Position numbers and translations under genes: made by a program. A stretch of 64,000 bases of DNA from Opitutia bacterium (GTDB lineage: Bacteria > Verrucomicrobiota > Verrucomicrobiia > Opitutales > UBA953), in the NCBI GenBank assembly GCA_947470855.1, contig CANIUQ010000003.1, forward strand, positions 1-64,000, in the 5' to 3' direction. Positions 1 through 64,000 of the stretch are shown here, one piece after another. The notes below the pieces were generated by a model, which saw only the letters and a program-made list of their open reading frames with translations, did no database searches and was not told where the DNA came from. The first letter of the stretch is position 1. Each line of letters begins with the position of its first letter.

Positions 1-102
1 CAACTCAAGTGATTTTGAGTGGTTAAAAATGATGAAACGGGAAGCTCCTTTTGTTGAGCCTGCAGCGGCTAGTAGCACGCTGGAGTCTAAGAAGACTCTC
101 AC
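1..102 (-). CDS. PIN-domain toxin of a toxin-antitoxin pair (partial, cut by window edge)
   Basis: Reading leftwards from a GTG at 102-100, 34 codons are open to the window edge. The product begins VRVFLDSSVLLAA, the usual opening of a PIN-domain ribonuclease: a hydrophobic beta strand followed by D-S-S, with Asp6 expected to be the first metal-binding acid. The start overlaps the stop of the upstream antitoxin-like gene by four bases (GTGA, 99-102), the translational coupling typical of toxin-antitoxin operons. Only the N-terminal quarter is visible, so the remaining acidic residues cannot be checked. By family knowledge such toxins cleave RNA (often tRNA) and are neutralised by the partner gene. 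The assignment rests on a short stretch plus context. Confidence 0.72.
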   Translation of the reverse strand, partial: MRVFLDSSVLLAAAGSTKGASRFIIFNHSKSLEL

Positions 103-338
103 TTTTTCTTCTTTTTATAAGTTTTGAAGTCAGCCTCGTCGTTAATGATCCAGCGATCTATGGATTCTTTAGGGATGTCACGAATAGGCATGGCTATGGC
201 TGATTGCATTGTAACGACTCCGTTTTTTTCTTCGAGTACAACCATGGGCGAGGCGAGACGATTGAGTTTTAATTTGATACGAAGTTCGGGTGGTAGCGTG
301 AGAGTGCCACGTTTGCTTACTGGTAAGGTGTAGGTCAT
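99..338 (-). CDS. AbrB/SpoVT-like antitoxin
   Basis: This 79-residue protein begins MTYTLPVSKRGTLTLPPELR. The pattern S-K-R-G-x-L-T-L-P-x-E-L-R is the swapped-hairpin AbrB/MazE DNA-binding fold, in which a dimer binds its own promoter. The C-terminal part (about residues 50-79) should be the toxin-binding tail and ends in five lysines. ATG 338 was chosen because everything further upstream is translated low-complexity intergenic repeat. It is the first gene of a pair with the PIN protein, overlapping it by four bases, so it probably acts as the antitoxin and autorepressor. The repeat array at 404-525 lies directly upstream. Confidence 0.75.
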   Translation of the reverse strand: MTYTLPVSKRGTLTLPPELRIKLKLNRLASPMVVLEEKNGVVTMQSAIAMPIRDIPKESIDRWIINDEADFKTYKKKKK

Positions 339-420
339 GCAGTTATGCTGTATTGCAGTAATGCAGTAGCGAGGAAAAAGGGGAGGCAAGTGGGCGAGAT
401 ACAGTGCAAAGGTGCAAATC

Positions 421-433
421 GGAGCGGAGCTCC
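421..433. other. Small hairpin inserted in iteron array A
   Basis: GGAGC-GGA-GCTCC forms a perfect 5-bp stem with a 3-nt loop, flanked by AAATC on the left and TGTGCAAA on the right. A second hairpin at 2530-2542 has the same flanks and stem and loop lengths, but a different stem sequence that still pairs. This suggests the structure rather than the sequence is conserved. Confidence 0.6.
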
Positions 434-462
434 TGTGCAAAGGTGCAAAGGTGAAACGAGAA

Positions 463-488
463 GGGGGCCAGTGGAAAAGAGGAAGAGG
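463..488. repeat. 26-bp dispersed repeat, copy 1
   Basis: This 26-base purine-rich segment recurs at 2633-2658 with 24 of 26 positions identical (core CCAGTGGAAAAG). Both copies lie in the spacer downstream of a minus-strand gene and next to a GTGCAAA array, so they appear to be one module of a composite intergenic repeat. Confidence 0.7.
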
Positions 489-555
489 GGACAAGAGATA
501 CAGTGCAAAGGTGCAAATGTGCAAAGGTGGAGGCAAAAAACGTCCCGACTGTAGA

Positions 556-2337
556 TTATTTGGAGTCGAGTTCGAGCCAGCGGGAGAGGGCTTGGCTGTG
601 TTGTGATTCGATTTCCTGTAATCGTTTTTGAATTTGTGACGCCTTGAGGGGCCCATCTTTATACAACTCTGGATCAGCTAACTGAGCCGTAAGGTCAGAC
701 TGCTCTTCTTCTAACTTGGCAATTTTAACAGGCAAATCGACGAGGTCCTGTCTTTCCTTGTTGTTCATCTTCGCAGGTTTTTTGGTAGGTTCAGATGAAG
801 GGGGATTTGTTTTGTTGGCGAGTGCAGGACGTTTGTTGCGTTCGACTTCGCGACGCCAATCGGAATAGCCACCGACATGTTCGGAGATGATGCCGTTGCC
901 TTCGAAAACTAAAGTACTGGTGACGACATTATCGAGGAAATCACGGTCGTGACTCACGATGATGAGGGTGCCTTTATATTCGACGAGTATGTCCTCGAGA
1001 ACATCGAGAGTTTCGGCATCGAGGTCGTTGGTAGGTTCGTCGAGAACGAGAACGTTGGCTGGTTTGGTGAAGAGTCGAGCGAGTAGGAGGCGATTGCGTT
1101 CGCCACCGGAAAGAACTTTGGCTTTTGAACGAGCGCGGGTGGGTTCGAAGAGAAAGTCTTGGAGGTAGCTGATGACGTGGCGGGAGCGACCTTGGACTTC
1201 GACCTTGTCAGAGTCACCCGCCAGATTTTCGGCGACGGTGAGTTCATCGTTTATGAGATCGCGCATTTGGTCGAAGTAGACCACTTCAAGTTTGGTACCG
1301 AATTTGATTTGACCGCTGGTGGGAGTTAGTTGGCCCAGTAAAATTTTAACCAGCGTGGTTTTGCCCACTCCATTGGGTCCGATGAGTCCAACTTTATCGC
1401 CGCGATTGAGTCGCAGGTTGAATTGTTGAAAAATTGTGGTGCCGTTGGGGTAGGTGAAGTTGAGGTTTTCGGTTTCGACGACGCGTTCGCCTGAGCGATC
1501 GGCTGAACTAATTTCCATTTTAGCAGCGCCGGTGGCAGTGCGCATTTCTTGTCGCTCGGTGCGCATGATTTTAAGGGCTTCCATACGGGCGTTGGATTTG
1601 GTGCGACGGGCGCCTGGACTGCGGCGAGACCAGGCTTCTTCTTGGGCGAGTTTTTTGTCGAACGCAGCGCGTTGGCGTTCTTCGGCGACGAAGAGTTCTT
1701 CTTTGCGGATCAGGTAGGTGTCGTAATCGCAGGACCAGCTTGTGAGTTTACCGCGATCGAGTTCGATGATGCGGTTGGCCATGCGGCGGAGGAATGCGCG
1801 GTCGTGGGTAACGAAGAGAAGAGGAATTTTTTCGGCGAGGAGGAATTCTTCCATCCAAAGAATGGATTCTAGATCCATGTGATTGGTTGGTTCGTCGAGG
1901 AGAAGTAGGTCGGGTTTGGCGGCGAGGGCTTTGGCGAGGAGGCAGCGTCGTTTTAAACCACCGGAGAGTTCATTAAAAGTGCGGTCAGCTGGAAGGCCGA
2001 GTCGTTCGATTAGGTCGTCGACTAGGACATCGCGTTCCCAATCTTCTTCTGGTCCGTCGTGGCGCAGTCCTGATTCCACGATGGAGCGAACCGTACCAGG
2101 GAGGTCATCGGGGATTTCTTGGGTGAGGCGGGCTTGGGTGATGCCACTCGGGTGAGTGACTGTACCTGAGTCGGGTTGCATTTCACCTGCGGCGATGCGC
2201 ATCAGTGTGGTTTTGCCGGCGCCGTTACGTCCGAGTAAGCAGACGCGTTCGCCTTCTTCGATTTGAAGGTTGAGGTGATCGAGGACGGCGGGTCCGCCGA
2301 AGTTAACGCAAATGTCGAGGAGGCTTAAGAGGGCCAT
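556..2337 (-). CDS. uup: ABC-F family ATPase, Uup-like
   Basis: The product is 593 residues with two ABC domains in one chain and no membrane segments. The first has Walker A GRNGAGKTT, signature LSGGLKRR and Walker B LLLLDEPTNHMD. The second has GPNGVGKTT, LSGGERNR and VLVLDEPTND. A charged linker separates them, and a C-terminal coiled coil (about residues 545-593) matches Uup. ABC-F proteins act on the ribosome, or in the Uup case on branched DNA and ribosome quality, rather than in transport. ATG 2337 was chosen because the upstream in-frame extension only translates the GTGCAAA repeats into a Cys/His/Pro-rich artefact. That leader is unusually pyrimidine-rich in the mRNA sense. Confidence 0.93.
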   Translation of the reverse strand: MALLSLLDICVNFGGPAVLDHLNLQIEEGERVCLLGRNGAGKTTLMRIAAGEMQPDSGTVTHPSGITQARLTQEIPDDLPGTVRSIVESGLRHDGPEEDWERDVLVDDLIERLGLPADRTFNELSGGLKRRCLLAKALAAKPDLLLLDEPTNHMDLESILWMEEFLLAEKIPLLFVTHDRAFLRRMANRIIELDRGKLTSWSCDYDTYLIRKEELFVAEERQRAAFDKKLAQEEAWSRRSPGARRTKSNARMEALKIMRTERQEMRTATGAAKMEISSADRSGERVVETENLNFTYPNGTTIFQQFNLRLNRGDKVGLIGPNGVGKTTLVKILLGQLTPTSGQIKFGTKLEVVYFDQMRDLINDELTVAENLAGDSDKVEVQGRSRHVISYLQDFLFEPTRARSKAKVLSGGERNRLLLARLFTKPANVLVLDEPTNDLDAETLDVLEDILVEYKGTLIIVSHDRDFLDNVVTSTLVFEGNGIISEHVGGYSDWRREVERNKRPALANKTNPPSSEPTKKPAKMNNKERQDLVDLPVKIAKLEEEQSDLTAQLADPELYKDGPLKASQIQKRLQEIESQHSQALSRWLELDSK

Positions 2338-2472
2338 GGAAGGGGGCGGGGGAGGAGAGACAGTGAGAACGTGCAAAAGTGCAAAGGTGCAAAAGTGGAG
2401 ACAAGAAGTGGGCGAGGGCGGCAAGAGGCAGTGCAAAGGTGCAAACGTGCAAAAGTGGAAAGGTGGGGAAGC

Positions 2473-2496
2473 GGGTGACGGGTGACGGGAAGGGGG
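2473..2496 (+). repeat. GGGTGAC heptamer run, G-quadruplex motif
   Basis: GGG runs at 2473, 2480 and 2487 are separated by TGAC and followed by AA and five G, giving four G-tracts with loops of 4, 4 and 2 bases. This meets the usual G-quadruplex pattern. The G-rich strand is the template strand for the leftward genes. A sister element lies at 2571-2604, and both follow the same GGTGGGGAAGC block. Confidence 0.65.
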
Positions 2497-2529
2497 AGAG
2501 AGGCAAAAGGCAGTGCAAAAGTGCAAATC

Positions 2530-2542
2530 GCGACGGGGTCGC
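2530..2542. other. Small hairpin inserted in iteron array B
   Basis: GCGAC-GGG-GTCGC is a perfect 5-bp stem with a 3-nt loop, between AAATC and TGTGCAAA. Compared with the hairpin at 421-433, both arms have changed while pairing is kept and the flanks are identical. Confidence 0.6.
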
Positions 2543-2570
2543 TGTGCAAATGTGCAAAGGTGGGGAAGCG

Positions 2571-2604
2571 GGTGTCAGGTGTCGGGTGACGGGTGTCGGG
2601 AGGG
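2571..2604 (+). repeat. GGGTGTC/GGGTGAC heptamer run, G-quadruplex motif
   Basis: G-tracts at 2584-2586, 2591-2593, 2598-2600 and 2602-2604 have loops TGAC, TGTC and A, a canonical quadruplex pattern, preceded by two weaker copies from about 2571. It belongs to the same composite repeat as the GTGCAAA array and resembles the run at 2473-2496. Confidence 0.65.
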
Positions 2605-2632
2605 AAAAGTGGGCGAGGGGAAAGGAAAGTTA

Positions 2633-2658
2633 GGGGACCAGTGGAAAAGGGGAAGAGG
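2633..2658. repeat. 26-bp dispersed repeat, copy 2
   Basis: Matches 463-488 at 24 of 26 bases (differences at the fifth and eighteenth positions). It lies 14 bases beyond the stop of the MFS gene, between that gene and the ABC-F gene. Confidence 0.7.
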
Positions 2659-2671
2659 ATGAAGGTAGGGG

Positions 2672-3952
2672 TTAGTGGAATTTTTCGAGGCGGGAGATTT
2701 CGGGGAAGCGCCAGTGGACGATGCCCATGACTCCAAATACGGCGAGGCCACCGAAGACGACAGAGTTTACTGTTCCGAGGAGGCGTGCAGCGAGACCGGA
2801 TTCGGCCATGCCGAGTTCGTTTGAGCAACCGATAAAGACGGCGGTGACGGCGGAAACGCGTCCCATCATTTCGGGAGGGACGCTTGTTTGCAGAATGGTT
2901 TGTCGGATGATGACATTTACGGCGTCGGCAGCACCTGAAATAAATAGGAAGAGAAAAGAGAAGATGAAGGCTGCTTGAAGGCTGAGTCCGAGAGCGTTGG
3001 CGATTTGTATCGAAAGACCAAAGCCGATGATACAGAGTCCAAAAATGGCGAATGAGCCGTAAAGAGAGCGTCCCACGTGTTGAAAAGAAGGGCGAAAGAG
3101 GAGGAAGATTGACATGATGACAGCTCCGCAGGAGGTGGCGGCGCGGAGGAGTCCGAATCCTAATGGTCCGACATTGAGCATTTCGGCGAAGATGGGAAGA
3201 AGTGCGACTGCTCCGCCGAATAAAACCGCAAACAGATCGAGCGTGAAAGCACCGAGCATAGCGCGTTGGCTGAGCATGAAGTGTATGCCCGTTCGCAAAC
3301 TTTGCAGGATTGGTTCGGGTTGTCGGGATTGGAGTTCGTGGGAGGTTTTGATGCTGAGATTGTTGAGTAGTGCTGCGATGAAGAGGATTGAGGAGACTGA
3401 GTAGGCGAGGTATTCGCCGTTGAGCCAGATGAGTAGACCTGCGAAGCCTGGTCCGATAACGGAGGAGAGTTCGAAGAGTGTGTTGCGCCAACGAACTGCG
3501 CTGGGGATTTGGGAACGCTGAAGAATTTCGGCGATCATCGCTTGGCGGGCTGTGGTGAGGAAGCTACGGGCGAGACCACCGCCGATGACGACGCCGTAGA
3601 GTAGGCAAAGTTTGAGCCAAGAAGTGGCGATGAGACTGGGGAGAAAAAGGAGAAGCGAGAGCAGGAGCATCACCGTGAGTGATGTGCAAGCGATGAAGCG
3701 TCGGTTATTTTTATCGGCGACATGTCCGGCGAAGAGGACTGAGCTGACGAAAGGAATCACTTCGGCTAGACCGACTGCGCCGAGAGCGAGAGCAGCGTTG
3801 GCGTGATTGGCTTTGGTGATTTCGAAAACTTGCCAGGCGATGGTGACCGTTTGGATTTGAATGGCGAGGGTACCTAGCACCAAGGCTCCGACGTAGAGTC
3901 GGAACGCAGGCAGACGCATGGGAGAGTCGTCATCGGTCTGAAAAAGGTGCAT
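2672..3952 (-). CDS. MFS transporter (MFS_3/EntS-like exporter)
   Basis: About 426 residues with roughly 11-12 hydrophobic segments. The opening FRLYVGALVLGTLA followed by a second helix with VTIAWQVFEIT is typical of the MFS_3 group (EntS-like and multidrug exporters). An Asp-Lys-Asn-Asn-Arg-Arg loop after helix 2 is the MFS motif A region (AGHVADKNNRR). It probably exports small molecules across the inner membrane; the substrate cannot be read from sequence. The start is uncertain: ATG 3952 or ATG 3919 (MRLPAF) both fit, while a longer reading from 3976 would translate degenerate GTGCAAA repeats. It is transcribed towards the ABC-F gene. Confidence 0.85.
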   Translation of the reverse strand: MHLFQTDDDSPMRLPAFRLYVGALVLGTLAIQIQTVTIAWQVFEITKANHANAALALGAVGLAEVIPFVSSVLFAGHVADKNNRRFIACTSLTVMLLLSLLLFLPSLIATSWLKLCLLYGVVIGGGLARSFLTTARQAMIAEILQRSQIPSAVRWRNTLFELSSVIGPGFAGLLIWLNGEYLAYSVSSILFIAALLNNLSIKTSHELQSRQPEPILQSLRTGIHFMLSQRAMLGAFTLDLFAVLFGGAVALLPIFAEMLNVGPLGFGLLRAATSCGAVIMSIFLLFRPSFQHVGRSLYGSFAIFGLCIIGFGLSIQIANALGLSLQAAFIFSFLFLFISGAADAVNVIIRQTILQTSVPPEMMGRVSAVTAVFIGCSNELGMAESGLAARLLGTVNSVVFGGLAVFGVMGIVHWRFPEISRLEKFH

Positions 3953-4104
3953 GTGCAAAGTGATATGTGGGTGCAAATAGATGGACGGTCAAACTCGCTT
4001 AAAAATCTTGTTTTTAATCGTCATTCGGTTTAGAAGTTTCGCATCCTTACCCCTAAGGTTTCATGGAGTTATTCGACTCCTCTCTTTACCTTTAACCCCA
4101 AATT

Positions 4105-4110
4105 TATAAT
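4105..4110 (+). promoter_or_regulatory. -10 hexamer of a probable leaderless glmM promoter
   Basis: A perfect TATAAT lies 8 bases before the glmM ATG at 4119, in an AT-rich stretch. With normal spacing the transcript would begin at or next to the start codon. No good -35 hexamer is visible and no Shine-Dalgarno sequence precedes the ATG. Confidence 0.5.
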
Positions 4111-4118
4111 AAATAATT

Positions 4119-5468
4119 ATGGCACACCGATTATTCGGGACGGATGGTATTCGAGGCAGAGCGAACGAGTATCCTATCACCTCTGAAATCGCCCTTAAAT
4201 TGGGTCAGGCCATCTCACGGGTTTTGAAATCGAGTGGTGCCAATCACAACCGCGTCGTCATTGGTAAGGATACCCGGATTTCTGGGTATATGTTAGAGAC
4301 CGCTTTGACTAGTGGTTTGGTGTCGCGCGGGATGGACGTGTTTTTGGTGGGTCCGATGCCGACGCCTGCCGTGGCGCATTTAACCAAGTCGATGGGTTGT
4401 GGTGCGGGGATTATGTTAACCGCTTCGCACAATCCTTATGACGATAATGGATTGAAAATTTTTGGTCCTGATGGGTTTAAGTTATCTGACGAATTAGAGA
4501 AGGCCATTGAAGAGGATATTCTTTCGGATGGAAAACATCCTGCCGTTGAACCGGCGAAGATTGGTAAAGCGTTTCGTATCGATGATGCCAGTGGGCGTTA
4601 CATTGAGTATGCTAAGCAGAGTGCAGGTCCGGCGGATTTGAGTGGTTTGAAGTTAGTTGTCGATTGTGGACATGGTGCTTCGTATCTCATTGCGCCTATT
4701 ATTTTCCGTGAATTAGGAGCCAAAGTGAAGAAGTTGGGCGTCGAGCCTGATGGTATGAATATCAATGATGGGGTGGGAGCGTTGCACCCTGAGCATGCGG
4801 CAGCTGTGGTGAAAGAAACTGGAGCCGATATTGGTATTTCGTTTGATGGTGATGCTGATCGGGTGATTTTTACTGATGAGACTGGGACTCCTGTTTCGGG
4901 GGATCGCATTTTAACTTTGTGTGCTTTGGCGATGAAGCAAGAGGGCTTGTTGCGTGGTGACACCATGGTAACGACCGTGATGAGTAATTTAGGTTTGCAT
5001 GAGGCGATGCGTAAAGTGGGTGTGAAGGTGGTGACCACGGGGGTGGGTGATCGACTCGTCATTGAGGCTTTGCGCAAAGGTGGCTATTCCTTTGGCGGAG
5101 AAAATTCTGGGCATTTAATTTTTGCCGATCATGCGACGACCGGGGATGGGATTTTGAGTGCGATTCAGGTTTTAAAGATTATGAAAAAATCGGGCAAAAA
5201 ACTTTCTGAATTAGCCAAAGTCATGCATGAATATCCTCACGCTTTGGTGAATTTGAAAACGAAGGCTAAGCCACCCATTGAAACCATGAAGCATTTACAA
5301 GCGGCGATGGTTGAAGCCGATTCGGCCTTTGGTCAGGTTGGTCGCCATTTGATTCGCTATTCCGGCACCGAAAATAAAATCCGCATTTTGGTTGAGCATC
5401 GTGAGCAAGGTGAAGTGGATCGATGGACTAAACGTTTCCAGGAGGCCGTTGAGCGGGATTTAGCCTAA
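4119..5468 (+). CDS. glmM: Phosphoglucosamine mutase GlmM
   Basis: Converts glucosamine-6-phosphate to glucosamine-1-phosphate in the cytoplasm, on the way to UDP-GlcNAc for peptidoglycan and LPS. The 449-residue length is normal. The N-terminus has GTDGIRG. The phosphoserine loop TASHNPYDDNG places the catalytic Ser at residue 103, the metal loop is DGDADR at 243-248, and the C-terminal phosphate-binding loop is RYSGTENKIR. It heads a cluster with a GlmU-like acetyltransferase (2 bases downstream) and glmS, so three steps of one pathway are together. Start ATG 4119 matches the family. Confidence 0.97.
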   Translation: MAHRLFGTDGIRGRANEYPITSEIALKLGQAISRVLKSSGANHNRVVIGKDTRISGYMLETALTSGLVSRGMDVFLVGPMPTPAVAHLTKSMGCGAGIMLTASHNPYDDNGLKIFGPDGFKLSDELEKAIEEDILSDGKHPAVEPAKIGKAFRIDDASGRYIEYAKQSAGPADLSGLKLVVDCGHGASYLIAPIIFRELGAKVKKLGVEPDGMNINDGVGALHPEHAAAVVKETGADIGISFDGDADRVIFTDETGTPVSGDRILTLCALAMKQEGLLRGDTMVTTVMSNLGLHEAMRKVGVKVVTTGVGDRLVIEALRKGGYSFGGENSGHLIFADHATTGDGILSAIQVLKIMKKSGKKLSELAKVMHEYPHALVNLKTKAKPPIETMKHLQAAMVEADSAFGQVGRHLIRYSGTENKIRILVEHREQGEVDRWTKRFQEAVERDLA

Positions 5469-5470
5469 CC

Positions 5471-6358
5471 ATGCGTCACTTTTGTTATAGTGAAGAAGGG
5501 GCTCAGGCTGGGTGTGAGCCGTTAACTGTGAAGCGTGCGCTGGGCGATGTCCCGGTTGCGAATGTGAGTTTGGCTACCCATCAGCAGGTGGCTTTGCAGT
5601 CGCTTGGGTATAGTTTAGTCGAGGACAAGAAATGTGATTTAGAGATAAGTCCTGCCGCGTGGTTTGATAGCAAAGAACTTGCGTCTTTTGTCTCTGATGA
5701 AGAGGCAGGGCAAATCGTCGATGAGCAAGGGGGCGTGTTAGCGCATTACAAGAAGCGCGGTAAAAAAATTTGTAAGACCAAGATCTCTTTTCTTATTCGT
5801 TTTAGTTGGGATTTTTTACGAGCCAACGAGTTGGCTATTGCGGCGATGACTCAGTGGGAAAATCACGGAACGTGTCATTCGTCCTTGTATGTTGAAGGCA
5901 GACTTTCGGTTGGGCGTGGCACGAAGATTTTACCTGGCGTCGTCGTTGAAGGGGATGTCGTGATTGGGGATAATTGTAAAGTTGGGCCCAATTGTTATCT
6001 TCGGGGCAGTACGACCGTGGGCAGTCACTGCCATGTTGGTCAGGCCGTGGAGTTAAAAAATTCAATATTATTCAGTCACACCAATGTCGGGCATTTATCC
6101 TATATTGGAGATTCTATTTTAGGTGAGAAAGTGAATCTTGGGGCTGGGACGATTACCTCTAATTTACGTCACGATGGTAAGACTCATCGCAGTGCCGTGG
6201 CGGGTTCGTTGGTTGATACTGGGCGGCGCAAGTTTGGTGCCGTGATTGGGGATCGTGTGCACACCGGGATTCACACCTCGATTTATCCAGGTCGCAAAAT
6301 TTGGCCTGGTCTAACTACTTTACCGGGCGACATCGTCACCCAAGATTTACAACAATAA
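5471..6358 (+). CDS. GlmU-like acetyltransferase domain protein (no uridyltransferase domain)
   Basis: The C-terminal half (about residues 140-290) is a left-handed beta helix of hexapeptide repeats. It closely follows the GlmU acetyltransferase domain: VELKNS, GHLSYIGD with the catalytic-type His208, and NLGAGTITSN. It therefore probably acetylates glucosamine-1-phosphate using acetyl-CoA. The N-terminal 140 residues lack the LxAGxGTRM nucleotide-binding loop, so the uridyltransferase activity is not here. That half is unrecognised apart from a RFSWDFLRANE stretch resembling the tail of sugar nucleotidyltransferases. It lies between glmM and glmS, which supports the pathway role. A separate uridyltransferase must exist elsewhere if this reading is right. 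Confidence 0.82.
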   Translation: MRHFCYSEEGAQAGCEPLTVKRALGDVPVANVSLATHQQVALQSLGYSLVEDKKCDLEISPAAWFDSKELASFVSDEEAGQIVDEQGGVLAHYKKRGKKICKTKISFLIRFSWDFLRANELAIAAMTQWENHGTCHSSLYVEGRLSVGRGTKILPGVVVEGDVVIGDNCKVGPNCYLRGSTTVGSHCHVGQAVELKNSILFSHTNVGHLSYIGDSILGEKVNLGAGTITSNLRHDGKTHRSAVAGSLVDTGRRKFGAVIGDRVHTGIHTSIYPGRKIWPGLTTLPGDIVTQDLQQ

Positions 6359-6363
6359 CGACT

Positions 6364-8202
6364 ATGTGTGGCATCATTGGCTATATTGGAACCAGACCTG
6401 CGACTCCCATTTTGATTGGTGGTCTTAAGCGGTTGGAATATCGCGGGTATGATTCGGCGGGTTTGGCGTTGCTTGAGCCCAAGTCGATTTTGACTTATCG
6501 TTCTGTCGGAAAAGTTGCGCACCTAGTTGAAAAAGTCCGTTTGAATTTAACGCCTGAGCGTCAGAATGAATTAACGGTGGGGATTGCGCATACCCGATGG
6601 GCGACGCATGGAGCTCCGACTGAGGCGAATGCGCACCCGCATTACGATAAGAGCCGCCGTATTTGTGTCGTGCACAATGGCATTATTGAAAACTATCGGA
6701 CTATTCGTGAAAAGTTACAGGCCAAAGGGCACAAGTTTGATTCTGATACTGATACCGAGGCTTTATCGCGTTTGATTGGTGAGTGTTATCGGGGTGATTT
6801 ACGTAAGGCCGTGATTAATGCCCTGCGTCAGATTGAGGGTGCTTATGGTATTGCCGTGCTCTGTGCTGATGAGCCGGACAAGATGGTTGTGGCGCGTAAG
6901 GGTAGTCCCTTGGTTATTGGTATTGGTGAAGGCGAGTGTTTAGTGGCGTCGGATCCTTCCGCTTTGGTGGCACACACTCAGCGCGTTATTTACCTCGATG
7001 ATGGAGATGTTGCAGTGATTACACCTGATTTGGTGGATATACGGAATTTGGATGATGAGCCCATTGAGCGGAATGTTTCTGAATTAGGTCTCGATGTTGG
7101 TGCTGTTGAAAAAGGTGGTTATGAGCACTTCATGTTGAAGGAAATTTTTGAACAGCCTGAGACTGTACGAAATGCCCTGCGTGGGCGGATTGATTTGAAG
7201 GAAGGCACTGCCATTTTATCGGGCATGAATGCGACTCCAGCGGAATTGGCGGAGATTGCGCGCATTATTGTCGTGGGTTGTGGCACCTCTTTGCATGCGG
7301 GCATGGTAGGAGAGTTTGCCTTTGAAGATGTTGCGGGGATTTCGACTGAGGTGCAGCAGGCTGCCGAGTTTCGTTATCGAAATCCTATTGTTGATCGGAA
7401 CGACATGGTTATTGCCATTTCTCAGTCTGGTGAGACTGCAGATACCTTAGCGGCGATTCGCAAAGCGAAGGAGAAGGGTACAAAAGTTTTTGGACTCGTG
7501 AATGTGGTGGGTTCGGCGATTGCCCGTGAGGCAGGTCGAGGGGTGTTTATTCATGCTGGACCCGAGATATCGGTTGCTTCGACCAAGGCGTTTACCGGAC
7601 AGGTGGCCGTGTTGCTTTTGATGGCACTGAAACTTGGTCGCACCCGTCGACTTTCCAATGAAGACAGCTTGAAGTTGGCTCAGGAGATTAATCGTTTGCC
7701 CGAGTTGGTGGAGTATGTGTTAAAGCAGAACGATGCTATCGCGAAGGTGGCTGAGCGTATGGCTCAGTCGGATCATGCTTTCTTCTTGGGGAGAGGTCCG
7801 ATGCATCCCGTCGCTTTGGAGGGTGCTTTGAAGTTGAAGGAAATTTCTTATGTGCATGCCGAGGGGTATCATGCGGCTGAGATGAAGCATGGTCCGATTG
7901 CTCTTTTAACCCCCGGGGTGCCGGTGGTTGTGTTGGCTAATCACTCTCCCGTGTTGGACAAAGTGTGGAGTAATGCTGAGGAGTGTAAGGCTCGTGGAGC
8001 GCGTATCATTGCGGTTGTGACTGAAGGTGAGCCTAAGACTGATTTGGCGGATGACACCATTGTCTTACCTCCGTGTAGTCCGTTAGTGGCGACTATTCCT
8101 GCCGCTGTCGCATTACAGTTGCTCGCTTATCATGTGGCGCGTTTGCGTGGATGTTCGATTGATCAACCGCGCAATTTAGCGAAGTCGGTCACCGTCGAAT
8201 AG
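6364..8202 (+). CDS. glmS: Glutamine-fructose-6-phosphate aminotransferase GlmS
   Basis: Makes glucosamine-6-phosphate from fructose-6-phosphate and glutamine, the entry step to amino sugars. The 612 residues start MCGIIGYIGTRP, so Cys2 becomes the N-terminal nucleophile after Met removal; this fixes the start at 6364 rather than an upstream ATG. It has a class II glutaminase domain to about residue 220 (HTRWATHGAP, VVHNGIIENY) and two SIS sugar-isomerase domains (SQSGETADT; GRGPMHPVALEGALKLKE), and ends LAKSVTVE as in other GlmS proteins. It follows the acetyltransferase gene by five bases. No glmS ribozyme-like leader is possible in that gap. Confidence 0.97.
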   Translation: MCGIIGYIGTRPATPILIGGLKRLEYRGYDSAGLALLEPKSILTYRSVGKVAHLVEKVRLNLTPERQNELTVGIAHTRWATHGAPTEANAHPHYDKSRRICVVHNGIIENYRTIREKLQAKGHKFDSDTDTEALSRLIGECYRGDLRKAVINALRQIEGAYGIAVLCADEPDKMVVARKGSPLVIGIGEGECLVASDPSALVAHTQRVIYLDDGDVAVITPDLVDIRNLDDEPIERNVSELGLDVGAVEKGGYEHFMLKEIFEQPETVRNALRGRIDLKEGTAILSGMNATPAELAEIARIIVVGCGTSLHAGMVGEFAFEDVAGISTEVQQAAEFRYRNPIVDRNDMVIAISQSGETADTLAAIRKAKEKGTKVFGLVNVVGSAIAREAGRGVFIHAGPEISVASTKAFTGQVAVLLLMALKLGRTRRLSNEDSLKLAQEINRLPELVEYVLKQNDAIAKVAERMAQSDHAFFLGRGPMHPVALEGALKLKEISYVHAEGYHAAEMKHGPIALLTPGVPVVVLANHSPVLDKVWSNAEECKARGARIIAVVTEGEPKTDLADDTIVLPPCSPLVATIPAAVALQLLAYHVARLRGCSIDQPRNLAKSVTVE

Positions 8203-8211
8203 AGGATTTTT

Positions 8212-8229
8212 CTAGGGTAAACACCCTAG
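8212..8229. other. Stem-loop downstream of glmS
   Basis: CTAGGGT-AAAC-ACCCTAG is a perfect 7-bp stem with a 4-nt loop, ten bases after the glmS stop. There is no U-rich tail on either strand, so it is not a classical intrinsic terminator. It may protect or end the glm transcript. Confidence 0.4.
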
Positions 8230-8274
8230 GTGTGAGACATTGCGTGAGGCTATCTGGCTCCGTGCCATGGGCTC

Positions 8275-8675
<401 letters not shown>

Positions 8676-8761
8676 AATCAGCGGAATATGAAGGAGTGCG
8701 TGGCGGGGGACTTTTTTCAAGCGAATAAAAGTCGAGGCTAGGGAATGAAATTCGTTCGAAG

Positions 8762-8833
<72 letters not shown>

Positions 8834-8885
8834 TCGAACCTCTTTACCAAAGAGAGTTTGAGACCGCAGGTAAAGAATAAATAAA

Positions 8886-9449
8886 TTAGCGATGACCTCT
8901 TTGGCGGACGGCTTCGAAGAGGCAAACGCCTGCGGAAACCGAGACGTTGAGGCAGGGCACGGAGCCGAGCATTGGGATGCGGAGGAGAAAATCGCATGTC
9001 TCGGTTGTGAGGTGTCGCATACCTTCGCCTTCGGCGCCCATGACGATGGCGAGAGGGCCGGTGAGTTTGGCGGAGTAGAGAGATTGGCTTGCTTTATGGT
9101 CGCTGGTGCCGGCGATCCAGACTCCGCCGTCTTTCAGTTTAACGAGGGCGTTGCGGAGATTGTTAGCTTGGACGATGGGAATGCTTTCGGCGGCGCCGAC
9201 AGCTACTTTTCTTACCGTTTCATTTACCGGTGCTGAATTTTTCTTGGTGATGACGACGAAGGCGCAGCCTGCGCAATCGGCGGTGCGGAGGCAGGCGCCG
9301 AGGTTATGCGGGTCTTGGACTCCGTCTAAAACTAAAATGAGCGGATCTTTGTGGCGCTGGAGAAGTTCGGGGATATTACTCTCGTCGAGTAATTGTAGAG
9401 GACGATGAAGGTCGGCGTGACGCGGAGCTCGATCGTTGGACCTGGACAT
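8886..9449 (-). CDS. TrmH/SpoU-family RNA 2'-O-methyltransferase (RlmB-like)
   Basis: 187-residue SPOUT methyltransferase that uses S-adenosylmethionine to methylate a ribose in rRNA or tRNA. Motif 1 (NLGACLRTADCAG), motif 2 (VMGAEGEGM) and motif 3 (IPMLGSVPCLNVSVSAGV) are all present, including the catalytic-type Arg in motif 1. It is shorter than RlmB (about 245): the N-terminal L30e-like substrate-binding domain is missing, leaving only about 30 residues before the catalytic fold. The target (23S G2251 or a tRNA site) is therefore open. It lies six bases after asd and is probably co-transcribed with it, running towards the two tRNA-Lys genes. Confidence 0.88.
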   Translation of the reverse strand: MSRSNDRAPRHADLHRPLQLLDESNIPELLQRHKDPLILVLDGVQDPHNLGACLRTADCAGCAFVVITKKNSAPVNETVRKVAVGAAESIPIVQANNLRNALVKLKDGGVWIAGTSDHKASQSLYSAKLTGPLAIVMGAEGEGMRHLTTETCDFLLRIPMLGSVPCLNVSVSAGVCLFEAVRQRGHR

Positions 9450-9455
9450 CGTTGA

Positions 9456-10478
9456 TTAATTTTTGCGGGCTAAGCGACCGCGAGCGTGGAGGGCTTCGGC
9501 AATTTGGATCGCGTTGAGGGCGGCACCTTTCCAGAGCTGGTCACCGCTGACCCAGAGGGAGAGACCGTTATCGAAGAGTGTGTCTTTGCGGATGCGACCC
9601 ACACCGCATTTTTCTTTGCCAGCGTAGTCGAGTGGCATGGGGTAAATTTTCTTTGCGGTATCGTCGCAGACTTCGGCGCCGGGGAAGGCGGCGATGGCTT
9701 GGCGGGCGACGGCGACATCGACGGGTTTTTCGAATTCGGCGCTGATGGCGATGGAGTGAGCACGGAAGACTGGAACACGAACGCAGGTGGTTGTGACCTT
9801 TAAGCTAGGAAGGTTCATGATTTTACGACCTTCGTTGAGCATTTTCATTTCTTCTTTCGTGTAACCATCTTCCAAGAATGAATCGACGTGTGGGATGAGA
9901 TTGAAAGCGATGGTGTGTGGGTAGACTTTGGCTGGGGAGGGTTCGCCTTTGACCCAAGCGCGGACTTGAGTGTCGAGTTCGCGCATGGCTTCGGCGCCTG
10001 TGCCGGAGACTGCTTGGTAGGTGGAGGCAAAGAATCGCTTTAGACCAAAAGCTTTATGGAGAGGGAAGAGTCCCATTAAAGCGATGGCTGTGGAGCAGTT
10101 GGGGTTGGCGATGATACCGTGGTGGTTATCGAGTGCATCGGCATTGATTTCGGGGACGACCAGAGGGACTTTGGGGTCCATCCGGAAGGCTGAGCTATTG
10201 TCGATGACGATGACACCGCGTTTGACTGCTTCGGGGGCAAGGGCGAGGGAGACGGAGCCTCCGGCGCTAAAGATAACGCAGTCGAGTCCTTCGAAAGCCT
10301 CTGGTTTGGCCTCTTGAACCGTCCATTCCTTACCTCCGTAGCTGATCTTAGAACCAGCCGAGCGAGCTGAGGCGAGGGGGCGCAGCTCTTCCACGGGGAA
10401 GTTTCTTTTTGCCATGAGAGCGAGCAGTTCTTGACCCACCGCGCCTGTCACGCCCACGATGCCGATACGATATGCCAT
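9456..10478 (-). CDS. asd: Aspartate-semialdehyde dehydrogenase Asd
   Basis: 340 residues. Reduces aspartyl phosphate to aspartate semialdehyde with NADPH, the branch to diaminopimelate (peptidoglycan), lysine, threonine and methionine. The Rossmann loop is GVTGAVGQELL near the N-terminus. The catalytic Cys lies in NPNCSTAIALMG, with QAVSGTGAEA following. A conserved histidine in FRAHS and the ending match the family. Its start codon (10478-10476) overlaps the 5' end of the divergent L,D-transpeptidase reading frame. A GATAAC hexamer lies seven bases before the ATG, which may be a leaderless -10 element. Confidence 0.95.
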   Translation of the reverse strand: MAYRIGIVGVTGAVGQELLALMAKRNFPVEELRPLASARSAGSKISYGGKEWTVQEAKPEAFEGLDCVIFSAGGSVSLALAPEAVKRGVIVIDNSSAFRMDPKVPLVVPEINADALDNHHGIIANPNCSTAIALMGLFPLHKAFGLKRFFASTYQAVSGTGAEAMRELDTQVRAWVKGEPSPAKVYPHTIAFNLIPHVDSFLEDGYTKEEMKMLNEGRKIMNLPSLKVTTTCVRVPVFRAHSIAISAEFEKPVDVAVARQAIAAFPGAEVCDDTAKKIYPMPLDYAGKEKCGVGRIRKDTLFDNGLSLWVSGDQLWKGAALNAIQIAEALHARGRLARKN

Positions 10479-11029
10479 GTTCTGAGTTATCTTTGGTGTT
10501 AAAAGGGGAGTTGTTAGAGCGCCTCAAGGCACTCGGTATTCCTGCTTCGAAACATTGCCTAGTTGTGTCGATTGACCAGCAAAAATTATGGTATTTTGCA
10601 GAGAATGCGGTTCATGCCTATAAAGTCAGCACGGCGCGGGCGGGTCGTGGATGTATTAAGGATTCTTTGCAGACCTCGGTGGGCGTGTTACGAGTGGCCG
10701 AGAAGCATGGTGCGGGGGCGCCGCAGGGAATGGTGTTTAAGGCTCGTCAGCCTACGGGTGAGGTTTGGCAGCGTGGGAAGCCTCAGCCTGATAATTTAAT
10801 TACCAGTCGAATTCTTTGGCTCGAGGGTATGGAATCGGGAGTGAACGCTGGAGAGGATGATCAAGGGCGCGTGGTTGATACCAAGTCGCGTTTCATTTAT
10901 ATCCATGGCACCAATCAGGAGGAGAAGTTAGGTCAGCCCAATAGTCATGGGTGTGTGTTGTTATCCGATGCGGATGTGATTGAGCTTTATGAACGAGTTC
11001 CGCTGGGAACGTTCGTTTACATTGCTTAA
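10472..11029 (+). CDS. L,D-transpeptidase (YkuD domain)
   Basis: 185 residues of the YkuD fold. The active-site block is IHGTNQEEKLGQPNSHGCV, with the HGTN His, a second His and the nucleophilic Cys in SHGCV. VVSIDQQKLWYF is the usual first strand. L,D-transpeptidases form 3-3 peptidoglycan crosslinks or attach proteins to the wall. No clear signal peptide is seen, so export or a cytoplasmic location is unsettled. ATG 10472 lies inside the start of divergent asd; GTG 10496 is an alternative that would avoid the overlap. The stop shares TTAA (11026-11029) with the convergent PBP2 gene. Confidence 0.88.
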   Translation: MPCSELSLVLKGELLERLKALGIPASKHCLVVSIDQQKLWYFAENAVHAYKVSTARAGRGCIKDSLQTSVGVLRVAEKHGAGAPQGMVFKARQPTGEVWQRGKPQPDNLITSRILWLEGMESGVNAGEDDQGRVVDTKSRFIYIHGTNQEEKLGQPNSHGCVLLSDADVIELYERVPLGTFVYIA

Positions 11030-13098
11030 TCTTTATCGTTTTCCTGCAACCAGCCTTCGAGCATTGCTTTGGCGACAGGGCCAGCCGTTTTACCGCCCCA
11101 AGTGCTTGTATCGAGTTGGCCTTCGATTAAGACGGCGAAAGCCACGGCAGGATTATCGGCGGGAGCGTAACCGATGACCCAAGCAAGGTGGGCTTTTTCT
11201 CCGTTCTTAAAATATTCTGATGTACCAGTTTTAGCGGCGATGGTCAGACCCTCGATTTGCATACTGCGTGCGGTACCTTCTTCGACGCAGCGTTTCATCC
11301 CTGAGCGAATGGCTTCGAGTTGGTCTTTGTTAAGACCGATGGATGTTGCACCTTCGTGGCGTCCATCGCGATTGGGATCGTGAATGATGGTTGGAGTGGT
11401 GCGGGTTTCGTTGCGAGCGACGGATGCGGCTAAGCAGGCCATGTGGAGTGGGGTTGTGAGCGTGTAGCCTTGTCCGATGGACATATTAGCTGTGTCACCC
11501 GCATTCCAAGGGCCGGCCCCAATGCGTAGCTTGTAGGCGGGGTCGGGGATGACCAAGCGGTTAGTGGGATAAGGTAGTTCGGTTGTGGAGGGGTTGGAAA
11601 GACTGGGTGGCATGCGTAGGAGCGGGGCATCGAGTCCGAAGCGACGAGCTTCTTTCGCGAGAAGGTCTGGGCCAAGTTTTAGTCCGACGCGATAGTTCCA
11701 AACATTGGAGGAAATCGTGAGCATCTTTTCCACGTCAACCGAACCAAAAGCTTCGCCACCGTGTTCAGGGAAGTCGCGATTACCCACGCGGAAGCTTGTG
11801 CCACATTCGAGGATATCATCCCAGTCGATGACATGGTTGCGCATGCCGGCGATGGCGGTGATGATTTTGAAAGTTGAGCCTGGGGCGTATTGACCTTGGG
11901 TAGCGCGATTGAGCCAACCGCCTTGGTTTTCGATTTCGTTGTAGTATTTATTGGTGATGCGATTGACCAATTGATTAGGGTCGAACGTTGGCTGGCTGGC
12001 CATGGCGAGGATTTCGCCCGTATTAACATCGAGCATTACGGCGGCCCCAGGAAGAGGGTTGTCGGTTGAGTCTTTGATGGCGCGCAAAGCTTCTTCGGCG
12101 GCCAATTGAATATTAATGTCGAGTGACAGATTGATTGAGGAACCTTGTCGCGGTTCGCTGCTGCGTAAAAGTTCTTTATTATAGCCCGAGGAAGTTTTGG
12201 TCCAAAGTTCCCAGCCGCTAGCGCCACTTAGAATCGGATCAAACGTCTGTTCGATTCCTGCTGCTCCGCGCTTACCCGTGTAGCGTAGCTTTTGGAGATT
12301 GTCGAAATTGAGGTCGGTGAAGTCATCGACGTTTGGGGGCAAGTCGGTTGAATCGCGGATATAGCCAAGGACGTGAGCCGCCATCGTGCTATACGGGTAG
12401 GAGCGCACCATATCGGATTCGAGTGAGATGGGGCCACCTTGGGGGAACTGTTCGATGAAGCGGGCAACCGTACGATTAGCCTCATCGGGGTCGGAGGCGT
12501 TTTCAGAACCTGGGAAAGCGAGGTCAGTAATGAGAATGAATTTAAGGGCGCGTGATTCGGTTAAGTGTTTTCGGAGCGCCAGACGATTGACCGTGCGTTC
12601 ATCCCTATTGGTAGGAAGTTTTGATGCGGTTTTGGATCGTTTAGGCTTATCTGTATTGGCATCGATGACGAACCAGATTTTGTCTAGCCAGCCGTTAAGT
12701 ACGTTGAGTCGTGCTTGTTCGCCAAGAGCGTCATAGTTAATTTTTAAGACCGTCGGATCCGATTTAGCTTTACGAATGAGGCTAAGGTATTCTTGGCGAA
12801 ATTCTGGTTGGAGAGAAAGAATATCGGCCTTAACGCTCCAGCGTACCCGATTATCGACGATAGTGTAGCCGTGACGGTCGTAGATTTTTCCGCGTGCGGG
12901 AGGGCGAATAACAACGCGCTTAATTTGGTTATCCGACTGCACCATAATCTCATTGGCTTGGACAAGTTGGCGGTAGGCTAAGCCAGCGGTGATGTAGATG
13001 AACCCGGCGATGAAAAAGATGAAAAGAAAATTGATACGAACCCGACTGAGGGGATCAGAAGGGGTTGAGTGAGGTGATTCGTTAAAAAGATTTTTCAT
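11026..13098 (-). CDS. mrdA: Penicillin-binding protein 2 (elongation transpeptidase)
   Basis: 690-residue class B PBP. One membrane helix (about 22-42) is followed by a PBP-dimer region (RGKIYDRHG at about 69) and a transpeptidase domain. Its active-site motifs are complete: S408-T-F-K411, S463-S-N465 and K623-T-G-T626. It crosslinks peptidoglycan during side-wall growth as part of the rod complex with MreBCD. It is the last gene of uppP-mreB-mreC-mreD-mrdA, 16 bases after mreD. RodA, the usual partner, does not follow; the next gene is a convergent L,D-transpeptidase sharing the stop tetranucleotide. Confidence 0.95.
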   Translation of the reverse strand: MKNLFNESPHSTPSDPLSRVRINFLFIFFIAGFIYITAGLAYRQLVQANEIMVQSDNQIKRVVIRPPARGKIYDRHGYTIVDNRVRWSVKADILSLQPEFRQEYLSLIRKAKSDPTVLKINYDALGEQARLNVLNGWLDKIWFVIDANTDKPKRSKTASKLPTNRDERTVNRLALRKHLTESRALKFILITDLAFPGSENASDPDEANRTVARFIEQFPQGGPISLESDMVRSYPYSTMAAHVLGYIRDSTDLPPNVDDFTDLNFDNLQKLRYTGKRGAAGIEQTFDPILSGASGWELWTKTSSGYNKELLRSSEPRQGSSINLSLDINIQLAAEEALRAIKDSTDNPLPGAAVMLDVNTGEILAMASQPTFDPNQLVNRITNKYYNEIENQGGWLNRATQGQYAPGSTFKIITAIAGMRNHVIDWDDILECGTSFRVGNRDFPEHGGEAFGSVDVEKMLTISSNVWNYRVGLKLGPDLLAKEARRFGLDAPLLRMPPSLSNPSTTELPYPTNRLVIPDPAYKLRIGAGPWNAGDTANMSIGQGYTLTTPLHMACLAASVARNETRTTPTIIHDPNRDGRHEGATSIGLNKDQLEAIRSGMKRCVEEGTARSMQIEGLTIAAKTGTSEYFKNGEKAHLAWVIGYAPADNPAVAFAVLIEGQLDTSTWGGKTAGPVAKAMLEGWLQENDKD

Positions 13099-13114
13099 TA
13101 ACTGCCAACGTGGC

Positions 13115-13627
13115 TTACGGGATACGCAGTTTGTCCATTACCCGATTTTGATAGACTGAGATAGTATTAAAGAGAAGCAGGGTAAGTGTTGCAGACAGCA
13201 GGAGTTGAAGAGTTAGGTTATATAAAAATGAAGAGAACTGGAATGGAATTTCTTCACGCATGGAGATCGACATCGCCAGATACCAGATAAAGCAACTGAT
13301 GGCGTTAACGAGGATGGCACCTTGACGGAGACGTGCTTTGTCGCGGAGGAGTTCGGGGAAGCTGGAAAGAATAATGGCGAGAAAGATTAAGCAGAATGCT
13401 AGGCTACCGTGGGGAATGGGGCGAAGAGCCTCAAAAGTAAATCCGATGAAGGCAGAGAAGAGAATCGCTTGCCAGCGGCGTAGACGGCGGCAGGGGGCGA
13501 CGATGACTAATCCTGAAATGTAGAAGACAAGGTTCCAGGAGGAGAGTGAGCTACTGAGCAAATCAGCGGCGATCAACCAAGGGTAGGTTGCGAGGAAGAG
13601 AATGAGCCAGGCCCAGGTGAGGGTCAT
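13115..13627 (-). CDS. mreD: Rod shape-determining protein MreD
   Basis: 170-residue inner-membrane protein with about five hydrophobic helices. Primary similarity to MreD is weak, as usual for this family, but size, topology and position between mreC and the PBP2 gene support it. Its ATG overlaps the mreC stop by four bases (ATGA, 13624-13627), so translation is coupled. MreD links MreC and the cytoplasmic MreB filaments to the wall-synthesis machinery. Confidence 0.85.
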   Translation of the reverse strand: MTLTWAWLILFLATYPWLIAADLLSSSLSSWNLVFYISGLVIVAPCRRLRRWQAILFSAFIGFTFEALRPIPHGSLAFCLIFLAIILSSFPELLRDKARLRQGAILVNAISCFIWYLAMSISMREEIPFQFSSFLYNLTLQLLLSATLTLLLFNTISVYQNRVMDKLRIP

Positions 13628-14517
13628 TTAAATTCCTCCAACTTAATCCGGTCGGTAGGCGACATGAGAATTTCGCCTGCGGTTGGGTATTTGGGAACGA
13701 GGACTGAGACTTCTTCGATCGTGTCGAGATTCTTTGATGGCACCATGTAGGCTTCTTTAAGATTACCTTGGGCTGTTTGTGTGACTCCGCCTTCGAGAGT
13801 TCCGAGAATGAGGCCTGTGGGGAAAACTCCGCCAAGACCTGTGGTAATGACTTTAGCGACTTGTCCGGCTGGAGGGGTGTAGTCGGCTTGAATGATTGAT
13901 ACCTTAGCGCGCCCCGTAGTGAAGGGGTTGGAGGCAACGCCGCTTACGTGAACGATGCGGGGAGGGTCATCTCCTTCGAGAAAGGCGGTGCAGCGGAAGG
14001 CTGGGCTAGTTACCAGTTCGACTTCACTGATGTTAAGGTGGACTGTGGTGACGCGGCCGACCACGCGATTGCCAAAGACAACCGGGCAACCTGGGCGAAT
14101 GCCGTCATTGCGACCTTTGCGAATGAGCATGCGTTGCCACCACGTTGAAGTGTCGCGTGTGGCGACCCGGGCGACGACCGTGAGGTATTCGGTCGAATTC
14201 GGATAGCGTAGCATCTCACGGAGACGTAGATTTTCCTTTCGGATATCCTCCATTGCATGGAGTTTTAACTCTAATGTCGCATTGATGCGCGCAAGGTCAC
14301 GTCCGGCGGCGATGAGATCTTCGGTGCTACGACTGCGCAGTTCCCAGTAACGCGCGAGGTCGCGACTTTTGCTGAGGAGTTGGATAGCGGGAGCTTGGAA
14401 TTCGGAAAAAGCCTCTTTGTTAAGGCGACGAATTGTACTCGGTAGTGTAATCCATAGCCCGATGAAAACAATCAGGGCGATGATGGATGCTTTGGCGCCT
14501 TGGCGGTTATTATCCAT
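13624..14517 (-). CDS. mreC: Rod shape-determining protein MreC
   Basis: 297 residues. One N-terminal membrane helix (about residues 10-27, IIALIVFIGLWITLP), a coiled coil (about 60-100, ending near ENLRLREMLRY) and a periplasmic beta-barrel domain with GRVTTVHLNISEVELVT, the MreC core. It connects MreB to PBP2 and activates the elongasome. It lies 20 bases after mreB and overlaps mreD by four bases. Confidence 0.95.
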   Translation of the reverse strand: MDNNRQGAKASIIALIVFIGLWITLPSTIRRLNKEAFSEFQAPAIQLLSKSRDLARYWELRSRSTEDLIAAGRDLARINATLELKLHAMEDIRKENLRLREMLRYPNSTEYLTVVARVATRDTSTWWQRMLIRKGRNDGIRPGCPVVFGNRVVGRVTTVHLNISEVELVTSPAFRCTAFLEGDDPPRIVHVSGVASNPFTTGRAKVSIIQADYTPPAGQVAKVITTGLGGVFPTGLILGTLEGGVTQTAQGNLKEAYMVPSKNLDTIEEVSVLVPKYPTAGEILMSPTDRIKLEEFK

Positions 14518-14537
14518 GGCGGGTTAGCCCGCGAGAA

Positions 14538-15554
14538 TTATTCCCGACTGCTCCAGCGAGAAGCGTTGGCTAAAATTTTACCCGTACCATTGACCACTGC
14601 ACAGAGTGGGTCTTCAGCGATGATAACAGGGAGTCCGGTGGCTTCGGAGATAGCGCGGTCGATGCGACGGATGAGGGCGCCACCACCGGCGATGACGATA
14701 CCGCGATCAACTAAGTCGGCAGAAAGTTCAGGCGGAATGCGTTCCAATGATCCTTTGATGGCTTCGATGATTTGGTTGATGTTATCGGCCATGGCTTCGC
14801 GAACTTCTTGAGAAGTTAGGTGCAGGGCGCGGGGGAGGCCAGTGACCGAGTCGCGACCCCGTACTTCGTAGGTCATTTCCTGTTCAAGGGCGTAGGCTGA
14901 GCCGATTTTAATCTTAATTTCTTCAGCGGTACGTTCCCCGATGATGAGGTTATAGGAATTCTTGATATATTTGATGATCGAGGAGTCGAATTCGTCACCA
15001 CCGACGCGAATCGAGCGAGCGTAAACGATACCACCCAGAGAGATAACGGCGACTTCGGTTGTACCACCACCGATGTCGACGATCATTGAGCCAGCGGGCT
15101 CTTCGACAGGTAGACCAACGCCGATAGCGGAGGCGACAGGTTCAGGAATGGTAATGACATCATCTGCACCCGCGCGATAAGCTGAATCCATAACGGCTCG
15201 ACGTTCCACGGCGGTGATGCCGTAAGGAACAGCGACGACGACGGTGAGATTGGTGAAAACGGATTTACGGGCGACCTTACCGATGAAATAGCGAAGCATG
15301 TGTTCGCTGATCTCGAAGTCGGCAATCACACCGTCTTTCATTGGACGAAGCGCTTGGATATCTCCAGGCGTACGACCTAGCATTAATTTTGCTTCGTTAC
15401 CGACGGCAATGGGCTTGCGTGTGCTGGAGCGGATTGCGACTACGCTGGGCTCGCGTAAGACCACACCACGATCCTTGAGGAACACCAGAGTGTTCGCCGT
15501 ACCGAGGTCGATGCCGATGGCTTGATTGAATAACCCTGGAAAGCGCTTTAACAT
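14538..15554 (-). CDS. mreB: Rod shape-determining protein MreB
   Basis: 338-residue actin-like ATPase that polymerises under the membrane and directs side-wall synthesis. Phosphate loop GIDLGTANTLVF, second phosphate loop VDIGGGTTEVAVIS and adenosine motif GIVIAGGGALIRR are present. The sequence is highly conserved, so the identification is secure. First of the tight mreB-mreC-mreD-mrdA run. The organism should therefore be rod-shaped or at least use a rod-type elongation system. Confidence 0.98.
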   Translation of the reverse strand: MLKRFPGLFNQAIGIDLGTANTLVFLKDRGVVLREPSVVAIRSSTRKPIAVGNEAKLMLGRTPGDIQALRPMKDGVIADFEISEHMLRYFIGKVARKSVFTNLTVVVAVPYGITAVERRAVMDSAYRAGADDVITIPEPVASAIGVGLPVEEPAGSMIVDIGGGTTEVAVISLGGIVYARSIRVGGDEFDSSIIKYIKNSYNLIIGERTAEEIKIKIGSAYALEQEMTYEVRGRDSVTGLPRALHLTSQEVREAMADNINQIIEAIKGSLERIPPELSADLVDRGIVIAGGGALIRRIDRAISEATGLPVIIAEDPLCAVVNGTGKILANASRWSSRE

Positions 15555-15574
15555 CAGTCGTGAGTGGTTTACGT

Positions 15575-15603
15575 CATAAATAACTTATGAACAGGGTAGT
15601 CAA
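15575..15603 (-). promoter_or_regulatory. Candidate mreB promoter
   Basis: On the minus strand, TTGACT (15603-15598) is followed after 17 bases by TTTATG (15580-15575), placing a transcript start about 14 bases before the mreB ATG. The -35 is good and the -10 weak. A 6-bp hairpin AGAATA-AGCCC-TATTCT lies further upstream at 15650-15666. Confidence 0.33.
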
Positions 15604-15718
15604 ACCCCTTTTCCCCATAGACTTATGTCGGTTTGACCCTTGAATTGACAGAATAAGCCCTATTCTACGCATTAAGAATGAAATCACCGTGTCCGGTTCA
15701 CCTTGTCTTGCTTCTGTT

Positions 15719-16693
15719 TTAAGAGCGTGTGAGTTCGAAAAATATAATACCTGTGCCGAGGATGATTCGATACCAGGCGAATGGACCTAGACCGCGGCGA
15801 GTGATAAATCCAATCATCCATTTTACTGAGATGAAGGCGGTGATGGCGGCGATGATGAGGCCCAGTGAGGCGTAATGGATGGGGTAAATTTGGGTGAGGG
15901 CGGGCCCAAGGGAGACTATTTTGTAGAGGGAGGCTGCGGTGAGAGTTACGAAGCCGACTAAAAATGAAAACTCTGTGGCTGCACCATTAGACAGGCCTGC
16001 CCAACGTCCGCCCAAAATGGTGGCAAGTGAGCGACTCGTTCCTGGGATTAGGGCGACGCATTGGCAGAGTCCGACTTGGAGAGCTTGTTTGAAATTCAAT
16101 TTCTGGATTTCGTCGTGAGAGGAATGATGGTTAGGTAATTTTTTTTCTGCCCAGAAAATAACAAAGCCGCCGATGATGAGAGCTGAGGCGACAATTTTAA
16201 TATCGAAGGCGATGATGTCTTTAACGAGTAGTCCAATGATACCAGCGGGGATGAATGCAATCATTACGCAGGTCGCGAGACAGAGGGACGGTTTCTCTAG
16301 TCGAATGATTCCGAGTACGAGATTTTTAAGACGCGTAAAAAAAGCGGCGATGACAGCTAAGATTGCACCGAGCTGAATGATTACAATGTAATCGTCGACA
16401 GCTTGTTCTTGGTTGATGGGGCGATTTTTACGATCGGCGACGCCGGAAATGATGACATTTTTATCTTTTTTCACCCCCATGATTTCATCGCTGATAATCA
16501 TGTGACCGGTCGAGGAAACGGGTAGATATTCTGTAATACCTTCGACGGTTCCTGTCACGATGGCGCGAGTCAGGGTGAATTGGGCGCGCATTTCTTCGGC
16601 AGAAATTGTGGCTTGGGCTGGGGGTTGACTTGTGTTCGCCTGAAGTGGCGCACAAAGACAGAGCAGGAAAAGGCAGGGGAGTCGTAAAGACAT
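15719..16693 (-). CDS. uppP: Undecaprenyl-diphosphatase UppP (BacA), with N-terminal signal-like extension
   Basis: 324 residues, about 50 longer than the usual UppP. Recycles undecaprenyl pyrophosphate, the wall lipid carrier. The catalytic motifs are EGITEYLPVSSTGH (51-64) and PGTSRS in the second repeat, with about eight membrane segments. Two oddities: an N-terminal stretch (1-19, MSLRLPCLFLLCLCAPLQA) that looks like a cleavable signal peptide followed by a polar linker, and an insert of about 25 residues (VKKDKNVIISGVADRKNR region) after the first motif. It sits upstream of mreB on the same strand, consistent with joint wall-synthesis expression. Confidence 0.92.
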   Translation of the reverse strand: MSLRLPCLFLLCLCAPLQANTSQPPAQATISAEEMRAQFTLTRAIVTGTVEGITEYLPVSSTGHMIISDEIMGVKKDKNVIISGVADRKNRPINQEQAVDDYIVIIQLGAILAVIAAFFTRLKNLVLGIIRLEKPSLCLATCVMIAFIPAGIIGLLVKDIIAFDIKIVASALIIGGFVIFWAEKKLPNHHSSHDEIQKLNFKQALQVGLCQCVALIPGTSRSLATILGGRWAGLSNGAATEFSFLVGFVTLTAASLYKIVSLGPALTQIYPIHYASLGLIIAAITAFISVKWMIGFITRRGLGPFAWYRIILGTGIIFFELTRS

Positions 16694-16787
16694 GGCATTC
16701 GTGTAGGTTAAAAACAGTGATACCGCAAGACATCTGCCCTTGTCGCTTGCGCTTCGGAGTCACTTTCGTTTTAACTTTGAAGAACTT

Positions 16788-18023
16788 ATGTCGGCTTCCA
16801 GTCTCATTCCGACCAACGAACCTCGCTTTCAGGTACCTGATGCTCGGGGACGATTTGGTCAATTTGGTGGACTCTATGTTCCCGAGACTTTGATGACTCC
16901 GTTATTAGAGTTAGCAAAGGTTTACGATGAGGCGCGTCGAGATCCTGCTTTTCAGAGTGCCTTTACTAAGATGCTCAACGAGTTCGCGGGGCGTCCGACA
17001 GGTTTGTATTTTGCAGAAGGATTAACCAAGCACTGTGGTGGGGCGAAAATTTACTTAAAGCGCGAGGACATGCTGCATACTGGTGCGCATAAGATTAATA
17101 ATGCTATTGGGCAGGCTCTTTTGGCTGTGCGTATGGGTAAGAAGCGAATCATTGCTGAGACTGGAGCAGGACAGCATGGTACGGCGACCGCGGCGGTGTG
17201 TGCAAAGTTTGGTTTGCAGTGCGTGATTTATATGGGTGCTGCCGATATGGAGCGACAGGCTCTGAATGTTTATCGCATGAGATTGATGGGGGCAGAGGTG
17301 CGTGGAGTTGAGGCTGGTCAACGCACTCTTAAAGAAGCTGTCAATGAAGCCATGCGTGATTGGGTGACGAATGTACGCGACACCCATTATATTCTAGGAA
17401 CCGCTTATGGTGCGCATCCGTACCCTATGATGGTGCGTGATTTTCATCGTATTATCTCTATGGAATCCAAGCAACAGATGTTGAGAGCTGAGCGACGCCT
17501 CCCTGACCACGTGGTTGCGTGCGTCGGTGGTGGGTCGAATGCAATTGGATCTTTCTTTGAGTATTTAGATGAACCGAGTGTGAATCTTGTTGGGGTTGAA
17601 GCGGGTGGTCGTGGCATCAAGCAAGGTCAGCATGCAGCTCGCTTTGCGGGTGGTCGTTTAGGTGTTTTACAGGGTTGTCTCACGCCGATTTTGCAGGACG
17701 AAGAAGGTCAAATTGAAGCCACGCATTCCGTTTCAGCAGGATTGGATTATGCGGCTGTTGGACCTGAGCATGCCTATTACAGTGAGAAAGGTCGGATTCA
17801 ATTTGCTTATGCTACGGACCAAGAATGTCTCGATGCGTTTCAATTACTTTCTCGCACCGAAGGAATCATACCTGCCTTAGAGTCCAGTCATGCCATCGCG
17901 TATGGATGTAAATTGGCGTCCGACAGTCCGCGTACGGAAGTTGTTTTGATTAATCTCTCTGGTCGCGGTGACAAAGATGTATGGAGTGCTGCGCGTGCGA
18001 TGGGAGTTGAGATTAAACTTTAA
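16788..18023 (+). CDS. trpB: Tryptophan synthase beta chain TrpB
   Basis: 411 residues. Condenses indole with serine using pyridoxal phosphate. The PLP lysine is K102 in [13 protein letters not shown]. The glycine-rich phosphate cup [10 protein letters not shown] and the substrate loop [11 protein letters not shown] are intact. The opening [16 protein letters not shown] is typical, and ATG 16788 was chosen over an upstream ATG for fit to the family. trpA is not adjacent, whereas trpC lies about 41 kb away in the same window, so tryptophan genes are dispersed. It leads a plus-strand run with yicC two bases downstream. Confidence 0.97.
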
Positions 18024-18025
18024 TC

Positions 18026-18904
18026 ATGGCTTTGGCGTCGATGACAGGCTTCGGTCGGTCGGAATTAAAACTTCCTGGTCGAGTCTGGGCGATTGAGTTG
18101 ACCTCGGTGAATCAAAAATCGTTACAGGTTGCTGTCTATGGTCCCGAGGAATGGCCCTTGTTAGAATCGACTTTAACTGCATGGATTCGACCTCGTGTTT
18201 ATCGAGGTAAAATTACTGTTCGTCTTACTTCAGCTGAGGGGAACACAAGGGCGATTTCGTGTTGGGATGAGACCTCTTTGCAGGCATCGTTTGCTGAGCT
18301 TAAACAACTCGCAGGCAAGTTGAACATTCCCTTTCAACCCGATGCACGTTTGCTTTTAGAGTTAGCAGAATCTCGACGCCAGAATCGCGTCGCTTTGCCT
18401 TCGTGGGATGACGTTCTGCCTCACTTGCAAAAATCTTTTACCGAAGCCCTCGACCGTTTGGTAGTGATGCGTGAGCAAGAAGGTGCGCGATTAGGTAAAG
18501 ATTTGATGATGCGAATTGAACAGCTCGAGAAATTACTCGCGGTTATGGAGATATCGGAAGAAAATGCTCCTGAGCGTCACCGAGATTTATTGTTAAAACG
18601 ACTCAAGGATTTGGGTCTTTCGGTCGATTTATCAGACGAGAGGGTTTTAAAGGAGCTCACTCTCTATGCCGATCGAAGTGATATTACGGAGGAGATTGTG
18701 CGACTAAGGAGTCACTTTTCTCAGTTTCGTGAGGAGTTAGGCGGCGAGAAAACTGGACGAAAACTCGACTTTTTAGTGCAAGAATTGCTCCGTGAAGTAA
18801 ATACCATTGGTAGTAAAGCCTCGGAAATCTCGACAACTAAGGCGGTTTTAGAAGCCAAAACGGAAATTGAGCGGATACGAGAGCAGGTGCAGAATTTAGA
18901 ATAA
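18026..18904 (+). CDS. yicC: YicC/YloC-family endoribonuclease
   Basis: 292 residues. Opens MALASMTGFGRSE, the invariant YicC start, and ends with the conserved DUF1732 region (GRKLDFLVQELLREVNTIGSKA, here residues ~250-272). Family members are endoribonucleases implicated in stationary-phase growth and small-RNA decay. In many bacteria yicC precedes gmk; here an HU/IHF gene follows instead. It starts two bases after trpB and is probably co-transcribed. Confidence 0.92.
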   Translation: MALASMTGFGRSELKLPGRVWAIELTSVNQKSLQVAVYGPEEWPLLESTLTAWIRPRVYRGKITVRLTSAEGNTRAISCWDETSLQASFAELKQLAGKLNIPFQPDARLLLELAESRRQNRVALPSWDDVLPHLQKSFTEALDRLVVMREQEGARLGKDLMMRIEQLEKLLAVMEISEENAPERHRDLLLKRLKDLGLSVDLSDERVLKELTLYADRSDITEEIVRLRSHFSQFREELGGEKTGRKLDFLVQELLREVNTIGSKASEISTTKAVLEAKTEIERIREQVQNLE

Positions 18905-18972
18905 TTTTTCGGGTGTGGTATTGCCAAGGGGGCTTTCGCATGCCTTTGTCTATCAACACTTACGCATTTGCC

Positions 18973-19296
18973 ATGTCTGACAACCTTACTAAGCGGGAAA
19001 TCGTTCTCAAAATCTTCACCGACAAAGGTTATCCGCAAAAGCATATTCGCGATAGCGTGCAGCTGACCTTAGATGCCATCTGTGAGGCATTGCTAACTGG
19101 TCGCGACGTGGAGTTGAGAAACTTTGGTGTGTTTCAAGTGCAAGTGCGCAAGAGTCGTATTGGTCGTAATCCCAATCGTCCTGAAACTGACGTGGTGATT
19201 CCTCGACGTGCAGTGATTAAATTTAAAGCCGGCAAAGAGCTGAAGGCTAAGTTGAAGACTTATAATCTTGATAAGACTGAACCTAAGCCTGAGTGA
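18973..19296 (+). CDS. HU/IHF-family DNA-binding protein
   Basis: 107 residues. Opens MSDNLTKREIVLKIF, then has the family core FGVFQVQVRKSRIGRNP and the DNA-inserting arm with an Asn-Pro-Asn-Arg-Pro tip (NPNRPET), followed by VVIPRRAVIKFKAGKELK. It bends DNA as a dimer and organises the nucleoid. HU and IHF cannot be told apart with confidence; the arm resembles IHF. ATG 18973 is preferred over an upstream ATG that adds an unrelated N-terminus. Its end lies 17 bases before hisS. Confidence 0.92.
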   Translation: MSDNLTKREIVLKIFTDKGYPQKHIRDSVQLTLDAICEALLTGRDVELRNFGVFQVQVRKSRIGRNPNRPETDVVIPRRAVIKFKAGKELKAKLKTYNLDKTEPKPE

Positions 19297-19313
19297 TTTT
19301 TTGCTTTAAGCCG

Positions 19314-20651
19314 ATGGCTGATTTTAAATCACTCCCTGGTTTTCGCGAGTTTTATCCTGAGGACCGTGCGGTCTTGGATCATCTTTTCAAGGTCTGGCGT
19401 CAGGCCTGCCGTCGATATGGTTTTCGGGAATGGGAATCTCCTGTTTTAGAGCCCCTTGAGCTTTTCACAGAGAAGTCTGGCGAAGAGATTGTTCGGCAGT
19501 TGTTTAATTTTGAGGATAAGGGTGGTCGTCAGGTCAGTTTGCGTCCGGAGATGACTCCATCTTTGGCACGAATGGTGGGAGCTAGGGCGAATGGGATGGC
19601 TAAGCCTATTCGCTGGTTTGCGATTGGTGAAAACTATCGTTACGAGAAGCCGCAGAAAGGCCGACTCCGTGCTTTTTATCAGTTGAATGCCGATTTGCTT
19701 GGTGAAGCTGGTCCGACGGCGGATGCGGAGTTGATGGCTCTCTGTGCCGATTGTTTACTCGGGTTTGGTTTAACCTCGAATGATTTTCGGATTCGGATTT
19801 CGGACCGCACGCTTTGGTTTCGCTATTTAGAGGGTCAGGGTGTTCCTGAGCCGAAAATTGCTGGTGTCTTGAATGTGGTGGATAAGTTAGAGCGTGGTAG
19901 TCCTGAGGAGCTCTTGAAGGCCATGAATTTGGCGATTCAAGATACCGCGTGTGATGCTGTTAAATTACTAGAGGCAGCTCGTCGATTTGCGGCAATCAAT
20001 TCCATCGCTGATTTAGAAAAGTTGGCGGCGGGCGACGCACCCATGATGGCTCGCTTGGAGGATTGGAGGCAATTGCTGTCGACTGTAGAAGCACTCGGAT
20101 TCCGCGACTGTGTCACCATCGATTTAACGATTGTTCGAGGTTTGGCTTATTATACTGGATTTGTTTTTGAGGCTTTTGAAACGGGCGGGGATGCTCGTGC
20201 CTTAGCTGGCGGTGGTCGCTATGATACCTTGGTGAAAAAAATGGGTGGCCCTGATTTACCTGCGGTGGGGTTTGGTATGGGCGATGTCACGGTGCGTGAC
20301 TTATTGCAGTCCAAGAACCTTATACCGACATACGCCGATGGACCCGAATTTTATGTTATGATTTTAGGTCCAGAGGCACGTGCGACTGCGTTAGCCGATG
20401 TGGCCGCCTTGCGTCGTGCAGGCTTCCGAGTGGAATATAATTTCCGTGACGGGAAATTTGGTAAGTTGATTCAAACCGCTGAGAACATTGGTGCCTCTTA
20501 TGCATTGATTTATGGTGGCGAGGAAGTGGCTAAAGGTGAAACCAAGGTGCGTTGTTTGCGTGAACGTGTGGAGGGTATGGTGCCACGGGCTGACCTTGTT
20601 CCAGCTCTGCGTGCCGTGCGTGAAGAAGGCATCAAAGCGATTTTACCTTAA
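19314..20651 (+). CDS. hisS: Histidyl-tRNA synthetase
   Basis: 445-residue class II aminoacyl-tRNA synthetase. Motif 2 region RPEMTPSLARMV and IGENYRYEKPQKGRLRAF; histidine-specific region GLAYYTGFVFEAF; motif 3 GGGRYDTL with GFGMGDV; and a C-terminal anticodon-binding domain from about residue 345. The full-length anticodon domain argues against HisZ, the shorter regulatory paralogue. Start ATG 19314 gives the usual MADFKSLPGFRE opening. The start codon of murJ follows the stop directly. Confidence 0.93.
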   Translation: MADFKSLPGFREFYPEDRAVLDHLFKVWRQACRRYGFREWESPVLEPLELFTEKSGEEIVRQLFNFEDKGGRQVSLRPEMTPSLARMVGARANGMAKPIRWFAIGENYRYEKPQKGRLRAFYQLNADLLGEAGPTADAELMALCADCLLGFGLTSNDFRIRISDRTLWFRYLEGQGVPEPKIAGVLNVVDKLERGSPEELLKAMNLAIQDTACDAVKLLEAARRFAAINSIADLEKLAAGDAPMMARLEDWRQLLSTVEALGFRDCVTIDLTIVRGLAYYTGFVFEAFETGGDARALAGGGRYDTLVKKMGGPDLPAVGFGMGDVTVRDLLQSKNLIPTYADGPEFYVMILGPEARATALADVAALRRAGFRVEYNFRDGKFGKLIQTAENIGASYALIYGGEEVAKGETKVRCLRERVEGMVPRADLVPALRAVREEGIKAILP

Positions 20652-22256
20652 ATGACCAACGAACAGAAACGCCAGTATCGCAACATGGCGAAGACCGCTT
20701 CGTGGACTATGGTCTCGCGCATTACGGGTTTAGTTCGCGATCAAGTAACGACGGCGATGTTTGGCGCTGGTCATGTCGGTGCGGCTTTTCTTTTTGCTTT
20801 TCAGATTCCTAATCTCTTTCGACGTTTGTTAGGGGAAGGTGCGTTAACGGCGGCGACTGTACCCGTTTTAGCGGCGAAGACTGATGAAGGAGGTAAACCA
20901 GCGGCGTTTGCCTTCTTAAATTATGTTTTACGTCGAATGTTACCTTGGATGATTGGTTTGACCCTCTTGGCCATTGGAGTTGCTTTGGGGTGGCTTTTGT
21001 TGGCAACGAATTTGGAGAATCAGTATGCGGCTGAACTGACGATTTGGTGTATGCCCTATATGCCCATTATCTGTATTGCGGCACTTTTTACTTCGGCGGT
21101 TAATCTTTGTGGGAAATTCGGTTTAGCTGAAATTGCCTCATCGTGTCTGAATTTGTGTATGATTTTGGGAGTAGGCTTTTTTGGTTATTATTTAGCTGAT
21201 TCTGACATTGGTCGTGCTCGATGGTTGTGTGTCGGTGCGATTGCAGGTGGCACTTTACAACTACTAATTCCCCTATGGGGCTTGAAGAACGAGGGCTGGC
21301 GCAGTCAACCTGTGCAAGCGGATGTCAAAGCCTGGAATGCATTGAAAATTGCTTTTATTCCTGCGGCGTTGGGAGCGGGAATTTTACAGGTTAACTTTCT
21401 CATTTCACGCAGTTTGGCGTTCAACGTCGATGTCTCAGGCTTAACCTATTATTACATCGCGAATCGTATTGTTGAACTTCCGATTGGCTTATTCTCAACC
21501 TCCATTGCCACCGTGATTTTTCCTGCGATGGCGACAGCTTATGCGCAAAATGACCAAGCCAGTTTAGGTCGGAACTTTGCTCGTGGCATGCGTTTAGTTT
21601 TGGCGATTAACGTGGCTGCGGCTGTCGGGTTTATCGTTTTTTCAGGAAAGATTATAAAGTTACTTTTTGAATTCGGTCGATTCACGGCTATCGATTGCGA
21701 GCGAACAGAGATTATTTTATTACTCTTTGCGTTAGCCATGCCGTTTCACGCCTTGATTTCAATTTTGACGCGTGCGCTCAATGTTTTGGGTAAGACACAG
21801 GAGACTTTTCGTGTCGCGATGGTGTCAGTGGCAGCGAATATTGTTTTATCGATTATCGCTGTTTTTACGGGTTTTGGTTTTAATGGTTGGACGGGAGTTA
21901 AAGGTTTGGCATTAGCCAATGCCTTAGCGGCGATTCTCCAGTTCATTTTACTGCGCCGTGCTTTACGTCGAACCTCGGATGTCTTTTTCCAAGAGAGTTT
22001 AGTTTTACCCGTATTTCAGACTTTGGTTGGATCTCTCTTAATGGGGGCTTTGGCTTACCAGTCCTTCCAGATATTGTTTGGTCTTAATCAGCATTGGCTG
22101 GGTATGAAAATGAATCTGATGGTCAGCTTAGCCATCGCTGCTGGTATCGGGGCGAGTTTCTATGCCGTGGTGCTTTATGGATGGAAGTATCCTGAGCGGG
22201 ACATGTTCCAGCCATTCGTGCAGCGCGTTCGGCGGCTGTTTAAGCGCGAGGCTTAA
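20652..22256 (+). CDS. murJ: Lipid II flippase MurJ
   Basis: 534 residues with about 13-14 membrane helices. Opens with the family signature TASWTMVSRITGLVRD and GEGALTAATVPV, with RRLLGEGA matching the conserved loop. MurJ flips lipid II to the periplasm for peptidoglycan assembly. It begins immediately after hisS (stop and start abut) and its stop shares TTAA (22253-22256) with the convergent amidase gene. Confidence 0.96.
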   Translation: MTNEQKRQYRNMAKTASWTMVSRITGLVRDQVTTAMFGAGHVGAAFLFAFQIPNLFRRLLGEGALTAATVPVLAAKTDEGGKPAAFAFLNYVLRRMLPWMIGLTLLAIGVALGWLLLATNLENQYAAELTIWCMPYMPIICIAALFTSAVNLCGKFGLAEIASSCLNLCMILGVGFFGYYLADSDIGRARWLCVGAIAGGTLQLLIPLWGLKNEGWRSQPVQADVKAWNALKIAFIPAALGAGILQVNFLISRSLAFNVDVSGLTYYYIANRIVELPIGLFSTSIATVIFPAMATAYAQNDQASLGRNFARGMRLVLAINVAAAVGFIVFSGKIIKLLFEFGRFTAIDCERTEIILLLFALAMPFHALISILTRALNVLGKTQETFRVAMVSVAANIVLSIIAVFTGFGFNGWTGVKGLALANALAAILQFILLRRALRRTSDVFFQESLVLPVFQTLVGSLLMGALAYQSFQILFGLNQHWLGMKMNLMVSLAIAAGIGASFYAVVLYGWKYPERDMFQPFVQRVRRLFKREA

Positions 22257-23104
22257 TTTTTGGCGGTGGAAGGCAGAGGCTGACAGTATTTTGCGTGCAG
22301 TGCGCTGATCATCGCTGCGGTTTCGACATCCATTTCGCCATCAACTTTCTTACCTCGGAAGTGTCGCTGAAAAGCTTCGATGGTAAGTTTAAGACTCATC
22401 TCCGAAGAGTCGTAGGGACGGTAGCCATAGTCGATTAACTGACCCACGATTTCTTTTTTATCGGGTAAATTTTTGGCGTAGAGCGTTTGGAATTTTTGGA
22501 TATCTGCTTCATCTGGCCAGGCTCCGATGCCAGCGTCGGCGAGTTGTTTCCAAGGAAACAGACTCCCGGGGTCTTTCTTTCTGCCGATAGCGATATCTGA
22601 ATGAGCGAGAATATGAGTTGGCTCGATGCGATAGCGAATAACGATTTCTTGGCAGAGGGCGATGATTTGGGAGATCTGGGATGGCGAGTAAGTATTCAGG
22701 TTGCCGTCGAGGTTGACGATTTCGATTCCGACGGAGGATTGGTTGAGACTCTGGTCTTGTCGCCACGCACTTTTTCCTGCGTGCGAGGTGGCGAGGTGTT
22801 CAGGTGCAAAGCGGTAGACTTGAGGTTGGGGTTTATTGCAAACGAGATAATGGATGCCTACTTTATTGGTTTCACTTTTACCTTGAAGGATCTGTATCGA
22901 TGAGGGCAGGGAGGCAGCTGTGTGATGGAGGATCAAGTAGCGAATGGGCTGCTTACGAGGCTCAACTTCCACGCAGGGTAAATCTTGTGCGATGCTAACC
23001 CGGTCACGTGGGCACTGCTTCGGACTCGATGCACACCCGGCGAAAAGGAACAGACTTAGAATGAGAGTGAGAATATTCCGATAGCTTGAAGCGCTTTGAT
23101 ACAT
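22253..23104 (-). CDS. N-acetylmuramoyl-L-alanine amidase, AmiD-like lipoprotein
   Basis: 283 residues. A signal peptide with lipobox LFAGC places lipidated Cys at residue 24. The Amidase_2 domain has zinc ligands in ILHHTA (His60/61) and AHSDIAIGRKKDPG (His and Asp), the AmpD/AmiD pattern. A C-terminal helical region (about 205-275) with YGYRPY and FQRHFRGKKVDGEMD is the peptidoglycan-binding domain of AmiD. It probably cleaves the amide bond of wall fragments from the inner face of the outer membrane. It sits back-to-back with murJ and divergent from the 591-residue unknown gene. Confidence 0.9.
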   Translation of the reverse strand: MYQSASSYRNILTLILSLFLFAGCASSPKQCPRDRVSIAQDLPCVEVEPRKQPIRYLILHHTAASLPSSIQILQGKSETNKVGIHYLVCNKPQPQVYRFAPEHLATSHAGKSAWRQDQSLNQSSVGIEIVNLDGNLNTYSPSQISQIIALCQEIVIRYRIEPTHILAHSDIAIGRKKDPGSLFPWKQLADAGIGAWPDEADIQKFQTLYAKNLPDKKEIVGQLIDYGYRPYDSSEMSLKLTIEAFQRHFRGKKVDGEMDVETAAMISALHAKYCQPLPSTAKN

Positions 23105-23482
23105 CGAGTGTTGAGATGGGGTAAGCCTAGTGAAGCGGGTATTAGTGACAAAAGAATACGATTATTATCGATTATATGCCTGTATTTATTGGTTATTACT
23201 TAATTAGACATAATGTATATTGTGCGAAATACAGGCGAGGCAATTTTAAGGGGTAAAAGCACCCCATGATTAACATGAAAAATCGACTTCCCGATCTCTT
23301 TTCAGGCGCTGCTATTAGTTCAGATGAATCAGAATTCATACGAGTGTCGAGAAATCTCAGAAACATTCACTCCTTTGGTCATTAGTGAGAGAAAAAATGA
23401 TTCTTTCTCTGCTTATTAAAAATATTTTTTGTGATGTGGCATTGACAGAACTCTGCCTTGCCTCAATCCAACACTCTTTCGC
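23105..23482. other. 378-bp divergent intergenic region with inverted repeats
   Basis: AT-rich spacer between the amidase and the 591-residue gene. It contains a perfect 10-bp inverted repeat, GCCTGTATTT (23178-23187) and AAATACAGGC (23227-23236), around a 39-base AT-rich centre. A small hairpin GGGGT-AAAAGC-ACCCC follows (23250-23265). A TTGACA at 23442-23447 could be a -35 for the downstream gene, but no convincing -10 follows. The inverted repeat may be a regulator site or transcript structure. Confidence 0.45.
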
Positions 23483-25258
23483 ATGCAGAATTTCGCGAGT
23501 CAGTGCCTCGATCAGGCCAAAACACTTTTAAAGTTAAATCTCGGTTCACTCTCTGAAGATGGACTAGTGATACCTGTCGCTGGAGAAGTTTCACGAGCCG
23601 ACGAGCCTGGCCATGTGGCCTTAGCTTTTGGTGAGTATTTCCGAGCAACGGGTGAACTTACCTTAGAGCGACGGGACATACCTCCGATTGTTGCCAAGTG
23701 CATCACCGCCCAGGTGCGGCTTTCTCAGGGGTCTGATAACGGGATGGCTTTTGCCTGTTTAGGTCTCTTAGCCTTTGGTCAAACACGTGAACGCAATCCC
23801 GTTTGGGAGATTTTGGATGCGGATATTCGCAAACTCATCGATGAGCGTTTAGCGATAACCTTAGATCATTATGATCACGTGCAGGCTTTTGATATTGCTA
23901 AGGCTGTTTGTCGTTTCTCGTTTGGTCTGACAAAGAAAGACGAAACCGGAATGTTAGTGGATCGATTCTTGGAGCGTGTTACGAGTCATTCCACGGGTGG
24001 ATTCCATGACGATGCTTCAAAGTCTGCCAAACCTGATAATTTGGGTGGTGCCTTTGATTTGTATGGTGTGGTTGCTCTTATTTTTATTCGGCAGGCTTTG
24101 CAACTTCACGCCAATATTCAGTTACGCGATAGTAAATTGCCTAAACTGCGTACGACCGCCGAGAAGTATCTTCGGGTAATTTTAGAAACTGTGCGTGAAG
24201 ATGGATTAGGTTGGTCGTATGGCCGTGGTATTGGTGCTTATGGGCAGATGCATTGCATTACCCTTTTAATGCAGGCTTTGCGGGACCGTTGGATTGCTTC
24301 GGATAAAGAACTTTTAGCACGCGATTTAATTCGTCGTCTTTACACGAATTTTTTCACGACCTACTTCGATATGGAGCACGGTTTGATTGTGGTGCGCGAT
24401 GGTGAGCGCGATACCATTCCAGGGCACACAACAAGAATGGCTAATTTTGATGCTGCGCGCTACCTTTCTCAATGGTCGCGCTTGGCTAAAACCATTGGTG
24501 GCGGGATGGATGTTTACCCTTCACCCCATCGTCAAGCCACCTGTCGCCTCTATTCTTTCGATAAGACGGCTCGAAAGGAACAAGGCTTGTTAGCTTATTC
24601 CGATCCAGCATCTGGGTTGCACATTTTAATGCCTATTCTCTCAGGTGGAATTCATCAGTATTCTGACTCGCTGGCATTCCCGCATATGCCGGGCGTGTTT
24701 GATTGGCCGGCTAATCACTACACTTCCCCTTTTATTCCTGAATTCACCATTGCGGACCGTGTTTATACGCCCTCTTTCTATGGAAAGAACTTGCAGGTCG
24801 TCATGGGAACTCGTTCCGGCACCTATCATTTCCGTTATGAGCAACCTGAGTTGATTGATAAGAACGAAAAACTTTCCTCGGGTATTGCCTCATTAAAAGT
24901 CGACTGGGAGTTAGCTGGAAATCGAATCGTTGGCCGGTTTACTTTAATTCCTAAGTCGCCCGTTATCTTAGATCATTTCCGCCTGGTTTTACCGATTGCT
25001 GCGCTTCACTCACAGATGACTTCAGGAAATGCATTGCGACTGGGCCCTGAGTCACATCGTTGCGAAGTGTTGCGTGATGACTTCCAAGCCGAATGGCAAG
25101 AGACGAAGGTTGTCACCGAAGATAGCCGTCATCGTACGCTTTGGGGCAAGGTGCATTACTATCAAGTTTTAGAGCGTAGTAAGCCGATTAGCTTGCGGGC
25201 GGGGTCGAGTTATCAATTCGAAATTGCCTATCAGCCTGATATCCAACGCGGGGCTTAA
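23483..25258 (+). CDS. Unrecognised 591-residue protein, probable helical toroid plus beta domain
   Basis: No family is recognised with confidence. Residues 1-330 are mainly amphipathic helices with repeated aromatic/Gly motifs (GLGWSYGRGIGAYGQ, ARYLSQWSRLA), suggesting an alpha/alpha toroid. Residues about 340-591 look beta-rich (HCLYSFDK-type and GTYHFRYEQP strands), the two-domain layout of several polysaccharide lyases and DUF2264-type proteins. No signal peptide or membrane segment is seen, so it would be cytoplasmic. It is preceded by a 378-base region with inverted repeats and followed after 113 bases by metG, so it may be a single-gene unit. A carbohydrate-active role is only a guess. 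Confidence 0.6.
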   Translation: MQNFASQCLDQAKTLLKLNLGSLSEDGLVIPVAGEVSRADEPGHVALAFGEYFRATGELTLERRDIPPIVAKCITAQVRLSQGSDNGMAFACLGLLAFGQTRERNPVWEILDADIRKLIDERLAITLDHYDHVQAFDIAKAVCRFSFGLTKKDETGMLVDRFLERVTSHSTGGFHDDASKSAKPDNLGGAFDLYGVVALIFIRQALQLHANIQLRDSKLPKLRTTAEKYLRVILETVREDGLGWSYGRGIGAYGQMHCITLLMQALRDRWIASDKELLARDLIRRLYTNFFTTYFDMEHGLIVVRDGERDTIPGHTTRMANFDAARYLSQWSRLAKTIGGGMDVYPSPHRQATCRLYSFDKTARKEQGLLAYSDPASGLHILMPILSGGIHQYSDSLAFPHMPGVFDWPANHYTSPFIPEFTIADRVYTPSFYGKNLQVVMGTRSGTYHFRYEQPELIDKNEKLSSGIASLKVDWELAGNRIVGRFTLIPKSPVILDHFRLVLPIAALHSQMTSGNALRLGPESHRCEVLRDDFQAEWQETKVVTEDSRHRTLWGKVHYYQVLERSKPISLRAGSSYQFEIAYQPDIQRGA

Positions 25259-25371
25259 AGTCCGTTCCACTCAGTTTTAAAGAATTAACTAAGTAAACTG
25301 GCTCATTTTACGGTGGGTTTTCTTGCTTCGTTATTGTCCTCTCGAACCCACTCCCCTATTCCCTAGCCCGA

Positions 25372-26907
25372 ATGTCTCGTTCGTTTTACATCACCACGGC
25401 TATCGATTATGCCAATGGAGCACCCCACCTCGGACATGCTTACGAAAAAGTATTATCCGATGTTATTGCACGTCATCATCGAATGCTCGGAGAGAAGGTT
25501 CATTTTTTAACTGGTTTAGATGAACACGGCCAAAAAGTTCAACAAACCGCGCAGAAGCTGAAGGTGGAGCCACAGCAGTTTGTCGATGGCATTGCCGTCA
25601 TCTTTCAAGAGATGTTAAAAAATCTTCAGATTTCGAATGATGATTACATTCGCACGACTCAACCTCGCCACCAAAAAGTCGTCCAAGATTTTCTGCAAAA
25701 ACTTTACGATCAGGGGTTGATTTATTTAGGGAAAAAAACCGATTGGTATTCTACCCGTCAGGAGCAGTTTTTGACTGATAAGGATCGGGATGAAAATGGT
25801 AACTGGCCTGAAATTTATGGTGAAGTAACACAAACCACGGAGGAGAATTATTATTTCAAGCTCTCCCAGTTTCAGCCTTGGCTGATTGAGCACATTCAAT
25901 CGCATCCCGATTTCATCAATCCGTCTTTTCGACGTAAGCAGGTTTTAGAGTTCCTCAAAGAACCTCTGAACGACCTTTGTATTTCTCGTCCGAAGTCACG
26001 TCTAACCTGGGGCATTGAACTACCTTTTGATCGCCAATTTGTTACTTACGTCTGGTTTGATGCGCTGACCAACTACTACTCCGCCGTCGTCGAAAAAGGC
26101 TTATGGCCGGCGGATATTCACGTTATTGGAAAGGACATCTTATCTCCTCCGCATGCGGTTTATTGGCCTTGTATGCTGAAAGCCCTTGGCATTGAACCGC
26201 CCAAGCAACTTTTGGTTCACGGGTGGTGGACAATTAACAGTCAAAAAGCCTCAAAGAGTGCGGGGAATGCTGCCGACACTTTAGCTTTAGCTAAACTTTA
26301 TGGTACCGATGCTTTTCGTTACTATCTCAGTCGCGAGATGGTGGTCGGGCAAGATGCTGACTTCTCTGAGAAAGTTTTTGCTGATAAGTATAAAGCCGAT
26401 CTTAGTCATAATTTAGGAAATCTCGTCAATCGATTGCTCACGATGGTGGGTCGTCATTATCAAGGCACCGTTCCAGCTCCTGCTGCCGATGAGGAGAGCG
26501 AAAAATCTTTGCGTCAATTGTGGATGCAGACCGAGAAAAAATATTTAGCCTCTTTTGCTGAGTGTCAGATTAGCCATGCCTTGGAAGCCTTGTGGGTGTT
26601 TATCAGTGCGATGAATGCCTACATTGAAAACCGGGCGCCTTGGAAATTAGCCAAGTCGACTGATCCTTTGGATAAAGCTCGATTGGATTCTTGTTTAGCA
26701 CTTGTTGCTGAGGGGTTGCGCTTGGTTTCGATTGTTTTAACCCCCGTTTTACCGGAAACCTGTGCTAAACTTCAGAGCACATTGGGCTTGGACTCGCCTA
26801 GGCTTTATGAGGGTCAGTTATCGTGGAGCCAGCGTTGCACAGGCTTAAAAGTAGCAGAAAAGTGTATTTTATTCCCTCCCATTGAGACGGTGGCTGAATC
26901 TCCTTAG
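25372..26907 (+). CDS. metG: Methionyl-tRNA synthetase
   Basis: 511-residue class I synthetase. HIGH-type motif H19-L-G-H22; KMSKS-type loop is K292-A-S-K-S296, with Ala in place of Met. The connective region reads DWYSTRQEQFLTDKD without cysteines, so it is the zinc-free type. The C-terminal anticodon-binding helices include NRAPWKLAKS. The length lacks the EMAP/Trbp111 dimerisation domain. It charges initiator and elongator tRNA-Met. It precedes an isochorismate synthase gene by 42 bases. Confidence 0.95.
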   Translation: MSRSFYITTAIDYANGAPHLGHAYEKVLSDVIARHHRMLGEKVHFLTGLDEHGQKVQQTAQKLKVEPQQFVDGIAVIFQEMLKNLQISNDDYIRTTQPRHQKVVQDFLQKLYDQGLIYLGKKTDWYSTRQEQFLTDKDRDENGNWPEIYGEVTQTTEENYYFKLSQFQPWLIEHIQSHPDFINPSFRRKQVLEFLKEPLNDLCISRPKSRLTWGIELPFDRQFVTYVWFDALTNYYSAVVEKGLWPADIHVIGKDILSPPHAVYWPCMLKALGIEPPKQLLVHGWWTINSQKASKSAGNAADTLALAKLYGTDAFRYYLSREMVVGQDADFSEKVFADKYKADLSHNLGNLVNRLLTMVGRHYQGTVPAPAADEESEKSLRQLWMQTEKKYLASFAECQISHALEALWVFISAMNAYIENRAPWKLAKSTDPLDKARLDSCLALVAEGLRLVSIVLTPVLPETCAKLQSTLGLDSPRLYEGQLSWSQRCTGLKVAEKCILFPPIETVAESP

Positions 26908-26949
26908 ACGTGGTTAGACAAATCACGGTTTTCTGTTTCACTTTCTTTT

Positions 26950-28290
26950 GTGCAACCCTCCGCCACGGATCAGCTACTGTCCCAGTTGCAGGACGCCGAA
27001 AAGCGGGCTGCGGGTAACGGTTTTGTCAGTTGCTCATTGCTTGTACCTGAACTCGATCCTTTAGCCGTTTTAGAGACCTTGAATGAGTCGGCCCCTCGAG
27101 CTTATTTTGAAAATCCTTCTCGTCGTCGTGCCAGTGCTGCGGGAAGTCCTTTGGTGCAATGGCGTGGTCGCGGTAAACAGCGCTTCCTTGAAGCCGACTT
27201 GTGGTTAAAAAAACTAAACGCATCGCTGATTTCTGTGGGTCGAAAACCACGTATCCTTGCGAGTTTCCCCTTTTATCCCAGCGAGCCTGATTTTGGAAGT
27301 GACTCATGTCTCTTCCTGCCGTCTTGGCAGGTTATCACGGAGGAAGGCGTGACCACGGTCATCTTATGTGAACCGGCCACTGCAGGTTGTGCGGAAAGAT
27401 TGTTGACCCGTTTGTATTCCTTTAAGCATTTCCACTATCGCCTGACCGAGACTAGTCCACGTGCTCAATCCCCTACTGTTTTGAGTGAAGTCGGCGGTGC
27501 GTGGTTCCCTTCGGCCGTCAAACGTGCGACGGAACTTATTCGCGAAGGTGCTTTCGAAAAAATTGTTTTATGTCGGGCATTTGATTGGCGACGCTCGGAG
27601 CCCTTTAATGTTTTTGGTACGTTACACCGTTTGCGTTTGGCCAATCCTAATTGTCACAGTTTTTTGATGGACGAAGATGATGGGGCGTTATTGGGAGCAA
27701 CCCCTGAGACCTTGCTCTTTTTATTGAATGGGGAGATTCGTACGGAAGCAGTGGCTGGTACGACCAAGCGAGGTGAATCCGCTTCCGAGGATGCTCGTTT
27801 GGCTGAAGCATTATTGTCTAGCGAGAAAGACCAACGTGAGCACCAAGCCGTTACCGCCTCCATCTTGCGTCGTTTGAGTATGGTCGGCGTTTTAGCGGCA
27901 ACGAAGCGACCTCCCGAACTTTTACGTTTAGGGAATGTGATGCATATACGTACTCCGATTGTGGGAGCCATGTCAGCGGATCGACGGTTTTTAGAGATTG
28001 CTGGTGAATTACATCCCACCCCTGCTGTTGGTGGTAAACCACGAGATACTGCCCTACCCTTTATTCCAGGATTTGAACCACATTTGCGCGGTCTTTATAC
28101 GGGTGCCGTTGGCTGGATTGAGTCGGGCGGTGATTCGGGTCGGCTTTATGTCGCATTACGTTGTGCGAAAATCAATGGAAACACGGCACGAGTTTTTGCA
28201 GGAGCAGGTATTGTTGAAGGATCGGACCCAGCCTCGGAGACCATGGAGACTGAAATGAAGCTTCGCACAATCCTCGAAGCCTTGGTTTAA
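26950..28290 (+). CDS. Isochorismate synthase (MenF/EntC/DhbC type)
   Basis: 446 residues from a GTG start. The chorismate-binding domain occupies the C-terminal two thirds, with ATPETLLFLLNGEIRTEA, then AGTTKRG, ELHPTPAVGG and GLYTGAVGW, and ends AGAGIVEGSDPASETMETE, the metal- and chorismate-binding signatures of isochorismate synthases rather than anthranilate synthase. It makes isochorismate for menaquinone (MenF) or a siderophore. No other men or siderophore genes are nearby, so menaquinone is the simpler guess. It ends one base before dtd. Confidence 0.9.
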   Translation: MQPSATDQLLSQLQDAEKRAAGNGFVSCSLLVPELDPLAVLETLNESAPRAYFENPSRRRASAAGSPLVQWRGRGKQRFLEADLWLKKLNASLISVGRKPRILASFPFYPSEPDFGSDSCLFLPSWQVITEEGVTTVILCEPATAGCAERLLTRLYSFKHFHYRLTETSPRAQSPTVLSEVGGAWFPSAVKRATELIREGAFEKIVLCRAFDWRRSEPFNVFGTLHRLRLANPNCHSFLMDEDDGALLGATPETLLFLLNGEIRTEAVAGTTKRGESASEDARLAEALLSSEKDQREHQAVTASILRRLSMVGVLAATKRPPELLRLGNVMHIRTPIVGAMSADRRFLEIAGELHPTPAVGGKPRDTALPFIPGFEPHLRGLYTGAVGWIESGGDSGRLYVALRCAKINGNTARVFAGAGIVEGSDPASETMETEMKLRTILEALV

Positions 28291-28291
28291 G

Positions 28292-28729
28292 ATGAAAGTT
28301 GTTTTACAGCGAGTTCGTTCGGCCTCGGTTTCAGTGAACAATCAAGTCGTTGGGGAAATTCGGCGTGGCTATCTTTTACTGGTTGGAATTGCACAGGGAG
28401 ACACCGAAGAACAGGTGAAACGAATGTCTCAGCAAATCATCAAAGCCCGACTGTTTTCCGATGCAGATGGCAAAATGCAGTCGAGCATTGTGGATATTAG
28501 TGGCGAGATTTTGGTGGTGAGTCAGTTTACTTTATTGGCTGATTTTGCGAAAGGCAATCGCCCCTCCTTTCATCAAGCTGCTAGACCTGAAATTGCCCAG
28601 CCACTCTGCGATTACTTCGTTGACCAATTGACTCAAACCCTTGGTCGAAAAATCCCTACGGGTGTTTTTGGTGCCGATATGCAAGTAGAACTCATGAATG
28701 ATGGCCCCGTGACCATTGTTTTTGAATAA
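28292..28729 (+). CDS. dtd: D-aminoacyl-tRNA deacylase
   Basis: 145 residues, normal for DTD. Opens MKVVLQRVRSASVSV. Contains the catalytic block VVSQFTLLAD with the active-site Thr, and the conserved NDGPVTIVFE terminus (the Gly-cisPro motif region). It hydrolyses D-amino acids, and glycine mischarged on tRNA-Ala, from tRNA. Placement in a metG-containing run fits a translation quality role. It abuts the isochorismate synthase gene. Confidence 0.97.
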   Translation: MKVVLQRVRSASVSVNNQVVGEIRRGYLLLVGIAQGDTEEQVKRMSQQIIKARLFSDADGKMQSSIVDISGEILVVSQFTLLADFAKGNRPSFHQAARPEIAQPLCDYFVDQLTQTLGRKIPTGVFGADMQVELMNDGPVTIVFE

Positions 28730-28771
28730 ATTTTCTTTGCCACAGAAAGACTCTTCCCTTGAAGATGTGTT

Positions 28772-29530
28772 ATGCTTTCTGTCCGCATTATTCCCTGCCT
28801 TGATGTGCATGACGGACGAGTTGTGAAAGGTGTAAAGTTTCAAGAGTTACGCGATGCTGGGGATCCCGTGGTCGTTGCTGCGGCTTACGAAGCTCAGGGA
28901 GCCGATGAATTGGTATTTTTAGATATTACGGCTTCGAGCGATGGGCGAAAAACCATGGTTGATGTCGTCGAACGTACCGCGGATCAGGTTTTTATGCCTT
29001 TAACCGTTGGAGGTGGATTACGATCGATTGAAGATATACGAACCATGCTGAATGCAGGGGCGGATAAAGTTTCCTTGAACACCTCAGCGGTGAAGAATCC
29101 CGAGTTAGTTTTAGAGGCTGCGCGCAAATTTGGTAGCCAATGTATTGTGGTGGCGATTGATGCGAAGCGTGTTGCTCCTGGGAAGTGGGAGGTTTTCACC
29201 CATGGCGGTCGAAATCCCACTGGACTCGATGTGGTTACCTGGGCTCGTCAGATGCAGAGTTATGGTGCCGGCGAAATCTTGCTAACGAGCATGGATTGCG
29301 ATGGGACGGCCGCAGGCTACGATGTTCCCCTTTGTCGAGCCGTGGCGGAGGCGGTTGAGTTGCCCGTTATTGCTTCAGGCGGAGCAGGCAAACTTGAGCA
29401 TTTGGCTGAGGTGCTAAAAGAGGGCTTAGCCAGCGCCGTTTTAGCTGCCAGTATCTTTCACTTCGGCACCTTTACCGTGCGACAAGCCAAAGAGCATCTC
29501 AAGTCTGCTGGTTTACCCGTGAGGCTCTAG
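28772..29530 (+). CDS. hisF: Imidazole glycerol phosphate synthase subunit HisF
   Basis: 252-residue TIM barrel that makes imidazole glycerol phosphate and AICAR in histidine synthesis, using ammonia from HisH. The catalytic Asp residues lie in IIPCLDV (Asp11) and VAIDAKR. Phosphate-binding loops are VGGGLRS and [10 protein letters not shown]. No hisH or hisA is adjacent, while hisC is 6 kb away, so the pathway genes are scattered. Its stop shares CTAG (29527-29530) with the convergent CNNM gene. Confidence 0.97.
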
Positions 29531-30849
29531 AGACTGTTGGTACGATTGCTAGCTTTGGGCATAACGAGGATTTTATCCAAGCGATGACCATCCATGTCTG
29601 CTACCTCGAAGATATATCCGAGTGCTTCGATGCAATCGCCTTCGCAGGGAATGCGACCGAGTGAGCGCATGATAAATCCAGAAATCGTTGTAAAACGTCC
29701 GGTACCCTCTCCGGGGAATTTTCCAGTGATACCTGTCGCTTCTCGGAAATCATCAAGAGTGATAATCGCATCGACCATCCAACTACCATCTTCTCGTCGT
29801 CGAACTGGCTTGGGTTGAGCAATGGGAGAACCCTCGGTAGGCAGTTCACCGACGACGGCTTCAAGGACGTCGTTCAGTGAAACCACTCCACGAACGTGTC
29901 CAAAGTCATCCAGCACGAGTGCGAGGTGAATTTTTTCTTTGCGGAATCGTTCGAGTAACTGTGTGCCTGTGGTTTGGCGCGAGACTGTGGGTGATTCCGT
30001 TATCAAATCCTTAATTTGAGCTGTTCCAGTTAATGAGAGATTAGCCCAAAGACGTTTAACGGAGACAACCCCGAGTGGGCGATCTGGAGTTCCGCGAAAG
30101 ACGGGAAACCATGTGTGACCCGAGGCAACGATTTTTCGCCAATTGATTTCTTCGGGATCGTCCAGATTAAGCCAAACAACTCGATTACTGGGAGTCATGA
30201 GTTGTTCAGCTGTAATTTGGTCCATGGAAAGTGCACCATGTACCATGCGGTGTTCAGAGGCATGCAAAACTCCTGAGGCCATGCCTTGATCCACCATCAT
30301 TCGAATTTCATCTTCCGAGGTTATGTCTTCTCGGGTTCGAGTGATGCCAAAAATTTTGAGCACTAAATTCGCTGCACCACTCAGAGCACCTACTAAAGGA
30401 GAGGCCACCCAGGCCATGAAAGCCATGGGACGCGAAAGCACAGTGGCAATTGATTCCGGATTTGATAGCCCTATTTTTTTTGGGACAATTTCAGCGCAGA
30501 TAATGGTGAGGGAACCAATAAAAAATGAGACGCAAGCCCGTGCTACGCCTTCGGCGTTTTTGGCAATAAACTCGCTAGGAAACTTTTGTAGGTAGGGTGC
30601 AAGGAATTCCGCGAGAGGTTGACCGCCAAAGGTTGCGGCTAAAATAGCACCAAAGGTTAGACCCACTTGAACCGTGGAAAGGAATTTCGTCGGATTGGCG
30701 AGGAGTTCGAGAGCCTTCTGAGCTCCTTTGCTGCCATTCTCGGCTAACTTAAAGAGACGACGCCGATTGGACGATACCAGTGACATCTCCGAGAGTTCGA
30801 AGAATCCAATGGTTAACCAGCAGGAGATAATAATAATGACAATTTCCAC
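29527..30849 (-). CDS. CNNM/CBS-domain membrane protein (HlyC/CorC family)
   Basis: 440 residues from a GTG start. Three to four N-terminal membrane helices form the CNNM/DUF21 domain, with [17 protein letters not shown] and EIVPKKIG, the family hallmark. A tandem CBS pair (about 195-320, with [16 protein letters not shown]) and a C-terminal CorC_HlyC domain (about 345-425) follow. Family members are implicated in magnesium or cobalt efflux and membrane ion homeostasis; the old name haemolysin is misleading. It is convergent with hisF (4-base overlap) and divergent from nadB. Confidence 0.92.
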
Positions 30850-30929
30850 GTTAAAGAATTGAAAAGGACCTCATTCTTTCAGTCAAATCCGCTTGTTGCC
30901 AAGCCGTCAGTTCTCTAAGGTTTCATGGA

Positions 30930-32537
30930 ATGGCGACGCATTTTGACGCAATCATTGTGGGAAGTGGTATTGGTGGGCTTAGTTTTGCCCTGAATTTGGC
31001 CAATCGCGGTCATTCCGTTGCCATTGTCACCAAAAAGACGAGTACGGAGTCGAATACCAACTGGGCACAAGGTGGCATTGCCTGTGTGACGAGTGGAACC
31101 GACAATTTTCAAAGTCATATTCAAGATACTCTGAGTGCCGGAGATGGTCTTTGTGAAATGGATGTCGTGAAACACATTGTTGAGTCGGGTCCTGCTCGCG
31201 TCGCTGAGTTAATCCAATGGGGTGTGAAATTTGAAAATGGTCCTGATGGGAAACCTGATCTCGGTCGCGAAGGCGGTCACTCGCAACGTCGTATCTTACA
31301 CGCTCGCGACATGACAGGTCGGGCTATCGAGTCTGCTCTTATCCGTGCCGTTAGTGCCCAACCCAAAGTTAAAATTCTCGAGTATCATTTTGCCATTGAT
31401 GTTATTACGCGGGCTAAAATGGGTTTACGCCCAGCGCATGCCCAAGAAAATCGGGTGGTTGGGATTCATGTCCTGAATATCAAGGCTGGTCGGGTGGAAA
31501 CCTTTTCTGCCTGTTCGGTGGTTTTGGCGACAGGTGGTTTAGGTCAGGTTTATCAATTTACCACCAACCCTGACATTGCGACTGGCGATGGAATTGCAAT
31601 AGCCTATCGCGCAGGTGCTGAAGTAAGAGATATGGAAATGGTGCAGTTTCACCCCACCGCATTAAAATCTCCCGATGGTGGCAGAGCGCTTATTTCCGAG
31701 GCCGTGCGTGGCGAAGGCGCCATTTTAAAAGATCTGAATGGCCGGCCCTTCATGAAAGATTTTCATCCGCTCGGTGACCTTGCGCCGCGTGATATTGTTG
31801 CGCGATCGATTGACTCAGTCATGAAGAGAGATGGTTCACCGCATGTTTTATTGGATGCGACCCAAGTTGCAAAAGGTCATCTGGCAGAGCGTTTCCCCCA
31901 TATTTATCAGACCTGTAAACAAGCTGGTTTTGATTTAACTCAGGAACCTATCCCTGTCGTTCCGGCAGCGCATTATCTCTGTGGTGGGGTGAAGACCGAT
32001 TTACATGGTCAAACCAGTTTACCAGGTCTTTTTGCTGTCGGTGAAGTCGCTAGCACTGGTTTGCATGGAGCCAATCGCCTGGCTTCAAACTCTTTACTCG
32101 AGGCTGTCGTTTTAGCCCACGATGGTGCCCAAGCTGCCGATGATTGGATTAAAAAGCATGCGGGACCTAATGGCCGCCTTCCCTCTTGGATTGACGGCTC
32201 GGTCGGTGATCCCGATGAGCGCGTTGTGTTAACACATAATTGGGATGAACTTCGCAGAACCATGTGGGATTATGTGGGTATTGTCCGTTCAACCAAACGC
32301 CTGCGTCGTGCGAAGACCCGGGTTAAAACCCTAGCCGATGAAGTCAGCGAATACTATTGGAATTTCCGCGTTGAGCCACGCCTTCTCGAATTGCGTAACT
32401 TGATTCAAGTAGCTGAACTCATTATCGACTGTGCGCTACAGCGACAAGAGAGTCGTGGTTTGCATTATACTTTAGACTATCCTCAAAAAAATTCTGTGTC
32501 CTTGCACACCTCCGTGGTGAGTTCCCTAGGAAAATAG
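30930..32537 (+). CDS. nadB: L-aspartate oxidase NadB
   Basis: 535-residue flavoprotein that oxidises aspartate to iminoaspartate, the first step of de novo NAD synthesis. FAD-binding GSGIGGLSFALNLA near the N-terminus; STNWAQGGIA and GGHSQRRILHARD substrate regions; VPAAHYLCGG and GLHGANRLASNSLLE, which separate it from succinate dehydrogenase. nadA and nadC are not nearby. It is followed after four bases by panE, probably in one transcript. Confidence 0.97.
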   Translation: MATHFDAIIVGSGIGGLSFALNLANRGHSVAIVTKKTSTESNTNWAQGGIACVTSGTDNFQSHIQDTLSAGDGLCEMDVVKHIVESGPARVAELIQWGVKFENGPDGKPDLGREGGHSQRRILHARDMTGRAIESALIRAVSAQPKVKILEYHFAIDVITRAKMGLRPAHAQENRVVGIHVLNIKAGRVETFSACSVVLATGGLGQVYQFTTNPDIATGDGIAIAYRAGAEVRDMEMVQFHPTALKSPDGGRALISEAVRGEGAILKDLNGRPFMKDFHPLGDLAPRDIVARSIDSVMKRDGSPHVLLDATQVAKGHLAERFPHIYQTCKQAGFDLTQEPIPVVPAAHYLCGGVKTDLHGQTSLPGLFAVGEVASTGLHGANRLASNSLLEAVVLAHDGAQAADDWIKKHAGPNGRLPSWIDGSVGDPDERVVLTHNWDELRRTMWDYVGIVRSTKRLRRAKTRVKTLADEVSEYYWNFRVEPRLLELRNLIQVAELIIDCALQRQESRGLHYTLDYPQKNSVSLHTSVVSSLGK

Positions 32538-32541
32538 CTCA

Positions 32542-33456
32542 ATGAAAATTGTTGTTGTCGGCACTGGTGCAGTGGGTGGTTGGTATGCTGGGTTATTGGC
32601 ACTCGCTGGTCACGAAGTTCATGCCGTTACGCCCAGTGATTGTCGAGTCATTCAAGAACGTGGTTTAATCCTGAGGGATCGACAAACGGAGCGCATAGTA
32701 AGGCTCTCCTCGGCTACAGCGCAGCCACAACCTGTGCGGGGTTGTGATTTGATTATCGTCGCAGCCAAATCGACCGCTAATGACAGCTTACCCCAGTTGA
32801 TTAAGCCTTTACTCGAGTCGCACACCCTTCTCTTAACCCTGCAAAACGGAATGGGAAACGTGGAGGCCTTTCTTCCGATTATTCCTGCAGATCGTTTGGT
32901 TGCTGGACTTTGTTTCGTTTGTATCAATCGCCTTTCTCCAGGGGTAATCGAAAATACATTATCTGGTTATATTCGTATGGCAGCGGCTCGAGGCTCAAAA
33001 AACGCTGCTGTAAAAACGGTTGTAGACTTGTTTTCGCAAGCAGGTGTTGAGGTCAAAGCGGAGGATTCACTGAACGGAATTTTATGGAAAAAACTGTGTT
33101 GGAATATTCCGTTTAATGGTTTGGCGATTGCGGCGGGCGGATTGACCACGGATAAAATTCTGAAAGACCCATTGTTAAAAGCCCGAGCCAGAAAGTTGAT
33201 GATTGAAGTGCAGACTGCGGCAAAACTCGATGGCGTGCCCTTTACTGACGAGCATTTGGATCGTCAATTTACCGTAACCGAAGGTATGGGTCCCTATCGC
33301 CCATCGAGTCTGATTGATTACGAGCAAGGTCGTGCCGTCGAAGTCGAAGCCCTTTGGGGTGAGCCTTGGCGGCGAGGTCAGGCGGTTGGTGCAGCTATGC
33401 CAGAATTGGCCAAACTCAAAAGTGAAATCGAGCAACGCCTCAAGACCCGGGGGTAA
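32542..33456 (+). CDS. panE: 2-dehydropantoate 2-reductase PanE/ApbA
   Basis: 304 residues. N-terminal Rossmann fold with VVGTGAVGGWYAG; QNGMGN loop (about residues 107-112) binding the nucleotide; catalytic Lys in ILWKKLCWNIPFNGL; helical C-terminal domain. It reduces ketopantoate to pantoate with NADPH for coenzyme A synthesis. panD, another pantothenate gene, is 15 kb away in this window. Some ApbA-family members act on other 2-ketoacids, so the substrate is inferred. Confidence 0.9.
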   Translation: MKIVVVGTGAVGGWYAGLLALAGHEVHAVTPSDCRVIQERGLILRDRQTERIVRLSSATAQPQPVRGCDLIIVAAKSTANDSLPQLIKPLLESHTLLLTLQNGMGNVEAFLPIIPADRLVAGLCFVCINRLSPGVIENTLSGYIRMAAARGSKNAAVKTVVDLFSQAGVEVKAEDSLNGILWKKLCWNIPFNGLAIAAGGLTTDKILKDPLLKARARKLMIEVQTAAKLDGVPFTDEHLDRQFTVTEGMGPYRPSSLIDYEQGRAVEVEALWGEPWRRGQAVGAAMPELAKLKSEIEQRLKTRG

Positions 33457-33464
33457 ACGTGTTA

Positions 33465-33920
33465 TTACTGGGAAGCGCTCGCCGCTGCTGGTAGATGATG
33501 TAGAATAGAAATGACCTCTGCGTTCGTCCGAGCAATCGTCCAGAATGATGCTGGAATGGCTGGACCCGAACTTCCTGAAAATACTTTTCTACCGTTGGCA
33601 TCAAAAACACTAATCGAAAGCGACATGATTGTTTCGGATCCGTTGGGAGGCTGAATTTGCCAAGAAGAACGAACAAAGCCTTGTGCTTTGGCTTTATCAC
33701 TAACCACGATAAAACCGTGAATGGCGAATTCCTCGGATACTGCCTCTGCTAAGTTATTAGAAAGAGAGTTGGCGGCCGCACAATCGGTCAGACGGGGGTT
33801 TTCGATGTAGACTTTGCGAAAGGATAAACCTGGAGAATGGTCGGCTCCACTTTCACAACCAACAAGAACCATCGACAATAACAATAGTCGCAACGAAAGG
33901 CATCCGTTTCGCGTAAACAT
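33465..33920 (-). CDS. Small putative lipoprotein
   Basis: 151 residues from ATG 33920. The signal peptide LRLLLLSMVLVGC carries a lipobox with lipidated Cys at residue 22. The mature part (about 130 residues) has strands and helices with SLSNNLAEAVSEEF and GFVRSSWQIQ; the fold resembles outer-membrane-assembly or CsgG-like accessory lipoproteins only vaguely and no family is claimed. A longer reading to 34082 would bury the signal peptide, so it is rejected. It lies eight bases beyond panE, convergent, and divergent from the HAD-DUF721 gene. Confidence 0.65.
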   Translation of the reverse strand: MFTRNGCLSLRLLLLSMVLVGCESGADHSPGLSFRKVYIENPRLTDCAAANSLSNNLAEAVSEEFAIHGFIVVSDKAKAQGFVRSSWQIQPPNGSETIMSLSISVFDANGRKVFSGSSGPAIPASFWTIARTNAEVISILHHLPAAASASQ

Positions 33921-34071
33921 GGGCACTAGGGGTAATAGAAAATTAGCGATAAACCTTCTGATAGAAAGCCAAAAAATACCCGTTAATTGCAATAAATTGT
34001 AAATAGACCTGTAAACCAATGTCTCCTTTAGTCGGCTTGCAGGTTTATCTCTGGCGTATCTAATCCATCGG

Positions 34072-35127
34072 ATGCCCGTCATTCAAGCAGTCACCTTCGA
34101 TTTAGCGGGAACGATTCTTTTTCCTCACCCTTCCGTGGGTGAAGTTTATGCCAATTGTGCGGCCAAGGTGGGTGTTCGGGTTGAGCCAAAGATTCTCAAC
34201 CAAAACTTTCTCACTGCCTATTCTGGAACCAAGAAACAGAAATCAGCCGAACACTTTTGGCGCGAAGTGGTATATCGCACTTTTGGAGCGGACTTACCTA
34301 ATGATAAAGCAGAGGCGGTTTTCCGGGAATGTTGGCAGGCTTTTGCTGACGAGAAAGCGTGGCGTTTAGCTTCGGGAGTTAAGCAAACCATCACTGCTTT
34401 AAAATTTTTGGGACTTAAAGTAGCGATTCTTTCCAATGCAGACGCTCGTATGCATAAAGTCTTACAGGGCAAAGGACTCAGTCAGGTTTTAGATGGCGTA
34501 TATCTCTCAACCGAAATCGGCTTTGATAAACCTGATGCCAAAGTTTTTCATGCTGTGGCAAAGTCACTCAGTATACCCATTCGCTCTTTGGTTCATGTTG
34601 GAGATAGCCCTCAAGAGGATGGCGAGGGGGCACGTGATGCTGGTGCCATGGGCTTGATTGTGGGCGGCAGGCATGCACCAGAACGGTGTCTTAGAGCTGA
34701 AAAAATTTGGGAAGTTCCTTATGTTTTGCGTGCGGTCATGACTGATGGCATGCGTCAGGGTAAATTTTCCCGCACCGTCCAAAATCTTTTAGCTAACCTT
34801 AGAGGTTTGCCGGAGGATCGTGGACGCTCGACCGACCGACAACTGAAGTCGCTAGATGAAGCGGTCGGCGATGCTTTACAAAAATGGCGTATTGATAAAC
34901 CTGTTCCTGAGGATGCGATTGTCGCACATTGGCATCAATTACTGCCTAGCAAACTTGCTAAACTGTGTGCCCCTCTCCGGCTCAAAGACGACGGTCGTCT
35001 CATGATTCAGTGTGAGAGTAATGTGGTGAAATCCGAGGTGCGTTTTCACGAAAAAGCTCTGCTGGCGAAGATTCGCCAACTCCCCGGTTGTCAGGTTGTC
35101 AAAGGCCTGCTCTTTACGAGTTCTTAA
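34072..35127 (+). CDS. HAD-like (REG-2/HDHD3-type) protein fused to a DUF721/DciA-like domain
   Basis: 351 residues in two parts. Residues 1-225 are a HAD subfamily IA fold: motif I is FDLAGT (nucleophile Asp10, but Ala12 where the general-acid Asp normally sits, as in REG-2/HDHD3 proteins), motif II ILSNAD, a KPD Lys motif, and HVGDSPQED. Residues about 250-350 match DUF721/DciA: IVAHWHQLLPSKLAKLCAPL, then a DDGRLMIQCESNVVKSEVRF strand-helix unit and a C-terminal strand. DciA loads the replicative helicase DnaB in most bacteria. No stop or frame change separates the parts. An in-frame ATG at 34750 could also give a separate DciA-like product. TCTAAT lies seven bases before the start. Confidence 0.78.
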   Translation: MPVIQAVTFDLAGTILFPHPSVGEVYANCAAKVGVRVEPKILNQNFLTAYSGTKKQKSAEHFWREVVYRTFGADLPNDKAEAVFRECWQAFADEKAWRLASGVKQTITALKFLGLKVAILSNADARMHKVLQGKGLSQVLDGVYLSTEIGFDKPDAKVFHAVAKSLSIPIRSLVHVGDSPQEDGEGARDAGAMGLIVGGRHAPERCLRAEKIWEVPYVLRAVMTDGMRQGKFSRTVQNLLANLRGLPEDRGRSTDRQLKSLDEAVGDALQKWRIDKPVPEDAIVAHWHQLLPSKLAKLCAPLRLKDDGRLMIQCESNVVKSEVRFHEKALLAKIRQLPGCQVVKGLLFTSS

Positions 35128-35527
35128 CTTTTGAGGATGGCTCAAACGGACGCAGAAAAGCTTCTTTAAAATCATAAAGATTTTCGAAGTCGGACAAGTC
35201 GTCTTCTTCCGATTTCCCAAAAAGACCCACTTCGATGAGCTTAAAAACAATATGTCCCACATCCACGCTCTTTTTCAGTCCCCAGTTTTGTAGAAGGTGG
35301 TAAGACATCGGCCCATAGGTGTTGAGGACATATTCACGAAAACCGTCTAAGAGGTCCTCACCCGTAACGTGACGATTTGGAGATTCAGTGGCGTCTTTGC
35401 TTTTTTTCTCTTCGCCGTGCACTTTCTTTTGCGAGTAGTCGAGTGCAAGTCGCACTAAATGATAGGCCTGTGGAGTATAGCGCCGGTCTTTTTGGCAAAG
35501 GGCGCGGACGATTTCATCAAAATCCAT
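35114..35527 (-). CDS. Minf_1886-family protein
   Basis: 137 residues of a conserved family found mostly in Verrucomicrobiota and Planctomycetota. Diagnostic features are a start like FDEIVRALCQKDRRY, then AYHLVRLALDY, HVTGEDLLDGFREY, YGPMSYHLLQNWG and an acidic C-terminal region ending EAFLRPF. It has no known biochemical function; it is soluble and mostly helical. Its ATG directly abuts the hisC stop (35528), so the two are co-transcribed and probably translationally coupled. Its 3' end overlaps the convergent HAD-DUF721 gene by 14 bases. Confidence 0.85.
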   Translation of the reverse strand: MDFDEIVRALCQKDRRYTPQAYHLVRLALDYSQKKVHGEEKKSKDATESPNRHVTGEDLLDGFREYVLNTYGPMSYHLLQNWGLKKSVDVGHIVFKLIEVGLFGKSEEDDLSDFENLYDFKEAFLRPFEPSSKVKNS

Positions 35528-36616
35528 TTAGAGTTTAGCGAGTTCTTTTAAGAGACGTTGATTTTGTTCGGGTGTACCCACTGTAAGGCGAAGCCAACCT
35601 GTCATACCGTAACTTTTCAGAGGGCGAACGATGACGCCCACTTTTTGCAGACGTAAGAAAACTTCTTCCGCTTGAGGAATTTGTGCGGCGAGGAAATTCG
35701 CTTCACCCTCAATAAAGTGGAACCCGAGTTGTTTTAGTCCTTGGCCGAGTTGTACTATCCCCTGGGCGTTAACGAGTTTTGTTTTTTGAACGAATTCGCG
35801 ATCCTGAAGGGCCGCTTCAGCAGCGGCGAGAGCGGGAAGATTGACATTAAACGGCTGACGTACGCGATTGAGCAACCCACAGACTTCCGCCGAGCCCATA
35901 AGATACCCGACGCGTAAACCTGCTAAGCCATAGGCTTTCGAAAATGTCCGGGTTATCACCACTTTTCTTCCAGAAAGAATCAGGGGACGCAAATCGGCCG
36001 AAGCATCGAGGTATTCAGCATAAGCTTCATCGAGACAGAAGATAACATGTTCAGGCAGTGAGCGTGCTAAATCTAAAATCGCTTCGGGCTCATCGGTGCC
36101 TCCCGTCGGGTTATTGGGACTGGCTAAGAAAACAATCTTTGTTCGCGGTGTTATCGCTGCCTTGAAAGCTGGCAAGTCGTGACGGAAGTTTGGCATCGGC
36201 ACCTCGACTGGTGTCGCCCCTTGCATCAGCGTGGCCAATTTGTAGACGACAAACGCTTGTGATCCAAAAACAACTTCATCACCTGGACGAAGAAATGTTT
36301 GAGCTAATAAAATCATGACTTCATTCGACCCATTACCGATGACAAATTGGTTGGGTTGCATTTGCCAATGTTGTGCCAGTTTTTCTCTCAGAAAAGTGCA
36401 GCCACCATCGGGGTAGAGGTGAACCGAGTCTAGGGCACGTCGAGCTGCCTCGAGTCCCAAAGGTGAGGGGCCGAGAGGATTCTCATTGGAGGCCAATTTG
36501 ATGACCTGCGTGGGATCCAGTCCGAACTCGCGAGCCACAACTTCAATAGGCCGACCCGCCTCATAGATGGGTTGAGACAAAACAGGCTGATTAGCCAACT
36601 CAGTGTAACTGGGCAT
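35528..36616 (-). CDS. hisC: Histidinol-phosphate aminotransferase HisC
   Basis: 362-residue class I/II PLP aminotransferase. SNENPLGPSPL near the N-terminus, NPTGG, CLDEAYAEY, and the PLP lysine block TRTFSKAYGLAGLRVGY are all diagnostic of HisC. It converts imidazole acetol phosphate to histidinol phosphate; relatives can also act on aromatic amino acids. ATG 36616 fits the family better than an upstream ATG. The Minf_1886 gene follows without a gap; an RmlD-like gene diverges 93 bases upstream. Confidence 0.95.
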   Translation of the reverse strand: MPSYTELANQPVLSQPIYEAGRPIEVVAREFGLDPTQVIKLASNENPLGPSPLGLEAARRALDSVHLYPDGGCTFLREKLAQHWQMQPNQFVIGNGSNEVMILLAQTFLRPGDEVVFGSQAFVVYKLATLMQGATPVEVPMPNFRHDLPAFKAAITPRTKIVFLASPNNPTGGTDEPEAILDLARSLPEHVIFCLDEAYAEYLDASADLRPLILSGRKVVITRTFSKAYGLAGLRVGYLMGSAEVCGLLNRVRQPFNVNLPALAAAEAALQDREFVQKTKLVNAQGIVQLGQGLKQLGFHFIEGEANFLAAQIPQAEEVFLRLQKVGVIVRPLKSYGMTGWLRLTVGTPEQNQRLLKELAKL

Positions 36617-36709
36617 AAGGATAATATGAATGCAGGGATATCCGATTGGCAAGTCAAGCGAGCCCTACCCGCTTGCCTATTCTCAACCTTTTATTCACAG
36701 TCGACGCTC

Positions 36710-37675
36710 ATGCGTATCATCGTAACAGGAGCCTCGGGTTTTGCTGGACGAGAAGTGGTGATGGCTTCTTTGCTTCGTGGTCATGAGGTTTTTGCGATTG
36801 GTGGAACCCAACTTCCAGTGATTCCTGATTTAAAAAGATCAGAGTGTTTCGATTGCACCGACGAGGTTAAGTTACAGTCACTGATTCTTGATGAATTTCC
36901 TCAGGCGGTAATCAACTGTGCCGCCTTGAGTACGATTGAGGCGTGTGAAAAAAATCCCGATTTAGCCCAACGGCTCAATGTCGACCTACCTCGGAAGTTA
37001 GCCCAGCTCGCTTTTCATGTGGGTGCCAAGCTTATCCATTTTTCAACCGATATGGTTTTTGATGGTCAAAAAGGGCGCTACGAACACACCGATTTGCCAC
37101 GACCTCTTAATCACTACGCCAAAACGAAAGCTGATGGTGAAAAAGAAGTTTTACAGTATGGTCGAGAGCATGCGGCCGTCATTCGTACAACTCTCTTAAA
37201 TGGAAACTCTTTTCGAGGAACCAAGAGTCTACATGAGCGTTTATTCCATGAATGGGCGAAAGGGCGGAAAACTAACCTCTTCACTGATGAAATACGCCAG
37301 CCCGTTTCCGTAAGCAATTTAGCCGATATGGCCGTTGAACTATGTGAGCGCCCCAATTTGTCAGGCGTCTATCACTGGGCTGGTGCGGAGCCATTGAGTC
37401 GTTACGCCATTGGCCTAAAAGTTGCCGAGCATTTTGGACTCGATGCTCAGAAACTTATCCAACCTAGTGAACGTGGCGAACTGACTAAATATGAAAATCG
37501 CCCTCAAAACCTCAGTATGCTTTTACACCCCTTAGCGGGGAAATTACGAACTCCAGCCCAATCTTTTGCCGACCAATTGGGTGAATTACGGGTTCCTCGA
37601 GGTTGCGAGGACTGGTTTGAACAAGAAACTGGTCAAAAGGTCGTGCGTTTATTGCAAAAAGGGATAGACTTCTAA
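36710..37675 (+). CDS. NAD(P)-dependent sugar-nucleotide reductase/epimerase (RmlD-like)
   Basis: 321 residues of the extended short-chain dehydrogenase family. Nucleotide loop TGASGFAG at residues 6-13; INCAALSTIEACE; STDMVFDG; catalytic Y136-AKTK140. The TDMVFDGxxGxY pattern matches dTDP-4-dehydrorhamnose reductase (RmlD). No rmlABC genes are nearby, so rhamnose synthesis is not established and other reductions are possible. It is followed one base later by the lipoate-ligase-like gene. Confidence 0.85.
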   Translation: MRIIVTGASGFAGREVVMASLLRGHEVFAIGGTQLPVIPDLKRSECFDCTDEVKLQSLILDEFPQAVINCAALSTIEACEKNPDLAQRLNVDLPRKLAQLAFHVGAKLIHFSTDMVFDGQKGRYEHTDLPRPLNHYAKTKADGEKEVLQYGREHAAVIRTTLLNGNSFRGTKSLHERLFHEWAKGRKTNLFTDEIRQPVSVSNLADMAVELCERPNLSGVYHWAGAEPLSRYAIGLKVAEHFGLDAQKLIQPSERGELTKYENRPQNLSMLLHPLAGKLRTPAQSFADQLGELRVPRGCEDWFEQETGQKVVRLLQKGIDF

Positions 37676-37676
37676 A

Positions 37677-38372
37677 ATGGACGTTCTGCCACGAGAAGCC
37701 AACACCGCGGTCGCTAACATGGCGGCGAACTATCTTTTGTTGGAGCATTATCCTCAGCCCACCCACATTCGATTTCGTCCATTTGCTTGGTCTGAATTAG
37801 CCTACACTTTTGGAGTTTCTCAGAAGTGGGAAAAGTATCGATCAGTAGTTCCCCCCCCTGTTCCTTTAATTCGTCGGTGTACTGGTGGTGGATTGGTTTC
37901 GCATTTAGATGATTGGACTTTTGCTTTAGCTATTCCACCTGAACACGAACTCTTTAAAGCCGATGCCCTCGAAAGTTATGCTGCGGTTCATCAGGCCTTA
38001 ATGACCAGTTTGTTGGCTCAGGAAATGCCCGTAAAACTCGTACCCTTGCCACAAGGTGAAAGAGTTTTTCAAGCTCCCGATCACTGTGCGCACCGCGCTG
38101 AGCCTCATGATGTCGTGTTGATTGAGGATGGTCGAAAAGTGGCGGGTGCATCACAGAAACGTTCGCGCAAAGGGCTACTCATCGAAGGCTACATTAGTCG
38201 ACCTCTCCTACCCGATTGTGATTGGTTGCGATTCGAAAAAGATTTTGCGGAAGAACTTGGTAAAGTTCTAAAAAGCAAACCCGTCAAAGTTCCCTACCCC
38301 ATTTACGATCAATCTGACCACGAGGGAACCTGGGCTAAATTTAACTCTGCCTCGTGGAATCAGCGCCTCTAG
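37677..38372 (+). CDS. Lipoate-protein ligase A-family protein
   Basis: 231 residues of the biotin/lipoate ligase fold (LplA/LipM/LipL type). The signature RRCTGGGLVSH spans residues 66-76 and the catalytic-type Lys is K154 in DGRKVAGASQKR. It probably transfers lipoyl or octanoyl groups to carrier proteins of 2-oxoacid dehydrogenases or the glycine system. It lacks the LplA C-terminal accessory domain. It lies one base after the RmlD-like gene and shares CTAG (38369-38372) with convergent mutS. Confidence 0.87.
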   Translation: MDVLPREANTAVANMAANYLLLEHYPQPTHIRFRPFAWSELAYTFGVSQKWEKYRSVVPPPVPLIRRCTGGGLVSHLDDWTFALAIPPEHELFKADALESYAAVHQALMTSLLAQEMPVKLVPLPQGERVFQAPDHCAHRAEPHDVVLIEDGRKVAGASQKRSRKGLLIEGYISRPLLPDCDWLRFEKDFAEELGKVLKSKPVKVPYPIYDQSDHEGTWAKFNSASWNQRL

Positions 38373-40891
38373 CCAAATAAGTCCATTTCGGACTGATTGG
38401 TTGGCTGGGGTTTGTGCGTTGCTTTGGGGGCATTATTCTTAGTCGTCTCGACGATGGGTGCAACAGGCAGACTCTTACCCGTTTCGAGACCTTGGAGAAT
38501 TTCCCTGGCACGCGAAACCACCGCGGGTGGCATTCCCGCCAAGCGAGCCACCTGAATTCCATAGGAGCGATCTGCTGCACCGGGAACGACTTGGCGTACA
38601 AAGATGATTTCATCTTTCCACTCCTTAACGGCCACTGACCAATTTTGTAAGCGTGGGAGTGAATGAGCGAGTTGTGTCAGTTCATGATAATGTGTGGCAA
38701 ACAAAGTGCGCGGACCTTCCTTTGCACCGTGTAAGTGTTCTGCCACCGCCCATGCGATGCTGATTCCATCATAGGTACTGGTGCCACGCCCAATTTCATC
38801 AAGAATGACCAACGAGCGGACCGTGGCATTATTCAAGATATTTGCCGTCTCATTCATTTCCACCATGAAGGTCGAGTTTCCTCGTGCCAATTCATCGGAG
38901 GCACCAACTCGACAGAAAATGCGATCAACTAGACCAATCTTGGCTGACTGAGCTGGCACCCAGCAGCCCAAATGTGCCATTAAGACAATCAATGCAACTT
39001 GGCGAATATAGGTAGATTTTCCAGCCATATTCGGACCCGTAATGAGCGCAATCTGCTGACCCCGACAGCTCAAGAAAGTGTCATTAGGCACAAAGGCCCC
39101 TGCACCAGCACGTGTTTGCAGCATGCGTTCCACGACGGGATGTCGTCCTTGTTTAATTTCCAGTACATCGGACTGATCCACTGTGGGACAAACCCAATTT
39201 AACTGCAGAGCACACTCGGCCCAGCCACGCAAAACATCAATCTCGGCAAGAGCTTGAGCGGTACTCAGCAGAGAAACCGTTTTGGTCATTACCTTTTCTA
39301 AAATTTGTTGAAAGAGTTCCACTTCGCGAGCGAGAGCTTGTTCATCGGCACGCAAAACTTCTTTTTCTTTAGTGCGTAATTCCTCTGTCGTAAAGCGCTC
39401 GGCATTTACCATCGTTTGCTTGCGAATATAGTCAGCAGGGACGGAACCAAGATTGGATTTGGTTACTTCAATGGCATACCCAAAAGCGCCATTGTACTTA
39501 ACTTTTAGATTTTTTATTCCCGTACGGGTCTGTTCCTGTCGTTCAAAATCAGCAATCCACGTTTTACTGGTTGAGGCAAGATTTCTTAGCCGATCCAACT
39601 CGGCATCGTACCCAGCGCGGAGAGCTCCACCCTCGGTTAAGTCGATCGGCAGTTCATCAGCGAGAGCCTTATCCAACAGCTGCAACAATTCCGTTTCACA
39701 CTCAATCCGGCCTGCGTATTCCTTGGCCACATCGCTTGGTAAACTAGCGCATTCCTCTTGTAGCGCAGGGAGTATTTTTAATGTATCACGAATCCCACCG
39801 AGTTCTCGCGGATTGCGTAAACGATTTTGCAAGCGGGTTAAAATACGTGGAATATCACGAACTAAGTTGAGAGATTCGCCGAGTCGATTGGATGAACCGC
39901 GGTGTTTGTGCAACACTCCAACCATCGCTTGACGTTGTTGGATAACTTTTAAATCAGTGGACGGTTCCGTCAGCCAAAGTGCGAGTAATCGTGCACCTCC
40001 TGCTGTCACAGTGCCATCGACGGATTGTAAAAGCGAAGTCTCACGGGTACCGCCACTCGAGGTGAAAAGTTCTAAGTTCTTAGCCGATGCTGCATCGAGT
40101 AAAACCGCAGAACCGAGTTTAGTTTCAGTAAGACGAAAAATATTTTTAGGGCGATCGCACAGAGTGTCGGTGACATAACCCAAGACGGCTCCAGCACAGC
40201 CGAGTGCAGCATTTTGCTCGTTAATGCCAAATCCAGCCAGACTGTGAACGGAGAGCGTTTGGGATACTAAGCGGGCTCCTCCTGCCACATCAAAATTCCA
40301 TCCTGGCAGACGCGTGCAGGGTCGATCCTCGAGGAAAAGACGAAGCGCCTCTCGACCTTCAGTGGGGTCATCGACGCCCTCGGCGAGAAGAACCTCTTTA
40401 GGGTCAAGAGCATGGAGCAAGGGCAGTAAACGTTGCGGAGAAGCGTCGGTACAAAGACGAAAATCGGCTGTCGATACATCGAGCCAAGCGGCATGCCAAC
40501 CTTGTTTATCCCAATGAAGAGCGACGAGGTAGTTTCCGCGACGAGAGTCTAATTGAGAGTCTTCGATGGCCGTTCCAGGTGTCAGGATACGGGTAATTCC
40601 GCGGCGCACGAGTTTACCTGTCACCGCCGCTTCGAGTTGTTCGCAAATCGCCACTTTCCATCCCGCAGCCAGCAAACGATTGATATAGGCAGGGGCAGCG
40701 TGATAGGGCAAACCTGCCATGGGAGTCTCATGACGTTTGGTCAATGTGAGTCCTAAAATTTTTGATGCGGTAACAGCGTCTTCACTAAACACCTCGTAAA
40801 AATCTCCCAAGCGAAAGAGCAATAAAGTACCGGGCGCCAGTTTCTCTCGAAACTCACGGTACTGACGTTGCATGGGGGTTTCTTTTTCCAC
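38369..40891 (-). CDS. mutS: DNA mismatch repair protein MutS
   Basis: About 840 residues. The mismatch-reading motif is in FRLGDFYEVFSED (Phe-x-Glu). Walker A is GPNMAGKSTY, Walker B LVILDEIGRGTSTYDG, and the helix-turn region YGIQVARLAGMP follows. It recognises base mismatches as a dimer and recruits MutL. The start is not certain: a TTG at 40894, GTG at 40891 and ATG at 40873 are in frame; the GTG keeps the ETPMQRQY opening shared with other MutS proteins. It is downstream of the PhoH gene on the same strand and convergent with the lipoate-ligase-like gene. Confidence 0.97.
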   Translation of the reverse strand: MEKETPMQRQYREFREKLAPGTLLLFRLGDFYEVFSEDAVTASKILGLTLTKRHETPMAGLPYHAAPAYINRLLAAGWKVAICEQLEAAVTGKLVRRGITRILTPGTAIEDSQLDSRRGNYLVALHWDKQGWHAAWLDVSTADFRLCTDASPQRLLPLLHALDPKEVLLAEGVDDPTEGREALRLFLEDRPCTRLPGWNFDVAGGARLVSQTLSVHSLAGFGINEQNAALGCAGAVLGYVTDTLCDRPKNIFRLTETKLGSAVLLDAASAKNLELFTSSGGTRETSLLQSVDGTVTAGGARLLALWLTEPSTDLKVIQQRQAMVGVLHKHRGSSNRLGESLNLVRDIPRILTRLQNRLRNPRELGGIRDTLKILPALQEECASLPSDVAKEYAGRIECETELLQLLDKALADELPIDLTEGGALRAGYDAELDRLRNLASTSKTWIADFERQEQTRTGIKNLKVKYNGAFGYAIEVTKSNLGSVPADYIRKQTMVNAERFTTEELRTKEKEVLRADEQALAREVELFQQILEKVMTKTVSLLSTAQALAEIDVLRGWAECALQLNWVCPTVDQSDVLEIKQGRHPVVERMLQTRAGAGAFVPNDTFLSCRGQQIALITGPNMAGKSTYIRQVALIVLMAHLGCWVPAQSAKIGLVDRIFCRVGASDELARGNSTFMVEMNETANILNNATVRSLVILDEIGRGTSTYDGISIAWAVAEHLHGAKEGPRTLFATHYHELTQLAHSLPRLQNWSVAVKEWKDEIIFVRQVVPGAADRSYGIQVARLAGMPPAVVSRAREILQGLETGKSLPVAPIVETTKNNAPKATHKPQPTNQSEMDLFG

Positions 40892-40969
40892 CAATCAAAA
40901 GCCAAAGCCCTGCATTGAACGGGGCAAGAATGGAGTGATGTCTCGAGGCTTTGCGGAGCCCAAAGTTGC

Positions 40970-42514
40970 TCACATCACCTGTGCTGCGAGTTCAGAAAGG
41001 GCGCTTCGGACGCCGTGCAAGAGACGAACATTGGCGGTAATGCTATGTCCCTTCATGCGTTCGTAGGTATGAATAAGGCCGTTTGATTTCCCGTCGAGAT
41101 AGGGGGTGTCAACTTGATCGAGGTCGCCGATAAGGACGACTTTAGAACCCTCGCCTATTCGCGTGATAACTGTTTTTGCCTCATGAGGCGTCATATTCTG
41201 AGCCTCATCGACAATCATAAAGGCATGACCAATCGAGCGCCCGCGAATAAAGGTCATGGCCTCGATTTCAATTAAACCAGAATCAATCAGCCATTGATAG
41301 GGCTTACGCGGTTGACCAACTTGTTGAAATTGAGAGCCGAAAATAGGCTGAGCCGATTTCATCGCTTGGGCCTTCTTCTGTTTGCGTTGTGAATCGGTAG
41401 CAATGAGTTGTTTAGAACTGGGAGATACTTGCGCTGAAGCAGGAGCACCACTTCGCGAGAAAAGCACTTCCAAGTTGTCGAAATAAGGCTGAATATAGGG
41501 AGAAAGCTTCTCCTCTTTGGTGCCGGGAAGTGCACCGATGTCTTTACCAATCTGGACAACTGGGCGAGAAACGTAGAGTTTTTTATAAGGAGCAAAATCG
41601 CTTAAGACCTGAGAAAGAGCAGCCGCAATGGAGAGAAATGTCTTTCCAGTACCAGCACGACCAAAACAAGTTACCAATTTAATTTCAGGATTAAGCAACG
41701 CATCGAGGAAGATCCATTGCTCATAGTTTTTGGGAATGACTCTCATGCCGCGAGGCATCTGAAGGCCTTTGCGAGCACCACTCTCGTTGGAAAGAAACTC
41801 GCGATATAATGAAAGCGGAACAAACGCCCCCTCCCCGACATGTCGAGCAGGCTCGCTCCACGAATCGGAAACTAACATCACATACTCATTGATAACAGGT
41901 AAGGGCTCGGACTTGAAGCTAACGGCTACCTGAGCGAGCTCACGGAAGTCGCGCATGGCAGCAGAAGAAATTGAAATCGAACGATAATCACCGATGTCTG
42001 TGCTTTCGATGCGGTCATTCCGGTAATCTTGAACCTCTAGGCCCAAAGCTTGCGCTTTGAGTGCCATGCACGAGTCTTTGGTGACTAAGATGACTGGATG
42101 ATTGGAGGTGTCGCGAAGGTAAAGAGCCGAGGCAATGATACGATGGTCAGGCGCATCCACTTGCATAAACACACTGCGAAGCCTCTCTGCTTTAGGTCCA
42201 GTAAAATGTTCACGGATTAAACTTTCATTAACCACGACGCGTAGTTCGCCACCGTCTTTTAAGTCGGCACGCAAAGCACTTGGCTTAGAGGCATCGCCCT
42301 CGGCGATTTCTTTGAGTTTTCGATTCTCAAAGAGTGCACGAATTGATCGATTAACGCGACGTGCACTGGCACCTAATTGGCCCTGATGGGTTTTTAACCG
42401 ATCGAGTTCGGATAAAACCTCCACTGGGATTGCGACCGTATGCTCATCAAACTTAAAGAGCGATTCCGGATCATGAATTAAAACGTTCGTGTCCAGTACG
42501 TAGGTTTTTTTCAC
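40970..42514 (-). CDS. PIN-PhoH ATPase (YlaK-like)
   Basis: 514 residues in two domains. The N-terminal PIN domain (1-150) opens with YVLDTNVLIHDP and has the acidic residues of a ribonuclease. The C-terminal PhoH ATPase has Walker A GRAGTGKTF and Walker B MIVDEAQNM, plus a SVTRIGEGSKVVLIGDLDQ-like region. PhoH2/YlaK proteins couple RNA unwinding with PIN cleavage and are toxin-related. An insert of about 60 residues rich in Ser/Gln/Lys (about 345-405) precedes the second half of the ATPase. It reads from a GTG start; GATAAA lies six bases before it, a possible leaderless -10. Confidence 0.93.
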   Translation of the reverse strand: MKKTYVLDTNVLIHDPESLFKFDEHTVAIPVEVLSELDRLKTHQGQLGASARRVNRSIRALFENRKLKEIAEGDASKPSALRADLKDGGELRVVVNESLIREHFTGPKAERLRSVFMQVDAPDHRIIASALYLRDTSNHPVILVTKDSCMALKAQALGLEVQDYRNDRIESTDIGDYRSISISSAAMRDFRELAQVAVSFKSEPLPVINEYVMLVSDSWSEPARHVGEGAFVPLSLYREFLSNESGARKGLQMPRGMRVIPKNYEQWIFLDALLNPEIKLVTCFGRAGTGKTFLSIAAALSQVLSDFAPYKKLYVSRPVVQIGKDIGALPGTKEEKLSPYIQPYFDNLEVLFSRSGAPASAQVSPSSKQLIATDSQRKQKKAQAMKSAQPIFGSQFQQVGQPRKPYQWLIDSGLIEIEAMTFIRGRSIGHAFMIVDEAQNMTPHEAKTVITRIGEGSKVVLIGDLDQVDTPYLDGKSNGLIHTYERMKGHSITANVRLLHGVRSALSELAAQVM

Positions 42515-42561
42515 ACTTCATTTATCGTCTTTTCTTCACTCTGCGCAATAAGGAAAATGGA

Positions 42562-42867
42562 TTATCTTTTTTCTTCGGCGATTTGGCGAAGGTAAGCCCA
42601 ACTGTAGATTCCTGTTTTATGTCCGTCACTAAATTCGAAACTCACCGCATAGTTACCCACTTTTTGCCATTGCGTGACAGACACCCCGGGAAATTGGCGA
42701 GGGCCGTCACCACCCCAGCGTTGTCCGAGGATATCGACTTCACCCATATTTTCAGCACTCGGCGAACGTTCTCGGAGAAATTCACCCGTTAAAAAATCTT
42801 CGCTACCATCTGGCCAAATTACCGCGATGCCTTGTCCGACGATTTCGATAGCCTTGGGCCCTAACAT
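42562..42867 (-). CDS. DUF971 (gamma-butyrobetaine hydroxylase N-terminal-like) protein
   Basis: 101 residues from ATG 42867. The pattern IEIVGQGIAVIWPDGSEDFL, then an ILGQRWGG segment and VGNYAVSFEFSDGHKTGIYSW, is DUF971, the small beta domain also found at the N-terminus of gamma-butyrobetaine hydroxylases. In bacteria the stand-alone form is often linked to iron-sulfur carrier genes, but its role is not settled. A longer reading to 42936 adds a poorly conserved N-terminus. It is upstream of PhoH and mutS on the same strand and divergent from ybaB. Confidence 0.85.
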   Translation of the reverse strand: MLGPKAIEIVGQGIAVIWPDGSEDFLTGEFLRERSPSAENMGEVDILGQRWGGDGPRQFPGVSVTQWQKVGNYAVSFEFSDGHKTGIYSWAYLRQIAEEKR

Positions 42868-42965
42868 CTTTTGACCACTAAAACATGTTGTCGCATTGGC
42901 AAGCGGAGAGAAAACTTGGCTGCAACCTTGACTCAAAGTCTTATCTGCGAGACTCTTAAGACACT

Positions 42966-43271
42966 ATGGCTGGCGTAGGCAAATTACTCAAACAAGCACA
43001 AAAGATGCAACGTGGGATAGCCGAAGCCCAACAGCAACTTTCGGAAACGCGTCTCGACTTTTCCCACGGTGGCGGAGCCATCAAGATAACTGTCAATGGC
43101 CACGGCTTGGTTTTGGCACTGTCGATTGATCCCGAATTTCTGAAAGAAGATAAAGCGGTCATCGAATCCTCTCTGGTCGCTGCCCTACAAGAAGCAGCGA
43201 ATAAAGCTCGTGAGGTTAATGAATCCGCCATGTCCAAAGCGACGGCAGGCTTCTCCCTTCCTGGGCTCTAA
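42966..43271 (+). CDS. ybaB: YbaB/EbfC nucleoid-associated protein
   Basis: 101 residues. Short helical DNA-binding protein with the family core KLLKQAQKMQ and ITVNGHG, ending in a Gly-rich tail. It binds DNA as a dimer and is almost always next to recR, as here (recR starts five bases downstream). The pair is likely co-transcribed and linked to recombination repair. Confidence 0.93.
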   Translation: MAGVGKLLKQAQKMQRGIAEAQQQLSETRLDFSHGGGAIKITVNGHGLVLALSIDPEFLKEDKAVIESSLVAALQEAANKAREVNESAMSKATAGFSLPGL

Positions 43272-43275
43272 AAAC

Positions 43276-43878
43276 GTGACCCCTCATTTTGAAAAAGTTC
43301 GTCAGTTACTCCGTCAATTACCCGGATTAGGACATCGTTCAGCGGAGCGACTTGCCCTCTTTTTGCTCGTTGAAAAACCTGAGAAACTTCACCCCATTAT
43401 CGAGGCATTAGAGCAAGCAGCGAAAGTCGTTCACCGCTGCGCACGCTGCGGCAGTTTAACCGAAACTGATTTATGTGAAGTCTGTGCGGATGTTAAAAGA
43501 GAGTCCCACTCCCTCTGTATAGTGGAACAAGTTCCAGACTTAATGGCTATCGAGCGCTCCCAAGCACATCGTGGCACCTATCATGTTCTCCATGGACGTC
43601 TCTCTCCCATTAACGGCGTTGGTCCAGACAACCTTAATCTAAACTCCCTCGAAAAACGTTTACAAACTGAACCGATAACCGAAGTGGTTTTGGCCTTGGG
43701 CAATGATATTGAGGCAGAAGCAACCTGCCATTACTTGCACGAGTTAATTCTAGGCATTCAGCCCAAAATGAAAGTTTCACGTATCGGTTTTGGTTTACCC
43801 AGTGGTAGCGGTTTAACTTTTGCTGATGTCGCGACATTACGGAGCGCACTCGAGGGTCGTCGCAATGTGGGAACCTAA
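43276..43878 (+). CDS. recR: Recombination protein RecR
   Basis: 200 residues from a GTG start. Helix-hairpin-helix LRQLPGLGHRSAERLALFLL, C4 zinc finger CARCGSLTETDLCEVC, Toprim domain LCIVEQVPDLMAIE and GRLSPINGVGPDNL, and the C-terminal Walker-like tail. It acts with RecF/RecO in gap repair. GTG 43276 was preferred because an upstream ATG would lie inside ybaB. Its last 14 bases overlap the start of the Rsm22-like gene. Confidence 0.96.
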   Translation: MTPHFEKVRQLLRQLPGLGHRSAERLALFLLVEKPEKLHPIIEALEQAAKVVHRCARCGSLTETDLCEVCADVKRESHSLCIVEQVPDLMAIERSQAHRGTYHVLHGRLSPINGVGPDNLNLNSLEKRLQTEPITEVVLALGNDIEAEATCHYLHELILGIQPKMKVSRIGFGLPSGSGLTFADVATLRSALEGRRNVGT

Positions 43879-45037
43879 TCCTTTTCATCTATACCCCGAG
43901 AAAGCTGAAGCTTTTTGGCTCAAGCAAGCGGAGGAAGTAACGGGGTTACTTGAGGAGGAGGCTCTCGAGCGGATGACTCCTTATGTTTCTGAACTTTCGG
44001 ATCTTTTCACCATCGATCGACCTGACACTCATTTCCCCGATTATTTCAAAGACCCCACCCTGCTCACTGCCTACGGTGTTTTCTTTTTACCCCAAAGTTT
44101 TGTCCGTACTTCTTTTGCGCTCTCTTATCTTTTGGATTTTAGACAATGGAAGTGCCTTAACCCTTGTCCGCGAATTCTCGATTTAGGCTCAGGCCCTGGT
44201 TCCTGCGGTGTCTCGGTCGCCCACCAATTCCTGCAACGTGGAGTTAAGAAAGTGGATTTGGTAGGGGTTGATAAATCTCCTTCTGCTCTCGCTGGATTCG
44301 AACAATTTGCGCAAAGTGTTCTGGGCAATAAAGCAACCATTTCGACGCGTGTTGGGGATGCCTCGCATCCACAAAATTGGCCCAGCGGGAGTTTTGATGT
44401 CGTGGTTGCTGGGTTCGTCATGAACGAGATGAAACAGCTTTCAGATAGCGATTTAATCTCTTGGATACAGGAAGTTCAAAAACACCTTCATCCTGAAGGT
44501 CTGCTGTTGATTATCGAGCCTGCGCTTCGACAGACCTCAGAGCGTCTGCAACGACTGAGTGATCACCTAGCACATCGTGGAATCATCACTCGTCTTGGTC
44601 CCGACTTAGATGCTCACCCCTGCCCGCAACTTGCCCAAGGGCAGCATTGGTCACATGAAGTTCGCCGATGGCACATTCCAGCAACGGTCGATTTTGTTAA
44701 CCGAAAGTTGCATCGTGATTTACGCGAAGTTCGTTTTTCCTTTGCCGCTTTTTCTAATCGAGCCTGTCCCCCAGTTCCAGCTCGAGCACGCCGAATTGTT
44801 TCCGACATCCAAATGATTAAGGGTTTGATTCGTTTTATTGCAGTCTATCAAGGGCAATGCGAAACGATTGAAATCGCTACACGGGGTCACTCGAAACATG
44901 AGGTTAAACTGCTTGCAGGTCGATTGGAGCGAGGTGATGTCATCGCCCATCAGGGGGAGCACGCCCCTAAAGTCAGGCTATCATCCTTTGCCGACTTGGA
45001 GGTGCTCTACTCAGCCCATGAGAGCACTTCTCAATAA
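43865..45037 (+). CDS. Rsm22-family (METTL17-like) ribosome-associated methyltransferase fold protein
   Basis: 390 residues. The methyltransferase fold begins with ILDLGSGPGSCG (104-115) and continues VVAGFVMNEMKQLS, the Rsm22 signature. A C-terminal beta domain (about 310-390) follows. Rsm22/METTL17 binds the small ribosomal subunit during assembly, and many members carry a cysteine-ligated iron-sulfur cluster. Here the equivalent block reads HPCPQLAQGQHWSHE, retaining one of the expected cysteines, so the cluster is probably absent. The start ATG 43865 overlaps the recR end by 14 bases. Confidence 0.8.
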   Translation: MWEPNPFHLYPEKAEAFWLKQAEEVTGLLEEEALERMTPYVSELSDLFTIDRPDTHFPDYFKDPTLLTAYGVFFLPQSFVRTSFALSYLLDFRQWKCLNPCPRILDLGSGPGSCGVSVAHQFLQRGVKKVDLVGVDKSPSALAGFEQFAQSVLGNKATISTRVGDASHPQNWPSGSFDVVVAGFVMNEMKQLSDSDLISWIQEVQKHLHPEGLLLIIEPALRQTSERLQRLSDHLAHRGIITRLGPDLDAHPCPQLAQGQHWSHEVRRWHIPATVDFVNRKLHRDLREVRFSFAAFSNRACPPVPARARRIVSDIQMIKGLIRFIAVYQGQCETIEIATRGHSKHEVKLLAGRLERGDVIAHQGEHAPKVRLSSFADLEVLYSAHESTSQ

Positions 45038-45052
45038 CATCTTTTAACCTAA

Positions 45053-45070
45053 TTGTCACTTTTGTCACTT
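45053..45070. promoter_or_regulatory. Tandem 9-bp direct repeat upstream of ppk
   Basis: Two exact copies of TTGTCACTT are head to tail, 97 bases before the ppk ATG. The TGTCA core recalls a Pho box, but the period is 9 rather than the 11 bases expected for PhoB, so a phosphate-regulator site is not claimed. It is the only strong pattern in the 129-base spacer. Confidence 0.4.
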
Positions 45071-45166
45071 TTAGACCACAGATGAGTGGCAAAAGAGTGA
45101 AGTTTTGGCAGTTGAGCGGGTCATTGCTGACAAACACCTTTAAAGTCGATTTAGTTGACGTCTATC

Positions 45167-47236
45167 ATGTTCAATCGAGAACTCAGTTGGCTGACCTTTA
45201 ATCGTCGAGTCTTAGAACTCGCCGAGGATAACTCTGTTCCACTCCTTGAACGCGTCCGCTTTCTCTCGATTGTCAGTTCTAACTTAGATGAATTTTTTGA
45301 AATTCGTGTCGCTGGACTGATGCAGCAAGAGGAATCTGTCAGCCACCCTGCTACTAAAGAGTTCCTCGAAGAAGTTTTACAGAAAGCTCATAAACTTGTG
45401 AGTGCTCAGCAGGAGTGTTGGCATAAACAATTGCTGCCGGCTCTCGCCGAAGAGAAAATCATTTTCAAAAACATCGTGAGTCTAACGGAAGAAGATTTGC
45501 GTGAACTTTCTCAACGTTTTGATCGCGATATCTTACCTGCGCTAACGCCACTGGCGATAGATCCCTCGCACCCTTTCCCTGTTTTAACGAATAAAGGACT
45601 CTATCTTCTTGTTTTACTGAAAGATACCACGACTGGCGAGGCTCGTCGTGCGGTTGTCCCCATTCCACGAATTTTACCTCGTGTTTTAAGTTTAGGGAAC
45701 CAAGGGCAAAAATCATTCACCCTGTTGAGTTATGTCATTCAAAAGTTCATTGAACGACTTTTCACTGGTCTCGAGGTCAAGGGAGCTCATGTTTTCCGCA
45801 TCACCAGAAATAGCGATTTGTATGTCGATGAAGAGGAAGCGGGTAATTTACTCGAAGTGATTGAAGAAGAAATTCGTAACCTACGCAAAGGTGCACCTGT
45901 TCGTTTAGAAATTAATGAGGGAGTTCCTGAAGAAGAGTTAAACTGGCTTTTGAAAGTGACAGGTTTGCCGAAGATGAATGCCTTCCTCTCGTCTGGCCCG
46001 GTCAACATGATGCGTCTTAGCAGCCTGATTGATTTAGCGGGTCGGCCTGACTTGCTTTATCCCAGCTTTGCCCCCGCCCTGCCGGCAGAGTTTATCGACT
46101 CTAGCAAGATTTTCTATCGCATCGCTAAACACGACATTCTTTTACACCATCCCTACGAATCATTCACACCCGTCGTGGATTTTATACGACAAGCGGCACG
46201 TGATGAATCGGTAGTCGCCATCAAACTCACGCTCTATCGTACAAGTGGTGATTCACCTGTGGTCGAGGCGCTCAAAGAAGCAGCCCGTAATGGCAAGCAA
46301 GTTACTGCCTTAGTGGAATTGCGAGCGCGCTTTGATGAATTGAACAATATTGAATGGGCTCGCCAATTGGAAGAAGCTGGAGCTCACGTTGTTTACGGTT
46401 TGGCGGGACTCAAAACTCACTGCAAAGCTTGCTTGGTTGTTCGTCAGGAAAAAGGCGGACTTAAACTCTACGCACATTTAGGAACTGGAAATTATAACCC
46501 AAAGACCGCCCGGCTATACACCGATTTTTCACTCTTCACCGCTGATGATGAAATCACGGCTGATGTTGGGTTACTCTTCAATGTCCTCACTGGTAACTTA
46601 GCCAAACCTAAGTTTAAACACCTGATTGTCGCGCCCTTTGATTTACAACGCCGAATTCTCGAATTGATTCAAAGTGAAATCAGTGCCGCTCAAGCTGGAC
46701 GTAAAGCCACCATCTTTGCAAAAATCAATAGCCTCGTTGATCCCGATGTCATTCAGATGCTTTATCAAGCTTCGCGTGCGGGAGTAAAAATCCATCTCTT
46801 AGTCCGTGGCATCTGTTGCCTCAAACCAGGCATCCCTGGTAAGAGTGAGAATATTAGCGTACACAGCGTTCTAGGCCGATTTCTCGAGCACAGTCGCTTG
46901 TTCCGTTTTGAAAACTCTGGAGGCGAACCGATTATCCTCATGGGTAGCGCCGACTGGATGCCCCGCAATTTCCTGCGGCGCGTTGAATGTGTTTTCCCGA
47001 TTAAAAATAAGTCACTGCGCAAACGCGTTGAGCAAGAAATCCTCCAAACCTATGCCTCGAATCTCGGTGATGCCAAAGCTTTGCAGCCTGATGGAGACTA
47101 TCTCGTGCTAACACCTCAAGGACGACGGGCGCCCTTGGCCCAAGACACTTTCCTTGCTTTGGCTCGTCAAGTCAGCCCAGAAAACCTTATCGAGAAGCCG
47201 AAGCGCCCAAGCAAATCCGTTCGACGGCAGAGTTAA
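45167..47236 (+). CDS. ppk: Polyphosphate kinase 1
   Basis: 689 residues. The N-terminal domain opens FNRELSWLTFNRRVLELA with VSSNLDEFFEIRVAG; the catalytic His lies in LKTHCKACLVV, with YAHLGTGNYN as the phospholipase-D-like motif; the second PLD-like site is GSADWMPRNFLRRVE. It makes polyphosphate from ATP for phosphate storage and stress survival. ATG 45167 replaces a weak upstream TTG. No ppx is seen nearby. Its last 50 bases overlap the 3' end of the convergent lpxK gene. Confidence 0.96.
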   Translation: MFNRELSWLTFNRRVLELAEDNSVPLLERVRFLSIVSSNLDEFFEIRVAGLMQQEESVSHPATKEFLEEVLQKAHKLVSAQQECWHKQLLPALAEEKIIFKNIVSLTEEDLRELSQRFDRDILPALTPLAIDPSHPFPVLTNKGLYLLVLLKDTTTGEARRAVVPIPRILPRVLSLGNQGQKSFTLLSYVIQKFIERLFTGLEVKGAHVFRITRNSDLYVDEEEAGNLLEVIEEEIRNLRKGAPVRLEINEGVPEEELNWLLKVTGLPKMNAFLSSGPVNMMRLSSLIDLAGRPDLLYPSFAPALPAEFIDSSKIFYRIAKHDILLHHPYESFTPVVDFIRQAARDESVVAIKLTLYRTSGDSPVVEALKEAARNGKQVTALVELRARFDELNNIEWARQLEEAGAHVVYGLAGLKTHCKACLVVRQEKGGLKLYAHLGTGNYNPKTARLYTDFSLFTADDEITADVGLLFNVLTGNLAKPKFKHLIVAPFDLQRRILELIQSEISAAQAGRKATIFAKINSLVDPDVIQMLYQASRAGVKIHLLVRGICCLKPGIPGKSENISVHSVLGRFLEHSRLFRFENSGGEPIILMGSADWMPRNFLRRVECVFPIKNKSLRKRVEQEILQTYASNLGDAKALQPDGDYLVLTPQGRRAPLAQDTFLALARQVSPENLIEKPKRPSKSVRRQS

Positions 47237-48389
47237 AGCCATCACTATCGCCCAAGATTTCGACTTCCAATCGCACATAAACCAATGGAATTGGCGGACG
47301 GAATCTTGCCTGTAAGCGTACAGCGTCTTTTTCCGTTGTAACAATCATCTCAGCTTTTGCTCTCAGGGCGGAGTCTAAAACCTCATCCAAGTCCTGATCA
47401 TTAAAGGCATGGTGATCGAGGAACCGTCGATTCGAAACAATCTTTGCCCCCTCAGCTTTAAGAGTCTCTTCAAAGCGCTCGGGGGTTGCGATACCCGAAA
47501 AAGCCGCAATTCTTTTACCAGCCAAAGTTGATAAAGGAATACCCTTACGACCTTCGACTTCAATCAACTCCTTCGCACGGTGAGCGCAGGCAATAATCTC
47601 AGCTTTCGCATTATGCTGTCGAATGAGATTCACTAATTTTTCCGAAGGAGCACCCGTAGTCTTCGTAACAAAAACATAAGTCGCACGTTTTAAACTCGAT
47701 ATCGGTTCACGTAAAATACCACGTGGCAAAAGGCAGCCGTTGCCAAATGGATTTTGGCTATCGACTAACAACAAATTAATTTGTCCACGGAGAGGTAAAT
47801 ACTGCAAACCGTCATCGAGCAGAATGGTATCCACACCAAAACGGCGTAAGGCGAATCGTCCGCCCTCAACGCGATCTCGGTCAACAATCACGACGACACC
47901 ATCGTTCACGAGGTTGCTCGCAAGCATGTAAGGCTCGTCGCCCGCCTCATCTGGACCCGCTAAAACGGATTTACCGTCGGAGACAACGAGGGGGTCAGGA
48001 CGACTTCCTTGGGTGAGCCAACGCCAGAAACTTTTAAGCAAAGAATCGCTCGAGCCCTTATAGCCTCGTGATAAAATGGCCACTTTGCGACCACGCCGGG
48101 CCAAAATTTGGGCCATTTTCATAACAATAGGGGTTTTTCCCGTTCCTCCGACGGTTAAATTACCCACGACCACCACCTTACAACCGAGGGGTGTATCCCG
48201 AAAAAGACGATTTCGATAGAGCCAAAGTCGGAGTCGTACAATGACGTTAAAAAGACACGAAAGAACGAATAAAAATGCCCCTAAAAGCATCGCACCAAGG
48301 CCCTTTTTACGCTCATAAACGACGTCTATGGCATAGGCAGCAATTGCCTCGCCGATTGCGGAAAATAGACCTCGTTGCTTTGCTGCCAT
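47187..48389 (-). CDS. lpxK: Tetraacyldisaccharide 4'-kinase LpxK
   Basis: 400 residues. N-terminal membrane segments (about 25-60) are followed by [18 protein letters not shown], the LpxK P-loop, then [27 protein letters not shown] and [12 protein letters not shown]. It phosphorylates the lipid A precursor, showing the organism makes lipopolysaccharide. C-terminal [11 protein letters not shown] and FLDHHAFND are typical. ATG 48389 fits the family start. It diverges from panD and overlaps convergent ppk by 50 bases. Confidence 0.93.
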
Positions 48390-48457
48390 GAGACAAATTG
48401 ATGCAAACTTGTTTGACGCAGGCAAGCCAACCGATTGAGAAGGGACGGCTCAGGGAC

Positions 48458-48859
48458 ATGCTTTATCATCTTTTACGCACTAAATTACTCCGTGCCGAAG
48501 TTACCGGTGCACGTCCTGATTATGAAGGTTCGCTGGCGATCGACTCCGAACTCATGGCCTTGGTTGGCACCCTGCCTTACGAAAAAATCCTCGTAGGAAA
48601 TATTACCACGGGCGAACGTTTTGAAACCTATGCCATCCCTGCTCCAGCGGGCAGTCGTCAGGTATGTCTTAATGGTGCGACAGCCCATTTGGGTAAAGCA
48701 GGGGACTTGCTTGTCGTGATGACTTTTGCTGAAGTTACCCCCGAAGAAGCCAAAAGCTGGAAACCTAAAACCGTCACCCTAGCGGAGCGCAATCAACGTA
48801 TTGTTCGTCTCGATAACCCTGAAGCACCCTCCTCACTTCTCTCCACTTTCCACCAATGA
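48458..48859 (+). CDS. panD: Aspartate 1-decarboxylase PanD
   Basis: 133 residues. The self-cleavage site is Gly24-Ser25 in DYEGS, which generates the pyruvoyl cofactor, at the same numbering as in E. coli. Lys9, Arg54 and Tyr58 are also in place, as is the LNGATAHLG block. It makes beta-alanine for pantothenate. ATG 48458 has AGGG before it, and an upstream ATG would add an unrelated N-terminus. It overlaps the aminotransferase gene downstream by four bases. Confidence 0.95.
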
Positions 48860-49935
48860 GTTACCGTCTTTATATTCCAGGACCTCTGACTGTTTCAGAG
48901 TCTATCATCAAAGCCATGGGCAAGCCCATGATTGGACACCGTTCCAAAGACTTCGTGGCTCTCTATGAAGACATGCAACCTCGTCTGAAGAAAATGTTCT
49001 TCACCCAGGATCCAGTCTATCTCGGCACTAGCTCGGCATGGGGAGTCATGGAGGGTGCCCTCCGCAATGTTTGTCGCAAGGGTGTGCTTAATTGCATGAA
49101 TGGCGCTTTTTCTGATAAATGGAATGATGTAGCCAAGCGTTGTGGAAAGTACGCCGAAGCCCTCTCTTTTGAATGGGGGAAGCCCGTTGACCCTGAAGCA
49201 GTACGTAAAGCCTTAGCGACGGGCAAATTTGACTGCATCACATTCATTCACTCCGAAACATCCACAGGAACCCTTTCTCCCATTGCTGACATTATGGCCG
49301 TGGTACGAGAGTTCCCTGACGTTATCTCCATTGCCGACTCGGTCAGTTCATTCTCCACTTTGCCGATTCATAAAGATGAACTCGGGATTGATATTTTACT
49401 TACTGGTTCGCAAAAGGCCTTAGCTCTTCCTCCTGGACTGGCTATTTTTGCGGTCAGCGAGAGAGCCCGCGAGCGCGCCAAGCAAAGTCCCGATCGCGGT
49501 TACTATTTTGATCTGATTGAATTCCATGATAACCACAGCAAGGGCATGACACCTTCCACCCCTTGTATCTCCCTTCTCTTTGGATTGCAGCAGCGACTCA
49601 TCGAAGTCGAAGCCGAGGGCTTAGAAAATCGCTACGAGCGCCATCGTCGACTCAATGAACGCATCCGTGAATGGGGTTTTGCCAAAGGCTTTACCTTACT
49701 TCCTGAAATCAAGTACGCCACTCGCGGTCTCAATTGTTTCAAAAACGATCGCAATGTCGACCTCGAGCGTCTCAATAAGACCCTAAAATCACGCCATAAA
49801 TTGGTCATCGATGGTGGTTACGGAAAACTTAAAGGTAAGACATTCCGTATCTCTAATATGGGCGATGAAACGGAAGCCACCATTGCAACGCTCATTGCGG
49901 CCTTGGATGATGCTTTCGCAGAGCAAGGAATGTAA
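48856..49935 (+). CDS. Class V aminotransferase (alanine-glyoxylate/serine-pyruvate type)
   Basis: 359 residues of the PLP aspartate-aminotransferase fold, class V. The PLP lysine is in [13 protein letters not shown], with IADSVSSFS before it. It opens [15 protein letters not shown] and MIGHRSKDF, which matches alanine-glyoxylate and serine-pyruvate transaminases and related small-molecule aminotransferases. The exact substrate is not readable. It overlaps panD by four bases, which could suggest a link with beta-alanine or C3 amino-acid metabolism. Confidence 0.85.
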
Positions 49936-49967
49936 CCGACTCTTGACCCTCGGTTATCATCCCACGC

Positions 49968-52685
49968 ATGCCTAAGAAATCGACCAAAACCCCCTCCGTC
50001 GAACCCGCCATCGCTGGTTCCAAGACTCTTGTCATTGCCGAGAAACCCTCGGTTGCTGCGGATCTTGCCAAAGTTCTTAAAGTACCCAAACGGGATGATT
50101 TTTTTGAAAATGACGAATGGGTCATCAGTTCAGCGGTCGGCCATTTAGTGAGACTCAAAGACCCGCAAGATTTAGATGAGAAATATAAACGGTGGTCCTT
50201 AAAAGATCTGCCCATTTTACCTGAGAAGTTCAACGGTAGCGTCTCCAGTGATATCTTAAAAATTATTACGGGTGATCGCCAAGATGGTTCCCGCTATAAA
50301 CTCTTAAAAAAGCTAATTCAACGCCCAGATGTTGGCGCGATTGTCAATGCCTGCGATGCAGGACGTGAAGGTGAATTAATTCTTCATCAAATTTATGTTT
50401 TAGCAGGACGGCAGTTACCAATTAAACGTCTTTGGCTTACCAGTATGACAGCCGAGGCGATCAAAGACAGCTTCGCCCACTTACTCAACGCCGAAGCCAA
50501 GGCGGGACTTCTCGATTCAGCGGTGGGACGAGCTCAAGCCGACTGGCTAGTAGGCATGAATGCCAGTCGTTTTTCCACCATTCGCATTGGCGGCGGTCGT
50601 CGTAATGAATCCTACTCAGTTGGACGCGTACAAACGCCAACGCTGATGTTAATTGTGCAACGTGAATTAGAAATTCGCGCCTTTCAGCCCAAAACATTTT
50701 GGAAAATTGAAGCAACTTTTCAGGTTAAAGCCGGACAGTATAAAGGTGTAGCCCAGGTTCCAGGAATCACCGATCGCAAAGAAGCCGAACGCTTTTTTGA
50801 TGAGGCCCAAGCCAAAAAACTTGCCGAAGAATCTCAGTCCATCGGGGTTGGTACAGTTGCCGATGAGCGTAAACCCAAGAAGGAAAGTGCTCCTCGTCTT
50901 TTTGACCTAACCAGTTTACAACGAGAAGCCAACCGTCGTTTCGGGTTATCGGCCAAATCCACTTTAGGTGCTGCGCAAGCTCTTTACGAAAAGTTTAAGG
51001 CGGTCACCTATCCACGTACGGATTCACAATATTTACCCGAGGATTATGTATCGAACGCACAAAATGTTTTATCCTCGCTGTCTGATGGACACACTGCGGG
51101 AACTCATGCACGCGAAGTTCTCTCCCAAGGTTGGGTGAAATCGGCTGGTAAACGGGTTTTTGATAACAAAAAAGTAAGCGATCACTTCGCGATTGTACCG
51201 ACTGGGACGATTCCAGTTGAGATGAGTGAAGTGGAAAGAAAGATTTTTGACCTGATTGTACGTCGTTTTATTGGGGTCTTCTTCCCGATGGCAGAATTCG
51301 AGGAAACCGTGCGGACCACAGCCGTCGGTCAACATACTTTTCGCACCACAGGTAAAGTCCTGGTGGTCGCAGGTTGGCGTGCGGTCTGGGGTCAAGAAGC
51401 CGACGCCGAGGAAGAAAAGGAAGGTTCAACTAACCTTCCCGCCCTCCAGTCTACTGATGGCACCCCACCCCAAGCGAAACTAGAAGTAGTCGAAACGAAA
51501 CAAGATGCGACCAAACCTCCCGCTCGCTATAATGAAGCTTCTCTTCTTGGTGCGATGGAAAATGCGGGTAAGTTAGTGGATGACGAAGCATTGGCTGAGG
51601 CGATGAAAGAGCGCGGATTAGGGACCCCTGCAACGCGTGCTCAAACCATCGAAGGTTTACTCAATAATCAGTATATCGAACGCCAAGGCAAAGAACTCGT
51701 TCCTCTAGCGAAAGCTTTTCAACTTCATCAGTTCATTCATGCCAAAGGCTTAGCCTTTATTTCTGAACCACAGCTCACAGGCGAGTGGGAGTATCAGCTA
51801 AAACAAATCGAGCACGGTGACCTATCAGTCAAAAAGTTCATCCAAGATATTAAGGATCAAGTTCATATTATGGTGGAAAAAGGGAGTGCTGAAATTCCTC
51901 CCACCGTGGTTCAGCCTGAAATTCTTTCCCCCACTGACCACAAGCCACTACTGACTAACGGAGAAAGTTTTTTTTCGCAGGATCGCTCAGCGGATGGCAA
52001 AAAACCCATGCTGATTGTCTACGCTGGCATTAATGGACATACCGTTACTCCCGCTGAATTAGCTGAACTGATCGCCAAACGTCGCATCGGACCATTTCAC
52101 GATTTCAAATCCATGAAGTCTGGTAAAAACTTCACCGGCTTCATTGATTTAGTCGATGAAGATTCCATCGTGTCATGGAAAGATAAACCAGCAACGACAT
52201 CGGATGAGGGTGAAGCTAAGCCTAAGCGCAAAACCAAGCCAAAGCCTCCTTCTGGACGACTGAAGGCTATCTTACACCTTCCGCCGCGTGAAGGTGTAGA
52301 CGGTAATCCCGATGCCTTCGACGCCGATTGGCCAGTCTTAGGCCTCTGCCCTATTTCTGGCTTACCCGTCCAACAAACACCTTCGGCCGGATACCGCGTC
52401 TGCCCCCAGAAAGCATTGGCTGCAGGAGCAAAGAAGACTTTTAGCCTTAATGCCGAGATGCTCAAAGCATCGATTACCCCCGAGGATGTGAAGAGTTTAT
52501 TGAATCAAGGTAAGACACCTCTGAAAAAGTTTATCTCTAGACGCACTAACCGTGGCTTTGAAGCCTTTCTCGTTGCTGACAAATCTAAGGGATGGTGGTT
52601 TGAGTTTCCTCCGCGTAAACCTAAAGCAGGAAAGAAGGCCGCAGTCGACTCCGACGCAAAGTCCAGCGACGGCAATCCCTTCTAA
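49968..52685 (+). CDS. topB: DNA topoisomerase III-type (TopB-like) enzyme with C-terminal repeats
   Basis: 905 residues. The Toprim domain has VIAEKPSVAADLA and DAGREGELI. The active-site tyrosine is Y348 in TYPRTDSQ. GLGTPATRAQTIEGLL is the conserved type IA motif. After the core, two copies of the C-terminal repeat occur: VTPAELAELIAKR...GFIDL and ITPEDVKSLLNQG...GFEAFL, domains typical of the TopB-like enzymes of many bacteria. It relaxes and decatenates DNA. TATCAT lies seven bases before the ATG, a possible leaderless -10. Its stop shares CTAA (52682-52685) with the convergent gene. Confidence 0.94.
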   Translation: MPKKSTKTPSVEPAIAGSKTLVIAEKPSVAADLAKVLKVPKRDDFFENDEWVISSAVGHLVRLKDPQDLDEKYKRWSLKDLPILPEKFNGSVSSDILKIITGDRQDGSRYKLLKKLIQRPDVGAIVNACDAGREGELILHQIYVLAGRQLPIKRLWLTSMTAEAIKDSFAHLLNAEAKAGLLDSAVGRAQADWLVGMNASRFSTIRIGGGRRNESYSVGRVQTPTLMLIVQRELEIRAFQPKTFWKIEATFQVKAGQYKGVAQVPGITDRKEAERFFDEAQAKKLAEESQSIGVGTVADERKPKKESAPRLFDLTSLQREANRRFGLSAKSTLGAAQALYEKFKAVTYPRTDSQYLPEDYVSNAQNVLSSLSDGHTAGTHAREVLSQGWVKSAGKRVFDNKKVSDHFAIVPTGTIPVEMSEVERKIFDLIVRRFIGVFFPMAEFEETVRTTAVGQHTFRTTGKVLVVAGWRAVWGQEADAEEEKEGSTNLPALQSTDGTPPQAKLEVVETKQDATKPPARYNEASLLGAMENAGKLVDDEALAEAMKERGLGTPATRAQTIEGLLNNQYIERQGKELVPLAKAFQLHQFIHAKGLAFISEPQLTGEWEYQLKQIEHGDLSVKKFIQDIKDQVHIMVEKGSAEIPPTVVQPEILSPTDHKPLLTNGESFFSQDRSADGKKPMLIVYAGINGHTVTPAELAELIAKRRIGPFHDFKSMKSGKNFTGFIDLVDEDSIVSWKDKPATTSDEGEAKPKRKTKPKPPSGRLKAILHLPPREGVDGNPDAFDADWPVLGLCPISGLPVQQTPSAGYRVCPQKALAAGAKKTFSLNAEMLKASITPEDVKSLLNQGKTPLKKFISRRTNRGFEAFLVADKSKGWWFEFPPRKPKAGKKAAVDSDAKSSDGNPF

Positions 52686-53458
52686 ATTTTTTTCTCCCAC
52701 TTTTGCCGAGGAATACGCTGTAAAAAAGGCACGTTAAGTTCCTCCTCAAAATAGCGTAAATGATTAAGATCATCGGGGCTACCATCCTCCATCGGAAGTA
52801 ATTTTTCAATATACTGCTTTCGATACCAGAGGTAGGCCTCAACTTTTTTTCCACCCTCCCAATAAGATTTAGCGCAAAGGAAGTAAGCAAACCACGGGGC
52901 ACCTCTCGACTCAGCTGCACGTCGATAATACTCTGCAGCCAACAGAGAATCTTTGAGTTTAATTTCAGAAAGTTGGCCTGCGGAAATTAAGAGGCTGGGA
53001 CTGCCACCAGTGTATTTCACGCCCTCTTCAAAAACCGTTAATCCGTGGCGGGCATATTTCTTAAAAATTTCATCTTGGATTTCCCGAGTAACTTTATTGT
53101 AGCCACCGCGACGACGAATTTCCCAATGTGCCATGTCATAGCCAATCACGCAGCCCGTGTTCTCCCAAAAATAACGTGAACGTGGTTCCAGTGCACAAGC
53201 CGTTCGCATTAAGGCCTCGCAAGCAGCACGATCCTTTTTTTCCCAGTAAACATAGCTACGAATCCACGTGCCATCAGCGATAATGTTACGCAGTCCACCG
53301 AGAATACCTAAAAGTACGCCCTGCCCTAAGGATGGCTCGATTTCTTTACGACCAATTTCAGGAACGGAAGGTCGAATCTTTTGCCAGGAGGATTCGGAAT
53401 ACACTCCCGCGCCCAAAAGTAGCGTGCCTGCTAATAGCCATGTTGCACGATGCCACAT
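52682..53458 (-). CDS. Tetratricopeptide-like membrane-anchored protein in an ABC operon
   Basis: 258 residues. One N-terminal hydrophobic segment (1-20, WLLAGTLLLGAGV) could be a signal anchor. The rest is helical with repeated motifs (CALEPRSRYFW, AAEYYRRAAESRG, CAKSYWEGGKKVEAY) of the SEL1/TPR kind. It is the last gene of acylphosphatase-ABC ATPase-ABC permease, starting two bases after the permease, so it may work with that exporter at the membrane. Function unknown. Confidence 0.65.
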   Translation of the reverse strand: MWHRATWLLAGTLLLGAGVYSESSWQKIRPSVPEIGRKEIEPSLGQGVLLGILGGLRNIIADGTWIRSYVYWEKKDRAACEALMRTACALEPRSRYFWENTGCVIGYDMAHWEIRRRGGYNKVTREIQDEIFKKYARHGLTVFEEGVKYTGGSPSLLISAGQLSEIKLKDSLLAAEYYRRAAESRGAPWFAYFLCAKSYWEGGKKVEAYLWYRKQYIEKLLPMEDGSPDDLNHLRYFEEELNVPFLQRIPRQKWEKKI

Positions 53459-53460
53459 CG

Positions 53461-54309
53461 TTAGATTTCGCGACGCTGAAAGGTCAAACTCGCGAGAAAC
53501 AGATAAGCGATGAGATAGAATCCGCCTGAAAGAATAGCTGCGGACACCGCCCCCGTCGCTACGGCACTCGGATCGAGTGCTAAGGCATCACCGATATTGA
53601 ATTGTTGGAGATTAGGTAAGAGACGACTAGCCAACCAGAGTAAAGCATGACTGAAAGGGTTTAATTCAGCAGGCTTAAAAAGGGCCTCTTGGGCAAGCCA
53701 CTGTAATTGACCAGCCACAATCGTCATGGCACCGACAACAACCGCAAAAAGAAATGTGCGAGCAATGGTAGAAATAAGAAGAACCATTGAGGTGACAACG
53801 CCCAGTCGGAACCACTGTAAAAGTGCGTGAGAGAAAACCCCTTCGAGACTAAACTGCGGAGCAACTTTTGCCGTTTGCTCAGCCAGAATAACCAGCTCCT
53901 GCCAACGACCCCAAAGCATCACTCCCAGAAGGGTAGAAAGGACGAAGACAAAGAGTCCTAAGACAATCCAAATACCCGCAAACTTTCCTAGCAGAAACTC
54001 GGTCCGACTTACGGGCTTCGCGAGAAGAGTTAGAGCTGTGCGATTATCTATTTCAGCAAAAAGTAGCTGAGCCGTCATGACTAGGGCTAAAATGGATCCA
54101 AAGAAAAAGAGTCCGCCAAATCCAAAATCGGCAATGAATTTTAATTCTCCATGTCCAAAATCGAGAAAACGAAAAGCGAATGAGGACAAAACCATCGCGG
54201 CACCGAGCACGATGAGGAAAGCGAAGAACCGTTGACGCACCGCCTCCAAGAAAGTCAATCGGGCCAACCAAAAGATTCGTAAGAGAGAGGGTTTCATTGA
54301 TTTAAGCAT
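53461..54309 (-). CDS. ABC-2 type permease
   Basis: 282 residues with about six membrane helices and the ABC-2 layout: FWLARLTFLEAVRQRFFAF, LTAQLLFAEIDNRTALTLLA (the EIDNRTA coupling region), LLAKPVSRTEFLLGK. It forms the membrane part of an exporter with the ATPase immediately upstream, which it overlaps by eight bases. ATG 54309 or 54297 are both possible. ABC-2 systems of this kind export lipids, polysaccharide or ions; the substrate is unknown. Confidence 0.88.
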   Translation of the reverse strand: MLKSMKPSLLRIFWLARLTFLEAVRQRFFAFLIVLGAAMVLSSFAFRFLDFGHGELKFIADFGFGGLFFFGSILALVMTAQLLFAEIDNRTALTLLAKPVSRTEFLLGKFAGIWIVLGLFVFVLSTLLGVMLWGRWQELVILAEQTAKVAPQFSLEGVFSHALLQWFRLGVVTSMVLLISTIARTFLFAVVVGAMTIVAGQLQWLAQEALFKPAELNPFSHALLWLASRLLPNLQQFNIGDALALDPSAVATGAVSAAILSGGFYLIAYLFLASLTFQRREI

Positions 54310-55159
54310 CGCGACTGCCAGTGACTAATTCGCGGAAGAGATCTTCCAGAGAACGTCGAGGGTGAGTAATAGAAGTTACGTGAGCACCCTGTGCTTGCAA
54401 TGCCGCTTCAGCCGCAGCCTGGGCCGCAGGCGTGAGATGCTCGACGGTAATGACATGCTTATCGCGACGTGCGAGCACTTCATCAACCCGTCCTTCAAGG
54501 ACGAGACGACCTCGATCCATAATCGCGATACGGTCACAAACTTGTTCAACCTGGCCCAAGAGATGTGAGCAAAGCACCACCGTCTTTCCTTTATCTCGCA
54601 TGGAGTGAATCATTTTGCCGATGGCAGCTGAACCAACGGGGTCGACTCCAGCCGTTGGTTCATCGAGAATAACCAATTCGGGATCATGGACAATCGCTTG
54701 CGCAAAACCAATGCGCTGCAACATACCCTTGGAGTAGGTAGCAATTGTCCGATTCCCCGCTTCGGACATAGACGCGAGAGCGAGGGCTTCTTCGACAGCC
54801 GAATCGAGTTGAGACGGAGCAACACCACTGAGTCTCGCACAATAGCGGACTAATTCACGACCCGTTAGAAATTTATGGAAGTAAGGAGCTTCGGGTAAAA
54901 ATCCGGTGCGCTGTCGAGCAGAACTCGTCGCAGAAGGATAACCTAGAATAGAGATTTTCCCTGAAGTAGGTGCAACTAAGCCAAGAATAATTTTTAGCGT
55001 CGTACTTTTCCCACAACCATTAGGACCTAATAATCCAAAGACCTGGCCACGGGGAATTTCCAGGCAAAGATTATCAACGGCACGAAGTTTAAGTCCGCGT
55101 ATTCCAACACGAAAATCTTTAGTCAACCCTTGGACCGAAATCGCCGAATTCGCACTCAT
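54302..55159 (-). CDS. ABC transporter ATP-binding protein
   Basis: 285 residues. Walker A GLLGPNGCGKSTT, signature YSKGMLQRIGFAQA, Walker B LVILDEPTAGVDP, H-loop LCSHLLGQVE. It powers the ABC-2 permease that follows. The C-terminal extension (about 220-285) is characteristic of exporter-type ATPases such as the CcmA/DrrA group. It overlaps the acylphosphatase by four bases upstream and the permease by eight bases downstream. Confidence 0.95.
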   Translation of the reverse strand: MSANSAISVQGLTKDFRVGIRGLKLRAVDNLCLEIPRGQVFGLLGPNGCGKSTTLKIILGLVAPTSGKISILGYPSATSSARQRTGFLPEAPYFHKFLTGRELVRYCARLSGVAPSQLDSAVEEALALASMSEAGNRTIATYSKGMLQRIGFAQAIVHDPELVILDEPTAGVDPVGSAAIGKMIHSMRDKGKTVVLCSHLLGQVEQVCDRIAIMDRGRLVLEGRVDEVLARRDKHVITVEHLTPAAQAAAEAALQAQGAHVTSITHPRRSLEDLFRELVTGSRDA

Positions 55160-55437
55160 CGTTTAATGGTAAATTGATTCGTCGTACGAACGCCAGAAAA
55201 GTTACGCATATCTACCTGCCGAATATGGCCATCGAGGGTAGTTAAAATACTGGCCGTGAAGGCCTCAATTTCGTTTTCCGCCCCTTCGACATGAAGGTAA
55301 ACACGCCCATCAGCCAAATTTTGGACAAAGCCGGTAACATCGTATCCACGTGCGATACCTAAAACTTGGGCGCGAAAACCGACCCCCTGAACATGGCCTG
55401 TATACCAAACTTCGCGATGGGAGACATGGGTTGACAT
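55156..55437 (-). CDS. acyP: Acylphosphatase
   Basis: 93 residues. The catalytic Arg lies in GHVQGVGFRAQV and the catalytic Asn in GFVQNLADGRVYLHVEG, both in the expected positions. It hydrolyses acyl phosphates. ATG 55437 is preferred over an upstream ATG. It is first in a four-gene run with an ABC exporter, overlapping the ATPase by four bases; the link is unexplained. It diverges from tatA. Confidence 0.94.
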   Translation of the reverse strand: MSTHVSHREVWYTGHVQGVGFRAQVLGIARGYDVTGFVQNLADGRVYLHVEGAENEIEAFTASILTTLDGHIRQVDMRNFSGVRTTNQFTIKR

Positions 55438-55494
55438 TTTTACGGTTTCCCCGATGTTTGGTAGGGTTTCATCCACCGCAATCCTTCTTTATCT

Positions 55495-55779
55495 ATGCAT
55501 CTCCCTCTCGCCGTTCTCGATGCCCCCATTTTCTGGGCTATTATTGGTATTGGTATTTTGCTCTTCGGTGGATCCAAACTTCCCGAACTTGCTCGTGGTT
55601 TAGGTAAGGCGAAGAAAGAATTTAAAAAGGCCTCGGAAGAGGTTGAGGATGAAGTTCGTAGTGCCGTGGAGGAAGACGAACGTCGCCAATCCCGCCTTCG
55701 TCGAATTGAAGAAGAAGAGCGTGCCAAGATTCGAGCTCGTATTGAGGAAGAAGAGCGCCTAAAAGGAAAACAAAACTAA
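55495..55779 (+). CDS. tatA: Sec-independent translocase protein TatA
   Basis: 94 residues: a single N-terminal membrane helix (about 9-25), the hinge FGGSKLPELARGLG, an amphipathic helix KAKKEFKKASEEV, then a charged tail rich in Glu and Arg (EEEERxKIRARIEEEER). This is the TatA/E pore-forming component of twin-arginine export. tatC is not adjacent. An intrinsic terminator follows eight bases after the stop. Confidence 0.92.
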   Translation: MHLPLAVLDAPIFWAIIGIGILLFGGSKLPELARGLGKAKKEFKKASEEVEDEVRSAVEEDERRQSRLRRIEEEERAKIRARIEEEERLKGKQN

Positions 55780-55786
55780 TACCTTA

Positions 55787-55810
55787 GGGGCCAAAAGGCC
55801 CCTTTTCTTT
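55787..55810 (+). terminator. Intrinsic terminator between tatA and riboflavin synthase
   Basis: GGGGCC-AAAA-GGCCCC is a perfect 6-bp GC-only stem with a 4-nt loop, followed by TTTTCTTT. It is the only textbook terminator seen in the window. It ends four bases before the riboflavin-synthase ATG, so it could also influence translation of that gene. Confidence 0.9.
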
Positions 55811-55814
55811 GGCT

Positions 55815-56405
55815 ATGTTTACGGGATTGGTTCAGGCAACAGGTAAAGTTATCGCACTCGATAAAACACCTCAGGGTGGTGTACGATTACAGATTGAATC
55901 TACCCTCTTTGAAAAGGTTTCTCCCGGCGCAAGTATCGCGGTCAATGGTTGCTGCCTCACTGTCACCGACCCCCTGCCCTCCCGTGCCACCTTCGATTTA
56001 CTTGGTACAACTTTGTCGCTGACCAATCTAGGAAATCTAAAAATAGGTTCTCTGGTTAATCTTGAACCAAGCGTTCGTCCCACTGACCCGATGGGAGGGC
56101 ATTTTGTTACGGGTCATATCGATGCTTGTGGAACCATTCTTTTTTGGGGGCCTGACGGCGCCGATTGGAGATTAGACATTAAAGCACCCCCTGCGATTAC
56201 ACGCTATCTTGTCACGAAAGGCTGTATCGCAGTCGACGGAATGTCTTTAACTGTTGCCGAGCTACTCCCTGAAGGGTTTCGGATTTGGATTATTCCTCAC
56301 ACCCTAGAAGTAACTAATCTCGCACAACGAATTTCGGGCGATAGGGTTAACTTAGAGGCTGATTTGTTGGCAAAATATACGGAAAAACTTTTAGCAAAAA
56401 GCTAA
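55815..56405 (+). CDS. ribE: Riboflavin synthase
   Basis: 196 residues in two similar lumazine-binding halves (MFTGLVQATGKV and MGGHFVTGHIDACGTI), the tandem trimer-forming fold that converts two 6,7-dimethyl-8-ribityllumazine to riboflavin. ATG 55815 gives the invariant MFTGLV start; an in-frame TTG six bases earlier is inside the terminator tail. No FMN riboswitch is visible, and other rib genes are not nearby. It ends three bases before the convergent acyltransferase gene. Confidence 0.96.
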   Translation: MFTGLVQATGKVIALDKTPQGGVRLQIESTLFEKVSPGASIAVNGCCLTVTDPLPSRATFDLLGTTLSLTNLGNLKIGSLVNLEPSVRPTDPMGGHFVTGHIDACGTILFWGPDGADWRLDIKAPPAITRYLVTKGCIAVDGMSLTVAELLPEGFRIWIIPHTLEVTNLAQRISGDRVNLEADLLAKYTEKLLAKS

Positions 56406-56407
56406 AG

Positions 56408-57070
56408 TCACGAAAGCTCATTGAGTTTTTGCTCCACTTCGCGAGCAATGGTCTCGTCATTTTGCCCACGGTCAACTGGAGGAAGCGGAACAAATGTCAC
56501 TTCAACTTTTGAAAAAGGAAGCGGTAAACCAAATCGATCCCAACTTTTAAGGTAAATGGCTCGGTGAAAACGAATACCCAAAATCAAAATAGGGCTTGCC
56601 GTCAATTTGGCTAAAGAAACTAGGCCTAATTTACAGACGCGTCTTGGACCTTTGGGGCCATCGGGAGTAATTCCAGCATGGTGACCTTGGCGCACGGCTT
56701 TGGTCAGAGCGATAAGTGCCTCTGTACCACGACGACTTGAAGAGCCTCGCACGGCGTGAATTCCCATCAACTTAAAAAAGGCAACTAGCCAACCTCCATC
56801 GCGACTCGCACTGATCAGCGCAGCAATCGGACGCCCGAAAAATCGGTTACACACAAGTGAAGCAAGAAAAAGTCGATCATGCCATAAGGCGATAATGTAC
56901 GGACCTTCACGATCATCGACTTTGGGCACTGAACACTGAACACGTAAAGTTGCTAGCCAAAGACGCAAAAACAACGCAAAGGGAAAAACCCAAATCCAAT
57001 GATACCAAGGTACAACTTGGGGTGTATCGTGTATCTCTGGTGAATCTGGCGCCACAATGCGATTAATCAA
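56408..57070 (-). CDS. DUF374 lysophospholipid/lipid A-type acyltransferase
   Basis: 220 residues. One N-terminal membrane segment (about 24-43) precedes IALWHDRLFLA (catalytic His-Asp pair), SASRDGGWLVAFF, RGSSSRRGTEAL and ITPDGPKGPRRVCKLGLV, all DUF374 hallmarks. Family members include LpxJ, a late lipid A acyltransferase, so a role in lipid A acylation is plausible alongside lpxK in this window, but the substrate is not established. It follows the NUDIX gene by 23 bases on the same strand and probably shares its transcript. Confidence 0.87.
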   Translation of the reverse strand: MINRIVAPDSPEIHDTPQVVPWYHWIWVFPFALFLRLWLATLRVQCSVPKVDDREGPYIIALWHDRLFLASLVCNRFFGRPIAALISASRDGGWLVAFFKLMGIHAVRGSSSRRGTEALIALTKAVRQGHHAGITPDGPKGPRRVCKLGLVSLAKLTASPILILGIRFHRAIYLKSWDRFGLPLPFSKVEVTFVPLPPVDRGQNDETIAREVEQKLNELS

Positions 57071-57093
57071 TAATCTCGGATAAGTTCAAACAC

Positions 57094-57636
57094 TTATCCG
57101 AGGCCGAGAGCACGTCGAATGGCAGGGCGTTCGAGCAAAAAGAGCAACGGCGTCGCAAAAATTTCCGGTTGCGCCGACGACCATACCTCAAGTTCGCGCG
57201 GGGTTCGCCATAGAACCGAGTCTACCTCTGGTTTGTGAAGCCGACAGGTAAAATCACCCCGCAGAAGATAGACACGCACAAACTCATTACCTAAGCGACG
57301 GTGTGCCGGAACATAATCAATCTCCAGCAATTGTTCATTCATGATCGTAATTCCCATCTCTTCCCGAAATTCACGCACAGCTGCCTTTAGGTATGTTTCG
57401 CCACTATCCAGATGCCCCGCACAAGAGGTGCTTATTAGACCAGGGCTTTTATCTTTGGCATAAGATCGCTTTTGCAAACAAAGTAGTCCATCGGACCGAA
57501 GCCAAAAAATATGTACAGCACGGTGCTTCAGTCCTTGTTGGTGTATCGCGTCGCGTGACAGGGAGCCGACCACGCAATCATGGTCGTCGACGATATCAAA
57601 AATTTCTTCCGGAGACTGGCCAATTTCGTCACGCAT
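57094..57636 (-). CDS. NUDIX hydrolase (isopentenyl-diphosphate-isomerase-like subgroup)
   Basis: 180 residues. The NUDIX box runs Gly74 to Ile96: GHLDSGE, then REFREEMGI, fitting G-x5-E-x7-REUxEExGU. The flanking EIFDIVDDHDCVVG and HRAVHIFWLRSDG resemble the YfcD/Idi-like NUDIX group. It probably hydrolyses a nucleotide or related pyrophosphate. Its ATG shares its A with the TAA stop of the YgjP-like gene (57636), a tight translational coupling. Confidence 0.85.
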   Translation of the reverse strand: MRDEIGQSPEEIFDIVDDHDCVVGSLSRDAIHQQGLKHRAVHIFWLRSDGLLCLQKRSYAKDKSPGLISTSCAGHLDSGETYLKAAVREFREEMGITIMNEQLLEIDYVPAHRRLGNEFVRVYLLRGDFTCRLHKPEVDSVLWRTPRELEVWSSAQPEIFATPLLFLLERPAIRRALGLG

Positions 57637-58361
57637 TATCGTCCCAAATCCATAATCGTATTCCAGCGTTTGGAAAGCTCGCGATCGTGTTTCTTCCATT
57701 CTGGATCCCAATCGGCGAGTTGATTCCAAAAGCGATCGGAGTGATCCATGTGTCGTCGATGCGCTAACTCGTGAAGAATCACATGGTCGTGAATCAAAGG
57801 AGGTAATAAGATTAAACGCCAATTGAGCGATAAAGTCCCTTGATGAGAGCAAGAACCCCAACGACTAGTCTGATCGCGAACACTAACGGAACCAACCGTA
57901 ACACCGACTTTTTGTGATAAACGAGCCACAGCTAAGGGCAAACCGGTATCCGCCAAACGTCTGGCCACTCGAATTGCCGCAGATTCTCGATTATCATCGG
58001 GCAACCCAAAAGTAACAACATCCTCCTCCGTCGCGAGATGCAATCTGGCACGCACACTCGAGGTAATCGAGATGGCGACCAAACGATCATCCAGCGTAGC
58101 CCAGGGAAATTTAGTGAGATGTTTAACAATCGACGGTTGGACTGGACGAGCCTTTGCCACCACCTTCTCCAACCAAGGTAAATGATTATTTAAAAAGGCA
58201 ATGGCTGCAGCACGGCTGGTATCTGCTGGATAAGATAATTCAACTCGCGGACCAGGTTTAACGGATAATCGCACCCGACGCGAACGCTCTGAAATCTTAG
58301 GCCAAACCGATAAAGGTTTTCCTGCGACATGCAAAACAATCGGTGAATCGGGCGATGACAT
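57636..58361 (-). CDS. YgjP-like (M48/DUF45) metallopeptidase
   Basis: 241 residues. Zinc-site H197-E-L-A-H201 with His207 downstream (HELAHRRHMDHSDRFW) and SRWGSCSHQGTLSLNW match the YgjP family of small cytoplasmic zinc metalloproteins. The substrate is unknown. It is the middle gene of a mazG-ygjP-NUDIX chain in which each stop and start share a base (TAATG at 57636 and 58361). Confidence 0.86.
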   Translation of the reverse strand: MSSPDSPIVLHVAGKPLSVWPKISERSRRVRLSVKPGPRVELSYPADTSRAAAIAFLNNHLPWLEKVVAKARPVQPSIVKHLTKFPWATLDDRLVAISITSSVRARLHLATEEDVVTFGLPDDNRESAAIRVARRLADTGLPLAVARLSQKVGVTVGSVSVRDQTSRWGSCSHQGTLSLNWRLILLPPLIHDHVILHELAHRRHMDHSDRFWNQLADWDPEWKKHDRELSKRWNTIMDLGR

Positions 58362-59020
58362 TAGGATGAGGCATTAAGCCCCTCAGCGTTTTCCTTAACC
58401 CGAGAGGTAAATCGTCGCAAAGCAGAATCGGGGTCAATCCCTGCATCACGACAAGCAGCCACGAGCCTAAAAAGTTTTTCCCCTGCTTTTTGCTCATCGA
58501 GATCCTTTGCTTCACGAGCAATCGACTCTTTGTTTACGACCGACCCCACGGTTAATTGCTTTTTCTGAATCTGCTTCCATAACTCACGCGCAACCAAAAG
58601 GGCATCGAGTGACTTGGGAAGTTGTTTAAAAAGTGTGGGAGCTGCTGCCCCTTTTTCTCGGGCTTTGATTTGTTCCCATTGCTGAACAACCGCATCCGCC
58701 GAACCTAATTTTTGTCCAGTACCAAAAACATGAGGGTGGCGACGAACCATTTTTTCGTTCACCTCTTCAGCCACATCATCAAAAGTAAAATGACCTGCTT
58801 CGGCTGCCATTTGCGCATGGAGAGCCACATGAAAAAGTAAATCGCCGAGCTCCTCGCGCAGATTTGCCATATCCTTGCGGTCAATCGCCTCTAGAACTTC
58901 GGCAACTTCTTCGACGAGGCAGTCACAAATCGATTGATGATTTTGCGCACGATCCCATGGACAGCCATCGGGGGCACGCAAACGGGCCGTAGTTTCAAGG
59001 AGCTTTTGGATACCTGACAT
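58361..59020 (-). CDS. mazG: Nucleoside triphosphate pyrophosphohydrolase MazG
   Basis: 219 residues. Two MazG motifs: LRAPDGCPWDRAQNHQSI with EEVAEVLEAID, then EELGDLLFHVALHAQMA carrying the metal-binding acids, and KMVRRHPHVFG. It removes the outer pyrophosphate from (d)NTPs, a house-cleaning and stringent-response role. ATG 59020 is preferred over an upstream ATG. It leads the operon with the YgjP-like, NUDIX and probably DUF374 genes, and diverges from trpC. Confidence 0.95.
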   Translation of the reverse strand: MSGIQKLLETTARLRAPDGCPWDRAQNHQSICDCLVEEVAEVLEAIDRKDMANLREELGDLLFHVALHAQMAAEAGHFTFDDVAEEVNEKMVRRHPHVFGTGQKLGSADAVVQQWEQIKAREKGAAAPTLFKQLPKSLDALLVARELWKQIQKKQLTVGSVVNKESIAREAKDLDEQKAGEKLFRLVAACRDAGIDPDSALRRFTSRVKENAEGLNASS

Positions 59021-59094
59021 AGGCACGATGGAGTGGCTTATCGAACGAGAGTCAAAACGATTGCCAGAACTCAATAGCTTGTTTCCGTAGGGGG

Positions 59095-59886
59095 GTGGAC
59101 AAGTTAACGGAAATCATGAATGCCAAACGTAAGGAAATAGCCCCTTACGCTCGTCTGGTTACAGAAGCCGAGCTCGCCGTCTTCGCCCAGCACACCCTGC
59201 CCCCAGGTTTTCGAGCCTCTTTAGTCAACCCCCATCGTCTCACGATTATTGCGGAGGTTAAACGAGCCTCTCCCAGTGTGGGAGATATCGCCCAATCCAT
59301 CAATGCGGTCGAACAGGCTCGCCTCTATGCGGATGCTGGTGCCGACTGTCTTTCCGTGTTAACGGAGTCCCGGTATTTCAAAGGTCACCTGCAAGATTTA
59401 ATTACCGTCGTCCAGGATCAAGCTCGTCGCTCCAAGCCCCTGCCCTGCATTCGCAAAGACTTCATGGTACACCCGTACCAAGTCTTTGAGGCTGCTCAAG
59501 CGGGAGCTCGCTGTATTCTCATCATCGTGCGCGGATTAACGGATGACGAAATTCGCCCGCTGCACCACGCTGCGCAAATTGCTGGGTTGGATGTTTTATT
59601 CGAAGTTCACGATGAAGCTGAATTGGAACGTGCATTGAAGCATAACCCTACGATGGTTGGAGTAAATAACCGCAATCTTTCGACTTTCCAAATCGATCTT
59701 TCTTTCGCCGAACGCGTGCTTCCGCAAATGCCTTCCCACATTTTAAAAGTAGCAGAAAGTGGTATTAAGACCGTGGACGATGCTCGACGCATGCGTCAAG
59801 CAGGAGCTCAAGCCTTGCTCGTCGGGGAATCGCTTATGCGATCCCCAAATCCTCAAGCACTTTTATCTGCTTTTCGAGAAGTATGA
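59095..59886 (+). CDS. trpC: Indole-3-glycerol phosphate synthase TrpC
   Basis: 263-residue TIM barrel from a GTG start preceded by AGGGGG. Conserved blocks are IIAEVKRASPS, LSVLTESRYFKG, CIRKDFMV, VGVNNRNLSTF, and VAESGIK with the phosphate-binding GAQALLVGESLM. It closes the indole ring in tryptophan synthesis; the matching trpB is 41 kb away. It overlaps rsmA by four bases (ATGA), an unusual pairing. Confidence 0.97.
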   Translation: MDKLTEIMNAKRKEIAPYARLVTEAELAVFAQHTLPPGFRASLVNPHRLTIIAEVKRASPSVGDIAQSINAVEQARLYADAGADCLSVLTESRYFKGHLQDLITVVQDQARRSKPLPCIRKDFMVHPYQVFEAAQAGARCILIIVRGLTDDEIRPLHHAAQIAGLDVLFEVHDEAELERALKHNPTMVGVNNRNLSTFQIDLSFAERVLPQMPSHILKVAESGIKTVDDARRMRQAGAQALLVGESLMRSPNPQALLSAFREV

Positions 59887-60716
59887 ACGACGGCCCCTTG
59901 TCGCTCTCGGAGACTCGCGAGTTGCTCGCACGTCTTTCGCACATGCCCAAAAAATGGTTAGGGCAAAACTTTTTAGTCGATGGCAATATCGTTCGTAAAT
60001 CTCTCGAGTTAGGTGAAGTAAAACCGGGAGACGTTGTGGTCGAAATTGGTCCGGGGTTAGGAACACTGAGTCGCACACTTTTGGGAGCAGGGGCTGATTT
60101 ACATGCCGTTGAAGCCGACTCCACCATGGTCTATCATTTGCAAAGTTCACTCCAGTCACGTTGGCCTCAAAGCTTTCATTTAATGGAGGGTGACGCTGTT
60201 GAACACCCCTTAGCCGATTTAGTAAATCCCCCCGAAGGAACCTTTAAGGTTATCGCCAATTTACCTTACGCCATCTCCACTCCTTGGATTGAAGCCATTT
60301 GTCAGGGGCCACTTCCATCGGTGATGGTTTTGATGTTACAACGAGAAGCTGCCGAGAGGTTAACCGCTGAAGTAGGAACCAAGCATTGGTCAGCTGTTAC
60401 CGCACAAGTGCAACTGGCGTTCGAAAAAGTAAAAGTTCACCCCGTACCTGCTCAATCATTCAATCCTCCTCCACGGGTTGATTCCTGTCTTTTGGTTTTG
60501 AAAAAACGACCCGATGCACAGCGACTCAGTCAACGTGCTCGAGAAGTTGCTCGAGGGCTTTTCACCCAACGCAGAAAGCAAGTTGGGTCGTCAGCAAAAA
60601 AGTTGTTTCTGGGTGCATCCGATGTCACAGATTGGCTAAATAACCTGCCAAACTATGGTTTAACGACACAAGCTCGCCCCGAGGACATTCCTGCCGAAGC
60701 CTGGCTTAACCTTTAA
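59883..60716 (+). CDS. rsmA: 16S rRNA dimethyladenosine transferase RsmA (KsgA)
   Basis: 277 residues. KKWLGQNFLVDGNIV, the SAM-binding VVEIGPGLGTLS, and the catalytic NLPYAIS motif (Asn-Leu-Pro-Tyr) are present, with QREAAERLTAEVGTKHW following. It dimethylates two adjacent adenines near the 3' end of 16S rRNA late in 30S assembly. It overlaps trpC by four bases and precedes rimO by 47 bases. A 6-bp hairpin (60716-60730, AATCCA-CGT-TGGATT) lies at its stop. Confidence 0.96.
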   Translation: MNDGPLSLSETRELLARLSHMPKKWLGQNFLVDGNIVRKSLELGEVKPGDVVVEIGPGLGTLSRTLLGAGADLHAVEADSTMVYHLQSSLQSRWPQSFHLMEGDAVEHPLADLVNPPEGTFKVIANLPYAISTPWIEAICQGPLPSVMVLMLQREAAERLTAEVGTKHWSAVTAQVQLAFEKVKVHPVPAQSFNPPPRVDSCLLVLKKRPDAQRLSQRAREVARGLFTQRRKQVGSSAKKLFLGASDVTDWLNNLPNYGLTTQARPEDIPAEAWLNL

Positions 60717-60763
60717 ATCCACGTTGGATTGCCTTTCGGCAAATCTCTGCTCTTTGTCTGCCT

Positions 60764-62143
60764 ATGTCTGTTAAAGTAGGATTAGTTTCCCTCGGTTGTG
60801 CTAAAAATCTCATCGATTCTGAGATCATGATTGGCCATCTCGCCAAGGCGGGGATGTCCATGACCAGTAATGCTGCGGAGGCCGACGTCGTCATTGTTAA
60901 TACCTGCTCATTTATCGATGCCTCTAAGCATGAAGCGCTAGAAGCCATTTACGAAATGAGTGATGGCAAAGCGAAGGCACGAAAGAAAAACCAAAAACTT
61001 ATCGTCGCGGGATGCATGTCGCAAAGGTATCAAGGAGCCCTTCCCGTGGTCGAAGGAGTCAAGGGTCGAGTCGAGCTACCCAAAGTTGATGCCTTTATTG
61101 GTTTAGACCAGGTAACCAACATTGTTCCCGTTATCGAAAAAGTGATGGGCGGTTCCGCTGGTCGTACCGAGTTTGTCGCCAAAACGACAACGTTTATTCC
61201 TGATTACGATACACCACGTTTTCGTTTAACCCCAAAACATTCCGCCTACATCAAAATTGCTGAAGGTTGTAATCACCCTTGTACCTTTTGCATCATCCCT
61301 CGCATTCGCGGTCGCCACCGTAGTCGTACCATTGACTCTGTGGTCAAAGAAGCTCAGCAACTGGTTAAAGAAGGGGTTAAAGAAATTAACCTCATTTCTC
61401 AGGATACTACCTATTTCGGCATGGATCGCTGGACCGATGAACGTCCTAATCCTCGCAGTAAAGTCGACTCATCTAAAGGCGAATCGTTGGCCTCCCTCTT
61501 ACGTGAGTTAGATAAAATCGAAGGCGATTTCTGGATACGTTTACTTTATACACACCCAGCACACTGGAGCGATGAGTTGATTGAAACCATTGCACAATCA
61601 CGTCACATCGCTCGCTATGTTGATATACCTCTGCAGCATATTTCGAATAAGATGCTGACGGCGATGCAGCGTGAAACCAGTGGTGACTATATTCGCGACC
61701 TGATTACCCGCATGCGTCGTGGCGTTCCCGATATGGTGATTCGAACGACTTTCATCGTCGGTTTCCCGGGGGAAACCGAGGAAGACTTTAATGAACTCTT
61801 GAACTTCTTAGAAAATACCCGCTTCGATCGAGTTGGTATTTTCAAGTATTCCAAAGAGGAAGGCACTAAGGCAGCCAAGATGGAAGGTCATCTTTCTGAT
61901 GAAGTTAAAACCGATCGTCACGCACGGGCGATGCTTTTACTGCAACGTCTGTCTAAAGAACGTGGCAAGCGTTTCATCGGTCGTAAGCTACGCGTGCTCA
62001 TTGAAAACCCTGGAGTGGGACGAAGCGAAGGTGACGCCATGGATATCGACGGCGTGGTTAAAGTGCCTACCCAATATCCTGTAGGACAATTTGCCGATGT
62101 TGTCATTACAGGCGCGGAAGAGTACGACTTACTTGCCAAATAA
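60764..62143 (+). CDS. rimO: Ribosomal protein S12 methylthiotransferase RimO
   Basis: 459-residue radical-SAM enzyme. The N-terminal cluster cysteines are C12, C48 and C84; the radical-SAM motif is C169-NHP-C173-TF-C176, followed by RGRHRSR; a C-terminal TRAM domain occupies about residues 385-455. VSLGCAKNLIDSE and EGCNHPCTFCIIP separate it from MiaB-type relatives. It methylthiolates an aspartate of ribosomal protein S12. Its neighbour rsmA also acts on the small subunit. It ends eight bases before the convergent helicase gene. Confidence 0.96.
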   Translation: MSVKVGLVSLGCAKNLIDSEIMIGHLAKAGMSMTSNAAEADVVIVNTCSFIDASKHEALEAIYEMSDGKAKARKKNQKLIVAGCMSQRYQGALPVVEGVKGRVELPKVDAFIGLDQVTNIVPVIEKVMGGSAGRTEFVAKTTTFIPDYDTPRFRLTPKHSAYIKIAEGCNHPCTFCIIPRIRGRHRSRTIDSVVKEAQQLVKEGVKEINLISQDTTYFGMDRWTDERPNPRSKVDSSKGESLASLLRELDKIEGDFWIRLLYTHPAHWSDELIETIAQSRHIARYVDIPLQHISNKMLTAMQRETSGDYIRDLITRMRRGVPDMVIRTTFIVGFPGETEEDFNELLNFLENTRFDRVGIFKYSKEEGTKAAKMEGHLSDEVKTDRHARAMLLLQRLSKERGKRFIGRKLRVLIENPGVGRSEGDAMDIDGVVKVPTQYPVGQFADVVITGAEEYDLLAK

Positions 62144-62151
62144 ACGGAGAC

Positions 62152-64000
62152 TCACTCGCGTTCTGGCGTAAAGTCAGCTGGCTCCGATAAAGCAGCAGAG
62201 TCACTCAGTCTAATTAATGAATCCAAGGAACTGAAGTGACGTGTCCAGTCGGTCATATCAGGAATATCGCCGACCACCGTCGAAAACAGCTCACGTTTCT
62301 CTTGTTTTAAATCTTCAATACGCTCCTCCACGGTTCCGGGAGCAATCATACGATAAATTAAGACAGGGTTTTTTTGTCCAATACGATGCACCCGATCCAC
62401 CGCTTGTGCTTCAACGGCGGGATTCCACCACGGATCCATCAAGAAAACATATTCGGCTGTATTGAGGGTAATACCCGTGCCACCAGCCTTTAATGAAGCG
62501 AGAAACACCGCTGGGCCTTTTGTTTCCTTGAATTGCTCGACAGGGGTTGAGCGATCTTTGGTTTCCCCCGTTAATTCAAAGATGGGAAGATTGGGTAAAT
62601 CTTTGTGGATGGCCGACTTCACCCGATCGAGTAGTGAAACAAACTGGGAAAAAATAACGGCTTTGGAATCGTTCGCTGCTATCTCAGAAAGTTTGGAAAC
62701 CAGAAGAGTCACTTTTCCTGAATGAAGACTCGGGGAGTGTTCGTTTTCAGGAAGCAGACCAGGGTCACAACAAACTTGTCGAAGACGCATTAAAAGCGTG
62801 AGAACCGAAGCTGCATCGCGCGACAGTAATGAAGCGAGTTCCCCGGAAAGCCCACTCCCCTGCGACAAATGCTGATAAAGAGCTCGTTGCTCGACCGTCA
62901 AAGGACACGGCAAGACGACCTCCATCTTAGGCGGAATATCGGAAGCCACATGTCGCTTTAATCGTCTTAAAATAAACGGCGAAACTTGACGGCGCACTTT
63001 CACTAAAGCGGTGGCCGAATCGCGCAGCATGATGCGCTCGAAGTGTGCACGTTTACCCAAGAGACCTGGCATCAAAAAACGAAAAATCGTCCATAAATCC
63101 GTCGGTCGATTCTCTAAGGGTGTCCCCGTGATGGCGAGACGGTGCTGTGCTTGAACACTTAAGCATGTTTGAGTCGTTTTAGCCTCAGGATTTTTAATCG
63201 CTTGGGCTTCATCTAAAACAATGTAGCCGAATTTTGTTTTACCGAGAAGGTCGGCATGACGGCGAAGTTGCGTGTAACTTGAAATCCACAACTTGGGCTC
63301 AGGGTTTTTTGTAAAATCGTTCTCCGCCGTCAAAACGGAAGCCTGCAACTCAGGGTGAAAACGTTTTATTTCCCCAAGCCACACGGGAATGACACTGGCA
63401 GGACATACAATGATGGATCGCTCTTCCAGCGGACGTGAAGCTAAGAGTGCCAAAACTTGTACAGTTTTTCCTAACCCCATTTCATCGGCCAATAGGGGGT
63501 GTGAACCTAAATCACAGAGACGCGCCAACCATGCGACACCTTTAGCCTGATAGGGTCGAAGATGTGCAGGCAGACCCTCTGGAGGTGGAGGCTCTTGCAG
63601 TAGGCTATCTTTCCAAGCTTTTAACTCATCATTGAGTTTAAGTGAGCCTACGGCGGCGTGATCAAAGAGCGAAAGTAACAAGTAGCGAGGAATCTCACCC
63701 TCCTTCGCTTTCCAATCCTCCGAAAAATCGGCTACCGCCGCGTTGTAGGCCACGACTCCCTTACCGGGAAGAATCACCGGACGTCCACCCGCCTTTAATA
63801 ACAGTTTTTGTTCATGCTCCTGCAGAGGATGTGAACCGGCACGCAGATTCCAATTAAGGCGAAACGATTTCTTATCCTCGGTTGATTCAACCTGAGCCTC
63901 TACAGCCACTTGCAATTGTTCATTTTTAAAAATAGTAAGAACCTCTTCACCAGATAGACGAAAACGCTTACGCCATTCATTAAGATCTTCGCGAACAAAC
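62152..64000 (-). CDS. SNF2/SWI2-family helicase-like ATPase (partial, right edge)
   Basis: The reading frame is open to the right edge (28 codons beyond an internal TTG at 63915, plus one base), giving at least 615 residues; the true start lies outside the window. Motifs are in order: Walker A LADEMGLGKTVQVL, DEAQ box IVLDEAQAIKNP, motif III ITGTPLENRPTDLW, then helicase C-terminal KAVIFSQFVSLLDRV, GGTGITLNTAEYVF and WNPAVEAQAVDRVHRIGQ. SNF2-family enzymes translocate on DNA; bacterial members such as RapA also act on RNA polymerase. No separate target domain is visible in this part. Convergent with rimO. Confidence 0.92.
   Translation of the reverse strand, partial: FVREDLNEWRKRFRLSGEEVLTIFKNEQLQVAVEAQVESTEDKKSFRLNWNLRAGSHPLQEHEQKLLLKAGGRPVILPGKGVVAYNAAVADFSEDWKAKEGEIPRYLLLSLFDHAAVGSLKLNDELKAWKDSLLQEPPPPEGLPAHLRPYQAKGVAWLARLCDLGSHPLLADEMGLGKTVQVLALLASRPLEERSIIVCPASVIPVWLGEIKRFHPELQASVLTAENDFTKNPEPKLWISSYTQLRRHADLLGKTKFGYIVLDEAQAIKNPEAKTTQTCLSVQAQHRLAITGTPLENRPTDLWTIFRFLMPGLLGKRAHFERIMLRDSATALVKVRRQVSPFILRRLKRHVASDIPPKMEVVLPCPLTVEQRALYQHLSQGSGLSGELASLLSRDAASVLTLLMRLRQVCCDPGLLPENEHSPSLHSGKVTLLVSKLSEIAANDSKAVIFSQFVSLLDRVKSAIHKDLPNLPIFELTGETKDRSTPVEQFKETKGPAVFLASLKAGGTGITLNTAEYVFLMDPWWNPAVEAQAVDRVHRIGQKNPVLIYRMIAPGTVEERIEDLKQEKRELFSTVVGDIPDMTDWTRHFSSLDSLIRLSDSAALSEPADFTPERE

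Follow-up and report, generated by a model that had tools for sequence, protein, structure and literature searches.

A putative helicase loader of the DciA family fused to a REG-2/HDHD3-like HAD domain in Opitutales

The window, a stretch of 64,000 nucleotides from contig CANIUQ010000003.1 of an Opitutia bacterium (Opitutales; GenBank assembly GCA_947470855.1), contains a gene that encodes a haloacid dehalogenase (HAD) hydrolase domain and a DciA domain (DUF721) in one polypeptide. DciA is the helicase loader commonly found in bacteria, and its mechanism and control are not yet settled. The coordinates given in a sequence-only reading of the window, with the HAD preceding DciA in one ORF, proved exact. 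The features of the gene are the following:

34072–35127, + strand: HAD-DciA fusion gene, a single ORF from ATG to stop, 351 aa
34081–34644, + strand: HAD hydrolase domain (REG-2/HDHD3-like, subfamily IA), residues 4–191, from Pfam, TIGR02252 and PDB 3k1z
34099–34101, + strand: motif I nucleophile Asp (D10), invariant in the aligned fusions and lost in one clade of the sister genus g201
34105–34107, + strand: position D+2, Ala12 in place of Asp; also non-Asp in stand-alone homologs, Lys in HDHD3
34432–34434, + strand: motif II Ser121, from the alignment of fused and free HADs
34528–34530, + strand: motif III Lys153, from the same alignment
34603–34620, + strand: motif IV Asp178 and Asp183, from the alignment; residue 178 is Asn in L024 only
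34738–34752, + strand: candidate internal starts, the in-frame ATGs at 34738 and 34750, found in the window's subclade only (L001, L010, L023)
34765–34815, + strand: conserved DciA N-terminal motif FSRTVQNLLANLRGLPE, the start of the order's stand-alone DciAs; the fusion joint lies just before it
34855–35109, + strand: DciA/DUF721 domain, residues 262–346, from PF05258; first fold matches 7ykm and 8a3v
34930–34932, + strand: Trp287, invariant in the DciA alignment

Residues 4–191 match the Pfam family Hydrolase above its curated cut-off (E = 1.8e-20; the Hydrolase/HAD_2 span reaches to about residue 192). Both sequence and model contain the complete signature of subfamily IA, namely D10, S121, K153, D178, D183 and a helical cap. 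By far the best NCBIfam model was that of the REG-2-like HADs, TIGR02252. With 149.9 bits the domain scores just below the curated cut-off of 155.2 bits and hence resembles this family without being filed as a member, from which it also differs by its fusion to DciA. The nearest solved chain by sequence and by fold is human HDHD3 (PDB: 3k1z), which likewise has no Asp at position D+2. The C-terminal part affiliates with PF05258 (residues 262–346, 52.6 bits, E = 5.4e-14, curated cut-off 24 bits). When its 123 residues were modelled separately (mean pLDDT 77), the top three Foldseek matches were the DciA of Deinococcus (7ykm) and two chains of the Vibrio DciA (8a3v). The identification of the C-terminus as DUF721/DciA, its union with a HAD in one ORF and the motif I reading FDLAGT, with Ala at D+2, were all borne out. 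AlphaFold2 predicted the full-length protein from a 95-row alignment with a mean pLDDT of 91.9 and a pTM of 0.65; the model breaks at residues 227–230 and 252–255, with a helix (residues 234–243) in the region of the DciA N-terminal motif between the two breaks. The prediction depicts two well-folded domains connected by a flexible tether.

The characterized DciAs of Vibrio cholerae (8a3v), Deinococcus radiodurans (7ykm), Caulobacter and Mycobacterium (Rv0004) share DUF721, a KH-like fold and a conserved Trp with the fusion. An N-terminal extension before DUF721 and a single copy alongside DnaB are common to both as well. By its Pfam score, predicted KH-like fold and single copy beside DnaB, the C-terminal half is most likely an ordinary DUF721 DciA. 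The fusion differs from the known DciAs in the extra N-terminal HAD of about 225 residues. It also ends right after DUF721, which stops five residues short of the stop codon, as do the other DciAs sampled from this order. It has no counterpart of the C-terminal extension with which the Caulobacter and Vibrio proteins bind DnaB, an extension that is not universal among DciAs. In Caulobacter, single-stranded DNA is bound by DUF721 and the N-terminal extension, and DnaB by the C-terminal extension (PMC12547741). The Vibrio protein packs a C-terminal helix hairpin against the LH-DH module of DnaB (PMC9912922). An undiscovered cofactor has been suggested by one group as needed by DciA, and the same article credits Blaine et al. 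2022 with a tremendous diversity of DciA architectures (PMC9912922). Our literature search never paired DUF721 or a helicase loader with a haloacid dehalogenase, and a HAD-DciA fusion was not found in the passages of Brezellec 2016 (PMC5109545) returned by a search within that article; Blaine et al. 2022 may list the architecture. As far as could be checked, this combination of domains is new for a known loader.

In the genome of origin (96% complete), the fusion was the only DciA found; the genome also has one DnaB, encoded on contig 7. Both Pfam families were matched in all 29 aligned fused relatives. Within the window's family, 67 of 79 genomes gave a DciA hit, and the readable frames were fusions in all five genera (roughly half of the sequences were read directly, the remainder being known by frame length only); short frames in this family run off contig ends. 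The named relatives are metagenome-assembled genomes (MAGs) labelled Opitutae, Opitutales or Verrucomicrobia. The probability that an assembly or frameshift artefact merged two genes is vanishingly small, since the in-frame fusion recurs in the readable copies of all five genera, from many genomes that were assembled independently; these relatives rule out a sequencing error as well. Where divergence permitted an estimate, dN/dS was mostly 0.04–0.12 for the HAD and mostly 0.01–0.15 for DUF721, i.e. both halves are under purifying selection. Comparison across Verrucomicrobiota, proposed as a check in the sequence-only reading, revealed the two domains fused in the window's family and separate in the rest of the phylum. 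The DciA frames of other families mostly measure 120–200 aa, and no fused HAD was found in the few longer ones checked (G213, G260, G363, G129, G321 and G218); in G363 and G129 the extra length looks like an extension of the open frame. Among phage copies, one weak match covered the HAD part only. In the phylum sample, several genomes of families f24 (genera g48 and g60) and f39 (g72), estimated to be 92–99% complete, lacked any PF05258 match; their loader may be lost, replaced or very divergent, which would be worth a look.

The examined members of the window's genus share a syntenic block around the gene (gene names assigned partly by eye): a CBS/hemolysin-type membrane protein, nadB, a panE-like gene, a lipoprotein-like gene (in most members), the HAD-DciA fusion, a Minf_1886 gene and hisC, followed by a sugar-epimerase-like gene, a lipoate-ligase-like gene and mutS. 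One neighbor of the fusion is divergent and the other convergent, and the fusion gene is therefore probably its own transcription unit. The divergent gene encodes the lipoprotein-like protein (33465–33920, − strand), in which a lipobox LVGC was recognized by eye. Its first ATG, at 34082, would overlap the start of the fusion, which makes a start near 33920 more likely. The convergent gene encodes a protein of the Minf_1886 family (TIGR04138, 137 bits; 35114–35527, − strand) and overlaps the 3′ end of the fusion by 14 nt.

Searches with the HAD part retrieved stand-alone homologs in other families of the order. When the positions of HAD and DciA from the same genomes were joined by hand, the HAD gene was the immediate upstream neighbor of dciA, on the same strand, in 13 of the 42 order genomes with both genes, spread over six other families (f5, f8, f15, f18, f20 and f21). 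Two more genomes have them within 2.7 kb, and in the remaining 27 they are apart; such a HAD is missing from many genomes of the order. Estimated from gene number, a given gene would be the upstream neighbor by chance about once per some thousand genomes, and in the rest of the phylum sample about 19 genomes combined a strong REG-2-like HAD with a listed DciA position, none of them holding an adjacent pair. In G040, G403, G415 and G425 the stop and start codons of HAD and dciA overlap by 4 nt; these pairs encode the same two proteins in the same order and strand as the window gene, as two polypeptides instead of one. The spacing is 14–18 nt in G050, G053 and G281 and about 60–290 nt in most others, and in G055 possible dciA starts overlap the HAD. 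The stand-alone DciAs of the order start at about (M)xFSRxxxNLIAxLRGLPE, corresponding to residue 231–232 of the fusion, and the joint is therefore placed at the DciA N-terminus. Taken together, the sequences indicate that the fusion derives from two neighboring genes, presumably through loss of a stop codon. The tree of the HAD part is compatible with a single origin of the fusion, without proving it.

Close to this joint lies the ATG at 34750, which had been put forward as a possible start of free DciA. Its conservation was not confirmed, as this ATG and that at 34738, both in frame, are present only in the window's own subclade (L001, L010 and L023). That free DciA is produced from 34750 (or 34738), with the fusion as one of two products, is highly improbable: the two ATGs do precede the N-terminal motif of DciA by a few codons, but they are not conserved in the genus, and in several of its members the 30 codons preceding that motif contain none of ATG, GTG and TTG. 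No AGGAG-like site was seen near either ATG, a weak point because the annotated start also has no obvious site of this kind.

The lack of the second Asp in motif I had been taken as a hint of an inactive HAD. This hint failed, as D+2 is occupied by other residues throughout the group and the remaining catalytic residues are present. In the order, REG-2-type HADs, whether fused or free, nearly always have Ala, Gly, Thr or Ser at this position, a few further members have Val or Phe, and HDHD3 has Lys; Asp was absent from all of these HADs examined, fused or free. With Ala12, the window HAD falls outside the DxD-type phosphatases, defined by Asp at D+2. Phosphonatases, haloacid dehalogenases and P-type ATPases are active without this Asp. 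In the 29 aligned fusions D10, S121, K153 and D183 are invariant and D178 is nearly so. A HAD dead for want of the D+2 Asp was thus rejected, this being a trait of the whole HAD group; since the catalytic residues are kept and dN/dS is low, the enzyme of the window lineage is probably alive, i.e. a working hydrolase. A single member of the window's genus, L024 (G010), has Asn in place of D178, possibly by recent loss or assembly error; its close relative L025 keeps the Asp.

The sister genus g201 presents another state. Its HADs are intact in G433, G434 and G436. Four other MAGs, G428 (L208), G429 (L189), G432 (L190) and G435 (L192), group in one moderately supported clade (91/88). In these, the Asp of motif I, motif II, the Lys of motif III and the first Asp of motif IV are gone, together with the whole cap or most of it, and the HAD core remains joined in frame to DciA. 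That four MAGs with open frames share this loss argues against error. Among three compared decayed copies, identity amounts to 42–50% for the HAD core versus 36–50% for the DciA halves; judged by these values the core is as conserved as DciA and appears still constrained. As this clade lost the active site yet keeps the fusion, the loader probably does not need catalysis. The constraint on the core may reflect either a role in loading or a mere need for a soluble N-terminal domain; its degree of conservation hints at more than a passive shell.

We favor, with a probability of about 0.72, an ordinary DciA loader joined to an entrenched REG-2/HDHD3-like HAD that is probably active in the window lineage and whose catalysis the loader does not require. 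In an ancestor of the family, the stop codon between neighboring, in places overlapping, HAD and dciA genes would have been lost. The DciA half would bind single-stranded DNA through DUF721 and the N-terminal extension and help to seat DnaB. Because DciA of this order ends after DUF721 and the FSRxxxNLIAxLRGLPE helix is a conserved extra element, this helix, which directly follows the HAD between the two flexible breaks, may take over the contact with DnaB. The HAD half, a probable hydrolase, would be connected to the loader by the flexible linker. The loader would operate independently of HAD catalysis, with selection holding at least a foldable HAD core. The absence of the DnaB-binding C-terminal extension seen in Caulobacter and Vibrio counts against this explanation.

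Pure hitchhiking, in which a housekeeping HAD underwent a neutral fusion that is kept because the essential gene needs the start codon of the HAD, overlaps with this favored explanation and differs solely in denying the core any role. It would account for the loss of the enzyme in one clade that kept the fusion, and most of the phylum manages with a free DciA; the remnant core is, however, as conserved as DciA, and the gene pair standing across families is independent evidence against it. We regard it as doubtful, and gene pair and fusion together suggest some functional tie beyond plain hitchhiking. A stronger tie would exist if the HAD were a regulatory module gating helicase loading through the binding or turnover of a metabolite or phospho-protein. 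The gene pair in six families and the fusion in a seventh, the catalytic residues that most of the family retains and the constraint on the core even after active-site loss make such regulation possible. Catalysis-dependent control is weakened by the g201 clade, in which catalysis is dispensable, and the separate location of both genes in most order genomes carrying them, the many genomes without such a HAD, the flexible tether and the modest pTM render gating by the HAD unlikely.

Apart from the favored explanation, we tentatively consider, at less than even odds, that the HAD core serves the loader as a structural or regulatory module without catalysis, one recruited from the enzyme of the neighboring gene and kept under constraint after active-site loss in one clade. 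If true, the family's loader would be a machine of two modules, different from every DciA studied. The fused lineage, the lineages with both genes side by side and the sister clade with a dead shell form a natural series for the role of the HAD in loading. Around the stand-alone pairs, inspection by eye located a polynucleotide-phosphorylase-like gene downstream in L069, L168, L074, L076 and L080, preceded in L069 and L168 by an rpsO-like gene, and nadD- and rsfS-like genes upstream of the pair in L169.
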